Below, piece after piece: positions 1 through 64,000 of a stretch of DNA of 64,000 bases (positions within the stretch are counted from its first letter, which is position 1; every line of letters starts with the position of its first letter). Both the position numbers and the translations under genes were made by a program. The stretch comes from Anaerolineales bacterium (GTDB lineage Bacteria; Chloroflexota; Anaerolineae; Anaerolineales; Villigracilaceae), in the NCBI GenBank assembly GCA_030834895.1, contig JAUQXA010000070.1, positions 108,033-172,032 on the forward strand, given 5' to 3'. The notes under the pieces were generated by a model. It did no database searches, was not told where the DNA came from, and saw only the letters and a program-made list of their open reading frames with translations.

Positions 1-14
1 ATATCCGCGCAATC

Positions 15-749
15 ATGGATGCATGGGAGAATTACGACCCATCCGCGTGGCGCGAAGAACATGGGCGCACACAGGAAGTGATCGTTACACGCCTTGTGTG
101 CAACGAAACCGCGGAGCATTGCCAGCACATCCGCGGGCACCTTCCTCCGGGTGGGCTGGCTGCAAGACCGAAGTGGTACCTTGCCAATGAAGCGGAGGGC
201 AAATTACCCGGCGCATATTTTGTCAGGCCAACTTCGGAAAAGGATTACACCCCGGGCGCAAGCGTCCTGTGGCTGCGATTTGTCGATTTTTCTATCATGA
301 ACCCATCGCAGTGGCAGATTGCAACGTGGTTGGTGACAAAACAAAAGGTTGGCTTGCTGCCTGCCGAGTTCAAAACGAAGAAGGCGAAGGATGGTGGCTG
401 GGAGTACCAGTTCGGTGAAGTGACCACACGTTCGCGCACCACCGTTACGGCTGATAATCAGAAGGTGGTCAAGAGACAATGGCTGCGCTGGATTCACGAA
501 GCAACGGTGGCTGAAGTGGCGGAAACCGTCGACGGCATGATGGTCCTCACATACGAGACCGCGCTGCCCGGTGGCGACAATGACACGTCCTCCGTCGGGA
601 TGTTCAAAACGCCGCTGGACTGGCATCTCTCAGACGGCACGGAAGATCTGTATAACCGCTCGTTTGTGGGATATGTCCCCGAGGGACAGGTTCCCTATGA
701 GCACCTGAAAACACTGCTGGATTGGAACAGGATATTCGGGAGTACCTAA
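15..749 (+). CDS. hypothetical protein (true start may lie upstream of the window edge or at 15)
   Basis: 244-aa ORF with coding-like composition; no recognised motif. Confidence 0.6.
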   Translation: MDAWENYDPSAWREEHGRTQEVIVTRLVCNETAEHCQHIRGHLPPGGLAARPKWYLANEAEGKLPGAYFVRPTSEKDYTPGASVLWLRFVDFSIMNPSQWQIATWLVTKQKVGLLPAEFKTKKAKDGGWEYQFGEVTTRSRTTVTADNQKVVKRQWLRWIHEATVAEVAETVDGMMVLTYETALPGGDNDTSSVGMFKTPLDWHLSDGTEDLYNRSFVGYVPEGQVPYEHLKTLLDWNRIFGST

Positions 750-966
750 CATCGCGTAATATGTGTCTTTCTGAGGGAGCAAAGCGACCGAAGAATCCCG
801 CCGCTTTGCGGCGGAGACCCTTCGCTACGCTCAGGGCGACATCCCTTTGTTTTGTGTTATAGGCACTCTCGGATATTCAGTGTGTAGTTGTATTTCGAGA
901 AAACGATCGTAAAATTCCTGGCTATCATGAGGTGGTGAAAGGATACCAGCTTTGCAAGCGCAGATA

Positions 967-1003
967 AAAACGGGACAGGCTTTTTACGGCTTGTCCCGTT
1001 TTT
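967..1003. terminator. hairpin terminator (AAAACGGGACAGG...CCTGTCCCGTTTTT type), between convergent genes
   Basis: acgggacagg/cttgtcccgt stem followed by T-run. Confidence 0.7.
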
Positions 1004-1004
1004 G

Positions 1005-1772
1005 TTATTCAATCAATGTTCTTTCCCAATAATACCAATTTTTTACAAAAGGAATTCTACGGTAACTATCTCTCCAAGCTTTTTGCTCTTGCTTCTCCTC
1101 TGGGCTATATGCAAATCCATAAACAGCGATAGGATACCATATGTCGCTAATCATCTTGACAGTCGTTCCCTCAATCTCAACTCCATATAACTGAAACAAT
1201 CCAACCCGTTGTGTCTTTGATTCAGCATAAAAACCATCAGGATGCTTTGCGTATGTAGCCGCTGCAAAATCCTCCAACTCTTGCTGGCTGAGTTTAAATC
1301 GAATTTCAAATGGCACGGAATAGAAATCCAACAAATAACCGCCAAGAAGACTCAGCAATACAACATAAACGATTGGATGGCGAAATAGGTCAAGTGCGTT
1401 CTGTAAGTTCCAGCCTTTTACCCTTAAACGAAGAAATAGAAACATCAGGAACGCGACTGTCAACGATATCAGCCCAAAGCCGTACACGATTGAATCCGAG
1501 ATTTTTCGCACACCATCGCTCAGACTATAAAACCACAAGAGAAGCCAGGCAACAGATGCTACGATAGTCACAATCTCTATTAATTTTGCAGTTTGAGTTA
1601 ATGCTTTAGTTTTTTTATTATTTGTGCTGTTGATTGTAAACTCATCCCAATCCTGAACATACTGGTCTTTCGGCTTTTCGATCTTTTCCTGTTCTTTGCG
1701 AAGATATATGTACACCTTGCTTCCAAGAAGCAGAACTACAACAAGAAAGATAAGGAACATAATCATGGTCAT
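1005..1772 (-). CDS. hypothetical membrane protein
   Basis: 255-aa ORF with several hydrophobic segments. Confidence 0.6.
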   Translation of the reverse strand: MTMIMFLIFLVVVLLLGSKVYIYLRKEQEKIEKPKDQYVQDWDEFTINSTNNKKTKALTQTAKLIEIVTIVASVAWLLLWFYSLSDGVRKISDSIVYGFGLISLTVAFLMFLFLRLRVKGWNLQNALDLFRHPIVYVVLLSLLGGYLLDFYSVPFEIRFKLSQQELEDFAAATYAKHPDGFYAESKTQRVGLFQLYGVEIEGTTVKMISDIWYPIAVYGFAYSPEEKQEQKAWRDSYRRIPFVKNWYYWERTLIE

Positions 1773-1812
1773 AAAATGGCCTCTGTGAATTTGCCCAACA
1801 AAACTTTCTTTT

Positions 1813-2628
1813 TTACTCCCTACTTACTTCTACCGCCACCTCGATGATCCTGTCCAGCCGAAACGTCCGCTCGGCGTTGCGGGTGTGACAAAAGGCTTGC
1901 AGGTAGATATAGTCCGTCAGCCCGATGACTTCCTTGGGGGTAATCCAGCGCTCGGAGATTTCGCCGTTCTTGTCCATGTATTTGATGAAGAGTCTGCGTC
2001 CGCTGTAGATGGCTTCGCTGAGTTCGGTCGGCAGGTACACGCCTTCCTGCGGCCAGGCGGGGGAGTTGTAGATGCCGATGTACTCCTCAAGCGGCTTGCC
2101 GTTGGGTTTGAGCGCGTCCATCATGGCGAAGAAAAAGTTCTTCAAGGTCAGCGCGTCGGTTTGGGCGCGTGAGGCTTGCCCCTTGGACGGGACGTTGAAC
2201 GCCTCTGCCAGATAATTCAAACTGTACGACGGCAGGTCGAAGTAATCGCGGGCGACGAGCAGGGTGTCGATCAGGTTGGGATACTCGACCGTCCGTCCCA
2301 GCTTGCGGTATTCGTTGTCGAGGAATTGCAGGTCGAACTTGGCGTTGTGGCAGACGATAACCGCATCCTTTAATGCCGCTTCCAGTTGGTCGGTGACTTC
2401 GGCGAAGAGCGGAGCCGCCGCCAGTTTGGATTCGTCCAAGCCGTTGACGTGAGTCGCCGACGGGGAAAGTTCCCGCTCGGGGTTGACGAGCAGGTCAAGG
2501 GTGGACTTGACCCGTTTCCCCTCGGTCACGATGACGGCGATCTGGCAAATCCTGTCCCCGAACCAGGTGGAAAGTCCGGTGGTTTCAACATCCAAAAAGG
2601 CGAAGCGCGCGTTGGAAATATCAATCAT
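1813..2628 (-). CDS. DnaQ-like 3'-5' exonuclease (DEDD) with a C-terminal WYL-like domain
   Basis: FAFLDVETTGLS, CHNAKFDLQFL and later RAQTDA exonuclease motifs; C-terminal AIYSGRRLFIKYMDKNGEISERWITPKEVIGLTDYIYLQAFCHTRNAERTFRLDRI resembles WYL. Confidence 0.8.
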   Translation of the reverse strand: MIDISNARFAFLDVETTGLSTWFGDRICQIAVIVTEGKRVKSTLDLLVNPERELSPSATHVNGLDESKLAAAPLFAEVTDQLEAALKDAVIVCHNAKFDLQFLDNEYRKLGRTVEYPNLIDTLLVARDYFDLPSYSLNYLAEAFNVPSKGQASRAQTDALTLKNFFFAMMDALKPNGKPLEEYIGIYNSPAWPQEGVYLPTELSEAIYSGRRLFIKYMDKNGEISERWITPKEVIGLTDYIYLQAFCHTRNAERTFRLDRIIEVAVEVSRE

Positions 2629-2654
2629 GCCGCCTATCTTACCATGCCGCCCCT

Positions 2655-2697
2655 CGTCATTGCGAGCGAGCCGCTGCGCGGCTCGCTCGCAATGACG
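2655..2697. repeat. perfect inverted repeat, 20-bp arms and 3-nt loop (CGTCATTGCGAGCGAGCCGC)
   Basis: direct reading of the sequence. Confidence 0.85.
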
Positions 2698-2699
2698 GG

Positions 2700-3551
2700 T
2701 TAATACACTTCTGGCACGAAGGTCTGGTCGGTGATGGGCGGGCGGATGTAGCCTGTGTCCTCCTGACGCGGCGGGAGCTTCATCTTTTCGGGAGTCAGGT
2801 CTTCAAAGGGGATCAGGCTCAAGAGGTGGGTCATGCAATTCAGGCGGGCGCGTTTCTTATCGTCGGAGTGGACGATGTACCACGGGCACTGCTTGGTGTC
2901 GGTGTAGCGGAGCATGTCGTCCTTGGCGCGGGAATATTCCACCCAGCGTGAGCGGGATTGCAAATCCATCGGACTGAGCTTCCAGCGTTTGGTTGGGTCG
3001 TCGATCCGTGCCTGAAAGCGGCGTTCCTGTTCCTCGTCGCTGACCGAGAACCAGTACTTGACCAGGATAATGCCCGAGCGCACCAGCATCCGCTCGAACT
3101 CGGGACAGGAACGCATGAACTCGCCGTACTCCTCGTCGGTGCAAAATCCCATCACATGTTCGACGCCCGCGCGGTTGTACCAGGAACGGTCAAAGAGCAC
3201 CATCTCACCCGCGGACGGCAGGTGCGCCACGTAACGCTGGAAATACCACTGGGACTTTTCGCGCTCGGTGGGGGCGGGCAGCGCCGCCACACGGCAGATG
3301 CGCGGGTTCAGGCATTCGGTGATGCGCTTGATCGCGCCGCCCTTTCCAGCCGCGTCCCTGCCCTCGAAGATGACCACCACCCTCAGTCCCTGGGCTTTGA
3401 TCCACTCCTGTAGTTTTACCAGTTCCAGTTGGAGCTTTTGCAGATGCTTCAAGTATTCCTTGTTTCCCAGCTTCTCCCCCTTCTCCTTTGGCTGGGACTC
3501 GTTCTCCACTGACTCCTGCTTTGCTTTATCCTTTTTCTTCTTTTTGGACAT
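2700..3551 (-). CDS. polyphosphate kinase 2 family protein
   Basis: VVVIFEGRDAAGKGGAIKRITE, PTEREKSQWYFQRYVAHLPSAGEMVLFDRSWYNRAGVEHVMGF motifs. Confidence 0.93.
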   Translation of the reverse strand: MSKKKKKDKAKQESVENESQPKEKGEKLGNKEYLKHLQKLQLELVKLQEWIKAQGLRVVVIFEGRDAAGKGGAIKRITECLNPRICRVAALPAPTEREKSQWYFQRYVAHLPSAGEMVLFDRSWYNRAGVEHVMGFCTDEEYGEFMRSCPEFERMLVRSGIILVKYWFSVSDEEQERRFQARIDDPTKRWKLSPMDLQSRSRWVEYSRAKDDMLRYTDTKQCPWYIVHSDDKKRARLNCMTHLLSLIPFEDLTPEKMKLPPRQEDTGYIRPPITDQTFVPEVY

Positions 3552-3634
3552 GGCTGGCTCCTGCGAATGAGATGAGCAAATCTAAAATCATTATAGGGAT
3601 TGGGGTGGCGGTTGTCAAATTGTTCTTGTACTAC

Positions 3635-3772
3635 GTCATTGCGAGGAGCGAGCGACACTTGCACCGCACGCAAGTGCAGGTGTAGCGAGCGACGAAGCAA
3701 TCTCCTCATAACATGGGATTGCTTCGTCGCTCACCGCAAAGCGGTTTGCTCCTCGCAATGACAGGTTTGCGC
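3635..3772. repeat. intergenic inverted-repeat element with GTCATTGCGAGGAGC / GCTCCTCGCAATGAC ends and internal hairpins
   Basis: direct reading; termini are related to the 2655..2697 palindrome. Confidence 0.75.
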
Positions 3773-3811
3773 AACTTGTAGTATATTTCCCCCCTCAAAG
3801 GAACAGACTTC

Positions 3812-5623
3812 ATGGCATTGGTCGGCTTACAGGATGTGAGCCTCGGCTTTGGGGGACCGAGGCTTTTCGATGGCATCAACCTCCAGATCGAGCAGGGCGA
3901 GCGGGTGGGGTTGCTTGGGCGTAACGGCGCGGGCAAATCCACACTGCTCAAACTGGTCAACGGGGATTTTTCTCCACACGGCGGGGCGGTCTCGCGTCAG
4001 CAAAATTTGCGCTCGGCTTATCTTCCGCAGGAAGTCCCCGTGGACGTGACGGGCAAAGTCTTCGACATCGTCGCGGGCGGATTGGATTCGCCGCACGTCC
4101 ACGACGAAGTCCACTGGCAGGGACAGCTTCAAGTGGAGCAGGTCATCTCGCGCATGATGCTGGATGGGGATGCCCGCTTCGAGACTCTGTCCGCGGGGAT
4201 GAAGCGCCGCGTGATGCTCGCCCGAGGGTTGGTCCGCGACCCTGAGCTTCTTCTCCTCGACGAGCCGACCAACCACCTCGATATCGCCTCCATTGACTGG
4301 CTCGAAGGTTTTCTCAAACGCTGGGGAGGCACGCTCTTGTTCGTGACGCATGACCGCGTCTTCCTGCAAAAACTCACCACCCGCATCATCGAACTGGATC
4401 GTGGTCAACTCTACGATTGGGATTGCAGCTACACCACCTTCCTCGAACGGCGCGAAGCCATGCTCAGCGCCGAGGCGGAACAGAACGTCCTCTTCGACAA
4501 AAAGCTGGCGCAGGAGGAAGCCTGGATTCGCAAAGGCATCGAAGCGCGGCGCACGCGCAACGAGGGACGGGTGCGCGCGCTCAAACGTCTGCGCGAACAA
4601 CGGCAGGAACGACGCGAACGCCCTGGAAAAATCAAGATGCAGATTCAAGCCGACAAGCGTTCGGGCAAGCTGGTCATCGAAGCGGAGAACGTCAGCTACG
4701 CGTTTGGTGACAAGCCCATCGTCAGCGACTTCACCACCACGATTCAACGCGGCGACAAGATTGGTATCATCGGACCGAACGGCTCTGGCAAGACGACCTT
4801 GCTGCGGTTGCTGGTCGGCGAGTTGACGCCGCAAAGCGGCGCGGTGGAACACGGCACGAACCTGCAAATCTCCTACTTCGACCAGCTCCGCGCCCAACTC
4901 GACGAAAGCAAGTCCGTGCTGGATAACGTCGGGCAGGGACGGGACAGCATCACGGTCAACGGCAAGGTGCGCAACATCAACGCCTACCTCGAAGATTTTC
5001 TCTTTACCAAAGAGCGGATCAACGCACCCATCACCGCCCTCTCTGGCGGCGAGCGCAACCGTCTCATGCTGGCTCGTCTGCTGGCTCAACCTGCCAACCT
5101 GCTCGTCCTCGATGAACCCACCAACGATCTCGACGTGGAAACACTGGAAGTCCTCGAAGAACTTTTGCTCGAATACGAGGGCACGCTGTTGATGGTCAGT
5201 CACGACCGCGCCTTCCTCAACAACATCGTCACCAGCACGATGTCCCTCGATGGCAGCGGACGTGTGACCGAAACTGTCGGCGGCTATGACGATTGGCAGA
5301 GTCAGAACCAGCAGTCAGCGAGGTCTGAGTCCAAGCCGCGCAAAGCAACCGTCAGCGAGACGCAGGCTGAGTCCGCGCCGAAGAAATTAAGTTACAAGGA
5401 ACAACGCGCGCTCGAATCCCAAAAGAAGGAACTGGCTGAACTTCCCCGACGCATCGAAAAACTCGAAACCGACATCCATGCTCTGACTGTTGAGATGGCT
5501 TCCCCGTCGTTTTATCAACGAGACAGCACCGAGATCACGCGAGTTGCCAATCAATTGAAAGAGATGCAAGATGAGTTAACGCAGGAATATCACAGGTGGG
5601 AAGAGTTGGAAAATAAATTGTAG
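3812..5623 (+). CDS. ABC-F family ATPase, Uup-like (two ABC domains plus C-terminal coiled coil)
   Basis: two Walker A (GRNGAGKST, GPNGSGKTT), two signature motifs (LSAGMKRR, LSGGERNR), C-terminal coiled coil. Confidence 0.93.
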   Translation: MALVGLQDVSLGFGGPRLFDGINLQIEQGERVGLLGRNGAGKSTLLKLVNGDFSPHGGAVSRQQNLRSAYLPQEVPVDVTGKVFDIVAGGLDSPHVHDEVHWQGQLQVEQVISRMMLDGDARFETLSAGMKRRVMLARGLVRDPELLLLDEPTNHLDIASIDWLEGFLKRWGGTLLFVTHDRVFLQKLTTRIIELDRGQLYDWDCSYTTFLERREAMLSAEAEQNVLFDKKLAQEEAWIRKGIEARRTRNEGRVRALKRLREQRQERRERPGKIKMQIQADKRSGKLVIEAENVSYAFGDKPIVSDFTTTIQRGDKIGIIGPNGSGKTTLLRLLVGELTPQSGAVEHGTNLQISYFDQLRAQLDESKSVLDNVGQGRDSITVNGKVRNINAYLEDFLFTKERINAPITALSGGERNRLMLARLLAQPANLLVLDEPTNDLDVETLEVLEELLLEYEGTLLMVSHDRAFLNNIVTSTMSLDGSGRVTETVGGYDDWQSQNQQSARSESKPRKATVSETQAESAPKKLSYKEQRALESQKKELAELPRRIEKLETDIHALTVEMASPSFYQRDSTEITRVANQLKEMQDELTQEYHRWEELENKL

Positions 5624-5647
5624 GGGCACAGCATGCTGTGCCCCTAC
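5620..5647. repeat. 28-bp perfect palindrome GTAGGGGCACAGCATGCTGTGCCCCTAC
   Basis: 14+14 bp perfect inverted repeat; overlaps the ABC-F stop codon TAG. Confidence 0.9.
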
Positions 5648-5654
5648 CCAAAAT

Positions 5655-6383
5655 CTACTTCGTAATCCCCAGATAACTTTCCATCACGCGCTTGTCGTGG
5701 AGCAGGTCCTGTCCCGTGCCTTCCATTTGGATATTACCTGTCTTCAGCACATAAGCACGGTTGCAGACGTCCAGCGCAATCGAGGCATTCTGTTCCACCA
5801 GCAGGATGGTCAATCCCAGTTCCTTGTTCAAGCGGACGATGGTCTCGAACATCAGGCTGATGACGATGGGCGCGAGTCCCAGCGACGGCTCGTCGAGCAT
5901 CAACATCTTCGGCTTGGACATGAGCGCGCGTCCAACCGCCAGCATTTGCTGTTCGCCGCCGGAGAGAGTCCCGCCGCGCTGGTTGATACGTTCCTTGAGA
6001 CGTGGGAAGAGGGTGAAAACCTCCTCCATGGTGGCTTCGATTTCGTGACGGTCGTTGCGGGTATAGGCGCCAGCCATCAGGTTTTCGCGCACCGAAAGCG
6101 GGGAGAAAATCCGACGTCCTTCAGGGGAGAGGGTGATGCCATCTTTGATAACTTCGTGCGATTCCTTCTTGAGAGGCTGCCCGTCGAAGAAGATTTTTCC
6201 CGATGTGAAGGATTTGACCGCCACGATGGTCTTCATCAGGGTGGATTTGCCCGCGCCGTTCGCGCCGATCACCGAGACGATCTCGCCCTTGTCCACGTGC
6301 AGGCTGACCTGGTTGAGGGCACAGATGCCGCCGTAGTAAACGGACAGTTCTTGAATATCGAGAAGGGGAGTTTGCTCAGTCAT
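5655..6383 (-). CDS. livF: branched-chain amino acid ABC transporter ATP-binding protein LivF-type
   Basis: GANGAGKSTLMKT, LSGGEQQMLAVGRALM; start taken at MTEQTP. Confidence 0.92.
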   Translation of the reverse strand: MTEQTPLLDIQELSVYYGGICALNQVSLHVDKGEIVSVIGANGAGKSTLMKTIVAVKSFTSGKIFFDGQPLKKESHEVIKDGITLSPEGRRIFSPLSVRENLMAGAYTRNDRHEIEATMEEVFTLFPRLKERINQRGGTLSGGEQQMLAVGRALMSKPKMLMLDEPSLGLAPIVISLMFETIVRLNKELGLTILLVEQNASIALDVCNRAYVLKTGNIQMEGTGQDLLHDKRVMESYLGITK

Positions 6384-7155
6384 TTTTTGGTTCTCCCAGG
6401 TAGGCGCGGACCACATCGGGATTATTCTGGATTTCGGTCGGGGTTCCCACCGCTAGCAGCGAACCGAGGTTCAGCACGTAGATTCGGGAATCGCGGCACA
6501 GGTCCATGACCACGTTCATGTGATGCTCGATCATGATCATCGTGTATTTCATGGTGGTGTGAATCTCGCGGATGAGGTTGATCAGGTCGTTGCATTCATC
6601 GTCATTCATGCCTGCGGCGGGTTCATCGAGCAGGAGCAGTTCGGGATCGGTTGCCATGGCGCGCGCCATTTCCAACCGACGCTGCAAGCCGTAAGGCAGG
6701 CTCGAAGCTCGGGCGTGGGAATGTTCCTTCAAGTTGACAATCTCCAACAGTTCCATCGCCTTCTTGCGGGTGTTGATTTCGATCCGGCGGGCGCGCGGGG
6801 TTCTGATGAAGGCTTCGGCAAGCGAATAATGCGGGATGCTGTGCAGACCAAGTTCCACATTTTCATAGGCCGTCATCTGTGGGAAGAGACGGATGTTCTG
6901 GAAGGTGCGGCTGATTCCCAACTGACAGATGCGGTCGGGCGATTTGCCGAGGATGCTCTTGCCTTTGAATCCGATTGTCCCGGCGGTGGGTTTGATGGCG
7001 TTGGTGATCAGGTTGAAGATGGTGGTCTTGCCCGCGCCGTTGGGTCCGATCAAACCGACGAATTCGCCGGGTTCGAGCTGGATGGAGACATTATTGACGG
7101 CCCGTACGCCGCCGAAGTCCACTGTGAGGTCTTTTACATCGAGGATTGGACTCAT
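6376..7155 (-). CDS. livG: branched-chain amino acid ABC transporter ATP-binding protein LivG-type
   Basis: GPNGAGKTTIFNLI, LPYGLQRRLEMARAMATDPELLLLDEPAAGMN. Confidence 0.92.
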   Translation of the reverse strand: MSPILDVKDLTVDFGGVRAVNNVSIQLEPGEFVGLIGPNGAGKTTIFNLITNAIKPTAGTIGFKGKSILGKSPDRICQLGISRTFQNIRLFPQMTAYENVELGLHSIPHYSLAEAFIRTPRARRIEINTRKKAMELLEIVNLKEHSHARASSLPYGLQRRLEMARAMATDPELLLLDEPAAGMNDDECNDLINLIREIHTTMKYTMIMIEHHMNVVMDLCRDSRIYVLNLGSLLAVGTPTEIQNNPDVVRAYLGEPKND

Positions 7156-7160
7156 GGCGG

Positions 7161-8117
7161 CTATCCTTCCTGCGGGGTCTGCCCGTGGCGGAAGAGCTTA
7201 TTCCACCAGACGCGTACAAATGCAAAGTTCATTTCCACGTAGCCAAGCAAGCCCTGTGGGCGGAAGATCATCACGATTACGAACAGGAAGCCGTATATGA
7301 TCAAACGCCATTCAGCGAAGGTCCGCAGCAGTTCGGGGAACAACACCAGGATGAAGCCGGTGATGATGGGCCCGATCAGTGATTGAATACCGCCGAAGAC
7401 CACCGCCGCCAGCAGGTCGGACGATTTCGTGATGGTGAAGAAGGATGGGGTGAGATAGGCGAAGTAGAATGCCATCAGTCCGCCCGCCACACCGGCATAA
7501 AAGGCGCTGATAAACAGGGCGGTCATCTTGGTCTTGAGCAGGTTCACGCCCATCATTTGCGCCGCCACTTCGTCCTGGCTGATGGCGATGCAGTTTTTGC
7601 CGTATTGCGAGGTGACAAACATGTGGGCAAAGAACACCGCCAGGATGACCGCAACCACCACCACGGATACAGTTGTCGGTCCCGGCAGGTTCATATACCC
7701 GAAGACCCCGCCGAGTTTGACCAGCAGGGGACCAATGGGTTTGAAAAGCATTCCAATGCCGCTTTCGGCAGTGTTGATGCTTTCGCCCAGACTCCTGGTG
7801 TTGTTCAACAACAGGCGGGTTGCTTCGGAAAACCCCAGCGTGGCGACCGCAAAATAGTCGCCGCGCAGCTCACTGCGAAAGGCGGGATAGCCGATGATGA
7901 AACTGGTCAATCCGGCAAAGGTGCCGCCTGCCAGAATCGCAATCGGAAAGGGAACTCCAAGTTCTTTGACGAAGATGGCGCTCATATAGCCGCCCATCGC
8001 CATGAACCCCGCATGACCGATGGTGAACAAACCCGTGTAACCGGTGAGGATTGACACGCCCAACGCGGCAATGATATTAATGCCGCCGAGGATGATGATT
8101 GTATTGATGTATCCCAT
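7161..8117 (-). CDS. livM: branched-chain amino acid ABC transporter permease LivM-type
   Basis: hydrophobic permease; operon context. Confidence 0.9.
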   Translation of the reverse strand: MGYINTIIILGGINIIAALGVSILTGYTGLFTIGHAGFMAMGGYMSAIFVKELGVPFPIAILAGGTFAGLTSFIIGYPAFRSELRGDYFAVATLGFSEATRLLLNNTRSLGESINTAESGIGMLFKPIGPLLVKLGGVFGYMNLPGPTTVSVVVVAVILAVFFAHMFVTSQYGKNCIAISQDEVAAQMMGVNLLKTKMTALFISAFYAGVAGGLMAFYFAYLTPSFFTITKSSDLLAAVVFGGIQSLIGPIITGFILVLFPELLRTFAEWRLIIYGFLFVIVMIFRPQGLLGYVEMNFAFVRVWWNKLFRHGQTPQEG

Positions 8118-8132
8118 GTTTCACCGTCCTCT

Positions 8133-9008
8133 CTAAAGTTTTTCGCCGCTGCTCTTGCCCATCAACCCATTGGGGAAAAACAACAGGATAATGATCAGGA
8201 ACATAAAGGAGAACAGGTCGCGATAAGTGGAGGAGATGTAGCCCGAAACCATTGTTTCGAGGATGCCCAGGATCATGCTTCCTAAAATCGCGGCTGGCAG
8301 GCTGCCAAGTCCGCCTACTATACTGGCAATCATGGCTTTGATGGTAACAATGCCCATCATCGGGAAGACGGCGTACTTGATGCCATAAAACACCCCAGCC
8401 ACCGAAGAAAGCACGCCGGTGGCGGCAAAGACGACGATGGCAACCCCGTTGTTGTTGATGCCCATCAGCGAGGCGGTCAGGATGTCGATACTGCTGGCGC
8501 GGACGCCGAGCCCCCATTTGGTCCGGTACAGGAATGCCCACAACAACGCCAGGACGAGGAAGGAAATGATACCCGCAATCAGGTCCATCCGTCCGATGGA
8601 AACTCCGCGGATAAAGATGGGTTGCAGGGTCTCAACCGGAAACTTGCGGAAGACGCCGCCGAAGATCAGGTTGAGGATGTTGACGGTGGCCAAGTTCACG
8701 CCCATGGCGGAGATCATCATGAACAGGCGCGGCGCCTTGCGGGCGCGCAGAGGGCTGTACGCCAGTTTCTCGGTGGCTACCGAAAGAATGATGGTGAGAA
8801 TAATTGAAATAATCGCGGCAAGCCAGAAGGGCATGAAAAACGAACCGATGGCGGTAAATGCCATGAACGCGCCAAATGCCATCAAACCGTCGAACGCCCA
8901 GTTGGTGAAGTTGTACACGCTGTACACCAGCGCATATCCCACCGCAAGCAGGGAATAGATCGCCCCAATCGAAATGCCGCTCACCAGTTGTTGGATGAAC
9001 AATTCCAT
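8133..9008 (-). CDS. livH: branched-chain amino acid ABC transporter permease LivH-type
   Basis: QQLVSGISIGAIYSLLAVGYALVYSV N-terminus; operon context. Confidence 0.92.
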   Translation of the reverse strand: MELFIQQLVSGISIGAIYSLLAVGYALVYSVYNFTNWAFDGLMAFGAFMAFTAIGSFFMPFWLAAIISIILTIILSVATEKLAYSPLRARKAPRLFMMISAMGVNLATVNILNLIFGGVFRKFPVETLQPIFIRGVSIGRMDLIAGIISFLVLALLWAFLYRTKWGLGVRASSIDILTASLMGINNNGVAIVVFAATGVLSSVAGVFYGIKYAVFPMMGIVTIKAMIASIVGGLGSLPAAILGSMILGILETMVSGYISSTYRDLFSFMFLIIILLFFPNGLMGKSSGEKL

Positions 9009-9034
9009 AATGTGCTTCCCTTTCCAAAATCAAA

Positions 9035-9063
9035 GGGGGTGTTTGCGGGCTGCAAACACCCCC
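9035..9063 (-). terminator. strong hairpin between the substrate-binding protein gene and the permeases
   Basis: GGGGGTGTTTG CGGGC TGCAAACACCCCC inverted repeat. Confidence 0.6.
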
Positions 9064-9082
9064 GGTGAAGTAGTCGCTGGAC

Positions 9083-10264
9083 TTACTGGGGTTGGAAGGT
9101 TTCCGTGAGTTCCCACTTGCTGTCCTTGATGGTCATGATCAAGAGCGGCTTGTTGTGGGGATTGTGGGTATCCGGTTCCATGGTGACTTTGCTGGTGAAC
9201 AACTGTACATCCTTCATGGTCTCCAGCGCGTCGCGAACAGTGGTGGGGGTAACCTCGCCCTTCTTGGCGGCTTCGCCGATGGCGTATTCAATCGCCATCA
9301 GAGCATCCAGACCGTAGTAGGTATAGATGTTTGCCTGAACGCCATGCTTGGCTTCGAATGCCTTGTTGAATTCAGCAAATTCGGGCGCGTCGGTGGTGAC
9401 ACCGGTGGTCACGATTGCGCCTTCGAGCTGTGGTCCGGCCATTTCAAGCAATTCTGGAACGAATACGCCATCGCCAGCCATGATCTGGATATCCAGGCCG
9501 AGGGCTTCAGCCTGCTGGGCGGCAAGACCGACATCCTTGAAGGTATAGGCATCAACCACGAGCAGGTCGGCGCCGGAGTCCTTGATCTTTGCCAATTGGG
9601 CGCGAAATTCAGCATCACCCTGGGTGTAGCCTTCCTCGGCGACGATTTCGCCGCCGAGCTCAAGGAAATGATCCTTGAAGAACTGATGCAAACCGACGGT
9701 GTAAGGTGAGGCGACATCGGTCAGGAAAGCGGCTTTGCGCAGTCCAAGCTTATTGTAGGCGAAATCAGCTTGTGCATAACCCTGATACGGATCGATGAAG
9801 CAAACGCGGAACATATAGGGATGCAGTTTGCCGTCTTCGGTTACGGTCACATTGACGTTGGAGGCTGTCGTGGCAACCAATGGCACTTTGGCGTTATCGG
9901 CAATATCCGAGAGAGGAATGCCGGCGGATGACCACGATGGACCAATGATGGCGACGGCCTTATCCTGATCCATCAAGCGCTTGGCGACGGTTACGGCATC
10001 GGGCACTTCCGAGCGGGTATCGTAGACGACTAGTTCGATCTTGTAGCCGCCAACCCCGCCCTTGGCGTTGATCTCATCCACGTAATCCTGCATGGCAGGT
10101 ATTGAAGCTGCACCGACATAGGCATCTACGCCGGTTTGCTCGGTGATGTACCCCACTTTGAGCACTTTCTCTTTGGAACCACAACCTGACAGGCTTGAAA
10201 CGAGCAGAAGACCGATCACGAGCAGAACCAACCACTTACGGAAAAACTGTGCGCTCTTATTCAT
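9083..10264 (-). CDS. ABC transporter substrate-binding protein (LivK/J-like, lipoprotein signal)
   Basis: lipobox-like LLLVSSLSGCGSK; periplasmic-binding fold motifs; start taken at MNKSAQ. Confidence 0.92.
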   Translation of the reverse strand: MNKSAQFFRKWLVLLVIGLLLVSSLSGCGSKEKVLKVGYITEQTGVDAYVGAASIPAMQDYVDEINAKGGVGGYKIELVVYDTRSEVPDAVTVAKRLMDQDKAVAIIGPSWSSAGIPLSDIADNAKVPLVATTASNVNVTVTEDGKLHPYMFRVCFIDPYQGYAQADFAYNKLGLRKAAFLTDVASPYTVGLHQFFKDHFLELGGEIVAEEGYTQGDAEFRAQLAKIKDSGADLLVVDAYTFKDVGLAAQQAEALGLDIQIMAGDGVFVPELLEMAGPQLEGAIVTTGVTTDAPEFAEFNKAFEAKHGVQANIYTYYGLDALMAIEYAIGEAAKKGEVTPTTVRDALETMKDVQLFTSKVTMEPDTHNPHNKPLLIMTIKDSKWELTETFQPQ

Positions 10265-10739
10265 TACTTTTTTCTCCTTGTGTTTTTTGGGACGACAATC
10301 CAACAGGATTACAAAAGCTGAAGGCGATGTTCAGCATATTGTCAGGTAGTAATGGCTCGATTTGTTTTTTAGCGCAGTCAGGCAAGAGCAACCGTCCAAC
10401 AATCTCTTCCTGCATTTAGTTTTACTCCATCATAATTTTAAGTTCCTGTTTTATGCGCCCCGTCTGTTGTAAATTGTACAAGTGTTTATGGGGCTTGTCA
10501 ATCATTCTGTTAAAGCAATCCTTCGCTTTTCATTAATTCCGACCTTTATTGTTGAAATTGTCTGGCAAATTAGAAACTTTCCTGCGAACTCCTTGAACGG
10601 CAGGGATGATCCGCTGGCTTGTTCCTCTCGTATATTTGAGTTTGTGACTTTTGCCTTTTGTCTAAAAGCGATTTTTCCTTCATTTTTGTGTATATAATGA
10701 AAATGTATTACTTATTTGTTTACATGAAAGGAGGCTGTG

Positions 10740-11771
10740 ATGAAAGAGAATTTACTGGTGGTCATCCTTGTTTCCGTGCTGATGATCTCAGCCTGCAGGG
10801 CGCAATCTCCCGCGGAAAGCACTGCCATGCCGCCACCAACGGAATCCCCGACCGCAGCGCAAATACCCACCTTCACAGCAACGCCGCCTGTGGAGGCAAG
10901 CACCACCCCCACGCCCGAAACACCTGTCCCCACCAACCCGCCTGATTGCACCAACAGCGCCGCCTTCGTTGCAGATGTGACCATCGCGGATAATGAATTC
11001 ATCAACGGCGGTTCAGACTTCACAAAAACCTGGCGTGTCAAAAATACCGGGACCTGCGTCTGGGGACCGGATTACACATTGGCCCATTATTCCGGCGACA
11101 GAATGTTCGCGCCAGCCTCCGTGCCGTTGAGCGTGACTTATCCCGGTCAAACGGTGGATATTTCGATGCAACTGTCAGCGCCCACCACGGACGGAAAATA
11201 TACCGGCTTTTTTGTGATTAAGAACCCCGCTGGATTGGTCATGAAAGTCGACAACGATTCGCGTCTGTGGGTGATTATCAATGTTTCGAGTCAGGTGGCC
11301 GCCGCCACCGATGCCGCAATTCCGGTCACCGGTAATGGACTGGTAAGTGCCGCCTGTGCATTTACCACTGACTCAGCCAAAGTTACTGATGTGATTACTG
11401 CCTTGAATGCCTATCGCGCGGACAACGGCCTCCCCGCTTACATGGTCAATGAACTGCTGACCAAAGCAGCCGTCGCACATGCCAATGACATGGCCTGCAA
11501 TCAACTTTTTGGACACGATGGCTCCGATGGTTCGACTTTTACGACGCGTGTAGCCGCCAGCGGATACAACGCCTCGTCCGTCACCGAAAATGTGTATGGC
11601 AGTTATCCTCCGCTGACGGGTCAGGGCGCTGTGGACTGGTGGAAGAACGACAAGACCGATGTCCGTCACAACCAGAATATGTTGAGCGCGGCATACACCG
11701 AAATTGGCGTGGGATATTCGTTCTTCAATAATTTTGGATACTACGTTCTGGTATTTGCAAAGCCGAAGTGA
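10740..11771 (+). CDS. lipoprotein with NBR1-type Ig-like domain and C-terminal CAP/SCP domain
   Basis: lipobox MISACRAQ; FTKTWRVKNTGTCVW...YTGFFVIKNPAG; CAP-like NAYRADNGLPAYMVNELLTKAAVAHANDM...GHDGSDGSTFTTRVAASGY...ENVYG; SD AAAGGAGG before ATG. Confidence 0.8.
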   Translation: MKENLLVVILVSVLMISACRAQSPAESTAMPPPTESPTAAQIPTFTATPPVEASTTPTPETPVPTNPPDCTNSAAFVADVTIADNEFINGGSDFTKTWRVKNTGTCVWGPDYTLAHYSGDRMFAPASVPLSVTYPGQTVDISMQLSAPTTDGKYTGFFVIKNPAGLVMKVDNDSRLWVIINVSSQVAAATDAAIPVTGNGLVSAACAFTTDSAKVTDVITALNAYRADNGLPAYMVNELLTKAAVAHANDMACNQLFGHDGSDGSTFTTRVAASGYNASSVTENVYGSYPPLTGQGAVDWWKNDKTDVRHNQNMLSAAYTEIGVGYSFFNNFGYYVLVFAKPK

Positions 11772-11785
11772 GATAAAACACAAAA

Positions 11786-11814
11786 GCCCCTGATGGGGGT
11801 AAACCCTCAGGGGC
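11786..11814. terminator. hairpin between convergent genes
   Basis: GCCCCTGA...TCAGGGGC with flanking A-run and T-run. Confidence 0.7.
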
Positions 11815-11846
11815 CTTTCACTATTCTCTATTCCTTGCTCTCCGCC

Positions 11847-14714
11847 TCACACAACCACACTCACCAGCCGTCCCTTTGCCACAATCACCTTCTTTGGCTC
11901 TTTGCCTTCCAGGAACTTCTGGACTGCTTCGCTCGCCAGCGCAGCGGACTTGATCTCGTCCTCCGTCGCTTCGGCAGGAACTGTGATTCGGTCGCGTACT
12001 TTGCCGTTGACCTGGACGGGCAGTTCGATGGAATCTTCCTTCGCGGCGGCTTCGTCCACCTGCGGCCAGGCTTGGGTGTGGATCGAATAAGGCTTGCCTA
12101 ACTGCGACCACAGTTCCTCGGCGATATGCGGCGCGACGGGAGCCATTATCTTCAAATAGATTTCCTGCGCCTCCTTCCACTCGTCGCTTCCAACGGAACC
12201 CGCCTCGCGCGCCTTGTACATTTCGTTCAGCAATTCCATCAACGAGGAGACGATGGTGTTGAACTCGAAGTTCTCGAAGTCGTGTGTCACCTTGCGCAGT
12301 GTCTGGTGAACTTTTCTTCTTAAGACCTTTAGGGTCTCCACAGACCCTAAAGGTCTGTCGGGAAAATCGTCGGTAAACAGGGTCCACACGCGGCGCACCC
12401 AGCGGGCGCTGCCTTCGATGCCATGCGAGTCCCAAGGCGCGCCCATCTCCCAGCGGGCGAAGAACATCAGGTAGGCGCGAACCGTATCCGCGCCATATTT
12501 TTCGACCAGCACATCAGGCGCAACCACGTTACCGCGGCTCTTGGACATCTTTTCATTGTCCTCGCCCAGCACCATGCCCTGGTTCCGCAATTGCAACATT
12601 GGCTCATCCCCTTTGACAATGCCCGCGTCGCGCAGCGCCTTGTGGAAGAAGCGCGTGTACAGCAGGTGCATGGTGGCGTGTTCGATGCCGCCAGTGTAAA
12701 TGTCAACGGGCATCCAGTAATCGTATTCGGCGGGATCGAACGGCCCCTTATCATATTTCGGCGACAGATAGCGCAAGTGATACCACGACGAGCACATGAA
12801 TGTATCCATAGTGTCGGTTTCGCGTATGGCTGGTCTGCCGCAGACGGGGCATGTCGTGTGCTTCCAGGTCGGATGCAATTTCAGGGGAGATTCACCTGTC
12901 GGCTTCCACTCCACGTCCTCGGGCAACAGCACAGGTAGTTGGTCATCGGGGATGGGATTCCAGCCGTGTTCCTCGCAGTAAATCATCGGGATTGGCGCAC
13001 CCCAATACCGCTGACGGCTGATTAACCAGTCGCGGTAGCGGTAGTTAACCGATTCCTTGCCGACACCTTTTTCCTCCAACCAGTCAATGACCGCGCTGAT
13101 GCCGGGATTCTTGCGTCCCTTTTGGTCGTTGACCTTCGTTCCGTTGAACTGGGCTGAGTTGACCATCACCCCCGCGCCAATATAAGCTTCGGGCATGGTG
13201 TCGCCGTCCAACTGTAGGGGCGGATGGCCATCCGCCCCTACTACGGGCTGAATGACCGGGATGATCTTCAAACCATACTTGCGAGCGAAGGCGAAGTCAC
13301 GCTCGTCGTGAGCAGGGACCGCCATGATCGCGCCTGTGCCATAGGACATCAAAACGTAATCCGCGATCCAAACCGGGATGCGTTCATTGTTGACGGGATT
13401 GATGGCATAGCCACCGGTGAACACGCCCGTCTTTTCCTTGTCCACTGCGCCGCGCTGAATGTCGGTCTGACGTGCCGCTTGAATTTTATATTCCTCGACG
13501 GCAGCCTTGTTTTCAGGCGTGGTAATTTTCTCCACCAGTGGATGCTCGGGCGAGAAGACCATGAAGGTCGCGCCCCACAACGTATCAGGACGGGTGGTGA
13601 AAACCTCAACGTCATCACCTTGCTCAGTCTTGAAAACCACAGATGCACCCTCAGAGCGGTCAATCCAATTTGTTTGCAGGGTCTTTACAGTCTGAGGCCA
13701 GTCAATGCCATCGAAGTTCAACAGTTCATCGGCGTATTTTGTCGCCTTGAAGAACCACTGATCCAGGTCCTTCTTGATGACGGGCGTGCCGCAGCGTTCG
13801 CAGTGACGGTCGTCGCCCCAGACCTGTTCGCGTGCCAGCGTCGTATTGCAATGCGGGCACCAGTCGACGGGTGACATCTTGCGGTAGGCCAGACCGTTTT
13901 TGTACAACTGAATGAAGAACCATTCTGTCCATTTGTAATAGGCAGGGTCGGCCGAGACCGCTTCGCGCTCCCAATCGAACATCGCTCCCATGCTTCGCAA
14001 CTGCGACCGCATCTTTTCGATGTTCTGGAAGGTGCGCTTCATCGGATGGACACCGTCACGGATGGCGGCATTTTCAGCGGGCAGACCAAAGGCGTCGAAG
14101 CCCATCGGGAACAACACGTTGTAACCGTTCATGCGCTTGAAGCGGGCGCGCGCATCGGACGGGGTCATCGCGTACCAGTGACCAATATGCAGGTCACCGC
14201 TGGGGTAGGGCAGCATGGTCAACGCGTAGAACTTTGGTTTGCTGTGATCGATCACCGAGCGGTACAGTTGGTCCACCTCCCATTTTTCCTGCCACTTCTT
14301 TTCGATGACTTTGGGACTGTAGGATTTATCGTGCCTTGGTTTCTCCTCGGCGGCGGGGGCTTCTTTTACCGGCTTGGGAGCAACCATCACCGCCATTTTT
14401 TTGACAGGTTCGATTGCTTTTGTCGTTGCAGCTTGAATCGCCCTAGTCTTCGGGGAGGATTTCTTTGCCTTGGCGGGAGTTTTAACAACTGCCTTCACCG
14501 ACGGTTTTGCGACGGCTTTCTTCGTACTGACCTTTTTCGCAACAGTCTCCTTTGGGGATGCCTTTGTTTTGCTCTTTGTAGTCGACGGCTTGACGGCCTT
14601 TTTCATCGCGACCTTTTTCTCTTTTGCGGAAGTCGTGGTCACAGCCTTTTTGATGACTTTCTTTGCCTTCACAATTGTTTTTTTAGGCGTCACTTTTTTC
14701 TTTGCTACAGCCAT
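11847..14714 (-). CDS. leuS: leucyl-tRNA synthetase with ~130-aa Lys/Ala-rich N-terminal extension
   Basis: ALTMLPYPSGDLHIGHWYAMTPSDARARF, MSKSRGN (KMSKS-type), LeuRS editing-domain motifs, DLQWFFK-type segment. Confidence 0.95.
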   Translation of the reverse strand: MAVAKKKVTPKKTIVKAKKVIKKAVTTTSAKEKKVAMKKAVKPSTTKSKTKASPKETVAKKVSTKKAVAKPSVKAVVKTPAKAKKSSPKTRAIQAATTKAIEPVKKMAVMVAPKPVKEAPAAEEKPRHDKSYSPKVIEKKWQEKWEVDQLYRSVIDHSKPKFYALTMLPYPSGDLHIGHWYAMTPSDARARFKRMNGYNVLFPMGFDAFGLPAENAAIRDGVHPMKRTFQNIEKMRSQLRSMGAMFDWEREAVSADPAYYKWTEWFFIQLYKNGLAYRKMSPVDWCPHCNTTLAREQVWGDDRHCERCGTPVIKKDLDQWFFKATKYADELLNFDGIDWPQTVKTLQTNWIDRSEGASVVFKTEQGDDVEVFTTRPDTLWGATFMVFSPEHPLVEKITTPENKAAVEEYKIQAARQTDIQRGAVDKEKTGVFTGGYAINPVNNERIPVWIADYVLMSYGTGAIMAVPAHDERDFAFARKYGLKIIPVIQPVVGADGHPPLQLDGDTMPEAYIGAGVMVNSAQFNGTKVNDQKGRKNPGISAVIDWLEEKGVGKESVNYRYRDWLISRQRYWGAPIPMIYCEEHGWNPIPDDQLPVLLPEDVEWKPTGESPLKLHPTWKHTTCPVCGRPAIRETDTMDTFMCSSWYHLRYLSPKYDKGPFDPAEYDYWMPVDIYTGGIEHATMHLLYTRFFHKALRDAGIVKGDEPMLQLRNQGMVLGEDNEKMSKSRGNVVAPDVLVEKYGADTVRAYLMFFARWEMGAPWDSHGIEGSARWVRRVWTLFTDDFPDRPLGSVETLKVLRRKVHQTLRKVTHDFENFEFNTIVSSLMELLNEMYKAREAGSVGSDEWKEAQEIYLKIMAPVAPHIAEELWSQLGKPYSIHTQAWPQVDEAAAKEDSIELPVQVNGKVRDRITVPAEATEDEIKSAALASEAVQKFLEGKEPKKVIVAKGRLVSVVV
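12323..12356. repeat. 15-bp-stem palindrome inside leuS (AGACCTTTAGGGTCT CCAC AGACCCTAAAGGTCT)
   Basis: perfect inverted repeat in frame in coding sequence. Confidence 0.85.
13214..13241. repeat. 28-bp perfect palindrome GTAGGGGCGGATGGCCATCCGCCCCTAC inside leuS
   Basis: same size and ends as 5620..5647. Confidence 0.9.
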
Positions 14715-14805
14715 TCTTACCTCATCATAATAATTTTCATTTTCAACAGACTTTTGATTCCCCGACGAATTTTGGGGATTATCTTCAACATTTTTGCCAA
14801 CACTC

Positions 14806-14868
14806 TCAACGGAGGCGTGGAAGAAGAGGCCCCTGTTTCCAGAAGATGTAATTTATCCGAATGTTCAT
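14806..14868 (-). CDS. candidate 20-codon leader peptide MNIRINYIFWKQGPLLPRLR upstream of leuS
   Basis: AAAGGAGGCTCGT-ATG; three Leu codons (CTT CTT ... CTC) in the last six codons. Confidence 0.35.
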   Translation of the reverse strand: MNIRINYIFWKQGPLLPRLR

Positions 14869-14887
14869 ACGAGCCTCCTTTTGATTA

Positions 14888-15160
14888 AATAAAAAATCCT
14901 TCATCCACTCTGGGACGAAGGATGCCTTTGCAAACTCCGCGGTACCACCCGGATTACGTTGAACCTCCGACGCCCAACGTCTCTCATTTGCTGTAACGGG
15001 CTTTCCCGTGGATGACTACTCCAGTTCACCATCCAAGTCTCTCAAAAAGAGCAACAGGCGAGTTCGGTCTTGTGGCATTCCCGTTAGATGCCGTTGAAGG
15101 GCTTACACCTCGCTTTCCCTTCTCGCTGACGGGATGACCTACTACTCCTGTCCTGACCTT
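14888..15160 (-). promoter_or_regulatory. T-box leader (leuS), with terminator hairpin at about 14888-14922
   Basis: minus strand GGGTGGTACCGCGG T-box sequence (14937-14950); ATCCTTCGTCCC...GGATGAAGGATTTTTT terminator; Stem I-like GAACTCGCC with candidate CTC (Leu) specifier at 15060-15062. Confidence 0.92.
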
Positions 15161-15219
15161 TGATTATTTTTTGTGATTATAGCACAAGAGCGACTAGTTC
15201 TTCTAATCGCTCTCGCAGG

Positions 15220-15292
15220 TGGACCCAGGGGGATTCGAACCCCCGGCCTTCTCAATGCCATTGAGACGCGCTCCCAACTGCGCTATGGGCCC
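15220..15292 (-). tRNA. tRNA-Ala (anticodon GGC)
   Basis: GGGCCCATAGCGCAGTTGGGAGCGCGTCTCAATGGCATTGAGAAGGCCGGGGGTTCGAATCCCCCTGGGTCCA folds as a cloverleaf. Confidence 0.95.
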
Positions 15293-15368
15293 GGATTTCA
15301 GTAATCAATTTTTAGTGTTCGATTGTCAGTGTTCAGTGACTGATTACTGGTTACTGATCACTGAACAG

Positions 15369-15441
15369 TGGACCTGAGGGGATTCGAACCCCTGGCCTCC
15401 TCAGTGCGATTGAGGCGCGCTCCCAACTGCGCTACAGGCCC
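15369..15441 (-). tRNA. tRNA-Ala (anticodon CGC)
   Basis: GGGCCTGTAGCGCAGTTGGGAGCGCGCCTCAATCGCACTGAGGAGGCCAGGGGTTCGAATCCCCTCAGGTCCA folds as a cloverleaf. Confidence 0.95.
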
Positions 15442-15535
15442 GTCAATAAGGCGAAGGCTATTCTACCTGAGACATTGGTGAATGTCAATGCAAAATCAAC
15501 AAGGCTGCAGGTCGTTTTTCGGTGTGGAGACATTC

Positions 15536-16789
15536 TCATGCCGTCCGCAAAATCACCTTGAACGTGGACCCTTTCCCTTCACCCTCGGACTCTGCCCAAA
15601 TGGACCCGCCCTGAGCTTCGATCAGTCCTTTTGCGATGGTAAGTCCGATCCCAAGCCCGCCATAATGACGGGTATTTGGCGGTTCGATCTGGTAGAACTC
15701 CTCGAATATCTTTTGCAGTTTGTCGACCGGTATGCCAATGCCATGATCCCGGACCCAGATCAGCACCCGGTTGTCCTCTTTGACCATCCCGATGGTGATT
15801 TCGCTCCCTTCCGCTGAAAAACGAATGGCATTGTTAAGTAGGTTGACAAATGCCAGCGTTGTCTTTTCCGGATCCAGGCTCACATAAACGTGATCATCCT
15901 GAATATCAAGAACCAGCTGCATGTCCCGCCGCGCGGCGGAATATTTGATTTCATCGAGGGCGAAATTCAACACATCCTGAATGGAAATTTTGATCGGTCG
16001 CATTTCCATTTCATCGGACTGGAGCAGGGTCAAGTTTTTCATCTGATCCAGAAGCGAGCGCATTTGCGATGCGGCGCCGAGCACATGGTTGGCATGCTCT
16101 GTTGATTCCCCCCTGGTGCCGCTTTGCAGGAACGTCGCATACCCGATGATGATGCCCAACGGCGTCCGCAGTTCGTGGGATGCAAGCGCCAGGAAGTTGC
16201 TTTTGATCTGGTTCGTAACCTTGACCTTTTCCAAGGCCTGTTGCGTCGTCCGCAACAGGCGCGCATTGTTGATGGCAATTGCGGCATGAGCGGCAGTAAC
16301 AGACAAGATCGCCACATCGCCGTCAGTGAAGCCGCCTTCACGTTTGTTGATCGCCTCCAGTACTCCCATGGTACGATCCTTGATGGGCATGGGGACGCCA
16401 AGCAATGAGCCCACCTTGAATTTGACGCGATCCGAGACGAGGGCGTAATGACGCGGGTCCTGACCGGCATTATTCAGAACGAGCGGCTGGTTCGTGCGGA
16501 AGATCGTCCCGGCGAGACTACTGTCGATGGGGACGGGAATCTCAGCCAACTGTACGGGATCCGACCCGGTGGCGGCGGCGAAATACAGGCGCGGATTCTT
16601 TTCATCATACAGAAGAATGGAAGCGGCTTCACACTCCAGCAGTTCGGTGGCGGTCTCTGTAATCAACTGGAGCAGTTCATCAAGGTCGAGGGTCGAATTG
16701 AGTATGACGCTCAATTCCACGAGGCGCATGAGCGATTTTTGCCGTCCTTCGAGAGCCCTTAATTGTCCTGTTTTTGAAAGGGTTATCAT
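15536..16789 (-). CDS. GAF-domain sensor histidine kinase
   Basis: GAF region; LALASHELRTPLGIIIGYA (H box), HYGGLGIGLTIAKGLIEAQGG (G2 box). Confidence 0.92.
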   Translation of the reverse strand: MITLSKTGQLRALEGRQKSLMRLVELSVILNSTLDLDELLQLITETATELLECEAASILLYDEKNPRLYFAAATGSDPVQLAEIPVPIDSSLAGTIFRTNQPLVLNNAGQDPRHYALVSDRVKFKVGSLLGVPMPIKDRTMGVLEAINKREGGFTDGDVAILSVTAAHAAIAINNARLLRTTQQALEKVKVTNQIKSNFLALASHELRTPLGIIIGYATFLQSGTRGESTEHANHVLGAASQMRSLLDQMKNLTLLQSDEMEMRPIKISIQDVLNFALDEIKYSAARRDMQLVLDIQDDHVYVSLDPEKTTLAFVNLLNNAIRFSAEGSEITIGMVKEDNRVLIWVRDHGIGIPVDKLQKIFEEFYQIEPPNTRHYGGLGIGLTIAKGLIEAQGGSIWAESEGEGKGSTFKVILRTA

Positions 16790-16923
16790 GGATACAGTTT
16801 AACGTTTTTCATTAGTGAATTCAAGCGCCGTTTGTCCTACGTCGCAGGAAAACAAAACAGGCGAAAGGGAGCCTGCCTTCGCCTGTTGCTGATTACCTCC
16901 TTTGCGATTGAACGTCTGCCTGT

Positions 16924-17397
16924 TTATGGCGTAGCAGGCGGTGTGCCGGGTTGACCACCATGCGGATCGCCAAACCCGAAGCCGGGTCCGTCAAGGAAGC
17001 CTTTGTCAAGTCCTTCCAACAACCAATCCGCCTTTTCCTGCGAGATGGTTCCGCCGGCAAGACCAGCTTCGATGCGTGCGCGCATTTCCTCGGCATGGAC
17101 TTTGCTGATGGCATCCTTCACATTCTGAACGTCGACTCCGGCAGTGGTCGCCAGATCATCCAGCGTTTTGCCTTCCTTCAGCGCGGCGGAAAGTTTGTCA
17201 GCGGTGATGCCGAGGATGTCAGCGGCAGCGTTCAGTTCAGCCTCGCCCATGCCCCGTCCGCCGCGATCCGGCCTGTTGCCGGGCTGTCCGGCTGGGGGAG
17301 TGGGCGGAGTTCCATCCTGTGCGTATGCGGTTGTCACGCCGAACAGGATTGCGATTGCCAATAATCCGCCAAGTACGATTGAGATTTTCTTCTTCAT
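16924..17397 (-). CDS. secreted small protein with signal peptide and DUF2680-like helical motif
   Basis: signal peptide MKKKISIVLGGLLAIAILFGVTTAYA; LGITADKLSAALKEGKTLDDLATTAGVDVQNV. Confidence 0.7.
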   Translation of the reverse strand: MKKKISIVLGGLLAIAILFGVTTAYAQDGTPPTPPAGQPGNRPDRGGRGMGEAELNAAADILGITADKLSAALKEGKTLDDLATTAGVDVQNVKDAISKVHAEEMRARIEAGLAGGTISQEKADWLLEGLDKGFLDGPGFGFGDPHGGQPGTPPATP

Positions 17398-17519
17398 ATT
17401 TTTTGCGCCTCTTTTTTCACAATTGGTTGGAGCGCCTCCAACCTTCCCAAATGATAGCGGGGCGGTGTAATCAGGTTATGACCAACTTATAAAGGAATTA
17501 TGTGCGTCCAGAATCGAAT

Positions 17520-17542
17520 GCGCCCCTGTGAAGGAGGGGCGC
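17520..17542 (-). terminator. hairpin upstream of the 16924..17397 gene, downstream of no minus-strand gene end; role uncertain
   Basis: GCGCCCCT GTGAAGG AGGGGCGC. Confidence 0.45.
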
Positions 17543-17585
17543 ATTGTACTTTTGATGTTTGGCACATTGTGCCGATTACATAAAA

Positions 17586-20006
17586 CTATTTGAACTTGAA
17601 ATAAGCCACCAGTGACGAGCCATCCATAGTAGACATAGTCACCCGATAGCATTTTCCGGCAACTTTGGGTGTCTTCCAGTTGTAGATAAACTGACCATCC
17701 GTATAGCGCAGACTGGTGTCGCCTGTTGACGTCGTCTCGATCTCATCCGTAATTGCCGTGGTATCACAGGATGTCTGAGCATAGGTCAGACTCTTGACGG
17801 AGGCAACATCGGTCAGTTCAGTAGTGCCAGCAAAGATTTCGAATTTCAGCGGCACGGTGCTTCCGCCTTTGACAGTGTTGTAGACGCCGTTCATGTCCAC
17901 TGGTTGGTAGAAACCGTTCAAAGTCCAGGGGAGAACGGTTACAGTAGCGGTATCTGTATCGCTTAGACCGCCATCATCTGTCACGCGTAAACCAACAACA
18001 TGGTCTCCAACTTGATTGAATGATGTCGTAACAGTTACGCCGCTTGCATCATCATATTGACCATCATTATCCAAATCCCACTCGTAGGTCAACACATCAC
18101 CATCGGGATCAGAGGAGGCGGCGGCGTTTAGTTCAATGATTGAATCTACGTAACCAGAATATGGGCCACCCGAGTCGGCAATTGGGGGGCGGTTACTCGT
18201 CACGTCGAAACTGATAATTCGATGATGTTCGAAGCCAAATCGTGGTGCCACATGATGATTGGAATGTACTGCGACTTCATACGTTCCTGGCTGTAGCGGG
18301 GGAGGTTGCGCGGGATCCCAATCCGGATTTACATAATTTAGCGTAGTCTGGTCACTCAAGATTGGCCAAACAAAGTAATCCTCATTGGGCATTAAGAGAT
18401 CTATTTCATACGCCCAGGACTCAACAGGTTGTCCAAGGTAGTAAGAATTGAAGTCTTCCCAACCAAACGTGGGCTGGTCCTCATAAATCAATTCCTGGTG
18501 CTGAGGATACAACATGTCAGGCGCATCTTTGGGGTAATCTTCAAGTTGCCCAATGACGAATGGATCGCTTGCTTGCCCAATTGCATTCTCTACGGCTACA
18601 ACATATTCGCCAAGAAGGGGCAGACCATTAAAGCCGCCCTCTGCTCTGATACGATATTCCTCTCCATTAAATGATGCTCTGGCGTAATCAACAACCAGCG
18701 GGTTGCCATTAACAGTGAGGTTTACCTGATTTGGTTCAAAATCTGTGAAATCTCCCTTTGCCCATATGAAAACTTCAAAACCATATTCAGTGTCGGAAGA
18801 TGACCCATCACCTGTTCCATAAATAATATTGTAAACACTCACACTGGAATCTGTAACTCCCGGCTTGCTGACAGAAGGCAGTTGCTCAAGCCACGAAATT
18901 TTCCCGGAATCTTTTTCGTCAACAATGATATCCTCGTCTCCATCTAGGTCAAGGTCGCCTACAAAGATGGACATTACGCCAATAAAATTGCTGCCGACAA
19001 TCTCTTCGACAAAGGTCATATTGCCATTGTTCAACCAGAGGGAGACTTGATTCATTCCATATATGGCTTCCACTACATCCATATCACTGTCATGATCAAT
19101 ATCCACCGCCCATAAAGTTGTGATTTGTTGACGGTTGGAAGAAATTAGATGTTCTGTGAAATTTTGAAATCCGTCATTTTCCAGCCAGAAAGAGCCGTCA
19201 TTTGCATCTGAGCCAAGTATGTCAATATCTCCGTCATAATCCATGTCTACTGCAAGGACATTATATGAATAGCTCAAATTTTTGGACGTGTCGTGACGTA
19301 TGAAGTTCTGACTGCCGTCATTTTCAAGCCAGAACACAGGAGACAAGTCACAGGCTTCGACAATATCGATATCTCCATCCAGATCCAGATCTCTGACGGC
19401 TGATTTCTGGCAACCTGCATTCTGTGGCGAATACAAATCGAGGATCTGGTGGGTCGTGAAGTCCTCGTTTCCATCATTTTCAAACCAGTAGGTGTGTGCT
19501 CGGCTCCAGCCATTTGCATTGGCAAAAAGGTCAAGATCGCCATCCTCGTCCAGGTCAACAATCTCTACATAGGAAGGGTCTACGCCATACTGGAACAGGG
19601 TGTGGCGTGTAAAAACCAGGTTTCCATTATTCTCGTACCAAAACAATTCATAGTGACTGATATCGCCGTTGGCAGCAATATCAATGTCGCCGTCCTGGTC
19701 AATATCTTTTGTCGCGATGGAATATATTACATTGTACGTATCTATGACAACCGGCGTAAAATTCTGGTGCCCATCATTGACGAATATATAAAACCAGTGA
19801 AGATTCCTGTTGCCAGAAAGAATGTCAATATCTCCATCATTGTCGATATCCACGTTGTGAACGGCAACACTGTTTGGCATGTCGCTCGAAATAATGTGCT
19901 GTTCGAAGTCAATGGATGGACTGAGCGCAAACGCTTGCGGAGTGAAAAACGACAGGATAACCAATGTTGAAGCGAAAAGCATGAGACTCGTGGTCTTGAA
20001 TTTCAT
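17586..20006 (-). CDS. secreted FG-GAP/VCBS-repeat protein with PKD domain
   Basis: repeated DxDxDGDxD motifs with WLENDG; PKD PPIADSGGPYSGYVDSIIELNAAASSDPDGDVLTYEWDLDNDG; start taken at MKFKTT. Confidence 0.85.
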   Translation of the reverse strand: MKFKTTSLMLFASTLVILSFFTPQAFALSPSIDFEQHIISSDMPNSVAVHNVDIDNDGDIDILSGNRNLHWFYIFVNDGHQNFTPVVIDTYNVIYSIATKDIDQDGDIDIAANGDISHYELFWYENNGNLVFTRHTLFQYGVDPSYVEIVDLDEDGDLDLFANANGWSRAHTYWFENDGNEDFTTHQILDLYSPQNAGCQKSAVRDLDLDGDIDIVEACDLSPVFWLENDGSQNFIRHDTSKNLSYSYNVLAVDMDYDGDIDILGSDANDGSFWLENDGFQNFTEHLISSNRQQITTLWAVDIDHDSDMDVVEAIYGMNQVSLWLNNGNMTFVEEIVGSNFIGVMSIFVGDLDLDGDEDIIVDEKDSGKISWLEQLPSVSKPGVTDSSVSVYNIIYGTGDGSSSDTEYGFEVFIWAKGDFTDFEPNQVNLTVNGNPLVVDYARASFNGEEYRIRAEGGFNGLPLLGEYVVAVENAIGQASDPFVIGQLEDYPKDAPDMLYPQHQELIYEDQPTFGWEDFNSYYLGQPVESWAYEIDLLMPNEDYFVWPILSDQTTLNYVNPDWDPAQPPPLQPGTYEVAVHSNHHVAPRFGFEHHRIISFDVTSNRPPIADSGGPYSGYVDSIIELNAAASSDPDGDVLTYEWDLDNDGQYDDASGVTVTTSFNQVGDHVVGLRVTDDGGLSDTDTATVTVLPWTLNGFYQPVDMNGVYNTVKGGSTVPLKFEIFAGTTELTDVASVKSLTYAQTSCDTTAITDEIETTSTGDTSLRYTDGQFIYNWKTPKVAGKCYRVTMSTMDGSSLVAYFKFK

Positions 20007-20368
20007 TTTATTCCTCCAAGAAATATATGAAAATAGACAGGTCGGTTTCGCTATTGACTCCCCAATGCTCGCCCCCACATTTGCTCATGGGTTAAGCGAC
20101 CAACACAAAAGCATTGGATCATTGTCGCCATTTGAATATGATGCGGCGATGGAGCATGATGATTAGATTGTCGAACTACAGATATTGGTTTACCTATAAA
20201 AGCCCTCTGGATAGATAGCAGTAACTCCACACGTCTATATACTAGCAAAAACATAGTTTAAATACAATAGGCAATATGCCATTTTTCACTTGACCGTCCC
20301 CCTTTCCCGTCCTACAATTCAACCGTCAAATGATTCCAAAAACTCAACTCTCATGAAGGAGAATTTAA

Positions 20369-23300
20369 ATGTCCGACCATTTATTTCGCGGCACACTCGA
20401 AGAACTCGACCCCGACGTTTACGAACTGACCCAGCTCGAAGCGGAGCGTCAGGCTCGTAAGTTGATTTTGATCCCATCCGAAAGCCAGGCTCCGCTTGCG
20501 GTGCGTGATGCGATGGGATCGGCTTTCCAGAATATCTACGCCGAAGGTTATCCCAACGAGACGACCCGCTTCCAGACCCAGGAGGAAATCCTGGACTATG
20601 CTTGCCAGTTGACCCATTACCGCCGCTATGCGGACCCGCGTTATTACAAGGGAGTCGAGTATGCCGACCTGATCGAGTCGCTGGCAATCCGCCGCTGCGC
20701 CGAAGCATTCGCCGCCAACGGCATCAGCGCGGACCAGATCTCCGTCAACGTGCAGGCGCTTTCGGGCGGACCTGCCAACAACGCCGTGTACCACGCCCTC
20801 GTCAAGCCCGGCGATACGGTGATGGGCATGAACCTCTTCTACGGCGGACATCTCTCCCACGGCTCCCCGGTCAACCGCTCGGGCAAATACTTCAACATCG
20901 TCCCCTACACCATCGACCCCGTGACCCAGCAGATCGATTACGACGCCGTGATGGCGCTGGCAAAGGAACACAAGCCGAAGATGATCATCGCGGGCTACTC
21001 CTCCTACCCGTGGATTCCCGACTGGAAGAAATACCGCGAGATCGCCAACGCGGTGGGCGCCTACCTGCTGGCAGACATCGCCCACATCGGCGGATTGGTG
21101 GCGGCGGGAGTCGTCCCCTCGCCCATCGGTTACGCCGACGTCATCACCTCGACCACGCACAAGACCCTGCACGGTCCGCGCGGCGCGATCATCATGACCA
21201 CCGACAAGGAACTGGGAAAGCTGATCGACAAGGCGGTCTTCCCCGGCGAACAGGGCGGACCTCACGTCCACATCTTTGCCGCGCTCGCGCTGACCTTCAA
21301 GCTGGCGCGCACGCCCGAGTTCAAGGTCTTGCAGGAGCAGACGATCAAAAACGCCGTCGCCATGGCAGACCAGCTCAAGAAACGCGGACTCACCGTCCCC
21401 TACGGCGGGACGAACTGCCACATGCTCAACATTGATTGCCGCACGATCAAGTCGCCCGACGGCACGACCCTCTCCGGCGACCGCGCTGTGCGCATCCTCG
21501 ATTTGGTGGGCATCGTCGCCAACCGCAACACCATCCCCGGCGACGCCATCGCCCTTGACCCGTCGGGTGTGCGCATCGGCACCCCGTGGATCACCCAGCG
21601 TGGATTCGACGAAACCAAATGTCGCCAACTTGCAGACATCATCGCCGACGTGTTGCTTGCCGCCGCGCCGCACCGCATCGAAGTCCCCAACGTCAAGCGC
21701 ACCAAGCGCCGCGCCAAGGTGGATTTCAACATCCTCGAAGAAGCGCGCTTGAAGGTTCGCGCAATGGCTGAATCCGCCGGCGTGGATTTCAAACCCACGA
21801 CTCACGGCTATCCTCATTTCTTCTACGTGGACGACAAGTCCAGCGGCGTCTTCGAAATCTACGGCTTCCGCGTCCGCCAATTTTTGAACTACACCCTCAC
21901 CAGCGACATCTCCGCGCTCAAAGCTGGCGACACGCAAGCGACCAAAGTCATCACCCCGCGCGGCGAAGTGACCGGCGCACTGACCTGCGTCGACTTGACC
22001 CACTTCCGCTTGAGCGTCCCAGCCGAACAGGGCGGACTCGTCGGCACCTGGCTGCGCGACCACTCCGACGGCTACACCTCCGTCAGGTTGGATGGTCAAC
22101 CCGATTATTCGCCGGTCCACATCCCCGGCTTGGTCGTCGTCGCGGACTCGAAGGAGAAACCCGCTAAAGCCAAGGGTGAACCCGTCAGCGACACCAAACC
22201 TTTCTACATCGGAATCAGCAGCGGGACCGGGAAGGAGCTCCCCAGCTTCCAGTGGGAGGAGAAGGAATCGCCCCTACGCCGCACGGCTCTTTATGAAGTC
22301 CACAAGGGAGCGGGCGCGAAGATCATCCCGTTCGCGGGTTGGGAAATGCCCGTTTGGTATTCGTCTGTTTTGGAGGAGCATCTCGCCACCCGTCAGGCGG
22401 CGGGACTCTTCGACGTCTCGCACATGGGCGTGTATCACATCGAAGGCGCGGACGCAGCCGCCTTCCTCGACAGCGTGGTCAGCAACGACGCCGGCAAACT
22501 GCGCCCCGGCAACTCGCTCTACACCCACTTCCTGACCCCCGACGCGAAGGTCATCGACGACACCATCATCTATCGCCGCGCCGACGACAAATATCTTATG
22601 GTGGTCAACGCGTCGAACGATGACAAGGACCGCACGTGGCTCGAAGCTGTCCGCGATGGCAAGGTGAAGGTGGACAACGCCCGCCCCTGGGCGCGGACCT
22701 TCGGCTACGAAGCCGTCATCCGCAACCTGCGCGACCCGAAAGCTGGTCCCGACATGCGGGTGGATATCGCCCTGCAAGGACCGCGCAGCACCGACATTCT
22801 GCTTGCCCTCGGTGTGGATGACATGAACCGCCGCAACATCCGCGCCTTGAAGCGCACCCAACTCTGCGACGCCAAAGTTGGGACAAAGGAAAACGGCATC
22901 AGCGAACCCTTCGATCTGATCGTCTCGCGCACCGGCTACACCGGCGAGAAGGTGGCGTATGAGTTGTTCGTCCACCCCGAACGCGCCGTGGAATTCTGGC
23001 AGGCGTTGATGCGGGTTGGAGCAAAGATGGGAATCAAAGCCATTGGTCTGGGCGCGCGCGACTCACTGCGCACCGAGGCGGGACTCCCGCTCTATGGTCA
23101 CGAGATGGGCGACGGCTCGGGCAAGTTCGGTCAGCCCGATCTGGGCGTCGGCGATAGCGGATTTGGCGGCTACGTCAAATACTACAAGCCGTGGTTCATC
23201 GGGCGTGATGCGCTCATCGCAAATGAGGAAAAGCGCAAGGGTGTGGTGGTCCGCTTCCGTTTTGCGGAGAAGGGCGTGCGCATGGCTCACAACGGCGACC

Positions 23301-23536
23301 CCGTGCTCGACAAGCGCGGCAAGGTCATCGGCTGGGTGACATCCTGCGCCGTGGACGCCGAAGGCTATCTGACCGGTCAGGCTTACGTCGAGTTGAAGTC
23401 CGCTGAAATCGGCACGCAGATCGCGGTCTATCAGTCCGCGCCCAAGGATGCCAGCAAGGCTCCCGCCGAGTTGAAGAGCGGTGACAAGGTCAACCTGCCC
23501 ACCCCGGCGGTCGTCGTCAGTCGTTTCCCGATGTAA
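20369..23536 (+). CDS. fusion of serine hydroxymethyltransferase (N-term) and aminomethyltransferase GcvT (C-term)
   Basis: SHMT PLP-Lys motif ITSTTHKTLHGPRGA, LIPSES; GcvT LFDVSHMGVYHIEGADAAAFLDSVVSND, ISRTGYTGE-like VSRTGYTGEKVAYELFV, GLGARDSLRTEAGLPLYGHEM. Confidence 0.93.
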   Translation: MSDHLFRGTLEELDPDVYELTQLEAERQARKLILIPSESQAPLAVRDAMGSAFQNIYAEGYPNETTRFQTQEEILDYACQLTHYRRYADPRYYKGVEYADLIESLAIRRCAEAFAANGISADQISVNVQALSGGPANNAVYHALVKPGDTVMGMNLFYGGHLSHGSPVNRSGKYFNIVPYTIDPVTQQIDYDAVMALAKEHKPKMIIAGYSSYPWIPDWKKYREIANAVGAYLLADIAHIGGLVAAGVVPSPIGYADVITSTTHKTLHGPRGAIIMTTDKELGKLIDKAVFPGEQGGPHVHIFAALALTFKLARTPEFKVLQEQTIKNAVAMADQLKKRGLTVPYGGTNCHMLNIDCRTIKSPDGTTLSGDRAVRILDLVGIVANRNTIPGDAIALDPSGVRIGTPWITQRGFDETKCRQLADIIADVLLAAAPHRIEVPNVKRTKRRAKVDFNILEEARLKVRAMAESAGVDFKPTTHGYPHFFYVDDKSSGVFEIYGFRVRQFLNYTLTSDISALKAGDTQATKVITPRGEVTGALTCVDLTHFRLSVPAEQGGLVGTWLRDHSDGYTSVRLDGQPDYSPVHIPGLVVVADSKEKPAKAKGEPVSDTKPFYIGISSGTGKELPSFQWEEKESPLRRTALYEVHKGAGAKIIPFAGWEMPVWYSSVLEEHLATRQAAGLFDVSHMGVYHIEGADAAAFLDSVVSNDAGKLRPGNSLYTHFLTPDAKVIDDTIIYRRADDKYLMVVNASNDDKDRTWLEAVRDGKVKVDNARPWARTFGYEAVIRNLRDPKAGPDMRVDIALQGPRSTDILLALGVDDMNRRNIRALKRTQLCDAKVGTKENGISEPFDLIVSRTGYTGEKVAYELFVHPERAVEFWQALMRVGAKMGIKAIGLGARDSLRTEAGLPLYGHEMGDGSGKFGQPDLGVGDSGFGGYVKYYKPWFIGRDALIANEEKRKGVVVRFRFAEKGVRMAHNGDPVLDKRGKVIGWVTSCAVDAEGYLTGQAYVELKSAEIGTQIAVYQSAPKDASKAPAELKSGDKVNLPTPAVVVSRFPM

Positions 23537-23556
23537 AGGTTTTCCACCTATGTCTC

Positions 23557-23587
23557 GCTCAGGCGGGGGCTTAGCCCCCGCCTGAGC
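23557..23587. terminator. 15-bp-stem palindrome (terminator/REP-like)
   Basis: GCTCAGGCGGGGGCT T AGCCCCCGCCTGAGC. Confidence 0.7.
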
Positions 23588-23613
23588 TTTCTTTGATAAC
23601 GGAGGCATTGTCC

Positions 23614-24507
23614 ATGAAGGTCGTTTGGCTGGGATGGGAAGAGATCTACACTACCCGCCGGGTGCAAGAGGCGGCGCAGGCACAGGGGCTGGAGCTGGTC
23701 GTTTGCAATATTCACGATGTCAATTTCGATATCGAGGGGCAAAGGGCCAATGTCTGCGGCCTGGGGCAAAACCTGCTGGAAACCTGCGATGGGCTGGTGG
23801 TGCGGACCTTCTACCCGTACATCTCCGAAGCTCTGACCGTTGCCCGCCTGTTTCACGATGCGGGCAAAGTTGTCATAGACAAAGGTCTGACGGACGAAGG
23901 CTATGCCGTCAGCAAAATGCATGACTATTTGGTGATGGCTGAGCATGGCGTGCCCTGCCCGCGCACCTGGCAGCTCTTCAATCCCATCCAGGTGGAGGCG
24001 CTGGCGGAGCGACTGACCTATCCATGTGTACTGAAAGGCGTCCACGGCGCGCGCGGCGAGCATACCTACCTGATTCACAACACCGAGCAGCTCCACCGCC
24101 GCCTGTGGCGCTATCCCTACGGCGAGTTGATGTTACAGGAGTACCTGCCTGCCGACGAAGACTACCGCGTGATGGTGGTCGGCTACCGCGCGCTGCCGGT
24201 CATGGTCAGCCGCAAACCGTCCAAAGGCGACTTCCGCACCAACTACTCCCTCGGCGGACGGTTCATCCGCCACGACCTGACCGAGTTCCCCGCCTTCCAA
24301 TCCCTCGCGGAGAGTGCCGCCCGCGCCCTGCGCCGCGAATTCACCGCCGTGGACATCCGCCTCAAAGGCGACCAACCGCTCGTGCTCGAAGTCAACCGCC
24401 AGCCCGATTTCGAAGGCTTCGAGCGCGCCACGAAGTTCGACGTGGCGACGGAGGTGGTGAGGTATATTTGTCAGAGGGTGGGGGGGGAAGTGAGAGGGAT
24501 GCACTGA
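23614..24507 (+). CDS. ATP-grasp (RimK-like) family protein
   Basis: YPCVLKGVHGARGEHTYLI, LMLQEYLPADEDYRVMVVG, LVLEVNRQPDFEGFERAT. Confidence 0.85.
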   Translation: MKVVWLGWEEIYTTRRVQEAAQAQGLELVVCNIHDVNFDIEGQRANVCGLGQNLLETCDGLVVRTFYPYISEALTVARLFHDAGKVVIDKGLTDEGYAVSKMHDYLVMAEHGVPCPRTWQLFNPIQVEALAERLTYPCVLKGVHGARGEHTYLIHNTEQLHRRLWRYPYGELMLQEYLPADEDYRVMVVGYRALPVMVSRKPSKGDFRTNYSLGGRFIRHDLTEFPAFQSLAESAARALRREFTAVDIRLKGDQPLVLEVNRQPDFEGFERATKFDVATEVVRYICQRVGGEVRGMH

Positions 24508-24541
24508 TCACCTCTATGCCTAACCATTTACAATTCCCGTC

Positions 24542-25132
24542 ATGGTCAAATTCGATCCAAAGATTCATCATCGCCACTCCGTCCGCTTGAAGAGATATGA
24601 TTATTCTCAAGTAGGTGGATATTTTGTCACCATCGTTACGTGGCAAAGGGAATTTTTGTTTGGAGCAATAGAAAATAAGGAAATGAAATTAAGCCGTTAT
24701 GGGCAAATCGTTCAGAAATGGTGGGGCGAAATTCCAATCCATTTTCCAAATGTGGAAACAGGCGCATTTGCAATAATGCCAAACCATATTCACGGGATTA
24801 TTTTCATTTTGGGATGTGGAGATATCGAAATTGTGCGTGGTAGGGGCGCGGTCCTCGCGCCCGATGATAATGTGTCTCATGATACACAGGGCGGGGAGAC
24901 CCCGCCCCTACGGGTGCCAACATTGGGACAGATCATAGCGTATTTTAAATATCAATCCACGAAGGAAATGAACATGGTGGAGAATACGGGCACGGTTACA
25001 AAATTTTGGCAGCGTAATTATTATGAGCACGTCATTCGGGATGAAAAGGATCTGCAGAACAAAACGGGGTACGTCGAAGCCAATCCGCTTTTGTGGGATG
25101 AGGATGATGAAAACCCTGTCAACTGGACTTAA
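24542..25132 (+). mobile_element. REP-associated Y1-type transposase (RAYT/TnpA_REP family)
   Basis: GGYFVTIVTWQREFLFG, AIMPNHIHGIIFI (HUH motif), QRNYYEHVIRDEKDL catalytic Tyr region. Confidence 0.9.
24840..24911. repeat. 72-bp palindromic repeat (two sub-hairpins, GTAGGGGC...GCCCCTAC ends) inside the RAYT ORF
   Basis: direct reading; same termini as the 28-bp palindromes at 5620 and 13214. Confidence 0.85.
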
Positions 25133-25168
25133 CAACTCGAATTCCCTTTTCTTGCGATAAACTCTCGT

Positions 25169-25364
25169 CTTCCAATCCCTTGCGGAGGAAGCCGCCCGCG
25201 CCCTGCGCCGCGAATTCACCGCCGTGGACATCCGCCTCAAAGGTGACCAGCCGATGGCGCTCGAAGTCAACCGTCAGCCTGACTTCGAAGGCTTCGAACG
25301 CGCCACAAAGTTCGATGTGGCGAGTGAGGTGGTGAGGTATATTTGTCAGAGGGTGGGGGAGTAA
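25169..25364 (+). pseudogene. truncated second copy of the ATP-grasp gene 3' end, with stop codon
   Basis: FQSLAEEAARALRREFTAVDIRLKGDQPMALEVNRQPDFEGFERATKFDVASEVVRYICQRVGE* near-identical to 24294..24486; in-frame stop just upstream. Confidence 0.92.
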
Positions 25365-25406
25365 ACGAAGCGAAAATATAAATGGGATTCTGTTGGAAAT
25401 TGGCTC

Positions 25407-25931
25407 TCATGGAATAATAATATAGAAGCCAGAATTAGAAAGGTCGCGTAATAATATACGTACCTCCTTATAAGTTCTGTCAATTTTTATTCTGTCAGCC
25501 GCATTTGGCCAATTCATATGTCCAACAATATTTCTAGGCAAATGAATTTGCTCAAGTTTAATTATCCATCTATCAATATCGGGAATTATTGGAACAAAAA
25601 GGTTGCGTTGTGCTGAAATTATCTTGCTTAAATCACTTAAGTACAAATAATATATGTCATGTGATCCTGGAAGAGTGCTTCCAGGCTGGCTTAAGTAACG
25701 ATTTTTAGCCTTTTGAATCTCACTGTTCTTTTGGGGATTAATTACATATGTCCACCAGTTAGCGTTGATTTGAACAGTGAGTATTGAATGTATTATGACG
25801 CGAAATGAATTTTCTATTGCGTACAATCTCCAATACACTGTCCTCCCAATATATTTACCAGAATCGCTAACTCTATTTATGCTAAAAGGCAGTGTTCTAA
25901 AATCAACTGGGACCGGCATAAAGTTTATCAC
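25407..25931 (-). CDS. putative HEPN-domain protein (Swt1-like?), candidate RNase
   Basis: 174 aa; RLYAIENSFRVIIHSIL...NANWW... and C-terminal LPRNIVGHMN (RN-x3-H); 4-nt GTGA overlap with upstream ORF. Confidence 0.65.
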   Translation of the reverse strand: MINFMPVPVDFRTLPFSINRVSDSGKYIGRTVYWRLYAIENSFRVIIHSILTVQINANWWTYVINPQKNSEIQKAKNRYLSQPGSTLPGSHDIYYLYLSDLSKIISAQRNLFVPIIPDIDRWIIKLEQIHLPRNIVGHMNWPNAADRIKIDRTYKEVRILLRDLSNSGFYIIIP

Positions 25932-26158
25932 TCCCCTGAGGTCTTTTTTGAGGCTTTCTTTGAGGTCTTTCCTTTACGTGCTTCATAAAGCATTTGTGAG
26001 ACAACAGCAGCCGTAGTCTCTAATAGATTCGCGATTTCAATATTTGAGAAACCTGCTAAATTTAACTGGATTGCTTTCTCGCGTTGCGATGAATCCTTTA
26101 GTTGGTTTAAAAGAATTAACGCAAGCAGGCGTTCTGAGCGCTCTTCAAGATTACTCAT
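25928..26158 (-). CDS. small helix-turn-helix protein (fourth HTH ORF of operon)
   Basis: REKAIQLNLAGFSNIEIANLLETTAAVVSQMLYEARKGK; 8-nt overlap with 26151..26393. Confidence 0.8.
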   Translation of the reverse strand: MSNLEERSERLLALILLNQLKDSSQREKAIQLNLAGFSNIEIANLLETTAAVVSQMLYEARKGKTSKKASKKTSGE

Positions 26159-26393
26159 TCCTGCCGTCCTTCCGATTTTTTGATGGCTTTGCGCGCAGGT
26201 TAGATGTTAGAGTTCTCACAACTGTAACATCAACATTTAGAACTTCAGATATTGTTTTATTGTCCAAGCCTGCGAACTTCAGCGAGCGTGCCCCTTCGGT
26301 AATCGTATTCTTTTCTGATACAAGTTGTAAGGCAAGTATTCTTAATATTTGGTCTAGGCGTTCAAGGATTTGCTCTTCAGTCGATGTAGCCAT
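26151..26393 (-). CDS. small helix-turn-helix protein (third HTH ORF of operon)
   Basis: ITEGARSLKFAGLDNKTISEVLNVDVTVVRTLTSNLRAK; SD AGGAGA upstream. Confidence 0.8.
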   Translation of the reverse strand: MATSTEEQILERLDQILRILALQLVSEKNTITEGARSLKFAGLDNKTISEVLNVDVTVVRTLTSNLRAKPSKNRKDGRNE

Positions 26394-26395
26394 AA

Positions 26396-26629
26396 TTATC
26401 TCCTAATCGTCTGCTCAACAGGTTTATTCTTGCTTTGCTGGCGAGCGTTCCGGACAGACTGCACAGCAGAACCGCAGATTATAGCGATATCTTCGTCTGA
26501 CAGTCCAAATCTGTCGAGAATGTTGACCTTCTCTATTAAGTTGTCTGCACCCTTAATGCAAAGGTAGCCCAGCATAAGGATTTCAGGGCTTGTCTCGGAT
26601 GTTTTTGGTTTGGTTTTAATGTTAGCCAT
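26396..26629 (-). CDS. small helix-turn-helix protein (second HTH ORF of operon)
   Basis: IEKVNILDRFGLSDEDIAIICGSAVQSVRNARQQSKNK; SD GGGAGG upstream; 8-nt overlap with upstream ORF. Confidence 0.8.
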   Translation of the reverse strand: MANIKTKPKTSETSPEILMLGYLCIKGADNLIEKVNILDRFGLSDEDIAIICGSAVQSVRNARQQSKNKPVEQTIRR

Positions 26630-26837
26630 TATTACCTCCCTTTTTTAATTTTGACTTCAATGTCTTTATAACATCTGGATTTTTCCCACAAATCTTAGCC
26701 ATATCAGGATTGGAATAGCCAAGTTGAGTTAATACGGATATTTTCTTTTCAACCGTCACTAGATCCTTCGTGGCAATATATCCAAGCACCAAAGCAATAT
26801 CAACTGGCTGGGCCTTTTCGTTTTCCTTTGTTGCCAT
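26622..26837 (-). CDS. small helix-turn-helix protein (first HTH ORF of operon)
   Basis: VEKKISVLTQLGYSNPDMAKICGKNPDVIKTLKSKLKK; SD AGGAGG; start taken at MATKENE. Confidence 0.8.
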   Translation of the reverse strand: MATKENEKAQPVDIALVLGYIATKDLVTVEKKISVLTQLGYSNPDMAKICGKNPDVIKTLKSKLKKGGNNG

Positions 26838-26884
26838 TTGTCCTCCTACCATCCAAATCAAGAAATTGACAAGACGATATTGTA

Positions 26885-26913
26885 ACTATACCCTATATTT
26901 ATTTTAAGGACAA
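26885..26913 (-). promoter_or_regulatory. candidate sigma-70-type promoter for the HTH/HEPN operon
   Basis: minus strand TTGTCC - 17 bp - TATAGT, upstream of SD and ATG at 26837. Confidence 0.55.
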
Positions 26914-27070
26914 TATTTAATTATCTGCTCAGTCTAGTATATGGAAGTCGGCTGTGCCGACTCCGCCCGCAGGGCTTCCACGCGTAGCGCTGAGCGAGGG
27001 ATTTATCCGACCGTCCACGAATAGGGTCACGAATAATCGAATAAGGCGGCGATTGGTTAATTCGTGGTCC

Positions 27071-27126
27071 TAATTCGTGGATGGTTTCGGGTGCGGGGGA
27101 TTGGTCAACGGGGGAATGTCCGCGTG
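27071..27126. repeat. direct repeat copy 1 (TAATTCGTGGATGGTTTC...GTCAACGGGGGAATGTCCGCGTG)
   Basis: matches 28659..28713 with a few differences. Confidence 0.85.
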
Positions 27127-27138
27127 TTGGGGAGGGAA

Positions 27139-27483
27139 ATGCTAAATGAACTAAAGGATGAGGGTATAATTTCATCCATGCAACGAAAGAAGTTCAGGAT
27201 TCCGCGCAAAAAGATCACCGAATTTTGCAAACGCTGGAACGTGACAGAGTTTGCCATGTTCGGCTCCGTCCTGCGGGACGATTTTCGTCCCGACAGCGAT
27301 ATTGACGTGCTGGTCAGCATCGACCCCAGGGCGCATATCGGTCTCTTCGAACTCGCAGATATGAAAATCGAACTTCAAAACATATTCAAACGTCCCGTCG
27401 ACCTGGTGGAAAAAGAGGGACTCCGCAACCCGTACCGCAGGAAGGAAATTCTCCGCACGGCGCAGGTGGTCTATGCCGCATGA
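27139..27483 (+). CDS. MNT-type nucleotidyltransferase, putative antitoxin (MntA-like)
   Basis: FAMFGSVLRDDFRPDSDIDVLVSID (GSxxR...SDxD motif); alternative start at 27178. Confidence 0.88.
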   Translation: MLNELKDEGIISSMQRKKFRIPRKKITEFCKRWNVTEFAMFGSVLRDDFRPDSDIDVLVSIDPRAHIGLFELADMKIELQNIFKRPVDLVEKEGLRNPYRRKEILRTAQVVYAA

Positions 27484-27814
27484 CGAACAGGCGCAATCCT
27501 ACTTATGGGACATCCGCGAAGCCGCGCGTGAAATCAATGGATTTATGCACGGTGTCAAATTCCACGAGTTCGAAAAGAATAAAATGCTCCGTTATGCGGT
27601 GGAACGTCAATTACATGTGATTGGTGAAGCGGCTGTCCACATCTCCCCGCAATATCGCAAGGAACACCCCGAGGTCAATTGGACAAGGCTGGTCGAACTG
27701 CGCAATATCCTTGCTCATGAATATGGAGAAACCCTTACCAACCGTGTCTGGCTGGCGGCAACAGAGGGAATCCCTGAGGTGCTGGCTATTTTGGTGAAGT
27801 TATTGCCAGATTAG
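27473..27814 (+). CDS. HEPN-domain toxin (HepT/DUF86-like)
   Basis: LVELRNILAHEYGETL (Rx4HxY); overlaps the MNT gene by 11 nt. Confidence 0.9.
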   Translation: MPHDEQAQSYLWDIREAAREINGFMHGVKFHEFEKNKMLRYAVERQLHVIGEAAVHISPQYRKEHPEVNWTRLVELRNILAHEYGETLTNRVWLAATEGIPEVLAILVKLLPD

Positions 27815-27869
27815 AAAGTGGATTAAAAAAAACGTCTAAAACCACAACCAATTTTAGAGGTAGGTAACC

Positions 27870-28637
27870 ATGAAAACTCTTCGAACTCTCACTATATTGG
27901 GTGGTCTGGTCATTCTGGCGCTTGCAATCGGCTTTATCTTTCAACTTCGGCTGGTCACCAGCTTGTGGCCCTGGCCCGACGGGCGGCTTTCATACCTGTT
28001 CATCGGCTCCATTCTGGCTGCGGTCAGTGTCGCCGCTCTCTGGATCGGGTGGACAGGGGAATTTGGCGCGCTCCCCGCGGGCTCGCTCAATGTGCTGGTC
28101 ATCGCAGCGACCACGGCAGTTTACTTCTTTCAACTTGTCTTGCAGGGAGGTCGCCCGGAAATGATCCCGTTTGGAGTTGTAGCTTTGGTCTCCGTGGTCG
28201 CCAGCGGCGCTGCATTTCTCTGGAGCCGACGAATTCCGCTTAACGACTCACGTCCCATGCCGTTGTTGGTGCGAGTCTCCTTTGGGGTTTTCATTGTCTC
28301 ATTGATTATGGCAGGCGGCGCTTTGGCCTTCAGGATACCGGTCTTCCCCTGGGCGTTGAACCCCGACTCATCCGTCATCTTTGGCTGTATCTTCATCGGG
28401 GATGCCTTCTATTTCCTGTACGGTCTTTTGTATCCCCGCTGGCATAATGCCGCCGGTCAACTGCTGAGCTTCCTCGCATACGACCTTGTCCTGATCGGTC
28501 CCTTCCTTTTGCTGTTCGAGACAGTGAAACCCGAATACATGCTCAATCTGATCGTGTATGTGGCGGTGCTGGTCTACAGCGGCGGGCTTGCGGTCTATTT
28601 TCTGTTCGTCAACTCCCAGACCCGCCTTGGCTCCTGA
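27870..28637 (+). CDS. hypothetical multi-pass membrane protein
   Basis: 255-aa ORF with many hydrophobic segments. Confidence 0.75.
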   Translation: MKTLRTLTILGGLVILALAIGFIFQLRLVTSLWPWPDGRLSYLFIGSILAAVSVAALWIGWTGEFGALPAGSLNVLVIAATTAVYFFQLVLQGGRPEMIPFGVVALVSVVASGAAFLWSRRIPLNDSRPMPLLVRVSFGVFIVSLIMAGGALAFRIPVFPWALNPDSSVIFGCIFIGDAFYFLYGLLYPRWHNAAGQLLSFLAYDLVLIGPFLLLFETVKPEYMLNLIVYVAVLVYSGGLAVYFLFVNSQTRLGS

Positions 28638-28658
28638 GTTATGCATTGCTGATAGTTG

Positions 28659-28713
28659 TAATTCGTGGATGATTTCTGATTCCGGGGTATTGTCAACGGG
28701 GAATGTCCGCGTG
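28659..28713. repeat. direct repeat copy 2 of 27071..27126
   Basis: TAATTCGTGGATGATTTC...GTCAACGGGGAATGTCCGCGTG. Confidence 0.85.
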
Positions 28714-28778
28714 GGGGCTTGCTGTTCGTTTGACTACGCGTCGTCAAATCAGTGAAAATCTCTCATCTCCCCATTGTC

Positions 28779-28811
28779 ATCCTATATCCGTCCTATATCC
28801 ATCTTATATCG
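28779..28811. repeat. three tandem 11-bp imperfect repeats (atcctatatcc / gtcctatatcc / atcttatatcg)
   Basis: direct reading. Confidence 0.7.
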
Positions 28812-28944
28812 CGTCTTCTTGCTGTCTGAGAGGTGCAGAGTCTGTGGATGGTTTCACGGTGTGGGGAATTGTCAGTGGGAGAGAGGTCGCGACAAATTTC
28901 CCAACTGTACACAATTTTTTCCTTGAATTTGTTATACTCGCGTA

Positions 28945-30585
28945 ATGGCTGATGACCTTCATTCGCCTTATGTGGGACGCTGGGTGGCCCGCCTGCGTGG
29001 AAAAGTCATTGCGCAGGGAGATACGCCCGAACAAGCCTTGCGTGCCTCGCAGCAAAGCCGTCACAAGGAAAGGCCAGAGATCATCTTCATGTTTCCGCTT
29101 CCCCCGTTGGTAAAAAGAGTCATGGATGTCCTGCCCGCTGAACAGGAGATTTATCTTGTCGGCGGCGCGGTGCGTGACCTTCTGCTCTCCCGTCCATCGC
29201 CTGACCTTGATTTTGCCCTGCCCGCGAACGGTATTTCTCTTGCTCGAAAGGTCGCCAATGCCCTCGGTGCGGACTTTCTTATCCTGGATGATGAACGCGA
29301 CACAGGGCGGGTCATTGTCACCGAGGAAGATGGCTCACGTATCTTTCTCGATTTCGCCGTTTATCGCGGAGCCGATTTAACCGAAGACCTGCGCGGACGC
29401 GATTTCACGGTCAACGCCATCGCCTACGACTTGCGCGACGAAGTCATTATCGACCCAACCGAAGGCGGCAAGGATTTACGTGCAAAGATTATCCGTGCCT
29501 GTTTGCCTACGTCCCTGTCCGACGACCCCGTGCGGATTTTGCGCGCCGTGCGCCTGGCTGCGGCTCTTGACTTCCATATCGACAAGAATACCCGCGAACT
29601 GATGAAGCAGTCCGCAAGCCAGCTTGGACGCATCTCACCCGAACGTCTGCGCGACGAGATTTTCAAGATGCTCGGCGGACCCAAGCCCGACGCCTGTATG
29701 CGCGCGCTGGAGATGCTCGGTGTCTTCCCGTATCTCATGCCTGAACTCTGCGCCATGAAGGGCGTGACCCAGTCCGAACCGCATGTTTACGACGTGTGGA
29801 CTCATACCCTGTCCGTGCTGGATTATCTCGACCAGACCATTTCCGCTCTGCGAGTTGGTTACGATGCCGAGAAAACGAATGACATGTTCACGGGTTTACT
29901 TGGCTTGCGGCTAGGGCGTTACCGCGAGAAAATCGCCAAACATTTCGCCGAGCCGCTCAACCCTGACCGTTCCCTGCGTTCCCTGCTTTTCTTCGCCGCC
30001 TTGTATCATGACATCTGCAAGCCTAGGACCAAAACCGTTGAAGAGTCGGGGCGCATTCGCTTCTTCGATCACGATGAAAAAGGCGCGGAGGTCGCCGCTG
30101 AAAGACTGCGTTCCTTCAACGTCAGCAACGACGAAGTCGAGCGCGCGCGGGTTATTGTCAAGAACCACATGCGGTTTCATTTCTTCGCCGACCGTCTTGA
30201 AAAAGACAAGCAGACTCCCTCCCGCAAAGCTATTTATCGCTTCTTCCGCGATAGCGAGAAGGCCGGCATCGACCTTGTCCTGCTTGCCCTGGCGGACGTC
30301 CGTGCCACCCGTGCCCACGCCCTGACTATTGAGACTTGGACGGCCTATCTCGATATTGCGCGTATCCACCTGGAAAATTACTACGAAAAGCCCGAAGAAG
30401 TCATCTCCCCGCCGCGCCTGTTGGATGGCAACCTCCTGATGAAGGAGCTTGGCATCAAACCAGGTCCCATCGTCGGGCAATTGCTGGAATCCATCCGCGA
30501 GAATCAGGCGGCGGGGAAGATCGAAACCTTGGAACAAGCTCTGGCATTTGCCCGCGAGGAATTAGAAAAAATCAAATCGCCCTGA
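28945..30585 (+). CDS. CCA tRNA nucleotidyltransferase/poly(A) polymerase family with HD domain and DUF5678-like N-terminus
   Basis: YLVGGAVRDLLLSRPSPDLDFALP, RGRDFTVNAIAYDL, ALYHDICKP. Confidence 0.9.
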   Translation: MADDLHSPYVGRWVARLRGKVIAQGDTPEQALRASQQSRHKERPEIIFMFPLPPLVKRVMDVLPAEQEIYLVGGAVRDLLLSRPSPDLDFALPANGISLARKVANALGADFLILDDERDTGRVIVTEEDGSRIFLDFAVYRGADLTEDLRGRDFTVNAIAYDLRDEVIIDPTEGGKDLRAKIIRACLPTSLSDDPVRILRAVRLAAALDFHIDKNTRELMKQSASQLGRISPERLRDEIFKMLGGPKPDACMRALEMLGVFPYLMPELCAMKGVTQSEPHVYDVWTHTLSVLDYLDQTISALRVGYDAEKTNDMFTGLLGLRLGRYREKIAKHFAEPLNPDRSLRSLLFFAALYHDICKPRTKTVEESGRIRFFDHDEKGAEVAAERLRSFNVSNDEVERARVIVKNHMRFHFFADRLEKDKQTPSRKAIYRFFRDSEKAGIDLVLLALADVRATRAHALTIETWTAYLDIARIHLENYYEKPEEVISPPRLLDGNLLMKELGIKPGPIVGQLLESIRENQAAGKIETLEQALAFAREELEKIKSP

Positions 30586-30670
30586 GTGTAATCGAAGGAC
30601 GACGCGTTTCGACTACGCTCACATTGTCCCGATGCTCTTTCGGGAACGCGAAATATGAAATAGGTGAACC

Positions 30671-31207
30671 ATGAACTACATTTTCTTCGACCTTGAAACC
30701 CAAAACCTCTTTGACGATGTCGGCGGGCGGGACAACATCGAAAAGTTGAAAGTTGCCTGTGGGGTGACCTGGTCGACGCAGCGCAACGATTTCGCTGTTT
30801 ACTGGGAGCAGGATGTCCTCGCGCTGGTTCAGGAATTGAAGTCCGCAACCAAGGTGGTCGGTTTCAATGTAAAGGGATTCGACTATCGCGTCCTCCAGCC
30901 CTACGCCCCCGACGCGCGTTTTGCATCCATCCACACGCTGGATATGCTCTTCGACTTGCACCAGATTCTCGGATTCCGCGTCAGCCTCGATAACCTTGCC
31001 AGCGCCAGCCTTGGAGCAAATAAAACTGCGGATGGACTAAAAGCTGTTGAGTGGTTCCGCGCTGGTGAGTTGGAAAAAGTCGCTGAATACTGTAAAGCCG
31101 ATGTGGATATCACTCGCCGCATCTTTGAATTTGGGCGTGATAAAGGCTATATCTTTTATAAATCGAAACTGGGCAGCAAGTTGAAGGTCAACGTGAAGTG
31201 GAAGTAA
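30671..31207 (+). CDS. ribonuclease H-like DEDD exonuclease domain protein
   Basis: MNYIFFDLETQN, VVGFNVKGFDYRVL, YCKADVDITRRIFEFG. Confidence 0.8.
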   Translation: MNYIFFDLETQNLFDDVGGRDNIEKLKVACGVTWSTQRNDFAVYWEQDVLALVQELKSATKVVGFNVKGFDYRVLQPYAPDARFASIHTLDMLFDLHQILGFRVSLDNLASASLGANKTADGLKAVEWFRAGELEKVAEYCKADVDITRRIFEFGRDKGYIFYKSKLGSKLKVNVKWK

Positions 31208-31219
31208 AAGGAAGGAAAA

Positions 31220-31987
31220 ATGAAAAAAATTCAAGTTAATGATATTACACTGGCTTATGAACGGTTTGGAAGCGGCGCGCCGTTGATGTTGATCCACGGT
31301 TTCCCGCTCGACCACACCATTTGGGATAGAGCATCCGACTTGCTCAAAAACGATTTTGACCTCATCCTTCCCGACTTGCGCGGATTTGGTCAATCCACCA
31401 CTGTGGAAACTTCATATACCATGACTGACATGGCAGACGACCTGGCAGGTCTGCTTGACCATCTGGGGCTTGAAAAAGCCGCCCTTGCAGGTCATTCCAT
31501 GGGCGGATACGTAGCACTGGCTTTTGCCAAAAAATATCCCCACCGGGTGAGCGGGCTTGGCTTGGTCGCCTCGCAAGCCGCCGCTGATACACCTGATCGC
31601 AAAGCGAATCGGTACAAGGATGCCGATGCTGTTGTCCAAAAAGGAGTGGGACTTATTGCCGATGGAATGACACCGAAACTCTCGGCTGATGCGGGTGTGC
31701 AGACGTATGTCCACTCCCTGATGGAACGCCAGACCCCCTCTGCTGTGATGGGCGCGCTTAAGGCCATGGCTGAGCGCGAGGATCAGCTTTTCCATCTTTC
31801 CTCTGTTTCCTTCCCTGTGGTGCTGATTCATGGCGACACTGACGCCTTGATTCCTGTTGAACGTGCGCGGGAGATCAAGGCGGTCCTGCCGTCTGCGCGG
31901 CTGGTTGAATTGCTAGACACAGGTCACATGCCGATGATGGAATCACCGAAAGGAACTGCGGAGAGTTTGAAGTTGTTGATCGGTTGA
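31220..31987 (+). CDS. alpha/beta hydrolase
   Basis: MLIHGFPLDHTIWD, AALAGHSMGGYVALAFA, VVLIHGDTDALIPVE. Confidence 0.93.
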   Translation: MKKIQVNDITLAYERFGSGAPLMLIHGFPLDHTIWDRASDLLKNDFDLILPDLRGFGQSTTVETSYTMTDMADDLAGLLDHLGLEKAALAGHSMGGYVALAFAKKYPHRVSGLGLVASQAAADTPDRKANRYKDADAVVQKGVGLIADGMTPKLSADAGVQTYVHSLMERQTPSAVMGALKAMAEREDQLFHLSSVSFPVVLIHGDTDALIPVERAREIKAVLPSARLVELLDTGHMPMMESPKGTAESLKLLIG

Positions 31988-32066
31988 CCCTTTGGGATGA
32001 ACGATAAAACAAAATCCCCGTCACTCAAAAGCGGCGGGGATCTCTTTGTCAAAAACGGACGAAGGA

Positions 32067-32498
32067 TTAGGAGGCAATGGGTTGCGTATTGGGCGAAACG
32101 AGACTATTTTTTTTTATCGTTATTCTTTCCAGTGAGCCGGTTTGACGCACCATCTTGCGGATGTGGGCGACCAGCACGCTGCTTGGCACCGGCTTGACGA
32201 GGAAGTCGTCCGCGCCCGAGTCTAAAACGCTGGCGACCATGGCCGGGTCGTTAATGGCGGAGAGGATAAGGATGGGCACATTGTTGAATGCGCGAATTGC
32301 CTTGCTCACCTGCCAGCCGTCCATATCCGGCATCATCAAGTCAAGCAGTACAACATGGGGGTTCTTTTGCTCGACCAATCTGACGCCTTCTGCGCCGCTG
32401 TTGGTTGTGATCACTTCGAAGCCGTGAGTCTTGAGCAACATGCTCATCAGCTCGGTGATTGCCAGATCGTCGTCGATTACAAGTATTTTTGTAGCCAT
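32067..32498 (-). CDS. response regulator (CheY-like receiver)
   Basis: ILVIDDDLAITELMSML, VVLLDLMMPDMDGWQV, FLVKPV. Confidence 0.93.
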   Translation of the reverse strand: MATKILVIDDDLAITELMSMLLKTHGFEVITTNSGAEGVRLVEQKNPHVVLLDLMMPDMDGWQVSKAIRAFNNVPILILSAINDPAMVASVLDSGADDFLVKPVPSSVLVAHIRKMVRQTGSLERITIKKNSLVSPNTQPIAS

Positions 32499-32855
32499 AA
32501 TTTTTTCCGTGTGCTCATTATGCCTGATTTAGAGACAGATTTACTTTGCAATATATTTACAGATTGATATCTAATTTTTATTATGGAAGGCCTGCTGAAC
32601 TTAGTTTTTTCTCATTTTGACCTGGGCAATTGTCGCGCGGTTTTTACGAGACCTTAAAGATATAATTCTCTCTGTGCTGGTGAATCGTGTCTCTGGGGAG
32701 AAGGTGATTTTTGGCAGTTGTGAAATTGCTTCTTTTTGGTAAAATATCAGGCGGTTATTTTCCATAACTAAGGACTTCGGAAAGTTTTGTGGATTGAAAA
32801 ATACGCAAGCAGGGGTTCCGGGGTTTTCCAAATTCCATCTTTGTAGGAGATTAAA

Positions 32856-35708
32856 ATGAAAAAATGGGTTTACCTCTTCAGTGAGGTCAAGGAAGTCGAG
32901 AAGCTCGCTGGCGGCTCATGGGACGGCGTCAAGTCCATCGTGGGCGGTAAAGGCGCAGGTTTGATGGATATGACACGTGCAGGTGTGCCGGTGCCCCCGT
33001 TCTTCACGGTGACCACCGAAGCCTGCAACGCCTATCAGGACGGCGGAAAATTCCCCGCCGGCATGTGGGATCAGGAACTGAAGGCGCTCAAAGCCATCGA
33101 AAAGGCAACGGGCAAGAAATTCGGCGACGAAAAGAATCCGCTGCTGGTTTCCTGCCGTTCCGGCGCCAAATTCTCGATGCCCGGCATGATGGATACCATC
33201 CTCAACATTGGTCTGACCGACAAGGTCGCCGAGGGCATGGTCAAGGCGACTGGCAACCCGCGCTTCGTGTACGACTCCTATCGCCGTCTGATCGAAATGT
33301 TTGGCTCGGTTGTCATGGAAACCGGCGATGAGCCTTTTGAGCATCCCCTTGCCGCCTATAAAGCCGAAAAGGGTTACAAAGGCGACACGGAAATGACCGC
33401 CGAAGATTGGAAGGCAATTGTCGAGAAGTTCAAGCAGGCGTACAAGGGCAAGACCGGTCAGGACTTCCCCCAGGATCCGTTCAAGCAACTCGAACTGGCG
33501 ACCGAAGCCGTGTTCAAGTCTTGGAACGGCAAACGCGCCGTTGACTACCGCAACAAGGAAAAGATTTCGCACACACTCGGAACCGCCGTCAACATCTGCA
33601 CGATGGCGTTTGGCAACATGGGCGATGACTCCGCCACCGGCGTGGCATTCACCCGCAATCCCTCCACCGGCGAAAAGTTGATGATGGGCGAGTACCTTAT
33701 CAATGCCCAGGGCGAAGACGTGGTGGCTGGCATCCGCAATGCCGACCCGATTGTCCACCTCAACGACCAAATGCCCGCCGCCTACAAGCAGTTCATGGAC
33801 ATCACCGCCAAACTCGAAAAACACTACCATGACATGCAGGACGTGGAGTTCACCATCGAGCGCGGCAAACTGTGGATGCTCCAGACTCGCATCGGCAAGC
33901 GCACCGCCAAAGCCGCAGTCAAGATGGCTGTGGATATGGCGAACGAAAAACTCATTACCAAGGAAGAAGCCCTCAAGCGCGTCACCCCCGAACAGGTTGA
34001 TGCCTTGCTTCACCCGCAATATGATGCTGCCGCGATGAACCAGGCTGAGAAGGAAGGCAAGTTCCTTGCCAAAGGCGTCAATGCTTCCCCCGGCGCGGCA
34101 GTTGGTCAGGTGTACTTCGATGCCGACCTCACCGAAAAGATGGCGAAGGAACAAGGGCAGAAGACCGTCATGGTTCGTCCCTTCACCAAGCCCGATGACG
34201 TTCACGGCATGATCGCCGCCCAGGGTGTGCTCACCAGCGAAGGTGGTGCCACCTCCCATGCGGCAGTCGTCGCCCGTCAGTTTGGCATCCCCTGCGTGGT
34301 CGGCGCTTCCGCGATCAAGATCGATCTCGAAAAACGCGAGATGCAGGTCGGTGACAAGCTCGTCAAGGAAGGCGAGTGGATTTCCGTCGACGGCACCACA
34401 GGCAAGGTCTTCATCGGTCAGATCCCGATGACCACTCCTTCGCTCGAAGAACAGACCGAACTGATGACCCTGCTTACCTGGGCGGACGAAATCTCCGCGC
34501 GCAAGGGCATCCGCGTGGATTCCAATGGCAAGCCGATGCGTGGTTTGCAGGTTTGGGCAAACGCCGACTATCCCAAGGACGCCCAGCGCGCCCGCTCCTA
34601 CGGAGCCGTCGGTATTGGTCTCTGCCGCACTGAGCACATGTTCTTTGAACCCGAGCGCCTGCCCATCGTGCAGGACATGATCCTCTCTGAAACCAGCGAA
34701 GGACGCACCGCCGCCCTAAACAAACTTCTGCCCTCCCAGCGCAAGGACTTCGACGGTCTGTTCGAGGCGATGGACGGCTATCCCGTCATCATCCGCTTGA
34801 TCGACCCGCCGCTCCATGAGTTCATGCCCGACGAAGAAAAACTCCTGCGCGAAGTGATCGAGATGCAGGTGAAGGGTCAGACCGACGGTTTGGCTGCAAA
34901 GGAAAGCCTGCTCGAATCCATCAAGGGTATGCACGAATCCAACCCGATGATGGGTCTGCGCGGCGTCCGCCTGAGCATTGTCATGCCCGAAATCGTTGAG
35001 ATGCAAGTTCGCGCGATCATGGAAGCCGCCGCCGACTGCACCCTGCGCGGCATTACCGTCAAGCCCGAAGTGATGATCCCGCTCACGGGTACGGTGAAAG
35101 AACTCGAGTGGATTCAACCCCGCCTCGAGCGCATCGCCTCCGCAGTGATGGCTGAGAAGAAGATCAAGTTCGAATACAAGTTCGGCACGATGATCGAAAT
35201 TCCGCGCGCTGCCGCCACCGCTGGCGAAATCGCCTCCAAGGCTGAGTTCTTCTCCTTCGGTACCAATGACCTGACCCAGATGACCTACGGCTACTCCCGC
35301 GATGATGCCGAGCGCAACTTCCTCATCACCTATCAGGAACAGGGCATTCTCGGAACCAATCCCTTCCAGACGATTGACCGCGCCGGCGTCGGCAAGCTGA
35401 TGCAGATGGCGATCAACGATGGACGCGCCACCCGCCCGAACCTCGAAGTGGGTATCTGCGGCGAACACGGCGGTGACCCGAACTCTGTGGAATGGTGCTT
35501 CATGATCGGCAACAACTATGTCTCCTGCTCGCCCTTCCGCGTGCCGATTGCCCGCCTTGCGGCTGCCCATGCGGCCCTTGACCATGCCGTCAAGCCTGCT
35601 CCCAAGGCTGCTGCCGCCAAGAAGCCCGCTGCCAAGAAAGTCGTCAAGAAGGTTGCTGCCAAGAAGGTTGTGAAGAAGGCTGTCAAGAAAGTGGCGAAGA
35701 AGAAATAA
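32856..35708 (+). CDS. ppdK: pyruvate, phosphate dikinase with ~40-aa Lys/Ala-rich C-terminal tail
   Basis: GGKGAGLMDMTRAGVPVPPFFTVTTEAC, LTSEGGATSHAAVVARQFGIPCVVG, RTEHMFFEPERLP, GTNDLTQMTYGYSRDD. Confidence 0.95.
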   Translation: MKKWVYLFSEVKEVEKLAGGSWDGVKSIVGGKGAGLMDMTRAGVPVPPFFTVTTEACNAYQDGGKFPAGMWDQELKALKAIEKATGKKFGDEKNPLLVSCRSGAKFSMPGMMDTILNIGLTDKVAEGMVKATGNPRFVYDSYRRLIEMFGSVVMETGDEPFEHPLAAYKAEKGYKGDTEMTAEDWKAIVEKFKQAYKGKTGQDFPQDPFKQLELATEAVFKSWNGKRAVDYRNKEKISHTLGTAVNICTMAFGNMGDDSATGVAFTRNPSTGEKLMMGEYLINAQGEDVVAGIRNADPIVHLNDQMPAAYKQFMDITAKLEKHYHDMQDVEFTIERGKLWMLQTRIGKRTAKAAVKMAVDMANEKLITKEEALKRVTPEQVDALLHPQYDAAAMNQAEKEGKFLAKGVNASPGAAVGQVYFDADLTEKMAKEQGQKTVMVRPFTKPDDVHGMIAAQGVLTSEGGATSHAAVVARQFGIPCVVGASAIKIDLEKREMQVGDKLVKEGEWISVDGTTGKVFIGQIPMTTPSLEEQTELMTLLTWADEISARKGIRVDSNGKPMRGLQVWANADYPKDAQRARSYGAVGIGLCRTEHMFFEPERLPIVQDMILSETSEGRTAALNKLLPSQRKDFDGLFEAMDGYPVIIRLIDPPLHEFMPDEEKLLREVIEMQVKGQTDGLAAKESLLESIKGMHESNPMMGLRGVRLSIVMPEIVEMQVRAIMEAAADCTLRGITVKPEVMIPLTGTVKELEWIQPRLERIASAVMAEKKIKFEYKFGTMIEIPRAAATAGEIASKAEFFSFGTNDLTQMTYGYSRDDAERNFLITYQEQGILGTNPFQTIDRAGVGKLMQMAINDGRATRPNLEVGICGEHGGDPNSVEWCFMIGNNYVSCSPFRVPIARLAAAHAALDHAVKPAPKAAAAKKPAAKKVVKKVAAKKVVKKAVKKVAKKK

Positions 35709-35712
35709 ATTA

Positions 35713-35810
35713 GACAAACCACAGGAAGACTTGATTTCCCAATAGCCATTCACGTTCGGTAAGCCTGTAAACCTCCGAAGTTTTTTAAACCTCGGAGGTT
35801 TTTGATTCAA
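35713..35810 (-). pseudogene. remnant copy of hemW 3' end
   Basis: minus strand ESKTSEV*KTSEVYRLTEREWLLGNQVFLWFV* matches HemW C-term ESKTPEVFETSEVYRLTKRGRLLGNQAFLRFVE (37038..37134). Confidence 0.85.
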
Positions 35811-35896
35811 ATAAATTCACGCCGCTTTTATCCCCCTTAAGATTGTCTTGAATATTAATTTATGGAGTAGGATAATCTTATTGAGGAGAGCAGGCT

Positions 35897-36985
35897 ATGA
35901 ATAAAAATAAACGTTTGTACATTTTCGTTGGTATTCTTGTAGTTGTAATACTTGCATGTAACATGCCGGCGGGAATGCCGACTACACAGCCTCAAATTGT
36001 GCCGATTGACCCCAGCATTGCGCCATCTGCAACATCTGCACCTGTTGTGGAAGCGCCTACGGTATCTCCCACGGTTGCGGAGATTCATACCCAAACGCCA
36101 TCCATATCTCCCAGTGGAGGGTCTTCAATCTATGATGTGGAATCATCAGGTACGGCGGCAGAGAGGCGCGCGCCTTACGGTGATTCGTATAACATTAATC
36201 GCCTGGAACGGCCTTTTCTGCAGGATATGACCTATGTGTCTGATCTTGATATTGCCAGATTTTCGGTCAGTCAGGATGAGGCCTGGTTTTATGTTTCGAT
36301 AAAACTGACCGGCAGGGATCCAAATAATTCCCTGGGCATTAATTACGGTGTGGAGATTGATGTTGACCATGATGGCTTCGGTGATTATATTATTTGGGCA
36401 CACCCCCCTTATACAACCACGTGGGATACGGTCAATGTCAGGATCTTTGCAGATAAAAATCACAACACTGCCGGTCTTTCAGCTGATAAATCAGATGCGC
36501 CGTTTGACGCAGATGGTTATGAAACACAGATCTTTAATGGCGGCATGGGCGATGCCGACCCTGACATGGCCTGGGTTCGCATGAATGCTGGAGTAGAGGC
36601 AACTATTCAATTCTCGTTTAAGAAATCATGGTCTGGCGCGGTGTTTATGCTGGGTGTAATTTCAGACGGAGACTTGAAGGATGTCACAAAGTTGGATTAT
36701 GTGGATCGCTTCAAGGAGGAAGAGGCGGGGTCGCCAGTGAAGGATAAGGCATATTATCCGTTGAAGGCGCTTTTCGCGGTGGATAATACCTGCCAGGAAG
36801 CGTTTGGTTTCAAGCCGCTGGGATATGAATCAAAATTATGTCCGAAGGAGCCTCCTCCCCAGCAGCCAAGACAGCCAGGAGAAGAACCACCTACCCCGGT
36901 TAGTTGTCCGCCTCACCCCACCTGCACGGGGGCATGGTCAGTATGGCATGAAGATGGATGTTGGTGCGAGGAGATTCTTTACTAA
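35897..36985 (+). CDS. lipoprotein of unknown function
   Basis: lipobox VVVILACNMP; Pro/Thr/Ser-rich linker; C-terminal Cys-rich segment. Confidence 0.75.
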   Translation: MNKNKRLYIFVGILVVVILACNMPAGMPTTQPQIVPIDPSIAPSATSAPVVEAPTVSPTVAEIHTQTPSISPSGGSSIYDVESSGTAAERRAPYGDSYNINRLERPFLQDMTYVSDLDIARFSVSQDEAWFYVSIKLTGRDPNNSLGINYGVEIDVDHDGFGDYIIWAHPPYTTTWDTVNVRIFADKNHNTAGLSADKSDAPFDADGYETQIFNGGMGDADPDMAWVRMNAGVEATIQFSFKKSWSGAVFMLGVISDGDLKDVTKLDYVDRFKEEEAGSPVKDKAYYPLKALFAVDNTCQEAFGFKPLGYESKLCPKEPPPQQPRQPGEEPPTPVSCPPHPTCTGAWSVWHEDGCWCEEILY

Positions 36986-37030
36986 GCGGAGTGGTACGAC
37001 AAAAGTGTAGTAAATAGGGTGCCATTTTTC

Positions 37031-38296
37031 TTATTCCACAAACCGCAGGAAGGCTTGATTTCCCAATAACCTTCCACGTTTGGTAAGCCTGTAAACCTCC
37101 GAGGTTTCAAAGACCTCGGGGGTTTTGGATTCAAGCAACCCCAGGCGGATTAATTCTTCGATTTCCTTTTTGTAGACATCCAAAAGTCCAATCCCAAACC
37201 TCGACCTGAAATCTGATCCAAAAATCCCAACTTGGGTCAGACGTAGGTTATTAATCATGTAATCGGAGATGTCATCCTGCAAGGTTTGTTTGTGATGATT
37301 GACGGTTGCGGGGGAGAGGGGGAATGGTAAATTGGTAGATTGGGAATTGGTAAGGCGGTCAATGTAAGTTTTGACTCTCAGCGCGTTTGAGTAGCGATAA
37401 CCATTGGTGTATCCATGCGCGCCTGCGCCGAAGGCAAGGTAGGGGAGGGAACGCCAGTATTGGAGGTTGTGGCGGCAGGCAAAGAAAGGATAAGGGATGA
37501 AGGATGAAGGATGAATTTTTTCATCCTTCATAATTCCTCCTTCATCCTTATTCTTCTTCGCCCAATTGGAGATTTCATAATGTACATACCTATTTGCTTC
37601 CAAAAACTCTTCCGCGTACTCGTACATTTCGGCAGCGAGATCAGGGTCGGGGATGGGGAGCAGGCCTTTGACTGACCAGCGTCCGAACGGTGTGCCATGT
37701 TCGAGGGTCAGGGCATAAGCGGAGATGTGTTCGGGGTGCAGGTCAACGGTGTGGGAGAGGGTGGTTTTCCACGAGGCAAGAGTTTGTTCAGGCAGACCGT
37801 AGATCAAGTCCAAGTTTAGATTGTCAAAGCCCGCCTTTCTGGCGTCTGCCACGGATTGGATGACGGTGAAAAAATCGTGAATACGTTCCAACATCCGCAG
37901 TTCTTCGGTGTTGGCAGATTGCACGCCGAGGCTGATGCGATTGATACCTGTCTCACGTAAAGCAGATAACTTTTCATATGAGAGCGTGCCGGGGTTGGCT
38001 TCAATGCTGATCTCCGCGTCTGCGGTCAAGGCAAAGGCGGAGCGCAAGGCTCGGAGGATGGAATCAAACTGGGGCGCGGTCAGCAGGGAGGGAGTCCCAC
38101 CGCCGAAGAATATCGTGTGGATGATAGGTTGGTAATTAGGTAGATTGGTGATCTGGCGTCCAACAAATTCGATTTCTTTGATAATCGCATCCACGTAGGC
38201 GGGAATCGAATCTTCCTGGCCTGCGTAGGTGTTGAAATCGCAGTAGGCGCAGCGATGTTTGCAGAAAGGGATGTGTAGGTAAATGGAAGTGTTCAT
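37031..38296 (-). CDS. hemW: radical SAM HemW-like (coproporphyrinogen III oxidase-like) protein
   Basis: YLHIPFCKHRCAYCDFNTYAG (CxxxCxxC), TIFFGGGTPSLL, INRISLGVQS. Confidence 0.92.
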   Translation of the reverse strand: MNTSIYLHIPFCKHRCAYCDFNTYAGQEDSIPAYVDAIIKEIEFVGRQITNLPNYQPIIHTIFFGGGTPSLLTAPQFDSILRALRSAFALTADAEISIEANPGTLSYEKLSALRETGINRISLGVQSANTEELRMLERIHDFFTVIQSVADARKAGFDNLNLDLIYGLPEQTLASWKTTLSHTVDLHPEHISAYALTLEHGTPFGRWSVKGLLPIPDPDLAAEMYEYAEEFLEANRYVHYEISNWAKKNKDEGGIMKDEKIHPSSFIPYPFFACRHNLQYWRSLPYLAFGAGAHGYTNGYRYSNALRVKTYIDRLTNSQSTNLPFPLSPATVNHHKQTLQDDISDYMINNLRLTQVGIFGSDFRSRFGIGLLDVYKKEIEELIRLGLLESKTPEVFETSEVYRLTKRGRLLGNQAFLRFVE

Positions 38297-39444
38297 GTAC
38301 GGTGGGGCAGGTTGTTTCGCGGCAAGCCGATGAGCAAGACAAAGGGGCCAAGGAGCAAAACCCAGATGGCGATACCCAAACCGAAACGGTCTGCGAGCAG
38401 GCCGATGAGTAAGGGAAGAATTTTTGCAAAGGGTGCAGTGACGGAGCCGATTGCCATGATGCTGGCGCTTTGCCCGGGCAGGGAGGAGTATAACCTGCCT
38501 TGCAGGATTGGATACCAGCCTGTGTTGAAGAGGTTGACGAAGACAATCGTGATGAGTTTGGGAATAAAACCTGGAACAATGAGAAAGACCGAGAAGGCAA
38601 CCAGTTCCAATGCGGCGGTGAGACGGAGATATTTCATGCTGTTCGGCTGCCTGTCAATAAACGGAATGAAGAGGAAATCGGTCAGCAAGCCTAGCGCTAG
38701 CCAGATGGTGATGGCAATGCCTGCCTGTGATTCTGTAACTTGTGCCACATCCACAAAATACAGGGCGAGGTAGCTGAGCAGGACATCCAACATCAAATCG
38801 GCAAACTCAAGCAGGAGCAGCCAGCGCCAGACTTCGCGACGTTTGAGCGCGGATAATGCGGCGCGGAAGCCATCGAAGACGGAACGGGAGGAGGGGAAGG
38901 GCGCATGGGAAGTTGCATCGGGTGGGATCCGACGCATGGCGAGAAGCAGGCAGAGGGTGGAGAAGGAAGCGAGCAGTGCAAACGTTCCGCGCCATCCCAG
39001 CCCAAAGTGAACAAACGCGCCAAGCAGGATGGGTCCCGTCAATACACCAAGTGACCCCGCAAAAGTCCAGCGTGCCATGTTTTGTTCATGACGTGCTGTG
39101 TCCGAATCCATGAGATTTGCCTGCGAGAGAGTGACAAATGCCCCAGACGCTGGGTTGAACAGGATGAAGGATATCAACAGAAAGAGAAAGGAGTTGCTTA
39201 CAGAGGTGGTGAAGAGCGAAATGGTAAAAAGCGCGCCGCCAAACAGAATTAGGGTGCGGCGCTTCCACACATCGCCAAGGATGCCGATGAAGGGTTCGAT
39301 GAAGGCGGCGATGAATCCGGGTAGGCTGAGGGCGAGGCCGATCTGGGTATAGCTGAGGTGCAGGTCGTTCCGTATGAAAGGCCAGGCAGTTTCGCTAACA
39401 CCGAAGACCAACTCGTCGAGGAATTCGATGAGGAGATAGACCAT
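38293..39444 (-). CDS. MFS transporter
   Basis: 12-TM-like hydrophobic pattern; start taken at MVYLLIEF so as not to overlap the amylase stop. Confidence 0.85.
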   Translation of the reverse strand: MVYLLIEFLDELVFGVSETAWPFIRNDLHLSYTQIGLALSLPGFIAAFIEPFIGILGDVWKRRTLILFGGALFTISLFTTSVSNSFLFLLISFILFNPASGAFVTLSQANLMDSDTARHEQNMARWTFAGSLGVLTGPILLGAFVHFGLGWRGTFALLASFSTLCLLLAMRRIPPDATSHAPFPSSRSVFDGFRAALSALKRREVWRWLLLLEFADLMLDVLLSYLALYFVDVAQVTESQAGIAITIWLALGLLTDFLFIPFIDRQPNSMKYLRLTAALELVAFSVFLIVPGFIPKLITIVFVNLFNTGWYPILQGRLYSSLPGQSASIMAIGSVTAPFAKILPLLIGLLADRFGLGIAIWVLLLGPFVLLIGLPRNNLPHRT

Positions 39445-39445
39445 G

Positions 39446-40750
39446 TTATTTGACGAAGATTCGATAATCCCAAGGCTGGAGTTCGATTTTCGACGCGGCG
39501 GATAATTCGGCTGGCTGTCCGCTGATATACTCCGTATACCTGCCATGAAATAGGCTTTCTTCAAAGGTCACGTTTTGTAGTTCGGTGGAGAAGTTGAAGA
39601 CCGCAAAGATCTTGTCTTTTTCGTTCTGGCGCACAAAACTAAACACTTTAAGTGGCGCACTGTTCGGGACATGAATCATCCGCGCCCCCCAATGAGCATT
39701 CCATAGGGCGGTATTTTTCTTTTTGAGAGCGAACAATTTTTTGTAGAGCGCCCCAATCGGATGTTCCTTCCATTCGATGGGGTCTTTCTCGAAAAAGGAC
39801 AGACGCTTCGGTTCACCCGCCTCCTGGCTGTTGTAGACCAGCGGCACTCCTTCGCTGACAACTGACAGCGCAATCACGGCTTCGGTTGTGTCACCGAACT
39901 GTTCGAACTGTGTCCCGTTCCAGGCGTTCTTATCATGGTTGCTGACGAAGAGCATGCGCATGATGTCGAAGGGATAGGCTTTCTCGTTCCATGAATAGTA
40001 GATGAACAAATGGCTGACGTCCCACTCGCCTTTGGCGATGTTCAACATCGTGTCGTACCAGGTCCAGGCGTAGGTCATATCGAAGGCTTCGGCGTGCAGG
40101 TCGCGGGCTTCCCATTCCGCCAGCATGAAGACGGGCTTGATGGCATCCAATTCCTTGCGGAGCACGTTCCAGAAGTCGGTGGGGACGAATCCCGCCACGT
40201 CGCAACGATAGCCGTCGATGTCAGTTTCGCGCACCCAATACTGCATCGCCGCCGAAACATATTCGCGGACTTCCAACTTCGAGTAGTCGAGGTCGATGAT
40301 GTCGGACCAGTCCCACCAGGGGGTGGGATGGAAGTCGCCCTTCCAGTTGCGTGAAAACCAATCGGGATGTTCTCCCGCGAGGACGCTGTCCCAGGCAGTG
40401 TGGTTGGGGACAAAATCCAGGATGACGTACATCCCCAGTTCATGCGCGGCTTGGACAAAATGCTTGAGGTCTGCGAGCCTGCCGAACTCAGGGTTGACGC
40501 TGTAATAATCCTTCACCGCGTATGGACTGCCGAGCGTGCCTTTGCGATTTTTTTGTCCGATCTCGTGGATGGGCATCAGCCAGAGGATGTCCGCGCCCAG
40601 ATCTTTTAAACGGGGCAGGCGGGACTCGGCGGCTTTGAACGTTCCGTCGGGAGTGAATTGTCGGGTGTTGATCTGGTAAATGACGGCGTTTTTGCTCCAC
40701 TCGGGGTGGGTGAGTTTGACAAGCGGGGTGGGGGTATAGTCTGGAGACAT
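39446..40750 (-). CDS. alpha-amylase family glycosyl hydrolase (GH13)
   Basis: VILDFVPNHTAWDS, DGYRCDVAG, ML-AEWE, FVSNHDKNAW. Confidence 0.92.
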   Translation of the reverse strand: MSPDYTPTPLVKLTHPEWSKNAVIYQINTRQFTPDGTFKAAESRLPRLKDLGADILWLMPIHEIGQKNRKGTLGSPYAVKDYYSVNPEFGRLADLKHFVQAAHELGMYVILDFVPNHTAWDSVLAGEHPDWFSRNWKGDFHPTPWWDWSDIIDLDYSKLEVREYVSAAMQYWVRETDIDGYRCDVAGFVPTDFWNVLRKELDAIKPVFMLAEWEARDLHAEAFDMTYAWTWYDTMLNIAKGEWDVSHLFIYYSWNEKAYPFDIMRMLFVSNHDKNAWNGTQFEQFGDTTEAVIALSVVSEGVPLVYNSQEAGEPKRLSFFEKDPIEWKEHPIGALYKKLFALKKKNTALWNAHWGARMIHVPNSAPLKVFSFVRQNEKDKIFAVFNFSTELQNVTFEESLFHGRYTEYISGQPAELSAASKIELQPWDYRIFVK

Positions 40751-40905
40751 CGGCAGATTCCTTTGCTAATCAATAAACAGCCTGATGATTATAAAGGAAT
40801 ACAGATTTGGGTCTTGCAATTGGAAGTAGCATCTTTTGCAAGTTTGCCAGATTAGTCACTCCCGATTTTCTTTAAACGATTAGAATCCATCGAAAAGGAG
40901 CCAAA

Positions 40906-43851
40906 ATGAAAAAGTTCCCTGTTATATTGACGCTTGCTTTTTTCCTTATGGCTTGGAATTTCAAATCAATGACCTTTGCCCTTGGAGGTAATTCTTCCCT
41001 TCAGGCTGGTTCAGACTGGCTTACCTCGGGAACAAACAGCCTGTTTATCCGACAGGATATTTTGGATGAACCGGTTCTTAATTCAGACCCGCAATTATTA
41101 TTAACTCGTTCTGCTGTGCTTTCAAGAATGGATTTGTATGCAAACATCGAGACTGTTGGTGTGGTTGTGAGTGGCGCCAACCTGCCAAAGACCGCCAACT
41201 TGATGTATCAAAAGAAAGGGGAGACCGTTTGGCAGCCCGGTCATCCGCTCGTCCGCATTGACAATGGACGCCTCGTTGGAAGCTTGTTTGGACTTTCTCC
41301 GGACACAACTTACACCGTTAAAGTTCTTGACGGTTCCACTGAGATCAGCGGTTCGGTCACTACGCAGACAGACGAACTTCAATTTACTCCATCATCCACT
41401 TTATATGTGGACGATAATGCGTCGTCCGGTGGCGATGGTTCCAAAGCGGCGCCATTCAAGACGATACAGGAAGCGGTGAACCACGCCACCCCGGGAACTC
41501 AAATACTGGTCGCCGATGGCATTTATCAGGAAATGGTTTCCTTTCCCACGTCAGGTACGGATGGGAAATGGATTCAGGTCAAGGCGGAGGGGAGCGGCGC
41601 AATCCTCGATGGTTCAAAAACCGTTAAGGGGAACGTCTGGAAGGTTTATAAATCCGCGGAGAATGTCTGGTTTACCACCGTTACGCCGCCCATCAAATAT
41701 CTGGCGCGTGACGGACAACGTTATTACATGTACGATAACCTCAAAGGGCTTGTTGAAGGCCGCGGCCATAACAAAGTACCCATGAATGAAGGTTGGTACA
41801 TTACACCAGACACCACCCGACTATATGTGCGCAGCCTGGACAATCCCTCCAATCACTCATGGCAGGTACCTGTCCTTAATCGGGCGTTCGATGTCAATGG
41901 CCGCGATTGGATCTGGATCGAAGGATTCGAAATTCGATACTACGGAACCACCGATAGTTGCGGCATATGTACGAAAAACGCATCTCATGTGGTGATCCGA
42001 AAGAACAAAATTCACAACCTGCAGCTGGGTGTCTTCATCAATTGGACTGGGGGGGACAGACAAGGCAATGATACCCGCATCGAATATAACGAGATTTATG
42101 ATCCCCCAGTGGACAAATGGCCCTGGGATGCGGTCAAAGCCACCTCGATGGAAGGTACGGCAATCGTCGTTAGGGGGCACATTGGCGCGATTGTACGGGG
42201 CAATGAGTTGCACAACTTTTTCAATGGAATTTATACGGGCTCATCGGCCGCCCTGGAAAATTCCGGGATTGCATTCGATACTGACATTTACGACAACCAC
42301 ATTCACCATATTAGTGACGATGCCCTTGAGCCTGAGGGCGCCTGTGTCAATCAGCGCTTTCGGAATAACGCCATCGATACGACGCTGGTTGGCGTCTCCC
42401 TGGCCCCGATCACCCAGGGACCGGTTTGGATATTGCGTTCGTTGTTTACAAACTACACCGGTTCCAGCATCAAGTGGGACTTGAGTTCCGATGGCGTCGT
42501 GCTTATCTATCACAACACAAGCTGGACAAACGCGAAGAATCTAAATGCGATGAGCATGCTCCATCCGGTGCATAATTCGACCATGCGTAACAATATTTTT
42601 CAGGGGAACGGATATGCGTTTGAGGAGTCTTTCACGGGTTCCACAGGACATGACTGGAACAATGATAACTGGTACACGACGCGCGGGGTGACCGGTCCCC
42701 ATTTTAAATGGGAGAAAATATCCTACAGGACCATCAAAGATTTGTGCATAGCGACACGCCTTGAATGTAATGGACATGAAGACCCTCCGGGGTTTGTCGA
42801 TCCAAATATGGGGAATTTCACACTTCTCCAATCGAGTCCAAATATGGATCGAGGAGTCCTTATTCCAGGCATAAATAATGATTTCGTCGGGAACGCACCG
42901 GACGTGGGCGCCTATGAATCGGTGTTCGACCTTCCTCCTGAAGTTGTTTCCGTGGCGCGTGTGGATGCAAACCCCACTGACGCCGCCAGCGTTAATTTCA
43001 AGGTTGTCTTTTCAGAGGCTGTGAGCGGCGTGGATGCGAGCGATTTTGTTTTGAACTCAGATGGTGGCATTACCGGCGTATCCGTAAAAAGTGTGAGCGG
43101 CTCGCAAAACGCCTACATTATCTCGGCGGATACTGGTAATGGAGATGGCATGCTCGGACTTTCCGTCGAGGACGATGACAGCATCGTTGATGTTGCAGGT
43201 AATCCCTTGGGTGGAGTTGGGCGCGATAATGGAAAATTTGAGTCAGGCGAGGCATATACCGTTGTAAAGTCCAATGTGATAAATATCAAAACCACCACCT
43301 TTACGTCCAATAAAGCCAACGATGGCTGGATAATCGAATCAAACGAAAACAGCAATTTGGGTGGCGGGATAAATTCCATCTCCGCTACGTTTTATCTGGG
43401 CGATAATGCCGAGGATCGTCAGTTCCGCGCCATCCTTGATTTCAATACATCAACCTTGCCCGATGATGCCCTGATTACTGGTGCCTTGCTCAAGTTAAAG
43501 AAGTTAAGTGTTACCGGTACTGATCCGTTCATGACCCATGGGAATATTCAGGTGGATATCAGCAAAGGTTCATTTGGCATCAATGCTTTGCAGGATACGG
43601 ATTTTCAGTCCCCGGCTGGTCTGGATTTGGTAGGTACAATTTCCAATTCTCCCACCGATAACTGGTTCTCTATGGTGTTAGACGAATCGGTCGTGGAGTA
43701 CATCAACAAAACGGGACCGACACAGTTCCGCCTTAGATTCCAGATGGATGACAACGATGACCTGGGCGCGGATACCATAAAATTCTACAGCGGAGACACA
43801 ACTGCAGTCGATTATCGTCCCATATTGCAGGTTGAATATTACACGCCATAA
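40906..43851 (+). CDS. secreted right-handed beta-helix protein with one Big-like repeat and a DNRLRE-like C-terminal domain
   Basis: LYVDDNASSGGDGSKAAPFKTIQEAVNHATPGTQILVADGIYQE; VNFKVVFSEAVSGVDASDFVL; C-terminal FRAILDFNTSTLPDDALITGALLKLKK. Confidence 0.8.
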   Translation: MKKFPVILTLAFFLMAWNFKSMTFALGGNSSLQAGSDWLTSGTNSLFIRQDILDEPVLNSDPQLLLTRSAVLSRMDLYANIETVGVVVSGANLPKTANLMYQKKGETVWQPGHPLVRIDNGRLVGSLFGLSPDTTYTVKVLDGSTEISGSVTTQTDELQFTPSSTLYVDDNASSGGDGSKAAPFKTIQEAVNHATPGTQILVADGIYQEMVSFPTSGTDGKWIQVKAEGSGAILDGSKTVKGNVWKVYKSAENVWFTTVTPPIKYLARDGQRYYMYDNLKGLVEGRGHNKVPMNEGWYITPDTTRLYVRSLDNPSNHSWQVPVLNRAFDVNGRDWIWIEGFEIRYYGTTDSCGICTKNASHVVIRKNKIHNLQLGVFINWTGGDRQGNDTRIEYNEIYDPPVDKWPWDAVKATSMEGTAIVVRGHIGAIVRGNELHNFFNGIYTGSSAALENSGIAFDTDIYDNHIHHISDDALEPEGACVNQRFRNNAIDTTLVGVSLAPITQGPVWILRSLFTNYTGSSIKWDLSSDGVVLIYHNTSWTNAKNLNAMSMLHPVHNSTMRNNIFQGNGYAFEESFTGSTGHDWNNDNWYTTRGVTGPHFKWEKISYRTIKDLCIATRLECNGHEDPPGFVDPNMGNFTLLQSSPNMDRGVLIPGINNDFVGNAPDVGAYESVFDLPPEVVSVARVDANPTDAASVNFKVVFSEAVSGVDASDFVLNSDGGITGVSVKSVSGSQNAYIISADTGNGDGMLGLSVEDDDSIVDVAGNPLGGVGRDNGKFESGEAYTVVKSNVINIKTTTFTSNKANDGWIIESNENSNLGGGINSISATFYLGDNAEDRQFRAILDFNTSTLPDDALITGALLKLKKLSVTGTDPFMTHGNIQVDISKGSFGINALQDTDFQSPAGLDLVGTISNSPTDNWFSMVLDESVVEYINKTGPTQFRLRFQMDDNDDLGADTIKFYSGDTTAVDYRPILQVEYYTP

Positions 43852-44011
43852 GGATCAATAACCGGGCGCAACTCTGGCGTTTCACCCTTTTTCGGGTTCT
43901 TGCATGATCTCGGAATGGAGAGTGGTGGTGGCGATTCCTGAAACGGCGTTGCTACGGAACTTTTAATCTCAAAGGCTATAATTGTCCTCCAAACACGGAA
44001 AGGTGACATTT

Positions 44012-46972
44012 ATGACCGGTATTTTTATTTCGTACTCCAGAAAAGATTCCGCGGTTGCCCGAAAATTGATGCAGGAGTTCAAGACCATTAATCTGGACGT
44101 ATGGGTGGACTGGGAGGATATCCCGCCGGCGGTAGGCTGGCTGGATGAGGTTCTACAAGGAATTGAACGGGCTGATGCTTTTGTCTTTCTCGTCAGTCCT
44201 GATTCCGCCATTTCCGAAGTATGCAAGGTGGAAGTGGAACACGCTCGAAAGAATCACAAACGTATCGTCCCGATTCTGGTACGCGATGTGGACGCCAAAA
44301 GCGTAGTGTCAACCATTCGGGATTTGAATTGGATCTACCTACGAGAACAGGATGATTTTAAAACCGGGCTGGAAAAAGTGACAGTTGCCATTACGATTGA
44401 CATCGAATGGGTACAGGAGCATCGCAGATTACAGGTTCGGGCGCTGGACTGGGATCGTAAAAAAGATCCCAGCCTGTTACTGCGCGGCGGTGATTTACGG
44501 CGCGCCCGCCAGATGATTGCGTCTGCTGAGAAGAACGACCCCAAACCATCCGATCTTCAGAAAATGTTCATCGAATATAGCCGAAGGGACGAGAACCGCA
44601 AGACAACCTTGTGGATCTCTGCTGCATTAGCCATTATGGTCATGGCTATTCTATCGGTGTTGGCAGTGAGTCAATGGCGTCTGGCAACTGCAAATGAGAA
44701 GCTCGCCCAGGAGCAAAGGTTTCTTGCCGAGAAAAATGCGGAATTGGCAAATCGGAACGCGGATCTTGCGAATGAAAACGCCAAGCTCGCTTTGGATGCC
44801 CAGATGAAGGCGGAACAGAGCGAGGTTGTGGCTCGCGCCCAGCGCAGTGCCGCCCGCGCGCAAATTTATCAATCCAGGACCGGCGGCCTGTTCACAAGCA
44901 CCCTGCTTGCCATTGACTCGTGGCGGTTGAAACAGTCCTATGAAGCGGAGGAAATTCTGCGGAAGAATATCAGCCTGCTGCCGCTTCCAGTTGACCAACT
45001 AACACAGGGCGGCCTGATCAATGCCCTGGAATTCAACCCGGATGGAAATGTTTTCATCTCGGCAAGCGCGGATCATACGGCCTGTGCTTGGCAGGTTCAG
45101 GATGGAAAACAACAGTTTTGTATCGAAAGCCCCGGTGCGGTAAAAGACGCGACATTCACTCCGGCTGGCGACCTCATCGTTACTGGCGACGAGTCAGGCG
45201 AAGTATTGATTGTTGATGCGTTGACCGGCGAGATTCAAGACCGCTTCAATTACCAGGTCGCGATTCGGGATGTGAATATCAGCCCGGACGGCAAATCGCT
45301 TGCAATTGCCCGCGATGACGGAAGAATCACCATCATCAACCTGAAAACGCGCGAACTTGGTTTTGAACTGTACACATATGGCAGCCTGAATGTGACGGCT
45401 TTCAGTCCGGATGGGGAGTGGATCGCGGCTGGTTCCGCCACCGGCTCGATCACGCTCTGGAATTTGGGCGATGGCAGAATTGTGACTGGTCCTGCGCATC
45501 GGGGTCAGGTTTTCGACATTGCCTTCAGCCCCGATGGGAGAAAATTCGTTTCCGGCGGCAGCGACAGTGTTGCCTTTCTTGCATTGACAACGACAGGCCA
45601 AACATTGTTCAAAGTCACGAATGAGAACTGGGTGGAGGACGTTACCTTTAGCCCGGATGGTTCGTGGTTCGTCACAGCGTCTGACGATTTTCGCGTGAGG
45701 GTCTGGGATACGAACACGGGACAGGAAAAACTTCGTTTGTTGCAGGATAGTATCGTAGTCGATGCAAAAGTCAGCCCGAATGGTCGGTGGATTGCCGCCA
45801 CTGGCAAGGATCAAACCATTCGCGTTTGGAATGCTGTAACAGGAACGGAAATGCTCCAGGTGCCGCTTGGAAGCGCCGGCAATGTGCTTGCCTTCAGCCC
45901 GGATGGAAACTATCTCGTTTCTGGTGATCAAAAGGGCGGCGTTGGCATCTGGGGTCTTTCTGTGCTTCCGCCTTCGATTGGGACACTCCAATTCAGCGGT
46001 TTTCTTGAGAATATGCAAATAAGCCCATCAGGGGATTGGCTGGCAGCTTCCAGCGAAGGTCGCGTCTGGCTGCTGAGCCTTGGACGTTTGTCCACCTTCA
46101 ATGGGATTCTTCAAACCAACCCTGCCCTAACTTTTGATACCGACGTGAAGAAACTTGTCATCAGCCCGGATTCGAAGTGGATGGGATTATCCACTGGCGC
46201 CGGGGAAATATACCTGGTTGACATTGCCACCCGCTCGAAGAGACTGGTCGCCAGGGATGGCTTTGGAAAAAATATCCTGTTTTCTTCCGATGGACAATTG
46301 CTGATCGCTGTGGATAATGCCTCGAAAGCTCGAACCTGGGAGATGACCACCTTCGCCGAGGGCCCGATATTGTTCGATGGAAGCGCTGAAGTTGCCACTA
46401 TTGCGGTTAGTGCGAATACACTGGCCCTTGGGTTGACAGATAAAATTCTTGTCCTTGATGTTGGCAGTGGCAGTCAAATTGCTGAAATCCGGTCTCCGGG
46501 GAGTCAGCGAATAATGACCTTTAGTCCTGATGGTACTTTGTTCGTTTCAAGTAATTCATCCGGTCAGCTTTCCATCTGGGGGAGCGCCGGAAAAGAGTTT
46601 ACCCTGCTTTATTCCCTGCCGGGTGTGGAGGCTGTCTCTCTGGCGTTCGATCTGAAGAGCCGCCGCCTCTTTGTGGGCACAATGAATGAATTGTTGATCT
46701 ACGATCCTCTGACTGGGCATGAACTTTACCGAATCCGCCACCAGGATGCGGTCAATGGAATATCCTTTTCAGCGGATGGAAACACCCTTGCCACCTCATC
46801 CTTGAAAGCCGTTCAGTTGTGGGATATTCAGAAACTACCCGGCATTACAACGGATGATCTTGTGACAGCCGCCTGCTCGCACCTTACCCAAAATTTCAGT
46901 TCGGCCGAATGGACCGCCTTCTTCGGAGAGGAAACCTATAGGAAACTGTGTGAAAAATTACCCGGTCCGTAA
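44012..46972 (+). CDS. TIR domain - transmembrane - coiled coil - WD40 repeat protein
   Basis: IFISYSRKDSAVARKLMQEF, FVFLVSPDSAISEVCKVEVEHA; hydrophobic TM segment; many FSPDG WD40 blades; start at ATG 44012. Confidence 0.9.
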   Translation: MTGIFISYSRKDSAVARKLMQEFKTINLDVWVDWEDIPPAVGWLDEVLQGIERADAFVFLVSPDSAISEVCKVEVEHARKNHKRIVPILVRDVDAKSVVSTIRDLNWIYLREQDDFKTGLEKVTVAITIDIEWVQEHRRLQVRALDWDRKKDPSLLLRGGDLRRARQMIASAEKNDPKPSDLQKMFIEYSRRDENRKTTLWISAALAIMVMAILSVLAVSQWRLATANEKLAQEQRFLAEKNAELANRNADLANENAKLALDAQMKAEQSEVVARAQRSAARAQIYQSRTGGLFTSTLLAIDSWRLKQSYEAEEILRKNISLLPLPVDQLTQGGLINALEFNPDGNVFISASADHTACAWQVQDGKQQFCIESPGAVKDATFTPAGDLIVTGDESGEVLIVDALTGEIQDRFNYQVAIRDVNISPDGKSLAIARDDGRITIINLKTRELGFELYTYGSLNVTAFSPDGEWIAAGSATGSITLWNLGDGRIVTGPAHRGQVFDIAFSPDGRKFVSGGSDSVAFLALTTTGQTLFKVTNENWVEDVTFSPDGSWFVTASDDFRVRVWDTNTGQEKLRLLQDSIVVDAKVSPNGRWIAATGKDQTIRVWNAVTGTEMLQVPLGSAGNVLAFSPDGNYLVSGDQKGGVGIWGLSVLPPSIGTLQFSGFLENMQISPSGDWLAASSEGRVWLLSLGRLSTFNGILQTNPALTFDTDVKKLVISPDSKWMGLSTGAGEIYLVDIATRSKRLVARDGFGKNILFSSDGQLLIAVDNASKARTWEMTTFAEGPILFDGSAEVATIAVSANTLALGLTDKILVLDVGSGSQIAEIRSPGSQRIMTFSPDGTLFVSSNSSGQLSIWGSAGKEFTLLYSLPGVEAVSLAFDLKSRRLFVGTMNELLIYDPLTGHELYRIRHQDAVNGISFSADGNTLATSSLKAVQLWDIQKLPGITTDDLVTAACSHLTQNFSSAEWTAFFGEETYRKLCEKLPGP

Positions 46973-47247
46973 CGACACCTGTCGAATGCGGCACACCACC
47001 GCATCATTTGGGTCAAAAGGCATGACTGCGATGATTATCATCCACGACGGATTGGCGTAATCTCCAACATGAAATCACGTTAATTCCACCTTGCCGGGCT
47101 TTTACATTCCACTCAGATGATGCAAAACCCCTATTGCCCGGCAGGGTTTTATACTTGGGATATCGAGTGCCGCTCCCAATGCGGGAGGAAAAATATCCAC
47201 ATTCGTCTGGTAGAATGACTCAAATTTCGACGGATAAAGAGGATGGT

Positions 47248-48570
47248 ATGCAAACATCAGCGCAGGTTCGAAACAAGGCGCAATGGGGCTGGTATTGGTT
47301 CGACTTTGGCAACTCAGCCTATGCGGCTGTGGTCTTGTTGGCGGTTTATTCAGCCTACTTTCAGGGGAAGGTGTCCGGCGGGGCGGAAGGTTCGCGGTTG
47401 TGGGGACTTTCGCTTGGGATCGCGATGTTGGTTGTTGCAGTCCTGACTCCCATTTTGGGCACCATTGCAGATCATGCGGCGTCAAAGAAGCGCTTCCTGT
47501 TTATTTTTTCCACCCTTTCCTGGGTTTTCACCGGACTATTGTTTTTTGTCCAGGCAGGCGATGTTTTTATTGGAATGTTATTCTTTATTCTGGCGGAAAT
47601 CGGCTATCGCGGCGGACAGGTCTTCTACAACGCTCTGTTGATGGATGTCGCCAGTCCCGACGAGATGGGGCATGTCTCAGGAAACGGGTGGGCATTTGGT
47701 TCCATCGGCGGAATCGTCTGCCTGTTGCTGATTCTCCCGCCAATCGTCCTGACTAGGAGCAACCCGCTTGTAGTCCGTGGCTCGTTCGTGTTCACCGCTC
47801 TGTTCTTTGCGTTGTCGACCATCCCGCTCTTTTTATGGGTGCGTGAGAGGCGCGAGGGCAAGCCCCTGCCCGCCGGGGAAAATTATCTCTCATTAGCTTT
47901 CCGTCGCATCCGCTCCACGTTCATGGCGGTCAGGCAGTTTCGTGGTTTCATTAAATTCATTGTTGCATTCCTTATCTACAATGACGGCATCCTGATGGCG
48001 CTGAATTTTGCCGCCATCATCGGCGCAGTGTTGTTTGGCATGACCCAGACCCAGTTGATTATCTTCATGATCATCGTGCAGGTGACCAGCGCCATCGGCG
48101 CTTACGTCTTCGGTATTTGGGGCGAGAAATACGGTTTCAAGCAGACCCTCATCGCCGCCATTTTGATGATGACCGCCGCCGTCGTTTGGATGATTTTCAA
48201 CCAGACTCTCATCGGTTACTTCATCATTGGCGCGGTGGCTGGCTTCGCGCTGACGGGCGTCCAGTCCATCAGCCGCACCATGGCCGGTCTGTTTGCCCCG
48301 CCAAGCAAGAGCGCGGAGTTCTTCTCGTTCTTTGCTGTGGCTGGCAAATCCACCTCTTTTATTGGACCAACCCTCTTCGGCGCATTGGCTTTTCGGATGT
48401 CGAACTGGTTCCAAACTCAAGGGTTTGAATCCGCCACCGCCGAGCAGTTTGGTCTTCGTGTCAGTATTGTTTCGATGGCGGTCTTCCTTGTGGTGGGACT
48501 TCTCATCCTGTTGACTTTGAACGAAGCCCGCGCCCGCCAGTCCGCCGTCGAGTACGTTAGCGCGGACTGA
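47248..48570 (+). CDS. MFS transporter, UMF1/Atg22-like
   Basis: WYWFDFGNSAYAAVVLLAVYSAYF; GGVQSISRTMAGLFAP-like segment; start at MQTSAQ. Confidence 0.88.
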   Translation: MQTSAQVRNKAQWGWYWFDFGNSAYAAVVLLAVYSAYFQGKVSGGAEGSRLWGLSLGIAMLVVAVLTPILGTIADHAASKKRFLFIFSTLSWVFTGLLFFVQAGDVFIGMLFFILAEIGYRGGQVFYNALLMDVASPDEMGHVSGNGWAFGSIGGIVCLLLILPPIVLTRSNPLVVRGSFVFTALFFALSTIPLFLWVRERREGKPLPAGENYLSLAFRRIRSTFMAVRQFRGFIKFIVAFLIYNDGILMALNFAAIIGAVLFGMTQTQLIIFMIIVQVTSAIGAYVFGIWGEKYGFKQTLIAAILMMTAAVVWMIFNQTLIGYFIIGAVAGFALTGVQSISRTMAGLFAPPSKSAEFFSFFAVAGKSTSFIGPTLFGALAFRMSNWFQTQGFESATAEQFGLRVSIVSMAVFLVVGLLILLTLNEARARQSAVEYVSAD

Positions 48571-48571
48571 G

Positions 48572-49330
48572 ATGACGACGGCGAGCGAATATACCAATCC
48601 CGGACGCAGGTTGCTGCGGACTTTTTTGCAGGCGTTAACCACGCCGGCTTTCGGAGCATTGACCAACCTGGAAATTACCGGGGGTGAGAATCTGCCCAAG
48701 TCGGGTCCGTTGATTGTGGTGGGCAACCATTTTAGTTTCATCGACCCGGTTTGCCTTGTGCGGCTCTCGCCCTGGCAGATCGAATTCCTCGGCGGTGCGA
48801 ACATGCCTCATGCTCCCCTGTGGGCAAGACTCATCCCGATTTTGTGGGGATATCATCCGCTATATCGTGGGACGGGGGCAGCGGATTCGCTCAAGGCGGC
48901 GGTGCAAATTTTGAATATGGGCGGCGTGTTGGGAATCTTCCCCGAAGCTGGAAACTGGGCGACAGTGCTTCGTCCCCCCCGCCCCGGCGCGGCCTTCATC
49001 GCCGTCCAGAGCGGAGCGCCGATTCTACCCGTCGGCTTGGTGGGATTAAACGATGTCTTCCCTTCGCTCTCCCGTGGACGCCACGCGAAAATCCGATTCA
49101 ATATTGGCAAACCGTTTGGTCCATTTACGGCAACAGGTCATGGACGCGAAAGGCGCAAACAACTGGACGAGATCGGCCATGAGATCATGCGCCACATCGC
49201 CGAGTTGATTCCCCCCGAAAAGCGCGGACATTACTCCGACGACCCCTCCATCCGTGAAGCCGCCAAAGGAACTGAAATCTATCCCTGGGCGGATAAGGTC
49301 GAAGGGGAAGTGGCGGGTGAGGCGAGATAA
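48572..49330 (+). CDS. 1-acyl-sn-glycerol-3-phosphate acyltransferase (PlsC-like)
   Basis: VVGNHFSFIDPVCL (NHx4D-like), GVLGIFPEAGNW. Confidence 0.9.
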   Translation: MTTASEYTNPGRRLLRTFLQALTTPAFGALTNLEITGGENLPKSGPLIVVGNHFSFIDPVCLVRLSPWQIEFLGGANMPHAPLWARLIPILWGYHPLYRGTGAADSLKAAVQILNMGGVLGIFPEAGNWATVLRPPRPGAAFIAVQSGAPILPVGLVGLNDVFPSLSRGRHAKIRFNIGKPFGPFTATGHGRERRKQLDEIGHEIMRHIAELIPPEKRGHYSDDPSIREAAKGTEIYPWADKVEGEVAGEAR

Positions 49331-49600
49331 GCTAAGTTCAACGCAGAGGATCGTTTTTTCTGGCGTAGTGGTTAAGAAGATGGGAACTTTCAATTAGCCA
49401 CGTTATCTGAGGAGATAGGTATTTAAACCGGCGCCCTGCATGGTATTCTTTCTAGATAAAAGCTTCACTCAGTCACCTGAATAAGAGGATACTCATCACT
49501 GGCTTAACGGCAATGCTGTGGCAAAATAAGGAAGTTAAAAAACGAACAGCGTCAGTAGGCTTGCGCCAACCTGTCGCATTACACTTGAAACAAAGTGAGG

Positions 49601-50806
49601 ATGAATCCCATGCCAAAATTTGCCAACCGAATGGCTTATATGCAATCGACAGCGGACGTCATGCGGTATTTGTTTGAATCGATGACCGACCCCGACACCA
49701 TTTCCTTCGGGGGCGGCGCTCCAGCCAGGGAAGCCCTGCCGGTGGAGCTGATTCACGATATTGCGGACGAAGTGCTTACGCGGGACCAGCGTGGAGTCCA
49801 GGCCCTTCAGTATGGCAATCCCATGGGCATTCCCGACCTGCGCCAGGCCGTCATTGACCGACTTCTGGCTCCCAAGGGAATCAAAACCGGGATGGAGAAT
49901 GTCATCATTGTATCGGGTGGTATAGAAAGCATCAATCTGGTCTGTCAGTTGTATCTGGAGCCGGGAGACGTCATCCTGGTGGAATCCCCCACCTTTGTCC
50001 ATGCGATTGAGGTTTTCAAGATGTTCGAGGTCAGGTGTATCGCCTGCGAAACGGACGACCACGGGCTGGTCATTGAGGATGTGGAGTCCAAAGTCAAACA
50101 ATATTCACCCAGGATGATTTACGTCATTCCGACTTTCCAGAATCCATCCGGGCGGACGATGAGTGTGGAACGCCGAAAGGCACTGGCCGAACTGGGCAGT
50201 CAATATGACGTTGTCATTCTGGAAGATGATCCTTATAGCGAGCTGAGATACAGCGGAGACAGGCTGCCACCCGTCAAGTATTTCGACGAAACGGGTAATA
50301 CCGTTTTTATCGATAGCTTCTCCAAGATTTTCTCCCCGGGATCCCGGTTGGGATACGTTTATGCGAACGAAGATGTTATCAGGAAAGTATACGAAGCGAA
50401 GACAGCCACCAATTCTCATACCAATATGGTCACCCAGATCCTTTGCGCGGAATTCTTCAACCGCGGTCTGTTCGAGCCTCATTTGAAACTGATTCGCGAT
50501 ATCCACCGCGAGCGCCGGGATGTGATGATGGATTGCATCAAGACCATGTTGCCGGAAGGTGTCAAGTACGTTTATCCGGATGGGGGGTTATTCACCTGGG
50601 TGGAACTGCCGGAGCAGGTTGATACAGCGGAAATGCTTGCCGATGCCAAGGCACAAAAAGTGGCTTATGTGCCGGGCAGGGAGTTCTTCGTGGAAGGTCA
50701 GCCCATCCGAAACAATGGCATGAGAGTCTGTTTTGGCAGTGTGACTCCGGACAAGATTCGGGTTGGCATGGAGCGTCTTGCCAAAGTCATCCGTTCAAAG
50801 TTGTGA
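49601..50806 (+). CDS. PLP-dependent aminotransferase (2-aminoadipate/MocR-type, class I/II)
   Basis: FGGGAPAREALP, YVIPTFQNPSGRTMSVERR, IDSFSKIFSPGSRLGYV. Confidence 0.93.
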   Translation: MNPMPKFANRMAYMQSTADVMRYLFESMTDPDTISFGGGAPAREALPVELIHDIADEVLTRDQRGVQALQYGNPMGIPDLRQAVIDRLLAPKGIKTGMENVIIVSGGIESINLVCQLYLEPGDVILVESPTFVHAIEVFKMFEVRCIACETDDHGLVIEDVESKVKQYSPRMIYVIPTFQNPSGRTMSVERRKALAELGSQYDVVILEDDPYSELRYSGDRLPPVKYFDETGNTVFIDSFSKIFSPGSRLGYVYANEDVIRKVYEAKTATNSHTNMVTQILCAEFFNRGLFEPHLKLIRDIHRERRDVMMDCIKTMLPEGVKYVYPDGGLFTWVELPEQVDTAEMLADAKAQKVAYVPGREFFVEGQPIRNNGMRVCFGSVTPDKIRVGMERLAKVIRSKL

Positions 50807-50834
50807 AACTCTCCGATGTGAAATCGCCAAATAA

Positions 50835-50867
50835 AAACTTCCGAGGTCATATAGGCTTCGGAAGTTT
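50835..50867 (+). terminator. hairpin terminator downstream of the aminotransferase gene
   Basis: AAACTTCCGA...TCGGAAGTTT. Confidence 0.7.
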
Positions 50868-51243
50868 ACTTTTCTACACTGATGTTCGAATGGGGTTTTC
50901 CAAAAGGTCATCACATTTTTTTCAAAGCAAGCCAATTCAAACGGTTTTACAGGCAATTTGTTAATCCAAATATTCGTTACAGTTCAATCCCAAAACAGGG
51001 CGCGGACTGCTTTACCTTCCAAATTTATGATTTAATGATTTTGTGAGGCCACTCTCCTTTTTACAGCGCAATCAGCGCAGGAGTTTAGTTGAGTAGTGGG
51101 GAAGTAAAGCCTAAAATTTTGCGCCTTCACAAGTGGATATTTATGCTCGGATTAATGAGCGGTCTCCAGATGGACTGTGGAACCCTTGTTTGTCGGTACG
51201 TTTGCCGATGGCTCTGCAAGCGGTTCTCCAGAAGGAGAAAATA

Positions 51244-54200
51244 ATGAATCCCAGACACATAAAATATATAGCACGGGTTATTTCCGTAGTGATGATGCTT
51301 GCTTTGCTGGCAGGATTAACGCCGGATGCAGTGAAGCCGGTCCATGCCGCCCCAGGCGACATCACACGTGTCTCTGTTGACTCAAGCGGCGCGCAGGCAA
51401 ACGCCGGTTCTTCCAGAAGTCAGATCTCCGCTGATGGGCGGTATGTGGCTTTTGTATCCGACGCCACAAATCTTATTCCCGATGATACGAATAACGCGGA
51501 TGATGTCTTTGTAAAGGATCGTCAGACCGGCGCAACGACCCGCGTTTCAGTCACCTCCCAGACCGGGGCGCAGTCAAACGGTGGCTCGGAAACAGTTGCC
51601 ATTTCCAGCGATGGGCGTTATGTGACATTTTATTCAGATGCCAGTAACCTGATCAGTGGGGATACCAACGGGGTTGGCGATATCTTCGTGCATGACCGTC
51701 AGACAGGTCTGACAATACGCGCATCCGTGGATTCGAGTGGAACAGAAGCAAACGACGAAAGTTCCAATTACTATCTTGCAATCTCTGGCGACGGGCGCTA
51801 TGTCGCCTTCCCTTCCAAGGCTACCAACCTGGTCAGCGGGGATACGAACGGTGTGAACGATATCTTCGTGCACGACTGTCAGACCGGCCAAACCCGGCGT
51901 ATCTCGGTTGCTTCAGATGGGACCGAAGCAAATGGAAGCTCTTTTGCCGTGAACATATCTGATGACGGGCACTACGTGACATTTTCCTCCAGTGCCACGA
52001 ATCTGGTAGCTGGGGATACGAACGGTACAAGAGACGTTTTCGTGTACGACCTCCAAATCGGGGGAACGACCCTCGTCTCGGTCAACACGGACGGAGAGCA
52101 GGCGGACGGTGGTAGTAACGAGCCGGATATCTCAGGGGATGGGCGCTACGTTGTATTTGTATCGAGTTCAAATAATCTTTCCCCCGAAGGTGATTACTAT
52201 GGCGGGGAAATGGTATACGTGCGTGACCGCCAAACCGGACAGACCACGCTCGCCTCGGTGCATTCAGATGGGTTTATCCTGGTACCAGGTATGGTAGACC
52301 GGCCAACCATCTCCAGAGATGGGCGATACGTAGCGTTCTCTTTCTACGATAAAGGTGACAATAATGGGATCCTGCATGTTTGGGTTCGGGACCTCCAGAC
52401 GGGCACATCCGTTATGGCAGAAAGCAGCAACGGATCGGGTCATTCATCGCTCTCTGCTGACGGAAAATTTGTTGCCTTCTCATCAAGCTCCTCGATGGTC
52501 AGTGACGACACGAATGGAGTCAGCGACGTCTTCGTTCGTGAGGTCGCGTATGGACCTGATCGCAACCCTGTCGTTGTTTCGATCACTCCTAAATGTGGGA
52601 AGATTCATAATTTCTGTCCTCACCCGACCCCTTCCAGTGTTTCGTTCATTGTGATTTTCTCAGAGCAGGTTACCGGCGTTGGCATGGACGATTTTTCCCT
52701 GGATATGCTCGATGGTATAACCGGTGCTTCCATAACAGGGGTAAGCGGGTACGGCCTTCAATATTATGTCACGGTTAACACCGGCACAGGCGATGGCAAG
52801 CTGCGTCTGAATATCGTTGATAATGATAGCATTCAGGACACGACCTTCAATCCACTGGGCGGCGCTGGAACGGGCAACGGGGATTTCGCCGGTCATTCGT
52901 ATTGGATCGAAAAAAATCCTCCTGTAGTTATGAGCATTGTCCGCGTGGATCCCAGCCCCACCGCCGCCGCAGAGGTACGCTTCACGGTGACCTTCTCTGA
53001 AGTGGTCTATCCGGTTGAACTAAGCGACTTTGTGCTGTCAACTACCGGTAGTATATCCGGCGCGGCTGTTACAGACGTTTCTCCCTGGGAGGACGGGCAG
53101 CAACACAAAGTCAGATCAATATACATCGTCACGGTGAACACAGGTTCCGGTGATGGCACCCTGCGCCTGGACCTGGTCGACGATGACAGCATCCGCGACG
53201 GGATAGACAATCCTCTGGGCGGCGCAGGCGCAGGCAATGGGGACTTCATTACGGGCGAGACTTACACCATCAATAAAAGCATGCCGCCGAGCCCACCAAT
53301 CGTTATCGGTATCCTGCGCGCTGAAGCCAACCCCACAGGTGCGGCAAACGTCAACTTCAATGTGACATTCTCGGAAGCTGTCAGTGGCGTGGACTCTGGT
53401 GATTTTTCCCTGGCAACCACTGGCAATATCAGCGGTGCCCTTGTAACGAATATAAGCGGTTCCGAAAACACCTACACGGTCACAGTTGATACTGGCAGCG
53501 GCAATGGTGACCTGCGCCTGGATGTGGTCGATGATGACAGCATCGTGAACACCTCAGGATCTTCTCTGGGCGGACTAGGCGCTGAGAATGGAAATTTCAC
53601 AACGGGCGAAGTATATACGATCAATAAGGATCCCATTCCAGGCGATACTCTTGCACTTATCTCAATCAGTTCAACTGGAATACAGGCAAATAACATTTCC
53701 TTCGGCGACTCCATCTCTAACGATGGGCGTTTCGTAGTTTTCTCGTCTGCTGCCAACAATCTGGTGACCGGCGACACGAATGGCGATGATATCTTCGTGC
53801 ATGATCGCCAGACCGGTGAGACGATGCTCGTTTCAGTCGCAACGGGGGGAGAGCATGCGAATTATCCATCCAGTAATCCCAAAATTTCCGGCGACGGACG
53901 TTATGTCGTATTTGAATCCCAAGCCAGTAACCTAATCCCTAACGACAGCAATCATCATGCATCGGATATATTTGTGCATGATCGCCAGACCGGTGAGACG
54001 AGTATTATCTCAGTCGCTACTGGGGGGGAACAGGCGAATGACCAGTCTTATAATAGCTCCATCACCGCCGATGGGCGTTTTGTTACTTTTGAATCAAGTG
54101 CCACAAACCTGGTCAGCGATGATACGAATGGTAAGTCAGATGTCTTCCTGCACGATCGCCAGACTGGCGAAACGATTCGTATCTCGGTCAGTTCGAGCGG

Positions 54201-57200
54201 TGTTCAAGCGGATGACTTCTCCTACATGGCAGACATCTCTGCGGATGGACGATATGTGGCTTTTGAGTCTAGCGCGACCAACCTGATCAGCGGGGACACG
54301 AACGACGCGATGGATATCTTCGTGCTTGATCGCCAAAATGGTGAAATAGCACGCGCTTCAGTTACTTCCAATGGAATACAAGCGGATGACGGTTCCTACG
54401 TACCTGGAATCTCCGGTAATGGTCGGTATGTGGTATTCGAATCCGATGCAACAAACCTGGTCAGCGGGGATAAATATGGCATGAACCATATCTACGTGCA
54501 TGATCTTCAAACCGGCGAGACGACGCGTGCCTCGGTCAATTCAGACGGATCTCAAATGATAGGGCGACTGGTAAGCCCCACCATATCTGACGATGGACGC
54601 TTTGTTGCCTTTGCATACGCCGATACAGATAACTATGGGCCGGCCTTGTTTGAGTCCTATATACACGACCGTCAAACTGGAACGACAACTCATATCCCCG
54701 CTAATTTAGGTAATGATATTGATTGCCCATATAGATGCAGTGGACCAGCGGGTCCAGTTGTTGAGTTTAGAGTGATATTTTCTGAAATAGTAACTGGCGT
54801 CGACGCAAGTGACTTTGCTCTCTCTACGGGTGGCGGTATTTCCGGGGCAACCATAACAAATGTTCGTGGGACTGAAAATGAATATATCGTTACGGTCGAT
54901 ACCGGCTCCGGCGACGGTACCCTGCGTCTGGATGTACTTGATAATGACACCATCATGGATCCTTCACAAAATCCATTGGGCGGAACAGGTGTAGGCAACG
55001 GTAATTTCACAAGTGGGGAAGTGTACACTGTTCACAAAAGCCTTCCCACGGTAACCAGCATTGTTCGTGCGGACCCTAATCCCACCACGAGTGAAAACGT
55101 CAATTTTTTGGTGACCTTCTCCGAAGATGTCAACGGTGTTGATACGAGCGATTTCGAACTTGCAATAACAACCGGAAATATTTCAGGGGCAACGGTGACC
55201 AATGTCATCGGTTTCGGGAAAAATTATTCCGTTCAGGTAAATACGGGAACTGGGAATGGTACTCTGCGCCTTGATCTGGTTGACAACGATAACATCTGGG
55301 ACATTGCCCACCATCCATTGAGCGGGATAGGTATTGGAAATGGGAATTTTGCTTTAGGTGAGAGTTATACAATTAACAAAAATGGATCCATGGTAATCAA
55401 CAGCTTGCCTAAAGACGCGAATCCCACCAATGCTGATAGTGCCCGTTTTACTGTGACTTTCCCAGAATCGGTTGGTAGTGTTGACGCAAGTGATTTTGTA
55501 ATTGCCGTTACTGGAAGTATCACGAATGCAACTGTGGTGGAAGTAAATGGCACAGGGAATACCTACACTGTGAATGTAAATACTGGTACAGGTGACGGCA
55601 CCCTGCGTCTTGGCATTTCCGCCAGTGCAATCGTCGCCGATATTACCGGGAACCCGTTGGTTAGCCTGCCCATTATGACCGGTGAAAGCTATACAATTGA
55701 TAAAACAGAGCCGGCAGTGGCTTCGAGTGCCCGCGCCAGCTTGAACGATCCCACCAACCTTCCCAGTGTGGATTTCACCGTCACTTTCTCTGAACCTGTG
55801 ACGGGTGTGGAGGCCAGCGATTTCGTGTCTGGTGCAGCTGTTAGTGGCGGACCAGTCGTCTACACAGTCAGTATCAACACCGATATGGGTGATGGCGACT
55901 TGCGTTTGCAACTGTATGAAGGTACAACCATCACCGACCTGGTTGGGAACTCGTTGACCGCTGGTGGGTTGGTATCGATTGGAGAGGTTTACAGAATTGA
56001 CAAAACTGCACCCGTACTTTCTTCGTTTCTACGTGCCAGCCCCAGCCCGACAAATGCCGCAAGTGTGGATTTTACCGTTACCTTCTCTGAGTCTGTTTCA
56101 GGTGTGGATGCAGGCGATTTTGTATTGACCAAGACCGGAACAATCAGTGGTGAATCTGTCGGAGGGGTCAGCGGCGGGCCGACCGTCTACACAGTCACGG
56201 TCAATACCGGTACAGGTGATGGTACGTTCCGCCTGGATCTGATTGATAACGATAGCATCGTAGACCTTGCCTCCAATCCTCTAGGCGGTGCGGGTTCAGG
56301 AAACGGCAACTTTACTTCAGGCGACTCATACATAATTGACAAAGCCGCGCCTGTGGTCATTAGCATTCTGCGGACTGATCCAAACCCGACAACTGCTAGC
56401 AGCGTTCATTTCAATGTGACTTTCTCTAAAGCCGTCAGTAATGTGGACGCGGACGATTTCGTGCTGACCAGAACCGGCAACCTTTCTGTATATATCAGCG
56501 ATATAACCAGCTCAGGCAATATTTACACCATTACTGTCACTTCCGCTAGCGGCACTGGCAGCGGTACGTTGCGCCTTGACCTGATCGACAATGACTCCAT
56601 CATGGATTCTGCGATCCAGCCGCTGGGTGGATTGGGCGCAGGCAACGGCAGCTTCACAACGAGTGAGGTTTATACGATCACGATTGCCCCGACCATTATC
56701 AGCACCTCCTATCGGTCCACGGGATTTAATGACGGGTGGGTGCTTGAATCGGACGAGAACAGCAATGCGGGTGGTTCAAAGAATTCCAACGCCAATTTTT
56801 TCAGACTTGGTGACGATGTCAGGGACCGTCAATTCCGCGCTGTTTTGCACTTCCCAACCTATTATCTGCCTGATAATGCGGTGATTACCCAGGCTATTCT
56901 GATGATCAAAAAGCAGGATGTGACTGGAACAAATCCGTTCACCACTCACCAAAACATCTCGATCGACATTCGCAAAGGACTCTTCAGCAATTTCAGCCCA
57001 TCCAGCCTTGGATCGTTGCAACTGACGGATTTTCAGGCAGCAGCGGACATGTATGCGGTGGGCACGATCCAGAACAACCCGGTCAGTGGATGGTATTGGG
57101 CGCTGTTGGATAGCAAAGCATACCCGTATATCAACCTGACGGATATCACGCAACTCCGGCTAGCCTTCCAGTTGGATGATAACGACGACAAGGGTGACGA

Positions 57201-57282
57201 CTACATCAGGTTCTATAGTGGAGATTACAAGTCACAAAAGGACCGTCCACATTTGCTGATCGAATATTATGTGCCGAGATAA
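51244..57282 (+). CDS. giant secreted repeat protein: two TolB-like beta-propeller blocks, nine Big-like repeats, DNRLRE-like C-terminus
   Basis: repeated SADGRYVAFVSDATNL..DTN..DVFV.DRQTG units; nine copies of V.FTVTFSE.V.GVD..DF; SD AAGGAG before ATG 51244. Confidence 0.88.
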   Translation: MNPRHIKYIARVISVVMMLALLAGLTPDAVKPVHAAPGDITRVSVDSSGAQANAGSSRSQISADGRYVAFVSDATNLIPDDTNNADDVFVKDRQTGATTRVSVTSQTGAQSNGGSETVAISSDGRYVTFYSDASNLISGDTNGVGDIFVHDRQTGLTIRASVDSSGTEANDESSNYYLAISGDGRYVAFPSKATNLVSGDTNGVNDIFVHDCQTGQTRRISVASDGTEANGSSFAVNISDDGHYVTFSSSATNLVAGDTNGTRDVFVYDLQIGGTTLVSVNTDGEQADGGSNEPDISGDGRYVVFVSSSNNLSPEGDYYGGEMVYVRDRQTGQTTLASVHSDGFILVPGMVDRPTISRDGRYVAFSFYDKGDNNGILHVWVRDLQTGTSVMAESSNGSGHSSLSADGKFVAFSSSSSMVSDDTNGVSDVFVREVAYGPDRNPVVVSITPKCGKIHNFCPHPTPSSVSFIVIFSEQVTGVGMDDFSLDMLDGITGASITGVSGYGLQYYVTVNTGTGDGKLRLNIVDNDSIQDTTFNPLGGAGTGNGDFAGHSYWIEKNPPVVMSIVRVDPSPTAAAEVRFTVTFSEVVYPVELSDFVLSTTGSISGAAVTDVSPWEDGQQHKVRSIYIVTVNTGSGDGTLRLDLVDDDSIRDGIDNPLGGAGAGNGDFITGETYTINKSMPPSPPIVIGILRAEANPTGAANVNFNVTFSEAVSGVDSGDFSLATTGNISGALVTNISGSENTYTVTVDTGSGNGDLRLDVVDDDSIVNTSGSSLGGLGAENGNFTTGEVYTINKDPIPGDTLALISISSTGIQANNISFGDSISNDGRFVVFSSAANNLVTGDTNGDDIFVHDRQTGETMLVSVATGGEHANYPSSNPKISGDGRYVVFESQASNLIPNDSNHHASDIFVHDRQTGETSIISVATGGEQANDQSYNSSITADGRFVTFESSATNLVSDDTNGKSDVFLHDRQTGETIRISVSSSGVQADDFSYMADISADGRYVAFESSATNLISGDTNDAMDIFVLDRQNGEIARASVTSNGIQADDGSYVPGISGNGRYVVFESDATNLVSGDKYGMNHIYVHDLQTGETTRASVNSDGSQMIGRLVSPTISDDGRFVAFAYADTDNYGPALFESYIHDRQTGTTTHIPANLGNDIDCPYRCSGPAGPVVEFRVIFSEIVTGVDASDFALSTGGGISGATITNVRGTENEYIVTVDTGSGDGTLRLDVLDNDTIMDPSQNPLGGTGVGNGNFTSGEVYTVHKSLPTVTSIVRADPNPTTSENVNFLVTFSEDVNGVDTSDFELAITTGNISGATVTNVIGFGKNYSVQVNTGTGNGTLRLDLVDNDNIWDIAHHPLSGIGIGNGNFALGESYTINKNGSMVINSLPKDANPTNADSARFTVTFPESVGSVDASDFVIAVTGSITNATVVEVNGTGNTYTVNVNTGTGDGTLRLGISASAIVADITGNPLVSLPIMTGESYTIDKTEPAVASSARASLNDPTNLPSVDFTVTFSEPVTGVEASDFVSGAAVSGGPVVYTVSINTDMGDGDLRLQLYEGTTITDLVGNSLTAGGLVSIGEVYRIDKTAPVLSSFLRASPSPTNAASVDFTVTFSESVSGVDAGDFVLTKTGTISGESVGGVSGGPTVYTVTVNTGTGDGTFRLDLIDNDSIVDLASNPLGGAGSGNGNFTSGDSYIIDKAAPVVISILRTDPNPTTASSVHFNVTFSKAVSNVDADDFVLTRTGNLSVYISDITSSGNIYTITVTSASGTGSGTLRLDLIDNDSIMDSAIQPLGGLGAGNGSFTTSEVYTITIAPTIISTSYRSTGFNDGWVLESDENSNAGGSKNSNANFFRLGDDVRDRQFRAVLHFPTYYLPDNAVITQAILMIKKQDVTGTNPFTTHQNISIDIRKGLFSNFSPSSLGSLQLTDFQAAADMYAVGTIQNNPVSGWYWALLDSKAYPYINLTDITQLRLAFQLDDNDDKGDDYIRFYSGDYKSQKDRPHLLIEYYVPR

Positions 57283-57295
57283 ATCCGATTAATGA

Positions 57296-57329
57296 AAAGT
57301 CTCCGAGTTCAAAAGAATTCGGAGACTTT
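57296..57329 (+). terminator. hairpin terminator after giant gene
   Basis: AAAGTCTCCGAGTTC...GAATTCGGAGACTTT + T-run. Confidence 0.8.
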
Positions 57330-57430
57330 CTTTTTATTCTGTCGCTGATGTGGCGTCCAACGGAGATTGTTTTTTTTTATTCGGAAGTCCAGGTTGCCTT
57401 GAAAGATGCTTATAATTATCAATATTGAGT

Positions 57431-57784
57431 ATGAAAACCATAAAACGACGAACTGTCCTCTTGCTTTTTGCCGGGCTTTTTACTGTATTATGTCTTGGCT
57501 ATTTATTTGTGCCGTTGGATTTTCGAATCTCAATAAATGGTACTTCTACAACAACCGTGACGCCAGATCCCCTCGGCGGTGATTTTATACCTGCCTGTCA
57601 AAAAATCGCTTTGACGGTGGAGGAAGGAGATACACTGGATGCAATTTCTATGAATTATGCTATTCCAAAGGACTACATCAAACAATATAACAGTATGGAA
57701 ACTGACGAAGTGTCCCCTGGTATGAAGTTGCTTATTCAGTTGTGTAGGGATATACCAACTCCAACGGCGACTTCGACGAAATAA
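57431..57784 (+). CDS. LysM domain membrane-anchored protein
   Basis: N-terminal TM; LTVEEGDTLDAISMNYAIPKDYIKQYNSMETDEVSPGMKLLIQ. Confidence 0.85.
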   Translation: MKTIKRRTVLLLFAGLFTVLCLGYLFVPLDFRISINGTSTTTVTPDPLGGDFIPACQKIALTVEEGDTLDAISMNYAIPKDYIKQYNSMETDEVSPGMKLLIQLCRDIPTPTATSTK

Positions 57785-57813
57785 AAACTGCGACGAATTT
57801 CGTCGCAGTTTTT
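57783..57813 (+). terminator. hairpin terminator
   Basis: AAAAACTGCGACGAATTTCGTCGCAGTTTTT. Confidence 0.85.
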
Positions 57814-57816
57814 ATT

Positions 57817-57960
57817 TTATACCAACATCCTCGCTAGATTTTCGAGGAAGCTTGCCAGTGCTTGCATGAATTGGGTGGCTTCAGCGCCATCGCTGACACG
57901 GTGATCAACGGAGATGGTGGCTTTCCTGCAGAGCGGACAACCCGGTTTGATCTGTCCGTC
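57817..57960 (-). pseudogene. C-terminal remnant of a 2-oxoacid dehydrogenase E2 acyltransferase
   Basis: DGQIKPGCPLCRKATISVDHRVSDGAEATQFMQALASFLENLARMLV*; DHRVSDG E2 catalytic motif. Confidence 0.85.
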
Positions 57961-58563
57961 TTATGCTCTTAGCATATCCATCATCACTCGAAATAGCCCC
58001 GCCATGTCAATTTTTTCAGGCTCCATCAACCATTGGATTTGCAAACCATCCATCATTGCAAAGATCAAAACAACCAATGTCTCGGGGAAAATATCCGAAC
58101 GAACTTCCCCGGCTTGTTGTGCCTGCACAATTACCTGCACCCAACGTTCGCGCTCGCGCTGATAGCGCTCGATGAAAAACTCGTGCGCCGGGTGATCCGG
58201 GGAAATACTTTCCGCCACCAGCAGATTGAACAACTGCACCAGACCCGGAACTGTTTGATTGTGTTCGACCAGTTCGACCCCCGCTTCGAGAAAATGATTG
58301 CCATTTTTTTGCAGAGTGGTTTGCATCCGCTCACTGTCAATCCGGTCGCGTTCTTTGAGCACCTCCATCAATAGGTGAGTCTTACTGGGGAAGTGGTGTA
58401 AAAGTCCCGGCTCAGTCAGGTCGGCAGCTTTGGCAATGTCCGCCATCTTTGCCCCGCGAAAGCCCTTCTGGGCGAATGATTCTGTAGCGGACTGGATGAT
58501 CTTCTCGCGGCTGGCGCGGGTACGTTCTGCCTGCGTGCGTCGGGGAGTTTGCAATTGTTTCAT
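57961..58563 (-). CDS. TetR/AcrR family transcriptional regulator
   Basis: REKIIQSATESFAQKGFRGAKMADIAKAADLTEPGLLHHFPSKTHLLMEVL. Confidence 0.93.
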   Translation of the reverse strand: MKQLQTPRRTQAERTRASREKIIQSATESFAQKGFRGAKMADIAKAADLTEPGLLHHFPSKTHLLMEVLKERDRIDSERMQTTLQKNGNHFLEAGVELVEHNQTVPGLVQLFNLLVAESISPDHPAHEFFIERYQRERERWVQVIVQAQQAGEVRSDIFPETLVVLIFAMMDGLQIQWLMEPEKIDMAGLFRVMMDMLRA

Positions 58564-58586
58564 GTTCCAATTATACATCAAAACTT

Positions 58587-58608
58587 ACTTACCTTATATT
58601 AGGTAAGT
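58587..58608. promoter_or_regulatory. candidate TetR operator
   Basis: ACTTACC-TTATATTA-GGTAAGT inverted repeat in the divergent tetR/MFS intergenic region. Confidence 0.65.
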
Positions 58609-58665
58609 TTTTGGTGTAAAATGACCCCAAAGTCTCTGATCAACTATTTGAGAGGAAATCGATAC

Positions 58666-59868
58666 ATGAAAATCTGGACCAAAGTTAAGCAGTACCCCAA
58701 AATTGAACTGGTTATTTTGGCATACGTGGCGTTCATCGCTTTAGGGATGCCCGATGGCTTGTTGGGTGTGGCATGGCCTTCCATCCGAAGCAGTTTTTCC
58801 ATTCCGCTGGACGCGATTGGGATGCTGCTCACAGCGGCCATGGCAGGTTACATGACTTCCAGTTTTTTGAGTGGACCTGTGGTTACCCGGATTGGCGTTG
58901 GCAGAGTTTTGGCGGCAAGTTGTGCAATGACCGGTGTGGCGTTAATTGGCTATACTCTTGTCCCGGAATGGTGGATGATGGTTCTTTTGGGTGTGGTTGC
59001 AGGCTTGGGCGCCGGTGCGATCGATGCCGGCCTGAACACCTATGTTGCGGCGCACTTTAGCGAAGGGCTGATGCAATGGCTCCATGCCAGTTGGGGCATC
59101 GGCATTACCCTTGGACCGATCATCATGACCATGGGGTTGAAAACCTTTAATTCATGGCATGTAGGGTATCGTGCTGTCGGCATTTTTCAACTTGTGCTGG
59201 CGGCTTGTTTTGTGCTGACTCTGGCGATGTGGAATCAAAAAGAGAGGTCGGTTGTGGACGAAAGACCAAAGCGTCTGACCGACTACAAAACCCCTATGGG
59301 GGAAACCTTGCGCCAACCACAGGTATGGTTAAGTATATTCCTGTTTTTCATGTACGTTGGCGGTGAAGCCGCACTCGGCACCTGGATCTATACTCTGTTG
59401 ACCGAATCGCGCGGAATCGACCCGACAGTGGCGGGGTTCTGGGCAGGCAGTTATTGGGCAACCTTTACCGTTGGGCGGGTGGTGGCAGGTCTATTTGCCA
59501 AACGAGCAGGGATCAACCTCCTTATAACGGGCGGCTTGACAGGGGCTTTGCTGGGCGCGGGGTTGCTGATTTGGAATCCATCTGAGGCAATAAACCTGCT
59601 GGCAGTTGCATTGATTGGCTTTTCCATTGCCCCCATTTTCCCAGCGATGATGTCGGGCACAAGCCAACGGGTAGGCGCGCATTTTGCAGCCAACACCATT
59701 GGTATGCAAATGGCGGCGACCGGGTTGGGAACAGCGCTTATCCCCGGTTTGATGGGAGTTTTTGCTCGCCGGGTTTCATTGGAGGTCATTCCCATCTGCT
59801 TGTTGGTTGTGTATGCTGGTTTGTTTGGTGTGTATATGTTGGCTGTTAGGTTAAAACCGAAGGCGTAG
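58666..59868 (+). CDS. MFS transporter
   Basis: hydrophobic 12-TM pattern; GMPDGLLGVAWPSIRSSF; SD GAGGAAA; start at ATG 58666. Confidence 0.88.
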   Translation: MKIWTKVKQYPKIELVILAYVAFIALGMPDGLLGVAWPSIRSSFSIPLDAIGMLLTAAMAGYMTSSFLSGPVVTRIGVGRVLAASCAMTGVALIGYTLVPEWWMMVLLGVVAGLGAGAIDAGLNTYVAAHFSEGLMQWLHASWGIGITLGPIIMTMGLKTFNSWHVGYRAVGIFQLVLAACFVLTLAMWNQKERSVVDERPKRLTDYKTPMGETLRQPQVWLSIFLFFMYVGGEAALGTWIYTLLTESRGIDPTVAGFWAGSYWATFTVGRVVAGLFAKRAGINLLITGGLTGALLGAGLLIWNPSEAINLLAVALIGFSIAPIFPAMMSGTSQRVGAHFAANTIGMQMAATGLGTALIPGLMGVFARRVSLEVIPICLLVVYAGLFGVYMLAVRLKPKA

Positions 59869-59925
59869 TTATTTTTGCGCTCTGCATACCTGGAAAGGAA
59901 TCTACTTTGATCTAAAGGAAACCTT

Positions 59926-62100
59926 ATGTCAAAACAAACTCTTGCTTATCTCAACCCCTCTCTGAGTGTGGAAGAACGCGTAGCTGACCTGCTCGGTCGT
60001 ATGACACTGGAAGAAAAAGTTGGGCAGATCATTATGTGGGATGCGCGCTCTGATGACCTGTCTTTCATCAACACCCGTTATCCCGGTTCGATTCTACACA
60101 TCCTTGGTGAAAAGTTGGATCATGCCATGGACCTGGCAGCCAAAAACCGGCTTGGAATTCCTCTGCTCGTGGGCGAAGATGCCATTCATGGACATTCCTT
60201 CTGGAAAGGCGCTACCATCTTCCCGACCCAGCTTGCCATGGCCGCCAGTTGGAACCCGGACTTGCTTGAACAGGTCGGTTGGGTGACAGCCGAGGAGGCT
60301 GCCCCAACTGGCATTCATTGGACTTTTTCACCCGTCCTTTGCCTGACCCGTGACCTGCGCTGGGGTCGTACCGGTGAGACCTTTGGTGAAGACCCCTACC
60401 TGATCGGCGAACTGGGTGCGGCTCTGCTTCGCGGCTACCAGGGGCGCGGGCTCGATGATCCGCACGGAATTCTGGCCACAGCAAAACACTACGCCGGATA
60501 TTCTGAAACGCATGGCGGGCGCGATGCCTCTGAAGCGGATATCTCGCCTCGCAAGCTACGTAGTTATTTCCTGCCGCCTTTTGAGCGCGCAGTACGCGCC
60601 GGGGCCATGACCTTCATGACCGGATATCAGTCCATGGAAGGCGTGCCATCCACTGCCAATCATTGGCTTCTAACCGAAGTCTTGAAAGACGAATGGGGCT
60701 TCAAAGGCATCGTCGTGACCGACTGGGATAATGTTGGACGATTGGTGTATGAGCAGAAGGTATGCGCTACCTATGTAGATGCCGCTGTCGTGGCTGTACG
60801 GGCTGGCAATGACATCATGATGACCACCCCTGAGTTCTACGAGGCGGCGATTGAAGCGGTACGTACCGGACGGCTGGCGGAAAGTGAAATCGACGCACCC
60901 TGTGCCCGGTTCCTCGCGCTTAAATTCCGCATGGGATTGTTTGAGTACCCGCGTCGCCCCGACCTGCAAAAGGCTGCGGTTGAAATCAACCGCCCTGAGC
61001 ATCGCGCTGTAAATCTGGATGCTGCGCGCCAAAGTCTTGTGCTATTGCAGAACAATGGACTGTTGCCGCTCGACTCGACCAAACTGAAATCCATCGCGCT
61101 GATTGGTCCGAATGCCAATGATGACCTTCAGCAACTGGGAGATTGGTCGCTCGGCTCTTGTCAACATCCGCCCGAGGCCGGTAAGCACCCACGCGAGAAA
61201 ACGACCACTATCCTTGATGGACTCCGCACGCTGGCGCCCGCCAGTTTGAACCTTCAATATGAGCGAGGTTGTTCTATCGTCGACGACGATCTGTCTGGCA
61301 TCCCTGCGGCAGTTGCGGCGGCACAAGCGGCGGATATCATCGTGACAGTAGTGGGCGACCACTTAAATTACATCGGCGAGACTCTCAGTACCGCCACCCT
61401 GGAGCTACAAGGCGGACAGGTCGCCTTGCTGGATGCGCTCGCAAAGACCGGCAAACCCATGATCGTGGTCTTGGTCAACAGCAAGCCATTGGTTCTGCCA
61501 TCCTCTGCTAAAAGTGCCGCTGCGATTGTAGAAGTCTTCAACCCCGGCATGGAAGGTGGTCGGGCGCTGGCAGAGGCGTTGTTCGGTCTCATCAACCCTT
61601 CCGGCAAATTGACCATCTCCATTCCGGTGCATGTTGGTCAGCAGCCTGTGTTCTACAGCCAAGTGCGCGGTCAACATGGTGACCACTATGCCGACCTGAC
61701 TCAGGAACCGCTCTTCCCCTTTGGGCATGGATTAAGTTACACAAAATACGCATACTCCAACCTGCGCTTGTCTTCTTCAAAACTTGCTCAAGGTGAATCC
61801 GTGAAAGTTTCCGTGGACGTGGAGAATGTCGGTCAGTGCGAAGGCGTGGAGATCGTGCAGGTTTACGTCAGCGATGTGGTGACTTCAGTCACATGGGTCA
61901 ACAAGGCGCTGAAAGGCTTTGCCCGCGTTCACCTGACGCCGGGCGAGAAAAAGTCCGTGCAGGTCGAATTGCCCTGGCAGTCGTTCCAGATTGCGAATGT
62001 GCAAGGCAAAAACGTGGTGGAACCCGGCGAGTTCGAAATTCTGGTCGGACCTTCCTCGCGCAACCGGAATTTATTGATGGCAAAATTGATGATTGAGTAA
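59926..62100 (+). CDS. glycoside hydrolase family 3 beta-glucosidase with C-terminal FnIII-like domain
   Basis: LLGRMTLEEKVGQI, AAKHYAGYSETHGGRDASEADIS, GIVVTDWDNV, LFPFGHGLSYTKYAYSNLRL. Confidence 0.94.
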   Translation: MSKQTLAYLNPSLSVEERVADLLGRMTLEEKVGQIIMWDARSDDLSFINTRYPGSILHILGEKLDHAMDLAAKNRLGIPLLVGEDAIHGHSFWKGATIFPTQLAMAASWNPDLLEQVGWVTAEEAAPTGIHWTFSPVLCLTRDLRWGRTGETFGEDPYLIGELGAALLRGYQGRGLDDPHGILATAKHYAGYSETHGGRDASEADISPRKLRSYFLPPFERAVRAGAMTFMTGYQSMEGVPSTANHWLLTEVLKDEWGFKGIVVTDWDNVGRLVYEQKVCATYVDAAVVAVRAGNDIMMTTPEFYEAAIEAVRTGRLAESEIDAPCARFLALKFRMGLFEYPRRPDLQKAAVEINRPEHRAVNLDAARQSLVLLQNNGLLPLDSTKLKSIALIGPNANDDLQQLGDWSLGSCQHPPEAGKHPREKTTTILDGLRTLAPASLNLQYERGCSIVDDDLSGIPAAVAAAQAADIIVTVVGDHLNYIGETLSTATLELQGGQVALLDALAKTGKPMIVVLVNSKPLVLPSSAKSAAAIVEVFNPGMEGGRALAEALFGLINPSGKLTISIPVHVGQQPVFYSQVRGQHGDHYADLTQEPLFPFGHGLSYTKYAYSNLRLSSSKLAQGESVKVSVDVENVGQCEGVEIVQVYVSDVVTSVTWVNKALKGFARVHLTPGEKKSVQVELPWQSFQIANVQGKNVVEPGEFEILVGPSSRNRNLLMAKLMIE

Positions 62101-62246
62101 AAACGGCGGCTTTCACGCATACGCATGAATGAAATAAGAACTTCCGAGGTCATATCGTTCTTTTGTCCGACCTCTTGTCCGAAGATCAGATTTCCCCATT
62201 TGACTCTCCTGCTTTCGCGACGTAAACTAGGACAAATCTATAAGCG

Positions 62247-62348
62247 GCCCCCACCCGTCCTCCCCAAATTCGACATGAAAATTCTTTATGAAAATTAGTA
62301 TGCTTTATTGTCGAATTTGGGGAGGTGCCCCGAAGGGGTGGAGGGGGC
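62247..62348. repeat. long imperfect inverted repeat (MITE/REP-like), arms 62247-62275 and 62309-62348
   Basis: GCCCCCACCCGTCCTCCCCAAATTCGACA / TGTCGAATTTGGGGAGGTGCCCCGAAGGGGTGGAGGGGGC. Confidence 0.8.
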
Positions 62349-62364
62349 AGAAAATGGAGACCCA

Positions 62365-63780
62365 ATGATTTTCTCGAACACGCCCCGCCCCGAGGTATTG
62401 AGATCTCTTGCGGATGTGAAATACGCGCCGTTCTGGTTGGATGACCCGGCGCGTCCCGAGCCTGCATCCAAACTGACCGAAAGTATCAAAGCGGACCTTG
62501 TGGTAGTCGGTGCAGGCTTTACAGGCTTGTGGACTGCGCTGATGGCAAAGCAAGCCGACCCGGCGCGGGATGTCGTCCTGCTCGAAGCGGGGGAGGCGGG
62601 CTGCGGCGCAAGCGGAAGGAATGGGGGTTTTGTCTCGGCCTCGATCACGCACAACTTCGGAAACGGGTTGAATCGCTGGCAGAAGGAACTCACCAAACTC
62701 ATCGAACTGGGACACCAAAACCTGGCTGGCATCGAAGCGACCATCGAGCAATTCCACATCGATTGCGATTACATCCGCTCCGGCGAACTCAATGTTGCCC
62801 TCAAGCCGTATCAACTGGACGGCATGAAAGAGGAGCAGGAGGAAGCCGCACCGTATGGAGAAAACTACACCCTGTACGATGAGAAACAAGTCCGCGCTCT
62901 AATCAACTCGCCTGTATTCATTGGCGGGTCATGGAATCCTGCGAATGGGATGGCCAACCCCGCGAAACTCTCGTGGGGATTGAGACGGGCATGTCTCGAA
63001 GTGGGAGTCCGCTTGTTTGAGGGCACCCAGGTTCGGGCGTTGGTAGAGGGGGGCGGAGCGGTCATCGTCAAAACCGATTACGGTCAGGTCGGGTCCAAAA
63101 GAGTGGCGCTTGCCACCAATGCCTTCCCGCCTTTGCTCAAAACTCTTTCCCACTTCATGGTTCCCGTTTACGACTATGTCTTGATGACCGAGCCGCTTTC
63201 AAAGGAACAGCGGGCTGTGATTGGCTGGCAGGGAAGGGAAGGGCTGAGCGATTCTGCAAATCAATTTCACTATTCCCAGATTACAGCGGACGGCAGGATT
63301 CTGTGGGGTGGATACGATGCTGTTTATTATCGGAATAACGCCGTTGCACCGCATTTGGAAAGATATCCTGAAACCTTCGCCCGTCTGGCGGATCACTTCT
63401 TCCAGGTCTTTCCCCAGTTGACGGGTCTGCGCTTCACCCATGCCTGGGGCGGCGTGATCGACACTTGCTCACGCTACACCGCTTTCTGGGGCAAGGCGTA
63501 TGGCGGCAAAGTGTCGTATGCCCTCGGTTATACGGGACTTGGAGTCGGTGCATCGCGTTTCGGCGCGCAGGTGATGCTCGACCTGCTCGACGACAGGAAG
63601 ACTGAGCGCACCGAATTGAGCATGGTCAAGACCAAGCCGTTCCCGTTCCCGCCTGAGCCGTTCCGGAGTCCCGTCATCAACTTCACACGCTGGTGCATGG
63701 ACCAGGCAGACCGCAATGAGGGAAAACGTAACCTGTGGTTGAAGACCTTGGATGCGCTGGGGTTGGGGTTTGATTCATAA
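62365..63780 (+). CDS. FAD-dependent oxidoreductase (DadA/GlpO-like)
   Basis: ADLVVVGAGFTGLWTALMAKQ Rossmann motif; GCGASGRNGGFVS; GYTGLGVGASRFGAQVMLDLL. Confidence 0.92.
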   Translation: MIFSNTPRPEVLRSLADVKYAPFWLDDPARPEPASKLTESIKADLVVVGAGFTGLWTALMAKQADPARDVVLLEAGEAGCGASGRNGGFVSASITHNFGNGLNRWQKELTKLIELGHQNLAGIEATIEQFHIDCDYIRSGELNVALKPYQLDGMKEEQEEAAPYGENYTLYDEKQVRALINSPVFIGGSWNPANGMANPAKLSWGLRRACLEVGVRLFEGTQVRALVEGGGAVIVKTDYGQVGSKRVALATNAFPPLLKTLSHFMVPVYDYVLMTEPLSKEQRAVIGWQGREGLSDSANQFHYSQITADGRILWGGYDAVYYRNNAVAPHLERYPETFARLADHFFQVFPQLTGLRFTHAWGGVIDTCSRYTAFWGKAYGGKVSYALGYTGLGVGASRFGAQVMLDLLDDRKTERTELSMVKTKPFPFPPEPFRSPVINFTRWCMDQADRNEGKRNLWLKTLDALGLGFDS

Positions 63781-63783
63781 CTG

Positions 63784-63822
63784 AAAAGACCTCGGAGGTC
63801 TCGCAGACCTCCGAGGTCTTTT
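63784..63822 (+). terminator. hairpin terminator
   Basis: AAAAGACCTCGGAGGTCT CGC AGACCTCCGAGGTCTTTT. Confidence 0.85.
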
Positions 63823-64000
63823 TACTTCTCACTTTTTACTATTCTCTATTCTCTATTATCGGTATTGGTGCATAAATCGAAGAATAAGCGCAATTCACCT
63901 GTCTGGAAGCAGGGATTACACAACTGGATAACTTTCTGGCATGCCGAGATGGGTCATTTGGTTGAGTGCCAAGCAACGAATGAGCGCCTGCGAGGTTTGC

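Follow-up and report, generated by a model that had tools for sequence, protein, structure and literature searches.

Described HEPN and TIR systems and the present locus

Many bacterial immune systems act through HEPN or TIR effectors, whose switching is often obscure. We analysed a locus in a 64,000-nucleotide stretch of an Anaerolineales genome (family Villigracilaceae), hereafter the window, in which four small HTH-like genes are followed by a gene for a HEPN effector. Known toxins belong to the HEPN family, and the window protein shares with the Swt1-like/Abi2 effectors the HEPN group, the R-x4-H motif and conflict-type neighbourhoods (Anantharaman et al. 2013, PMC3710099). In its passages on Swt1/Abi2 HEPNs and HTH domains, that survey gives AAA+, helicase, PIN and TM partners, whereas the window HEPN follows an array of separate small HTH genes. 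PDC-M34, a PADLOC candidate system that pairs DUF5343 (M34A) with a Swt1-like HEPN (M34B), is also a small operon with the effector last, and its M34B model matches the window HEPN. In contrast, the window operon has four mini-HTH genes (one to four in relatives) instead of DUF5343, its genes match no M34A model, and the adjacent genes encode a REP-type transposase and MntA/HepT. Since DUF5343 is missing, the operon is not PDC-M34 as paired by PADLOC.

HepT/MntA (HEPN-MNT) toxin-antitoxin systems likewise combine a HEPN RNase with a small partner, and one such pair adjoins the operon at 27064-27814. However, this partner is a nucleotidyltransferase, the HEPN belongs to a different family, and the pair is transcribed divergently from the operon and is absent from the corresponding locus of a second genome of the genus, G112. 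CAP12/Pycsar TIR effectors (PF10137) are known with cyclic-nucleotide synthases. In one relative of our locus (G261), such a TIR domain occurs with an HTH and with the adaptor domain seen in relatives of the HEPN; no cyclic-nucleotide synthase was noticed on its contig, although at 3.8 kb this is too short to rule one out. Our search of open-access journal papers found nothing on PDC-M34, on DUF5343 or on a multi-HTH plus HEPN layout. We found no described system organised in this way, in agreement with an earlier reading of the window made from the letters alone (the sequence-only reading). The effector family and HEPN conflict systems are already known; the multi-HTH layout appears undescribed, and the multi-HTH operon has a fair chance of being a new modular class.

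Layout of the operon

The operon lies on the minus strand at 26837-25407 and comprises five genes in about 1.4 kb, four small HTH genes and then the HEPN gene. Its features are as follows.

26622-26837, minus strand: HTH1, 71 aa; ATG start; SD GGAGGA; orthologue in G112 (L002:2690-2908); HTH1-type copy in G406
26396-26629, minus strand: HTH2, 77 aa; SD GGAGGT; HTH2-type copies in G112, G255, G831, G781 and G406
26151-26393, minus strand: HTH3, 80 aa; SD AGGAG; orthologue in G112
25928-26158, minus strand: HTH4, 76 aa; SD-like AAGGA; orthologue in G112
25407-25919, minus strand: Swt1-like HEPN effector, probably 170 aa from ATG 25919 (174 aa from GTG 25931)
26913-26885, minus strand: possible promoter TTGTCC-17-TATAGT; weak; not conserved in G112

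The HTH1/HTH2, HTH2/HTH3 and HTH3/HTH4 junctions are an 8-nt overlap, a 2-nt gap and an 8-nt overlap. These junctions, the coordinates and lengths of the ORFs, and the SD sequences before the first three HTH genes are as the sequence-only reading gave them; an SD-like sequence also precedes HTH4. That reading had further joined HTH4 to a 174-aa ORF through a 4-nt GTGA overlap, which is doubtful. At GTG 25931, GGGGA abuts the start codon with no spacer, making this start unlikely. At ATG 25919, in contrast, GGGGAG lies 11 nt before the start codon, and translation from here yields 170 aa, as many as in the G112 orthologue, so that the HEPN probably starts there, after an 8-nt gap.

The promoter proposed earlier can be found in the sequence, but 25100-27900 contains 8 promoter-like sites in all (4.8 +/- 2.5 in shuffles), and the upstream region shows no conservation with G112. 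No inverted repeat of at least 8 nt was found upstream of the operon, comparison of the two sequences from the window and G112 revealed no conserved upstream block, and no operator-like element is evident. The GC content of the operon is 39%, compared to 62% for gcvT.

Paralogy, selection and fold of the small proteins

The four small proteins share only 18-25% pairwise identity. To each of them we applied a leave-one-out HMM, built from the three other paralogues and their G112 orthologues, and scored it on the window's 502 ORFs with a length of 40 aa or more. The left-out protein ranked directly after the profile members, at 22.5-30.5 bits (E 2.3e-6 to 1.3e-8), whereas the best of about 1950 scored shuffles reached 8.1-15.2 bits. 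No further ORF among the 502 reached E<1. These scores indicate that the four are true paralogues and bear out the mutual similarity that had been aligned by eye. Between the window and G112, amino-acid identity is 0.61-0.81 across all five genes, with pS of 0.72-0.86 and pN of 0.11-0.23. Because pS is near saturation while pN is this low in every gene, all five genes encode selected proteins, and the selection is purifying.

HTH1-4 gave weak sigma-region-4/LuxR-type profile matches, all below curated cut-offs, and the strongest sigma-region-4 similarity was that of HTH4. AF2 modelled HTH2 with four helices at a mean pLDDT of 79; the best Foldseek match of this model had an E of 0.64, and sigma r4, LuxR, TrpR and ParB types were among the top matches (E>0.6). 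A PDB sequence search with the HTHs returned designed repeats and sigma factors, and no PADLOC model matched the mini-HTHs at a meaningful score. The profile matches and the predicted helices of HTH2 suggest that the small proteins are HTH-like, as had been read from the letters. Together with the HEPN, all four are basic (pI 9.1-9.8), and their C-terminal tails are basic.

In the HTH tree, the HTH2-type copies of the window, G112, G255, G831, G781 and G406 (G406_b) form one group (support 96/97), and HTH1 falls with the other G406 copy (G406_a) inside a wider group (92/89). HTH3 and HTH4 are well supported only with their own G112 orthologues. G406 belongs to another family and carries both an HTH1-type and an HTH2-type copy beside a 168-aa HEPN. 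By this tree, the HTH1- and HTH2-type slots predate the split between the families. A recent tandem duplication of the HTHs was considered and rejected because these slots recur across families; for the same reason, the copies are to be regarded as specialised and not as newly duplicated.

The HEPN effector

The HEPN protein had no direct match in Pfam or NCBIfam. It matched PADLOC model PDC-M34B (E=1.3e-15), and hhalign aligned it to its relatives at 99.4% (E 4.5e-21), several of which exceed the cut-off of PF18731 (HEPN_Swt1). The catalytic motif R-x4-H reads RNIVGH; its R and H are invariant throughout the aligned relatives, as are E-N..R residues elsewhere in the alignment. The AF2 model, built from 6 sequences, is all-alpha (pLDDT 81.8). 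Foldseek gave it no significant match among PDB or viral structures, and a PDB sequence search with the protein returned nothing useful. The profile and alignment evidence upholds the earlier assignment to HEPN and places the protein in the Swt1-like group with the catalytic motif retained. It is likely an RNA-cutting toxin.

Linkage of the mini-HTHs to effector genes

A gene-neighbourhood search for tandem mini-HTHs beside HEPN genes, which the sequence-only reading had proposed, found relatives in which the linkage holds. G112 has four HTH genes and a HEPN gene in an order identical to that of the window. Searched alone over the 152 genomes of the family, the mini-HTH profile (E<=1e-6) revealed a patchy distribution: seven genomes carry mini-HTHs, and in all seven (7/7) these lie beside an effector gene, which encodes a HEPN in six and a different 231-aa protein in G764. 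Four of the seven carriers (G831, G781, G752 and G764) are absent from the profile's own sequences. In six of the ten carrier genomes searched with PF18731, the match was restricted to the HTH-adjacent gene; the other four, the window's included, have no PF18731 match.

Only strong matches were used. A class-wide tally of 133/299 (mini-HTH profile, E<=0.01) was discounted after inspection of six weak small-frame matches, which resemble HTHs of the ECF-sigma or LuxR type or unrelated regulators. Two phylum matches, in G151 and G275, resemble ECF sigma factors and were rejected, and a third, in G301, has no clear effector. A contig scan with a strict peptide pattern returned five loci only. Viral contigs scanned with the HEPN protein, the HEPN alignment and the HTH2-type alignment contained no relative, and none was found in phage records. 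Plasmids yielded one, a cyanobacterial HEPN without HTHs. This Swt1-like HEPN (L005 4680-5429) lies on a conjugative plasmid near ParB/partition genes and is followed by a WD-repeat gene, with no HTH gene adjacent.

HTH number and effector type vary among relatives

The 4:1 layout noticed at the outset is real in the window and G112, but it is only one version. G101 has three mini-HTHs and a 267-aa HEPN, G596 has two mini-HTHs, and G406 has two beside its short HEPN, which resembles that of the window. G255, G831 and G781 each combine a winged HTH with one mini-HTH, G752 has a 74-aa HTH and one mini-HTH, and G514 has two winged HTHs. One HEPN relative (L031) is paired with DUF5343 and lacks mini-HTHs.

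The long HEPNs of relatives carry an N-terminal HTH-like domain, for which hhalign against the mini-HTHs gave 27% over 25 columns only. Because the window HEPN has no such adaptor domain, any docking of the HTHs onto it must differ from that in the long forms. The effector is also exchanged. In G261 (L101 1001-1891) a gene for an HTH of this type is followed by the same HTH-like N-terminal adaptor domain, here fused to a CAP12/Pycsar-type TIR (PF10137, E=3.8e-23, with the one in-frame stop that interrupts the gene read through as X), and in G383 a TIR fragment adjoins an HTH gene, so that the TIR evidence consists of one gene with an in-frame stop and one fragment.

The operon occupies a gcvT-linked hotspot

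In the window and G112 alike, the locus of the operon is bounded by gcvT and by a gene for a 255-aa membrane protein. It was found at the gcvT site in 2 of the 51 genus genomes searched for gcvT (these two); in G831, of the same genus, the HTH and HEPN operon is on a different contig from gcvT. G839, which is 96% identical over the gcvT stretch, has DUF4365, an MNT/HEPN pair, RHH and AbrB genes instead, and other sister genomes have DUF3800, HNH, Vsr-like or AbrB/PIN genes at this site (hotspot genes without a profile match were named from their sequence). A further MNT/HEPN pair occurs at the hotspot in G297. The operon behaves as an accessory defence or toxin-antitoxin gene set in a gcvT-linked hotspot. 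The idea of an AbiF-type RNA partner came from PMC12165695; an Rfam search over 24500-28700 gave nothing at E<=1, and such a partner therefore appears to be absent.

On the gcvT side of the window operon are a rimK-like gene and a transposase; the HepT/MntA pair is on the other side. A 199-nt remnant of a rimK-like 3' end (25166-25364; counterpart in the window 24291-24489) is 86-91% identical to the rimK ends of sister genomes. For the intact rimK-like copy (23593-24507), identity to sister rimK is about 82-83% over its length, as if a second rimK-like gene had been inserted together with the REP-type transposase (24542-25132). At 20369-23536, glyA and gcvT are apparently fused in one 1055-aa ORF, and open frames of similar length occur in most genus genomes.

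A heteromeric HTH set may control or aim the HEPN RNase

We propose, with a probability of about 0.5, that the operon is a toxin-type conflict module in which a heteromeric HTH set controls or aims the HEPN RNase. The four basic paralogues would come together by way of their N-terminal hydrophobic helices to form an adaptor, which would bind nucleic acid and hold or aim the HEPN enzyme. The enzyme would be freed or activated, probably upon invader nucleic acid or infection stress, and would then cut RNA and stop growth. That four selected, non-redundant HTHs accompany one RNase suggests either that a protein heteromer recognises nucleic acids combinatorially or that the antitoxin is unusually layered.

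The layered antitoxin is the less probable of these but a serious contender. The HTHs, being produced before the toxin, would here silence the HEPN by binding to it and would also repress the promoter; once one or more of the labile HTHs were lost, the toxin would be free, and no sensing of invader nucleic acid would be needed. As is usual for antitoxins and toxins, the small HTH genes come before the effector, probably with translational coupling; the hotspot abounds in toxin-antitoxin genes, HepT/MntA next door among them; and the HEPN family contains known toxins. However, a typical toxin-antitoxin pair joins an acidic antitoxin to a basic toxin, whereas the HTHs and the HEPN are all basic. 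Four diverged HTHs, all under selection, exceed the needs of any toxin-antitoxin system that we know of. Because, in addition, the slots are non-redundant, similar HTHs accompany TIR and other effectors, and no operator-like repeat is evident upstream, we modestly favour an adaptor or sensor role over that of a simple antitoxin. The occurrence of such an HTH and adaptor domain with TIR in G261 argues for general control or sensing rather than neutralisation of one particular toxin. Counting against the adaptor model are the HEPN relatives without mini-HTHs (L031 and the cyanobacterial plasmid), the sub-cut-off HTH matches, the Foldseek result for HTH2, the lack of a significant PDB or viral match for the HEPN model, the missing adaptor domain of the window HEPN, and a TIR record of one interrupted gene and one fragment.

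That the HTHs are transcription regulators which share the operon and neither touch nor steer the HEPN is improbable: their sigma-region-4/LuxR-like similarity would fit, but tight effector linkage repeated across families, conserved HTH slots, relatives whose effectors carry fused HTH-like domains and the lack of a conserved operator all speak against it. Slightly less probable still is a PDC-M34 variant in which the HTH genes have replaced DUF5343 in the same job. The match of the HEPN to M34B, whose M34A partner is DUF5343, invites this reading, yet no operon gene encodes DUF5343 and no M34A model matches the mini-HTHs.

The heteromeric HTH adaptor may extend beyond this operon. Slightly more tentatively than for the window itself, we suggest a modular defence class in which one to four small HTHs, with or without an effector adaptor domain, form a heteromeric nucleic-acid sensor for exchangeable effectors (Swt1-like HEPN RNase, CAP12-type TIR and other helical effectors), the window being the four-HTH, adaptor-free version. 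Combined with a TIR effector, the same HTH and adaptor parts would amount to a plug-in module for sensing in general.

Arrays of winged HTHs were also observed, three in G455 and at least two (117 and 126 aa) in G402, both arrays preceding a related effector (245 or 220 aa). At these loci (L110 1349-3200 and L111 2815-3958), the effectors carry a RNLVHPEKE or RTLVHPDKE stretch, with weak Abi_C similarity in one. L111 also contains, at 4386-5583, an HTH-like gene of 142 aa and an ORF of 258 aa.
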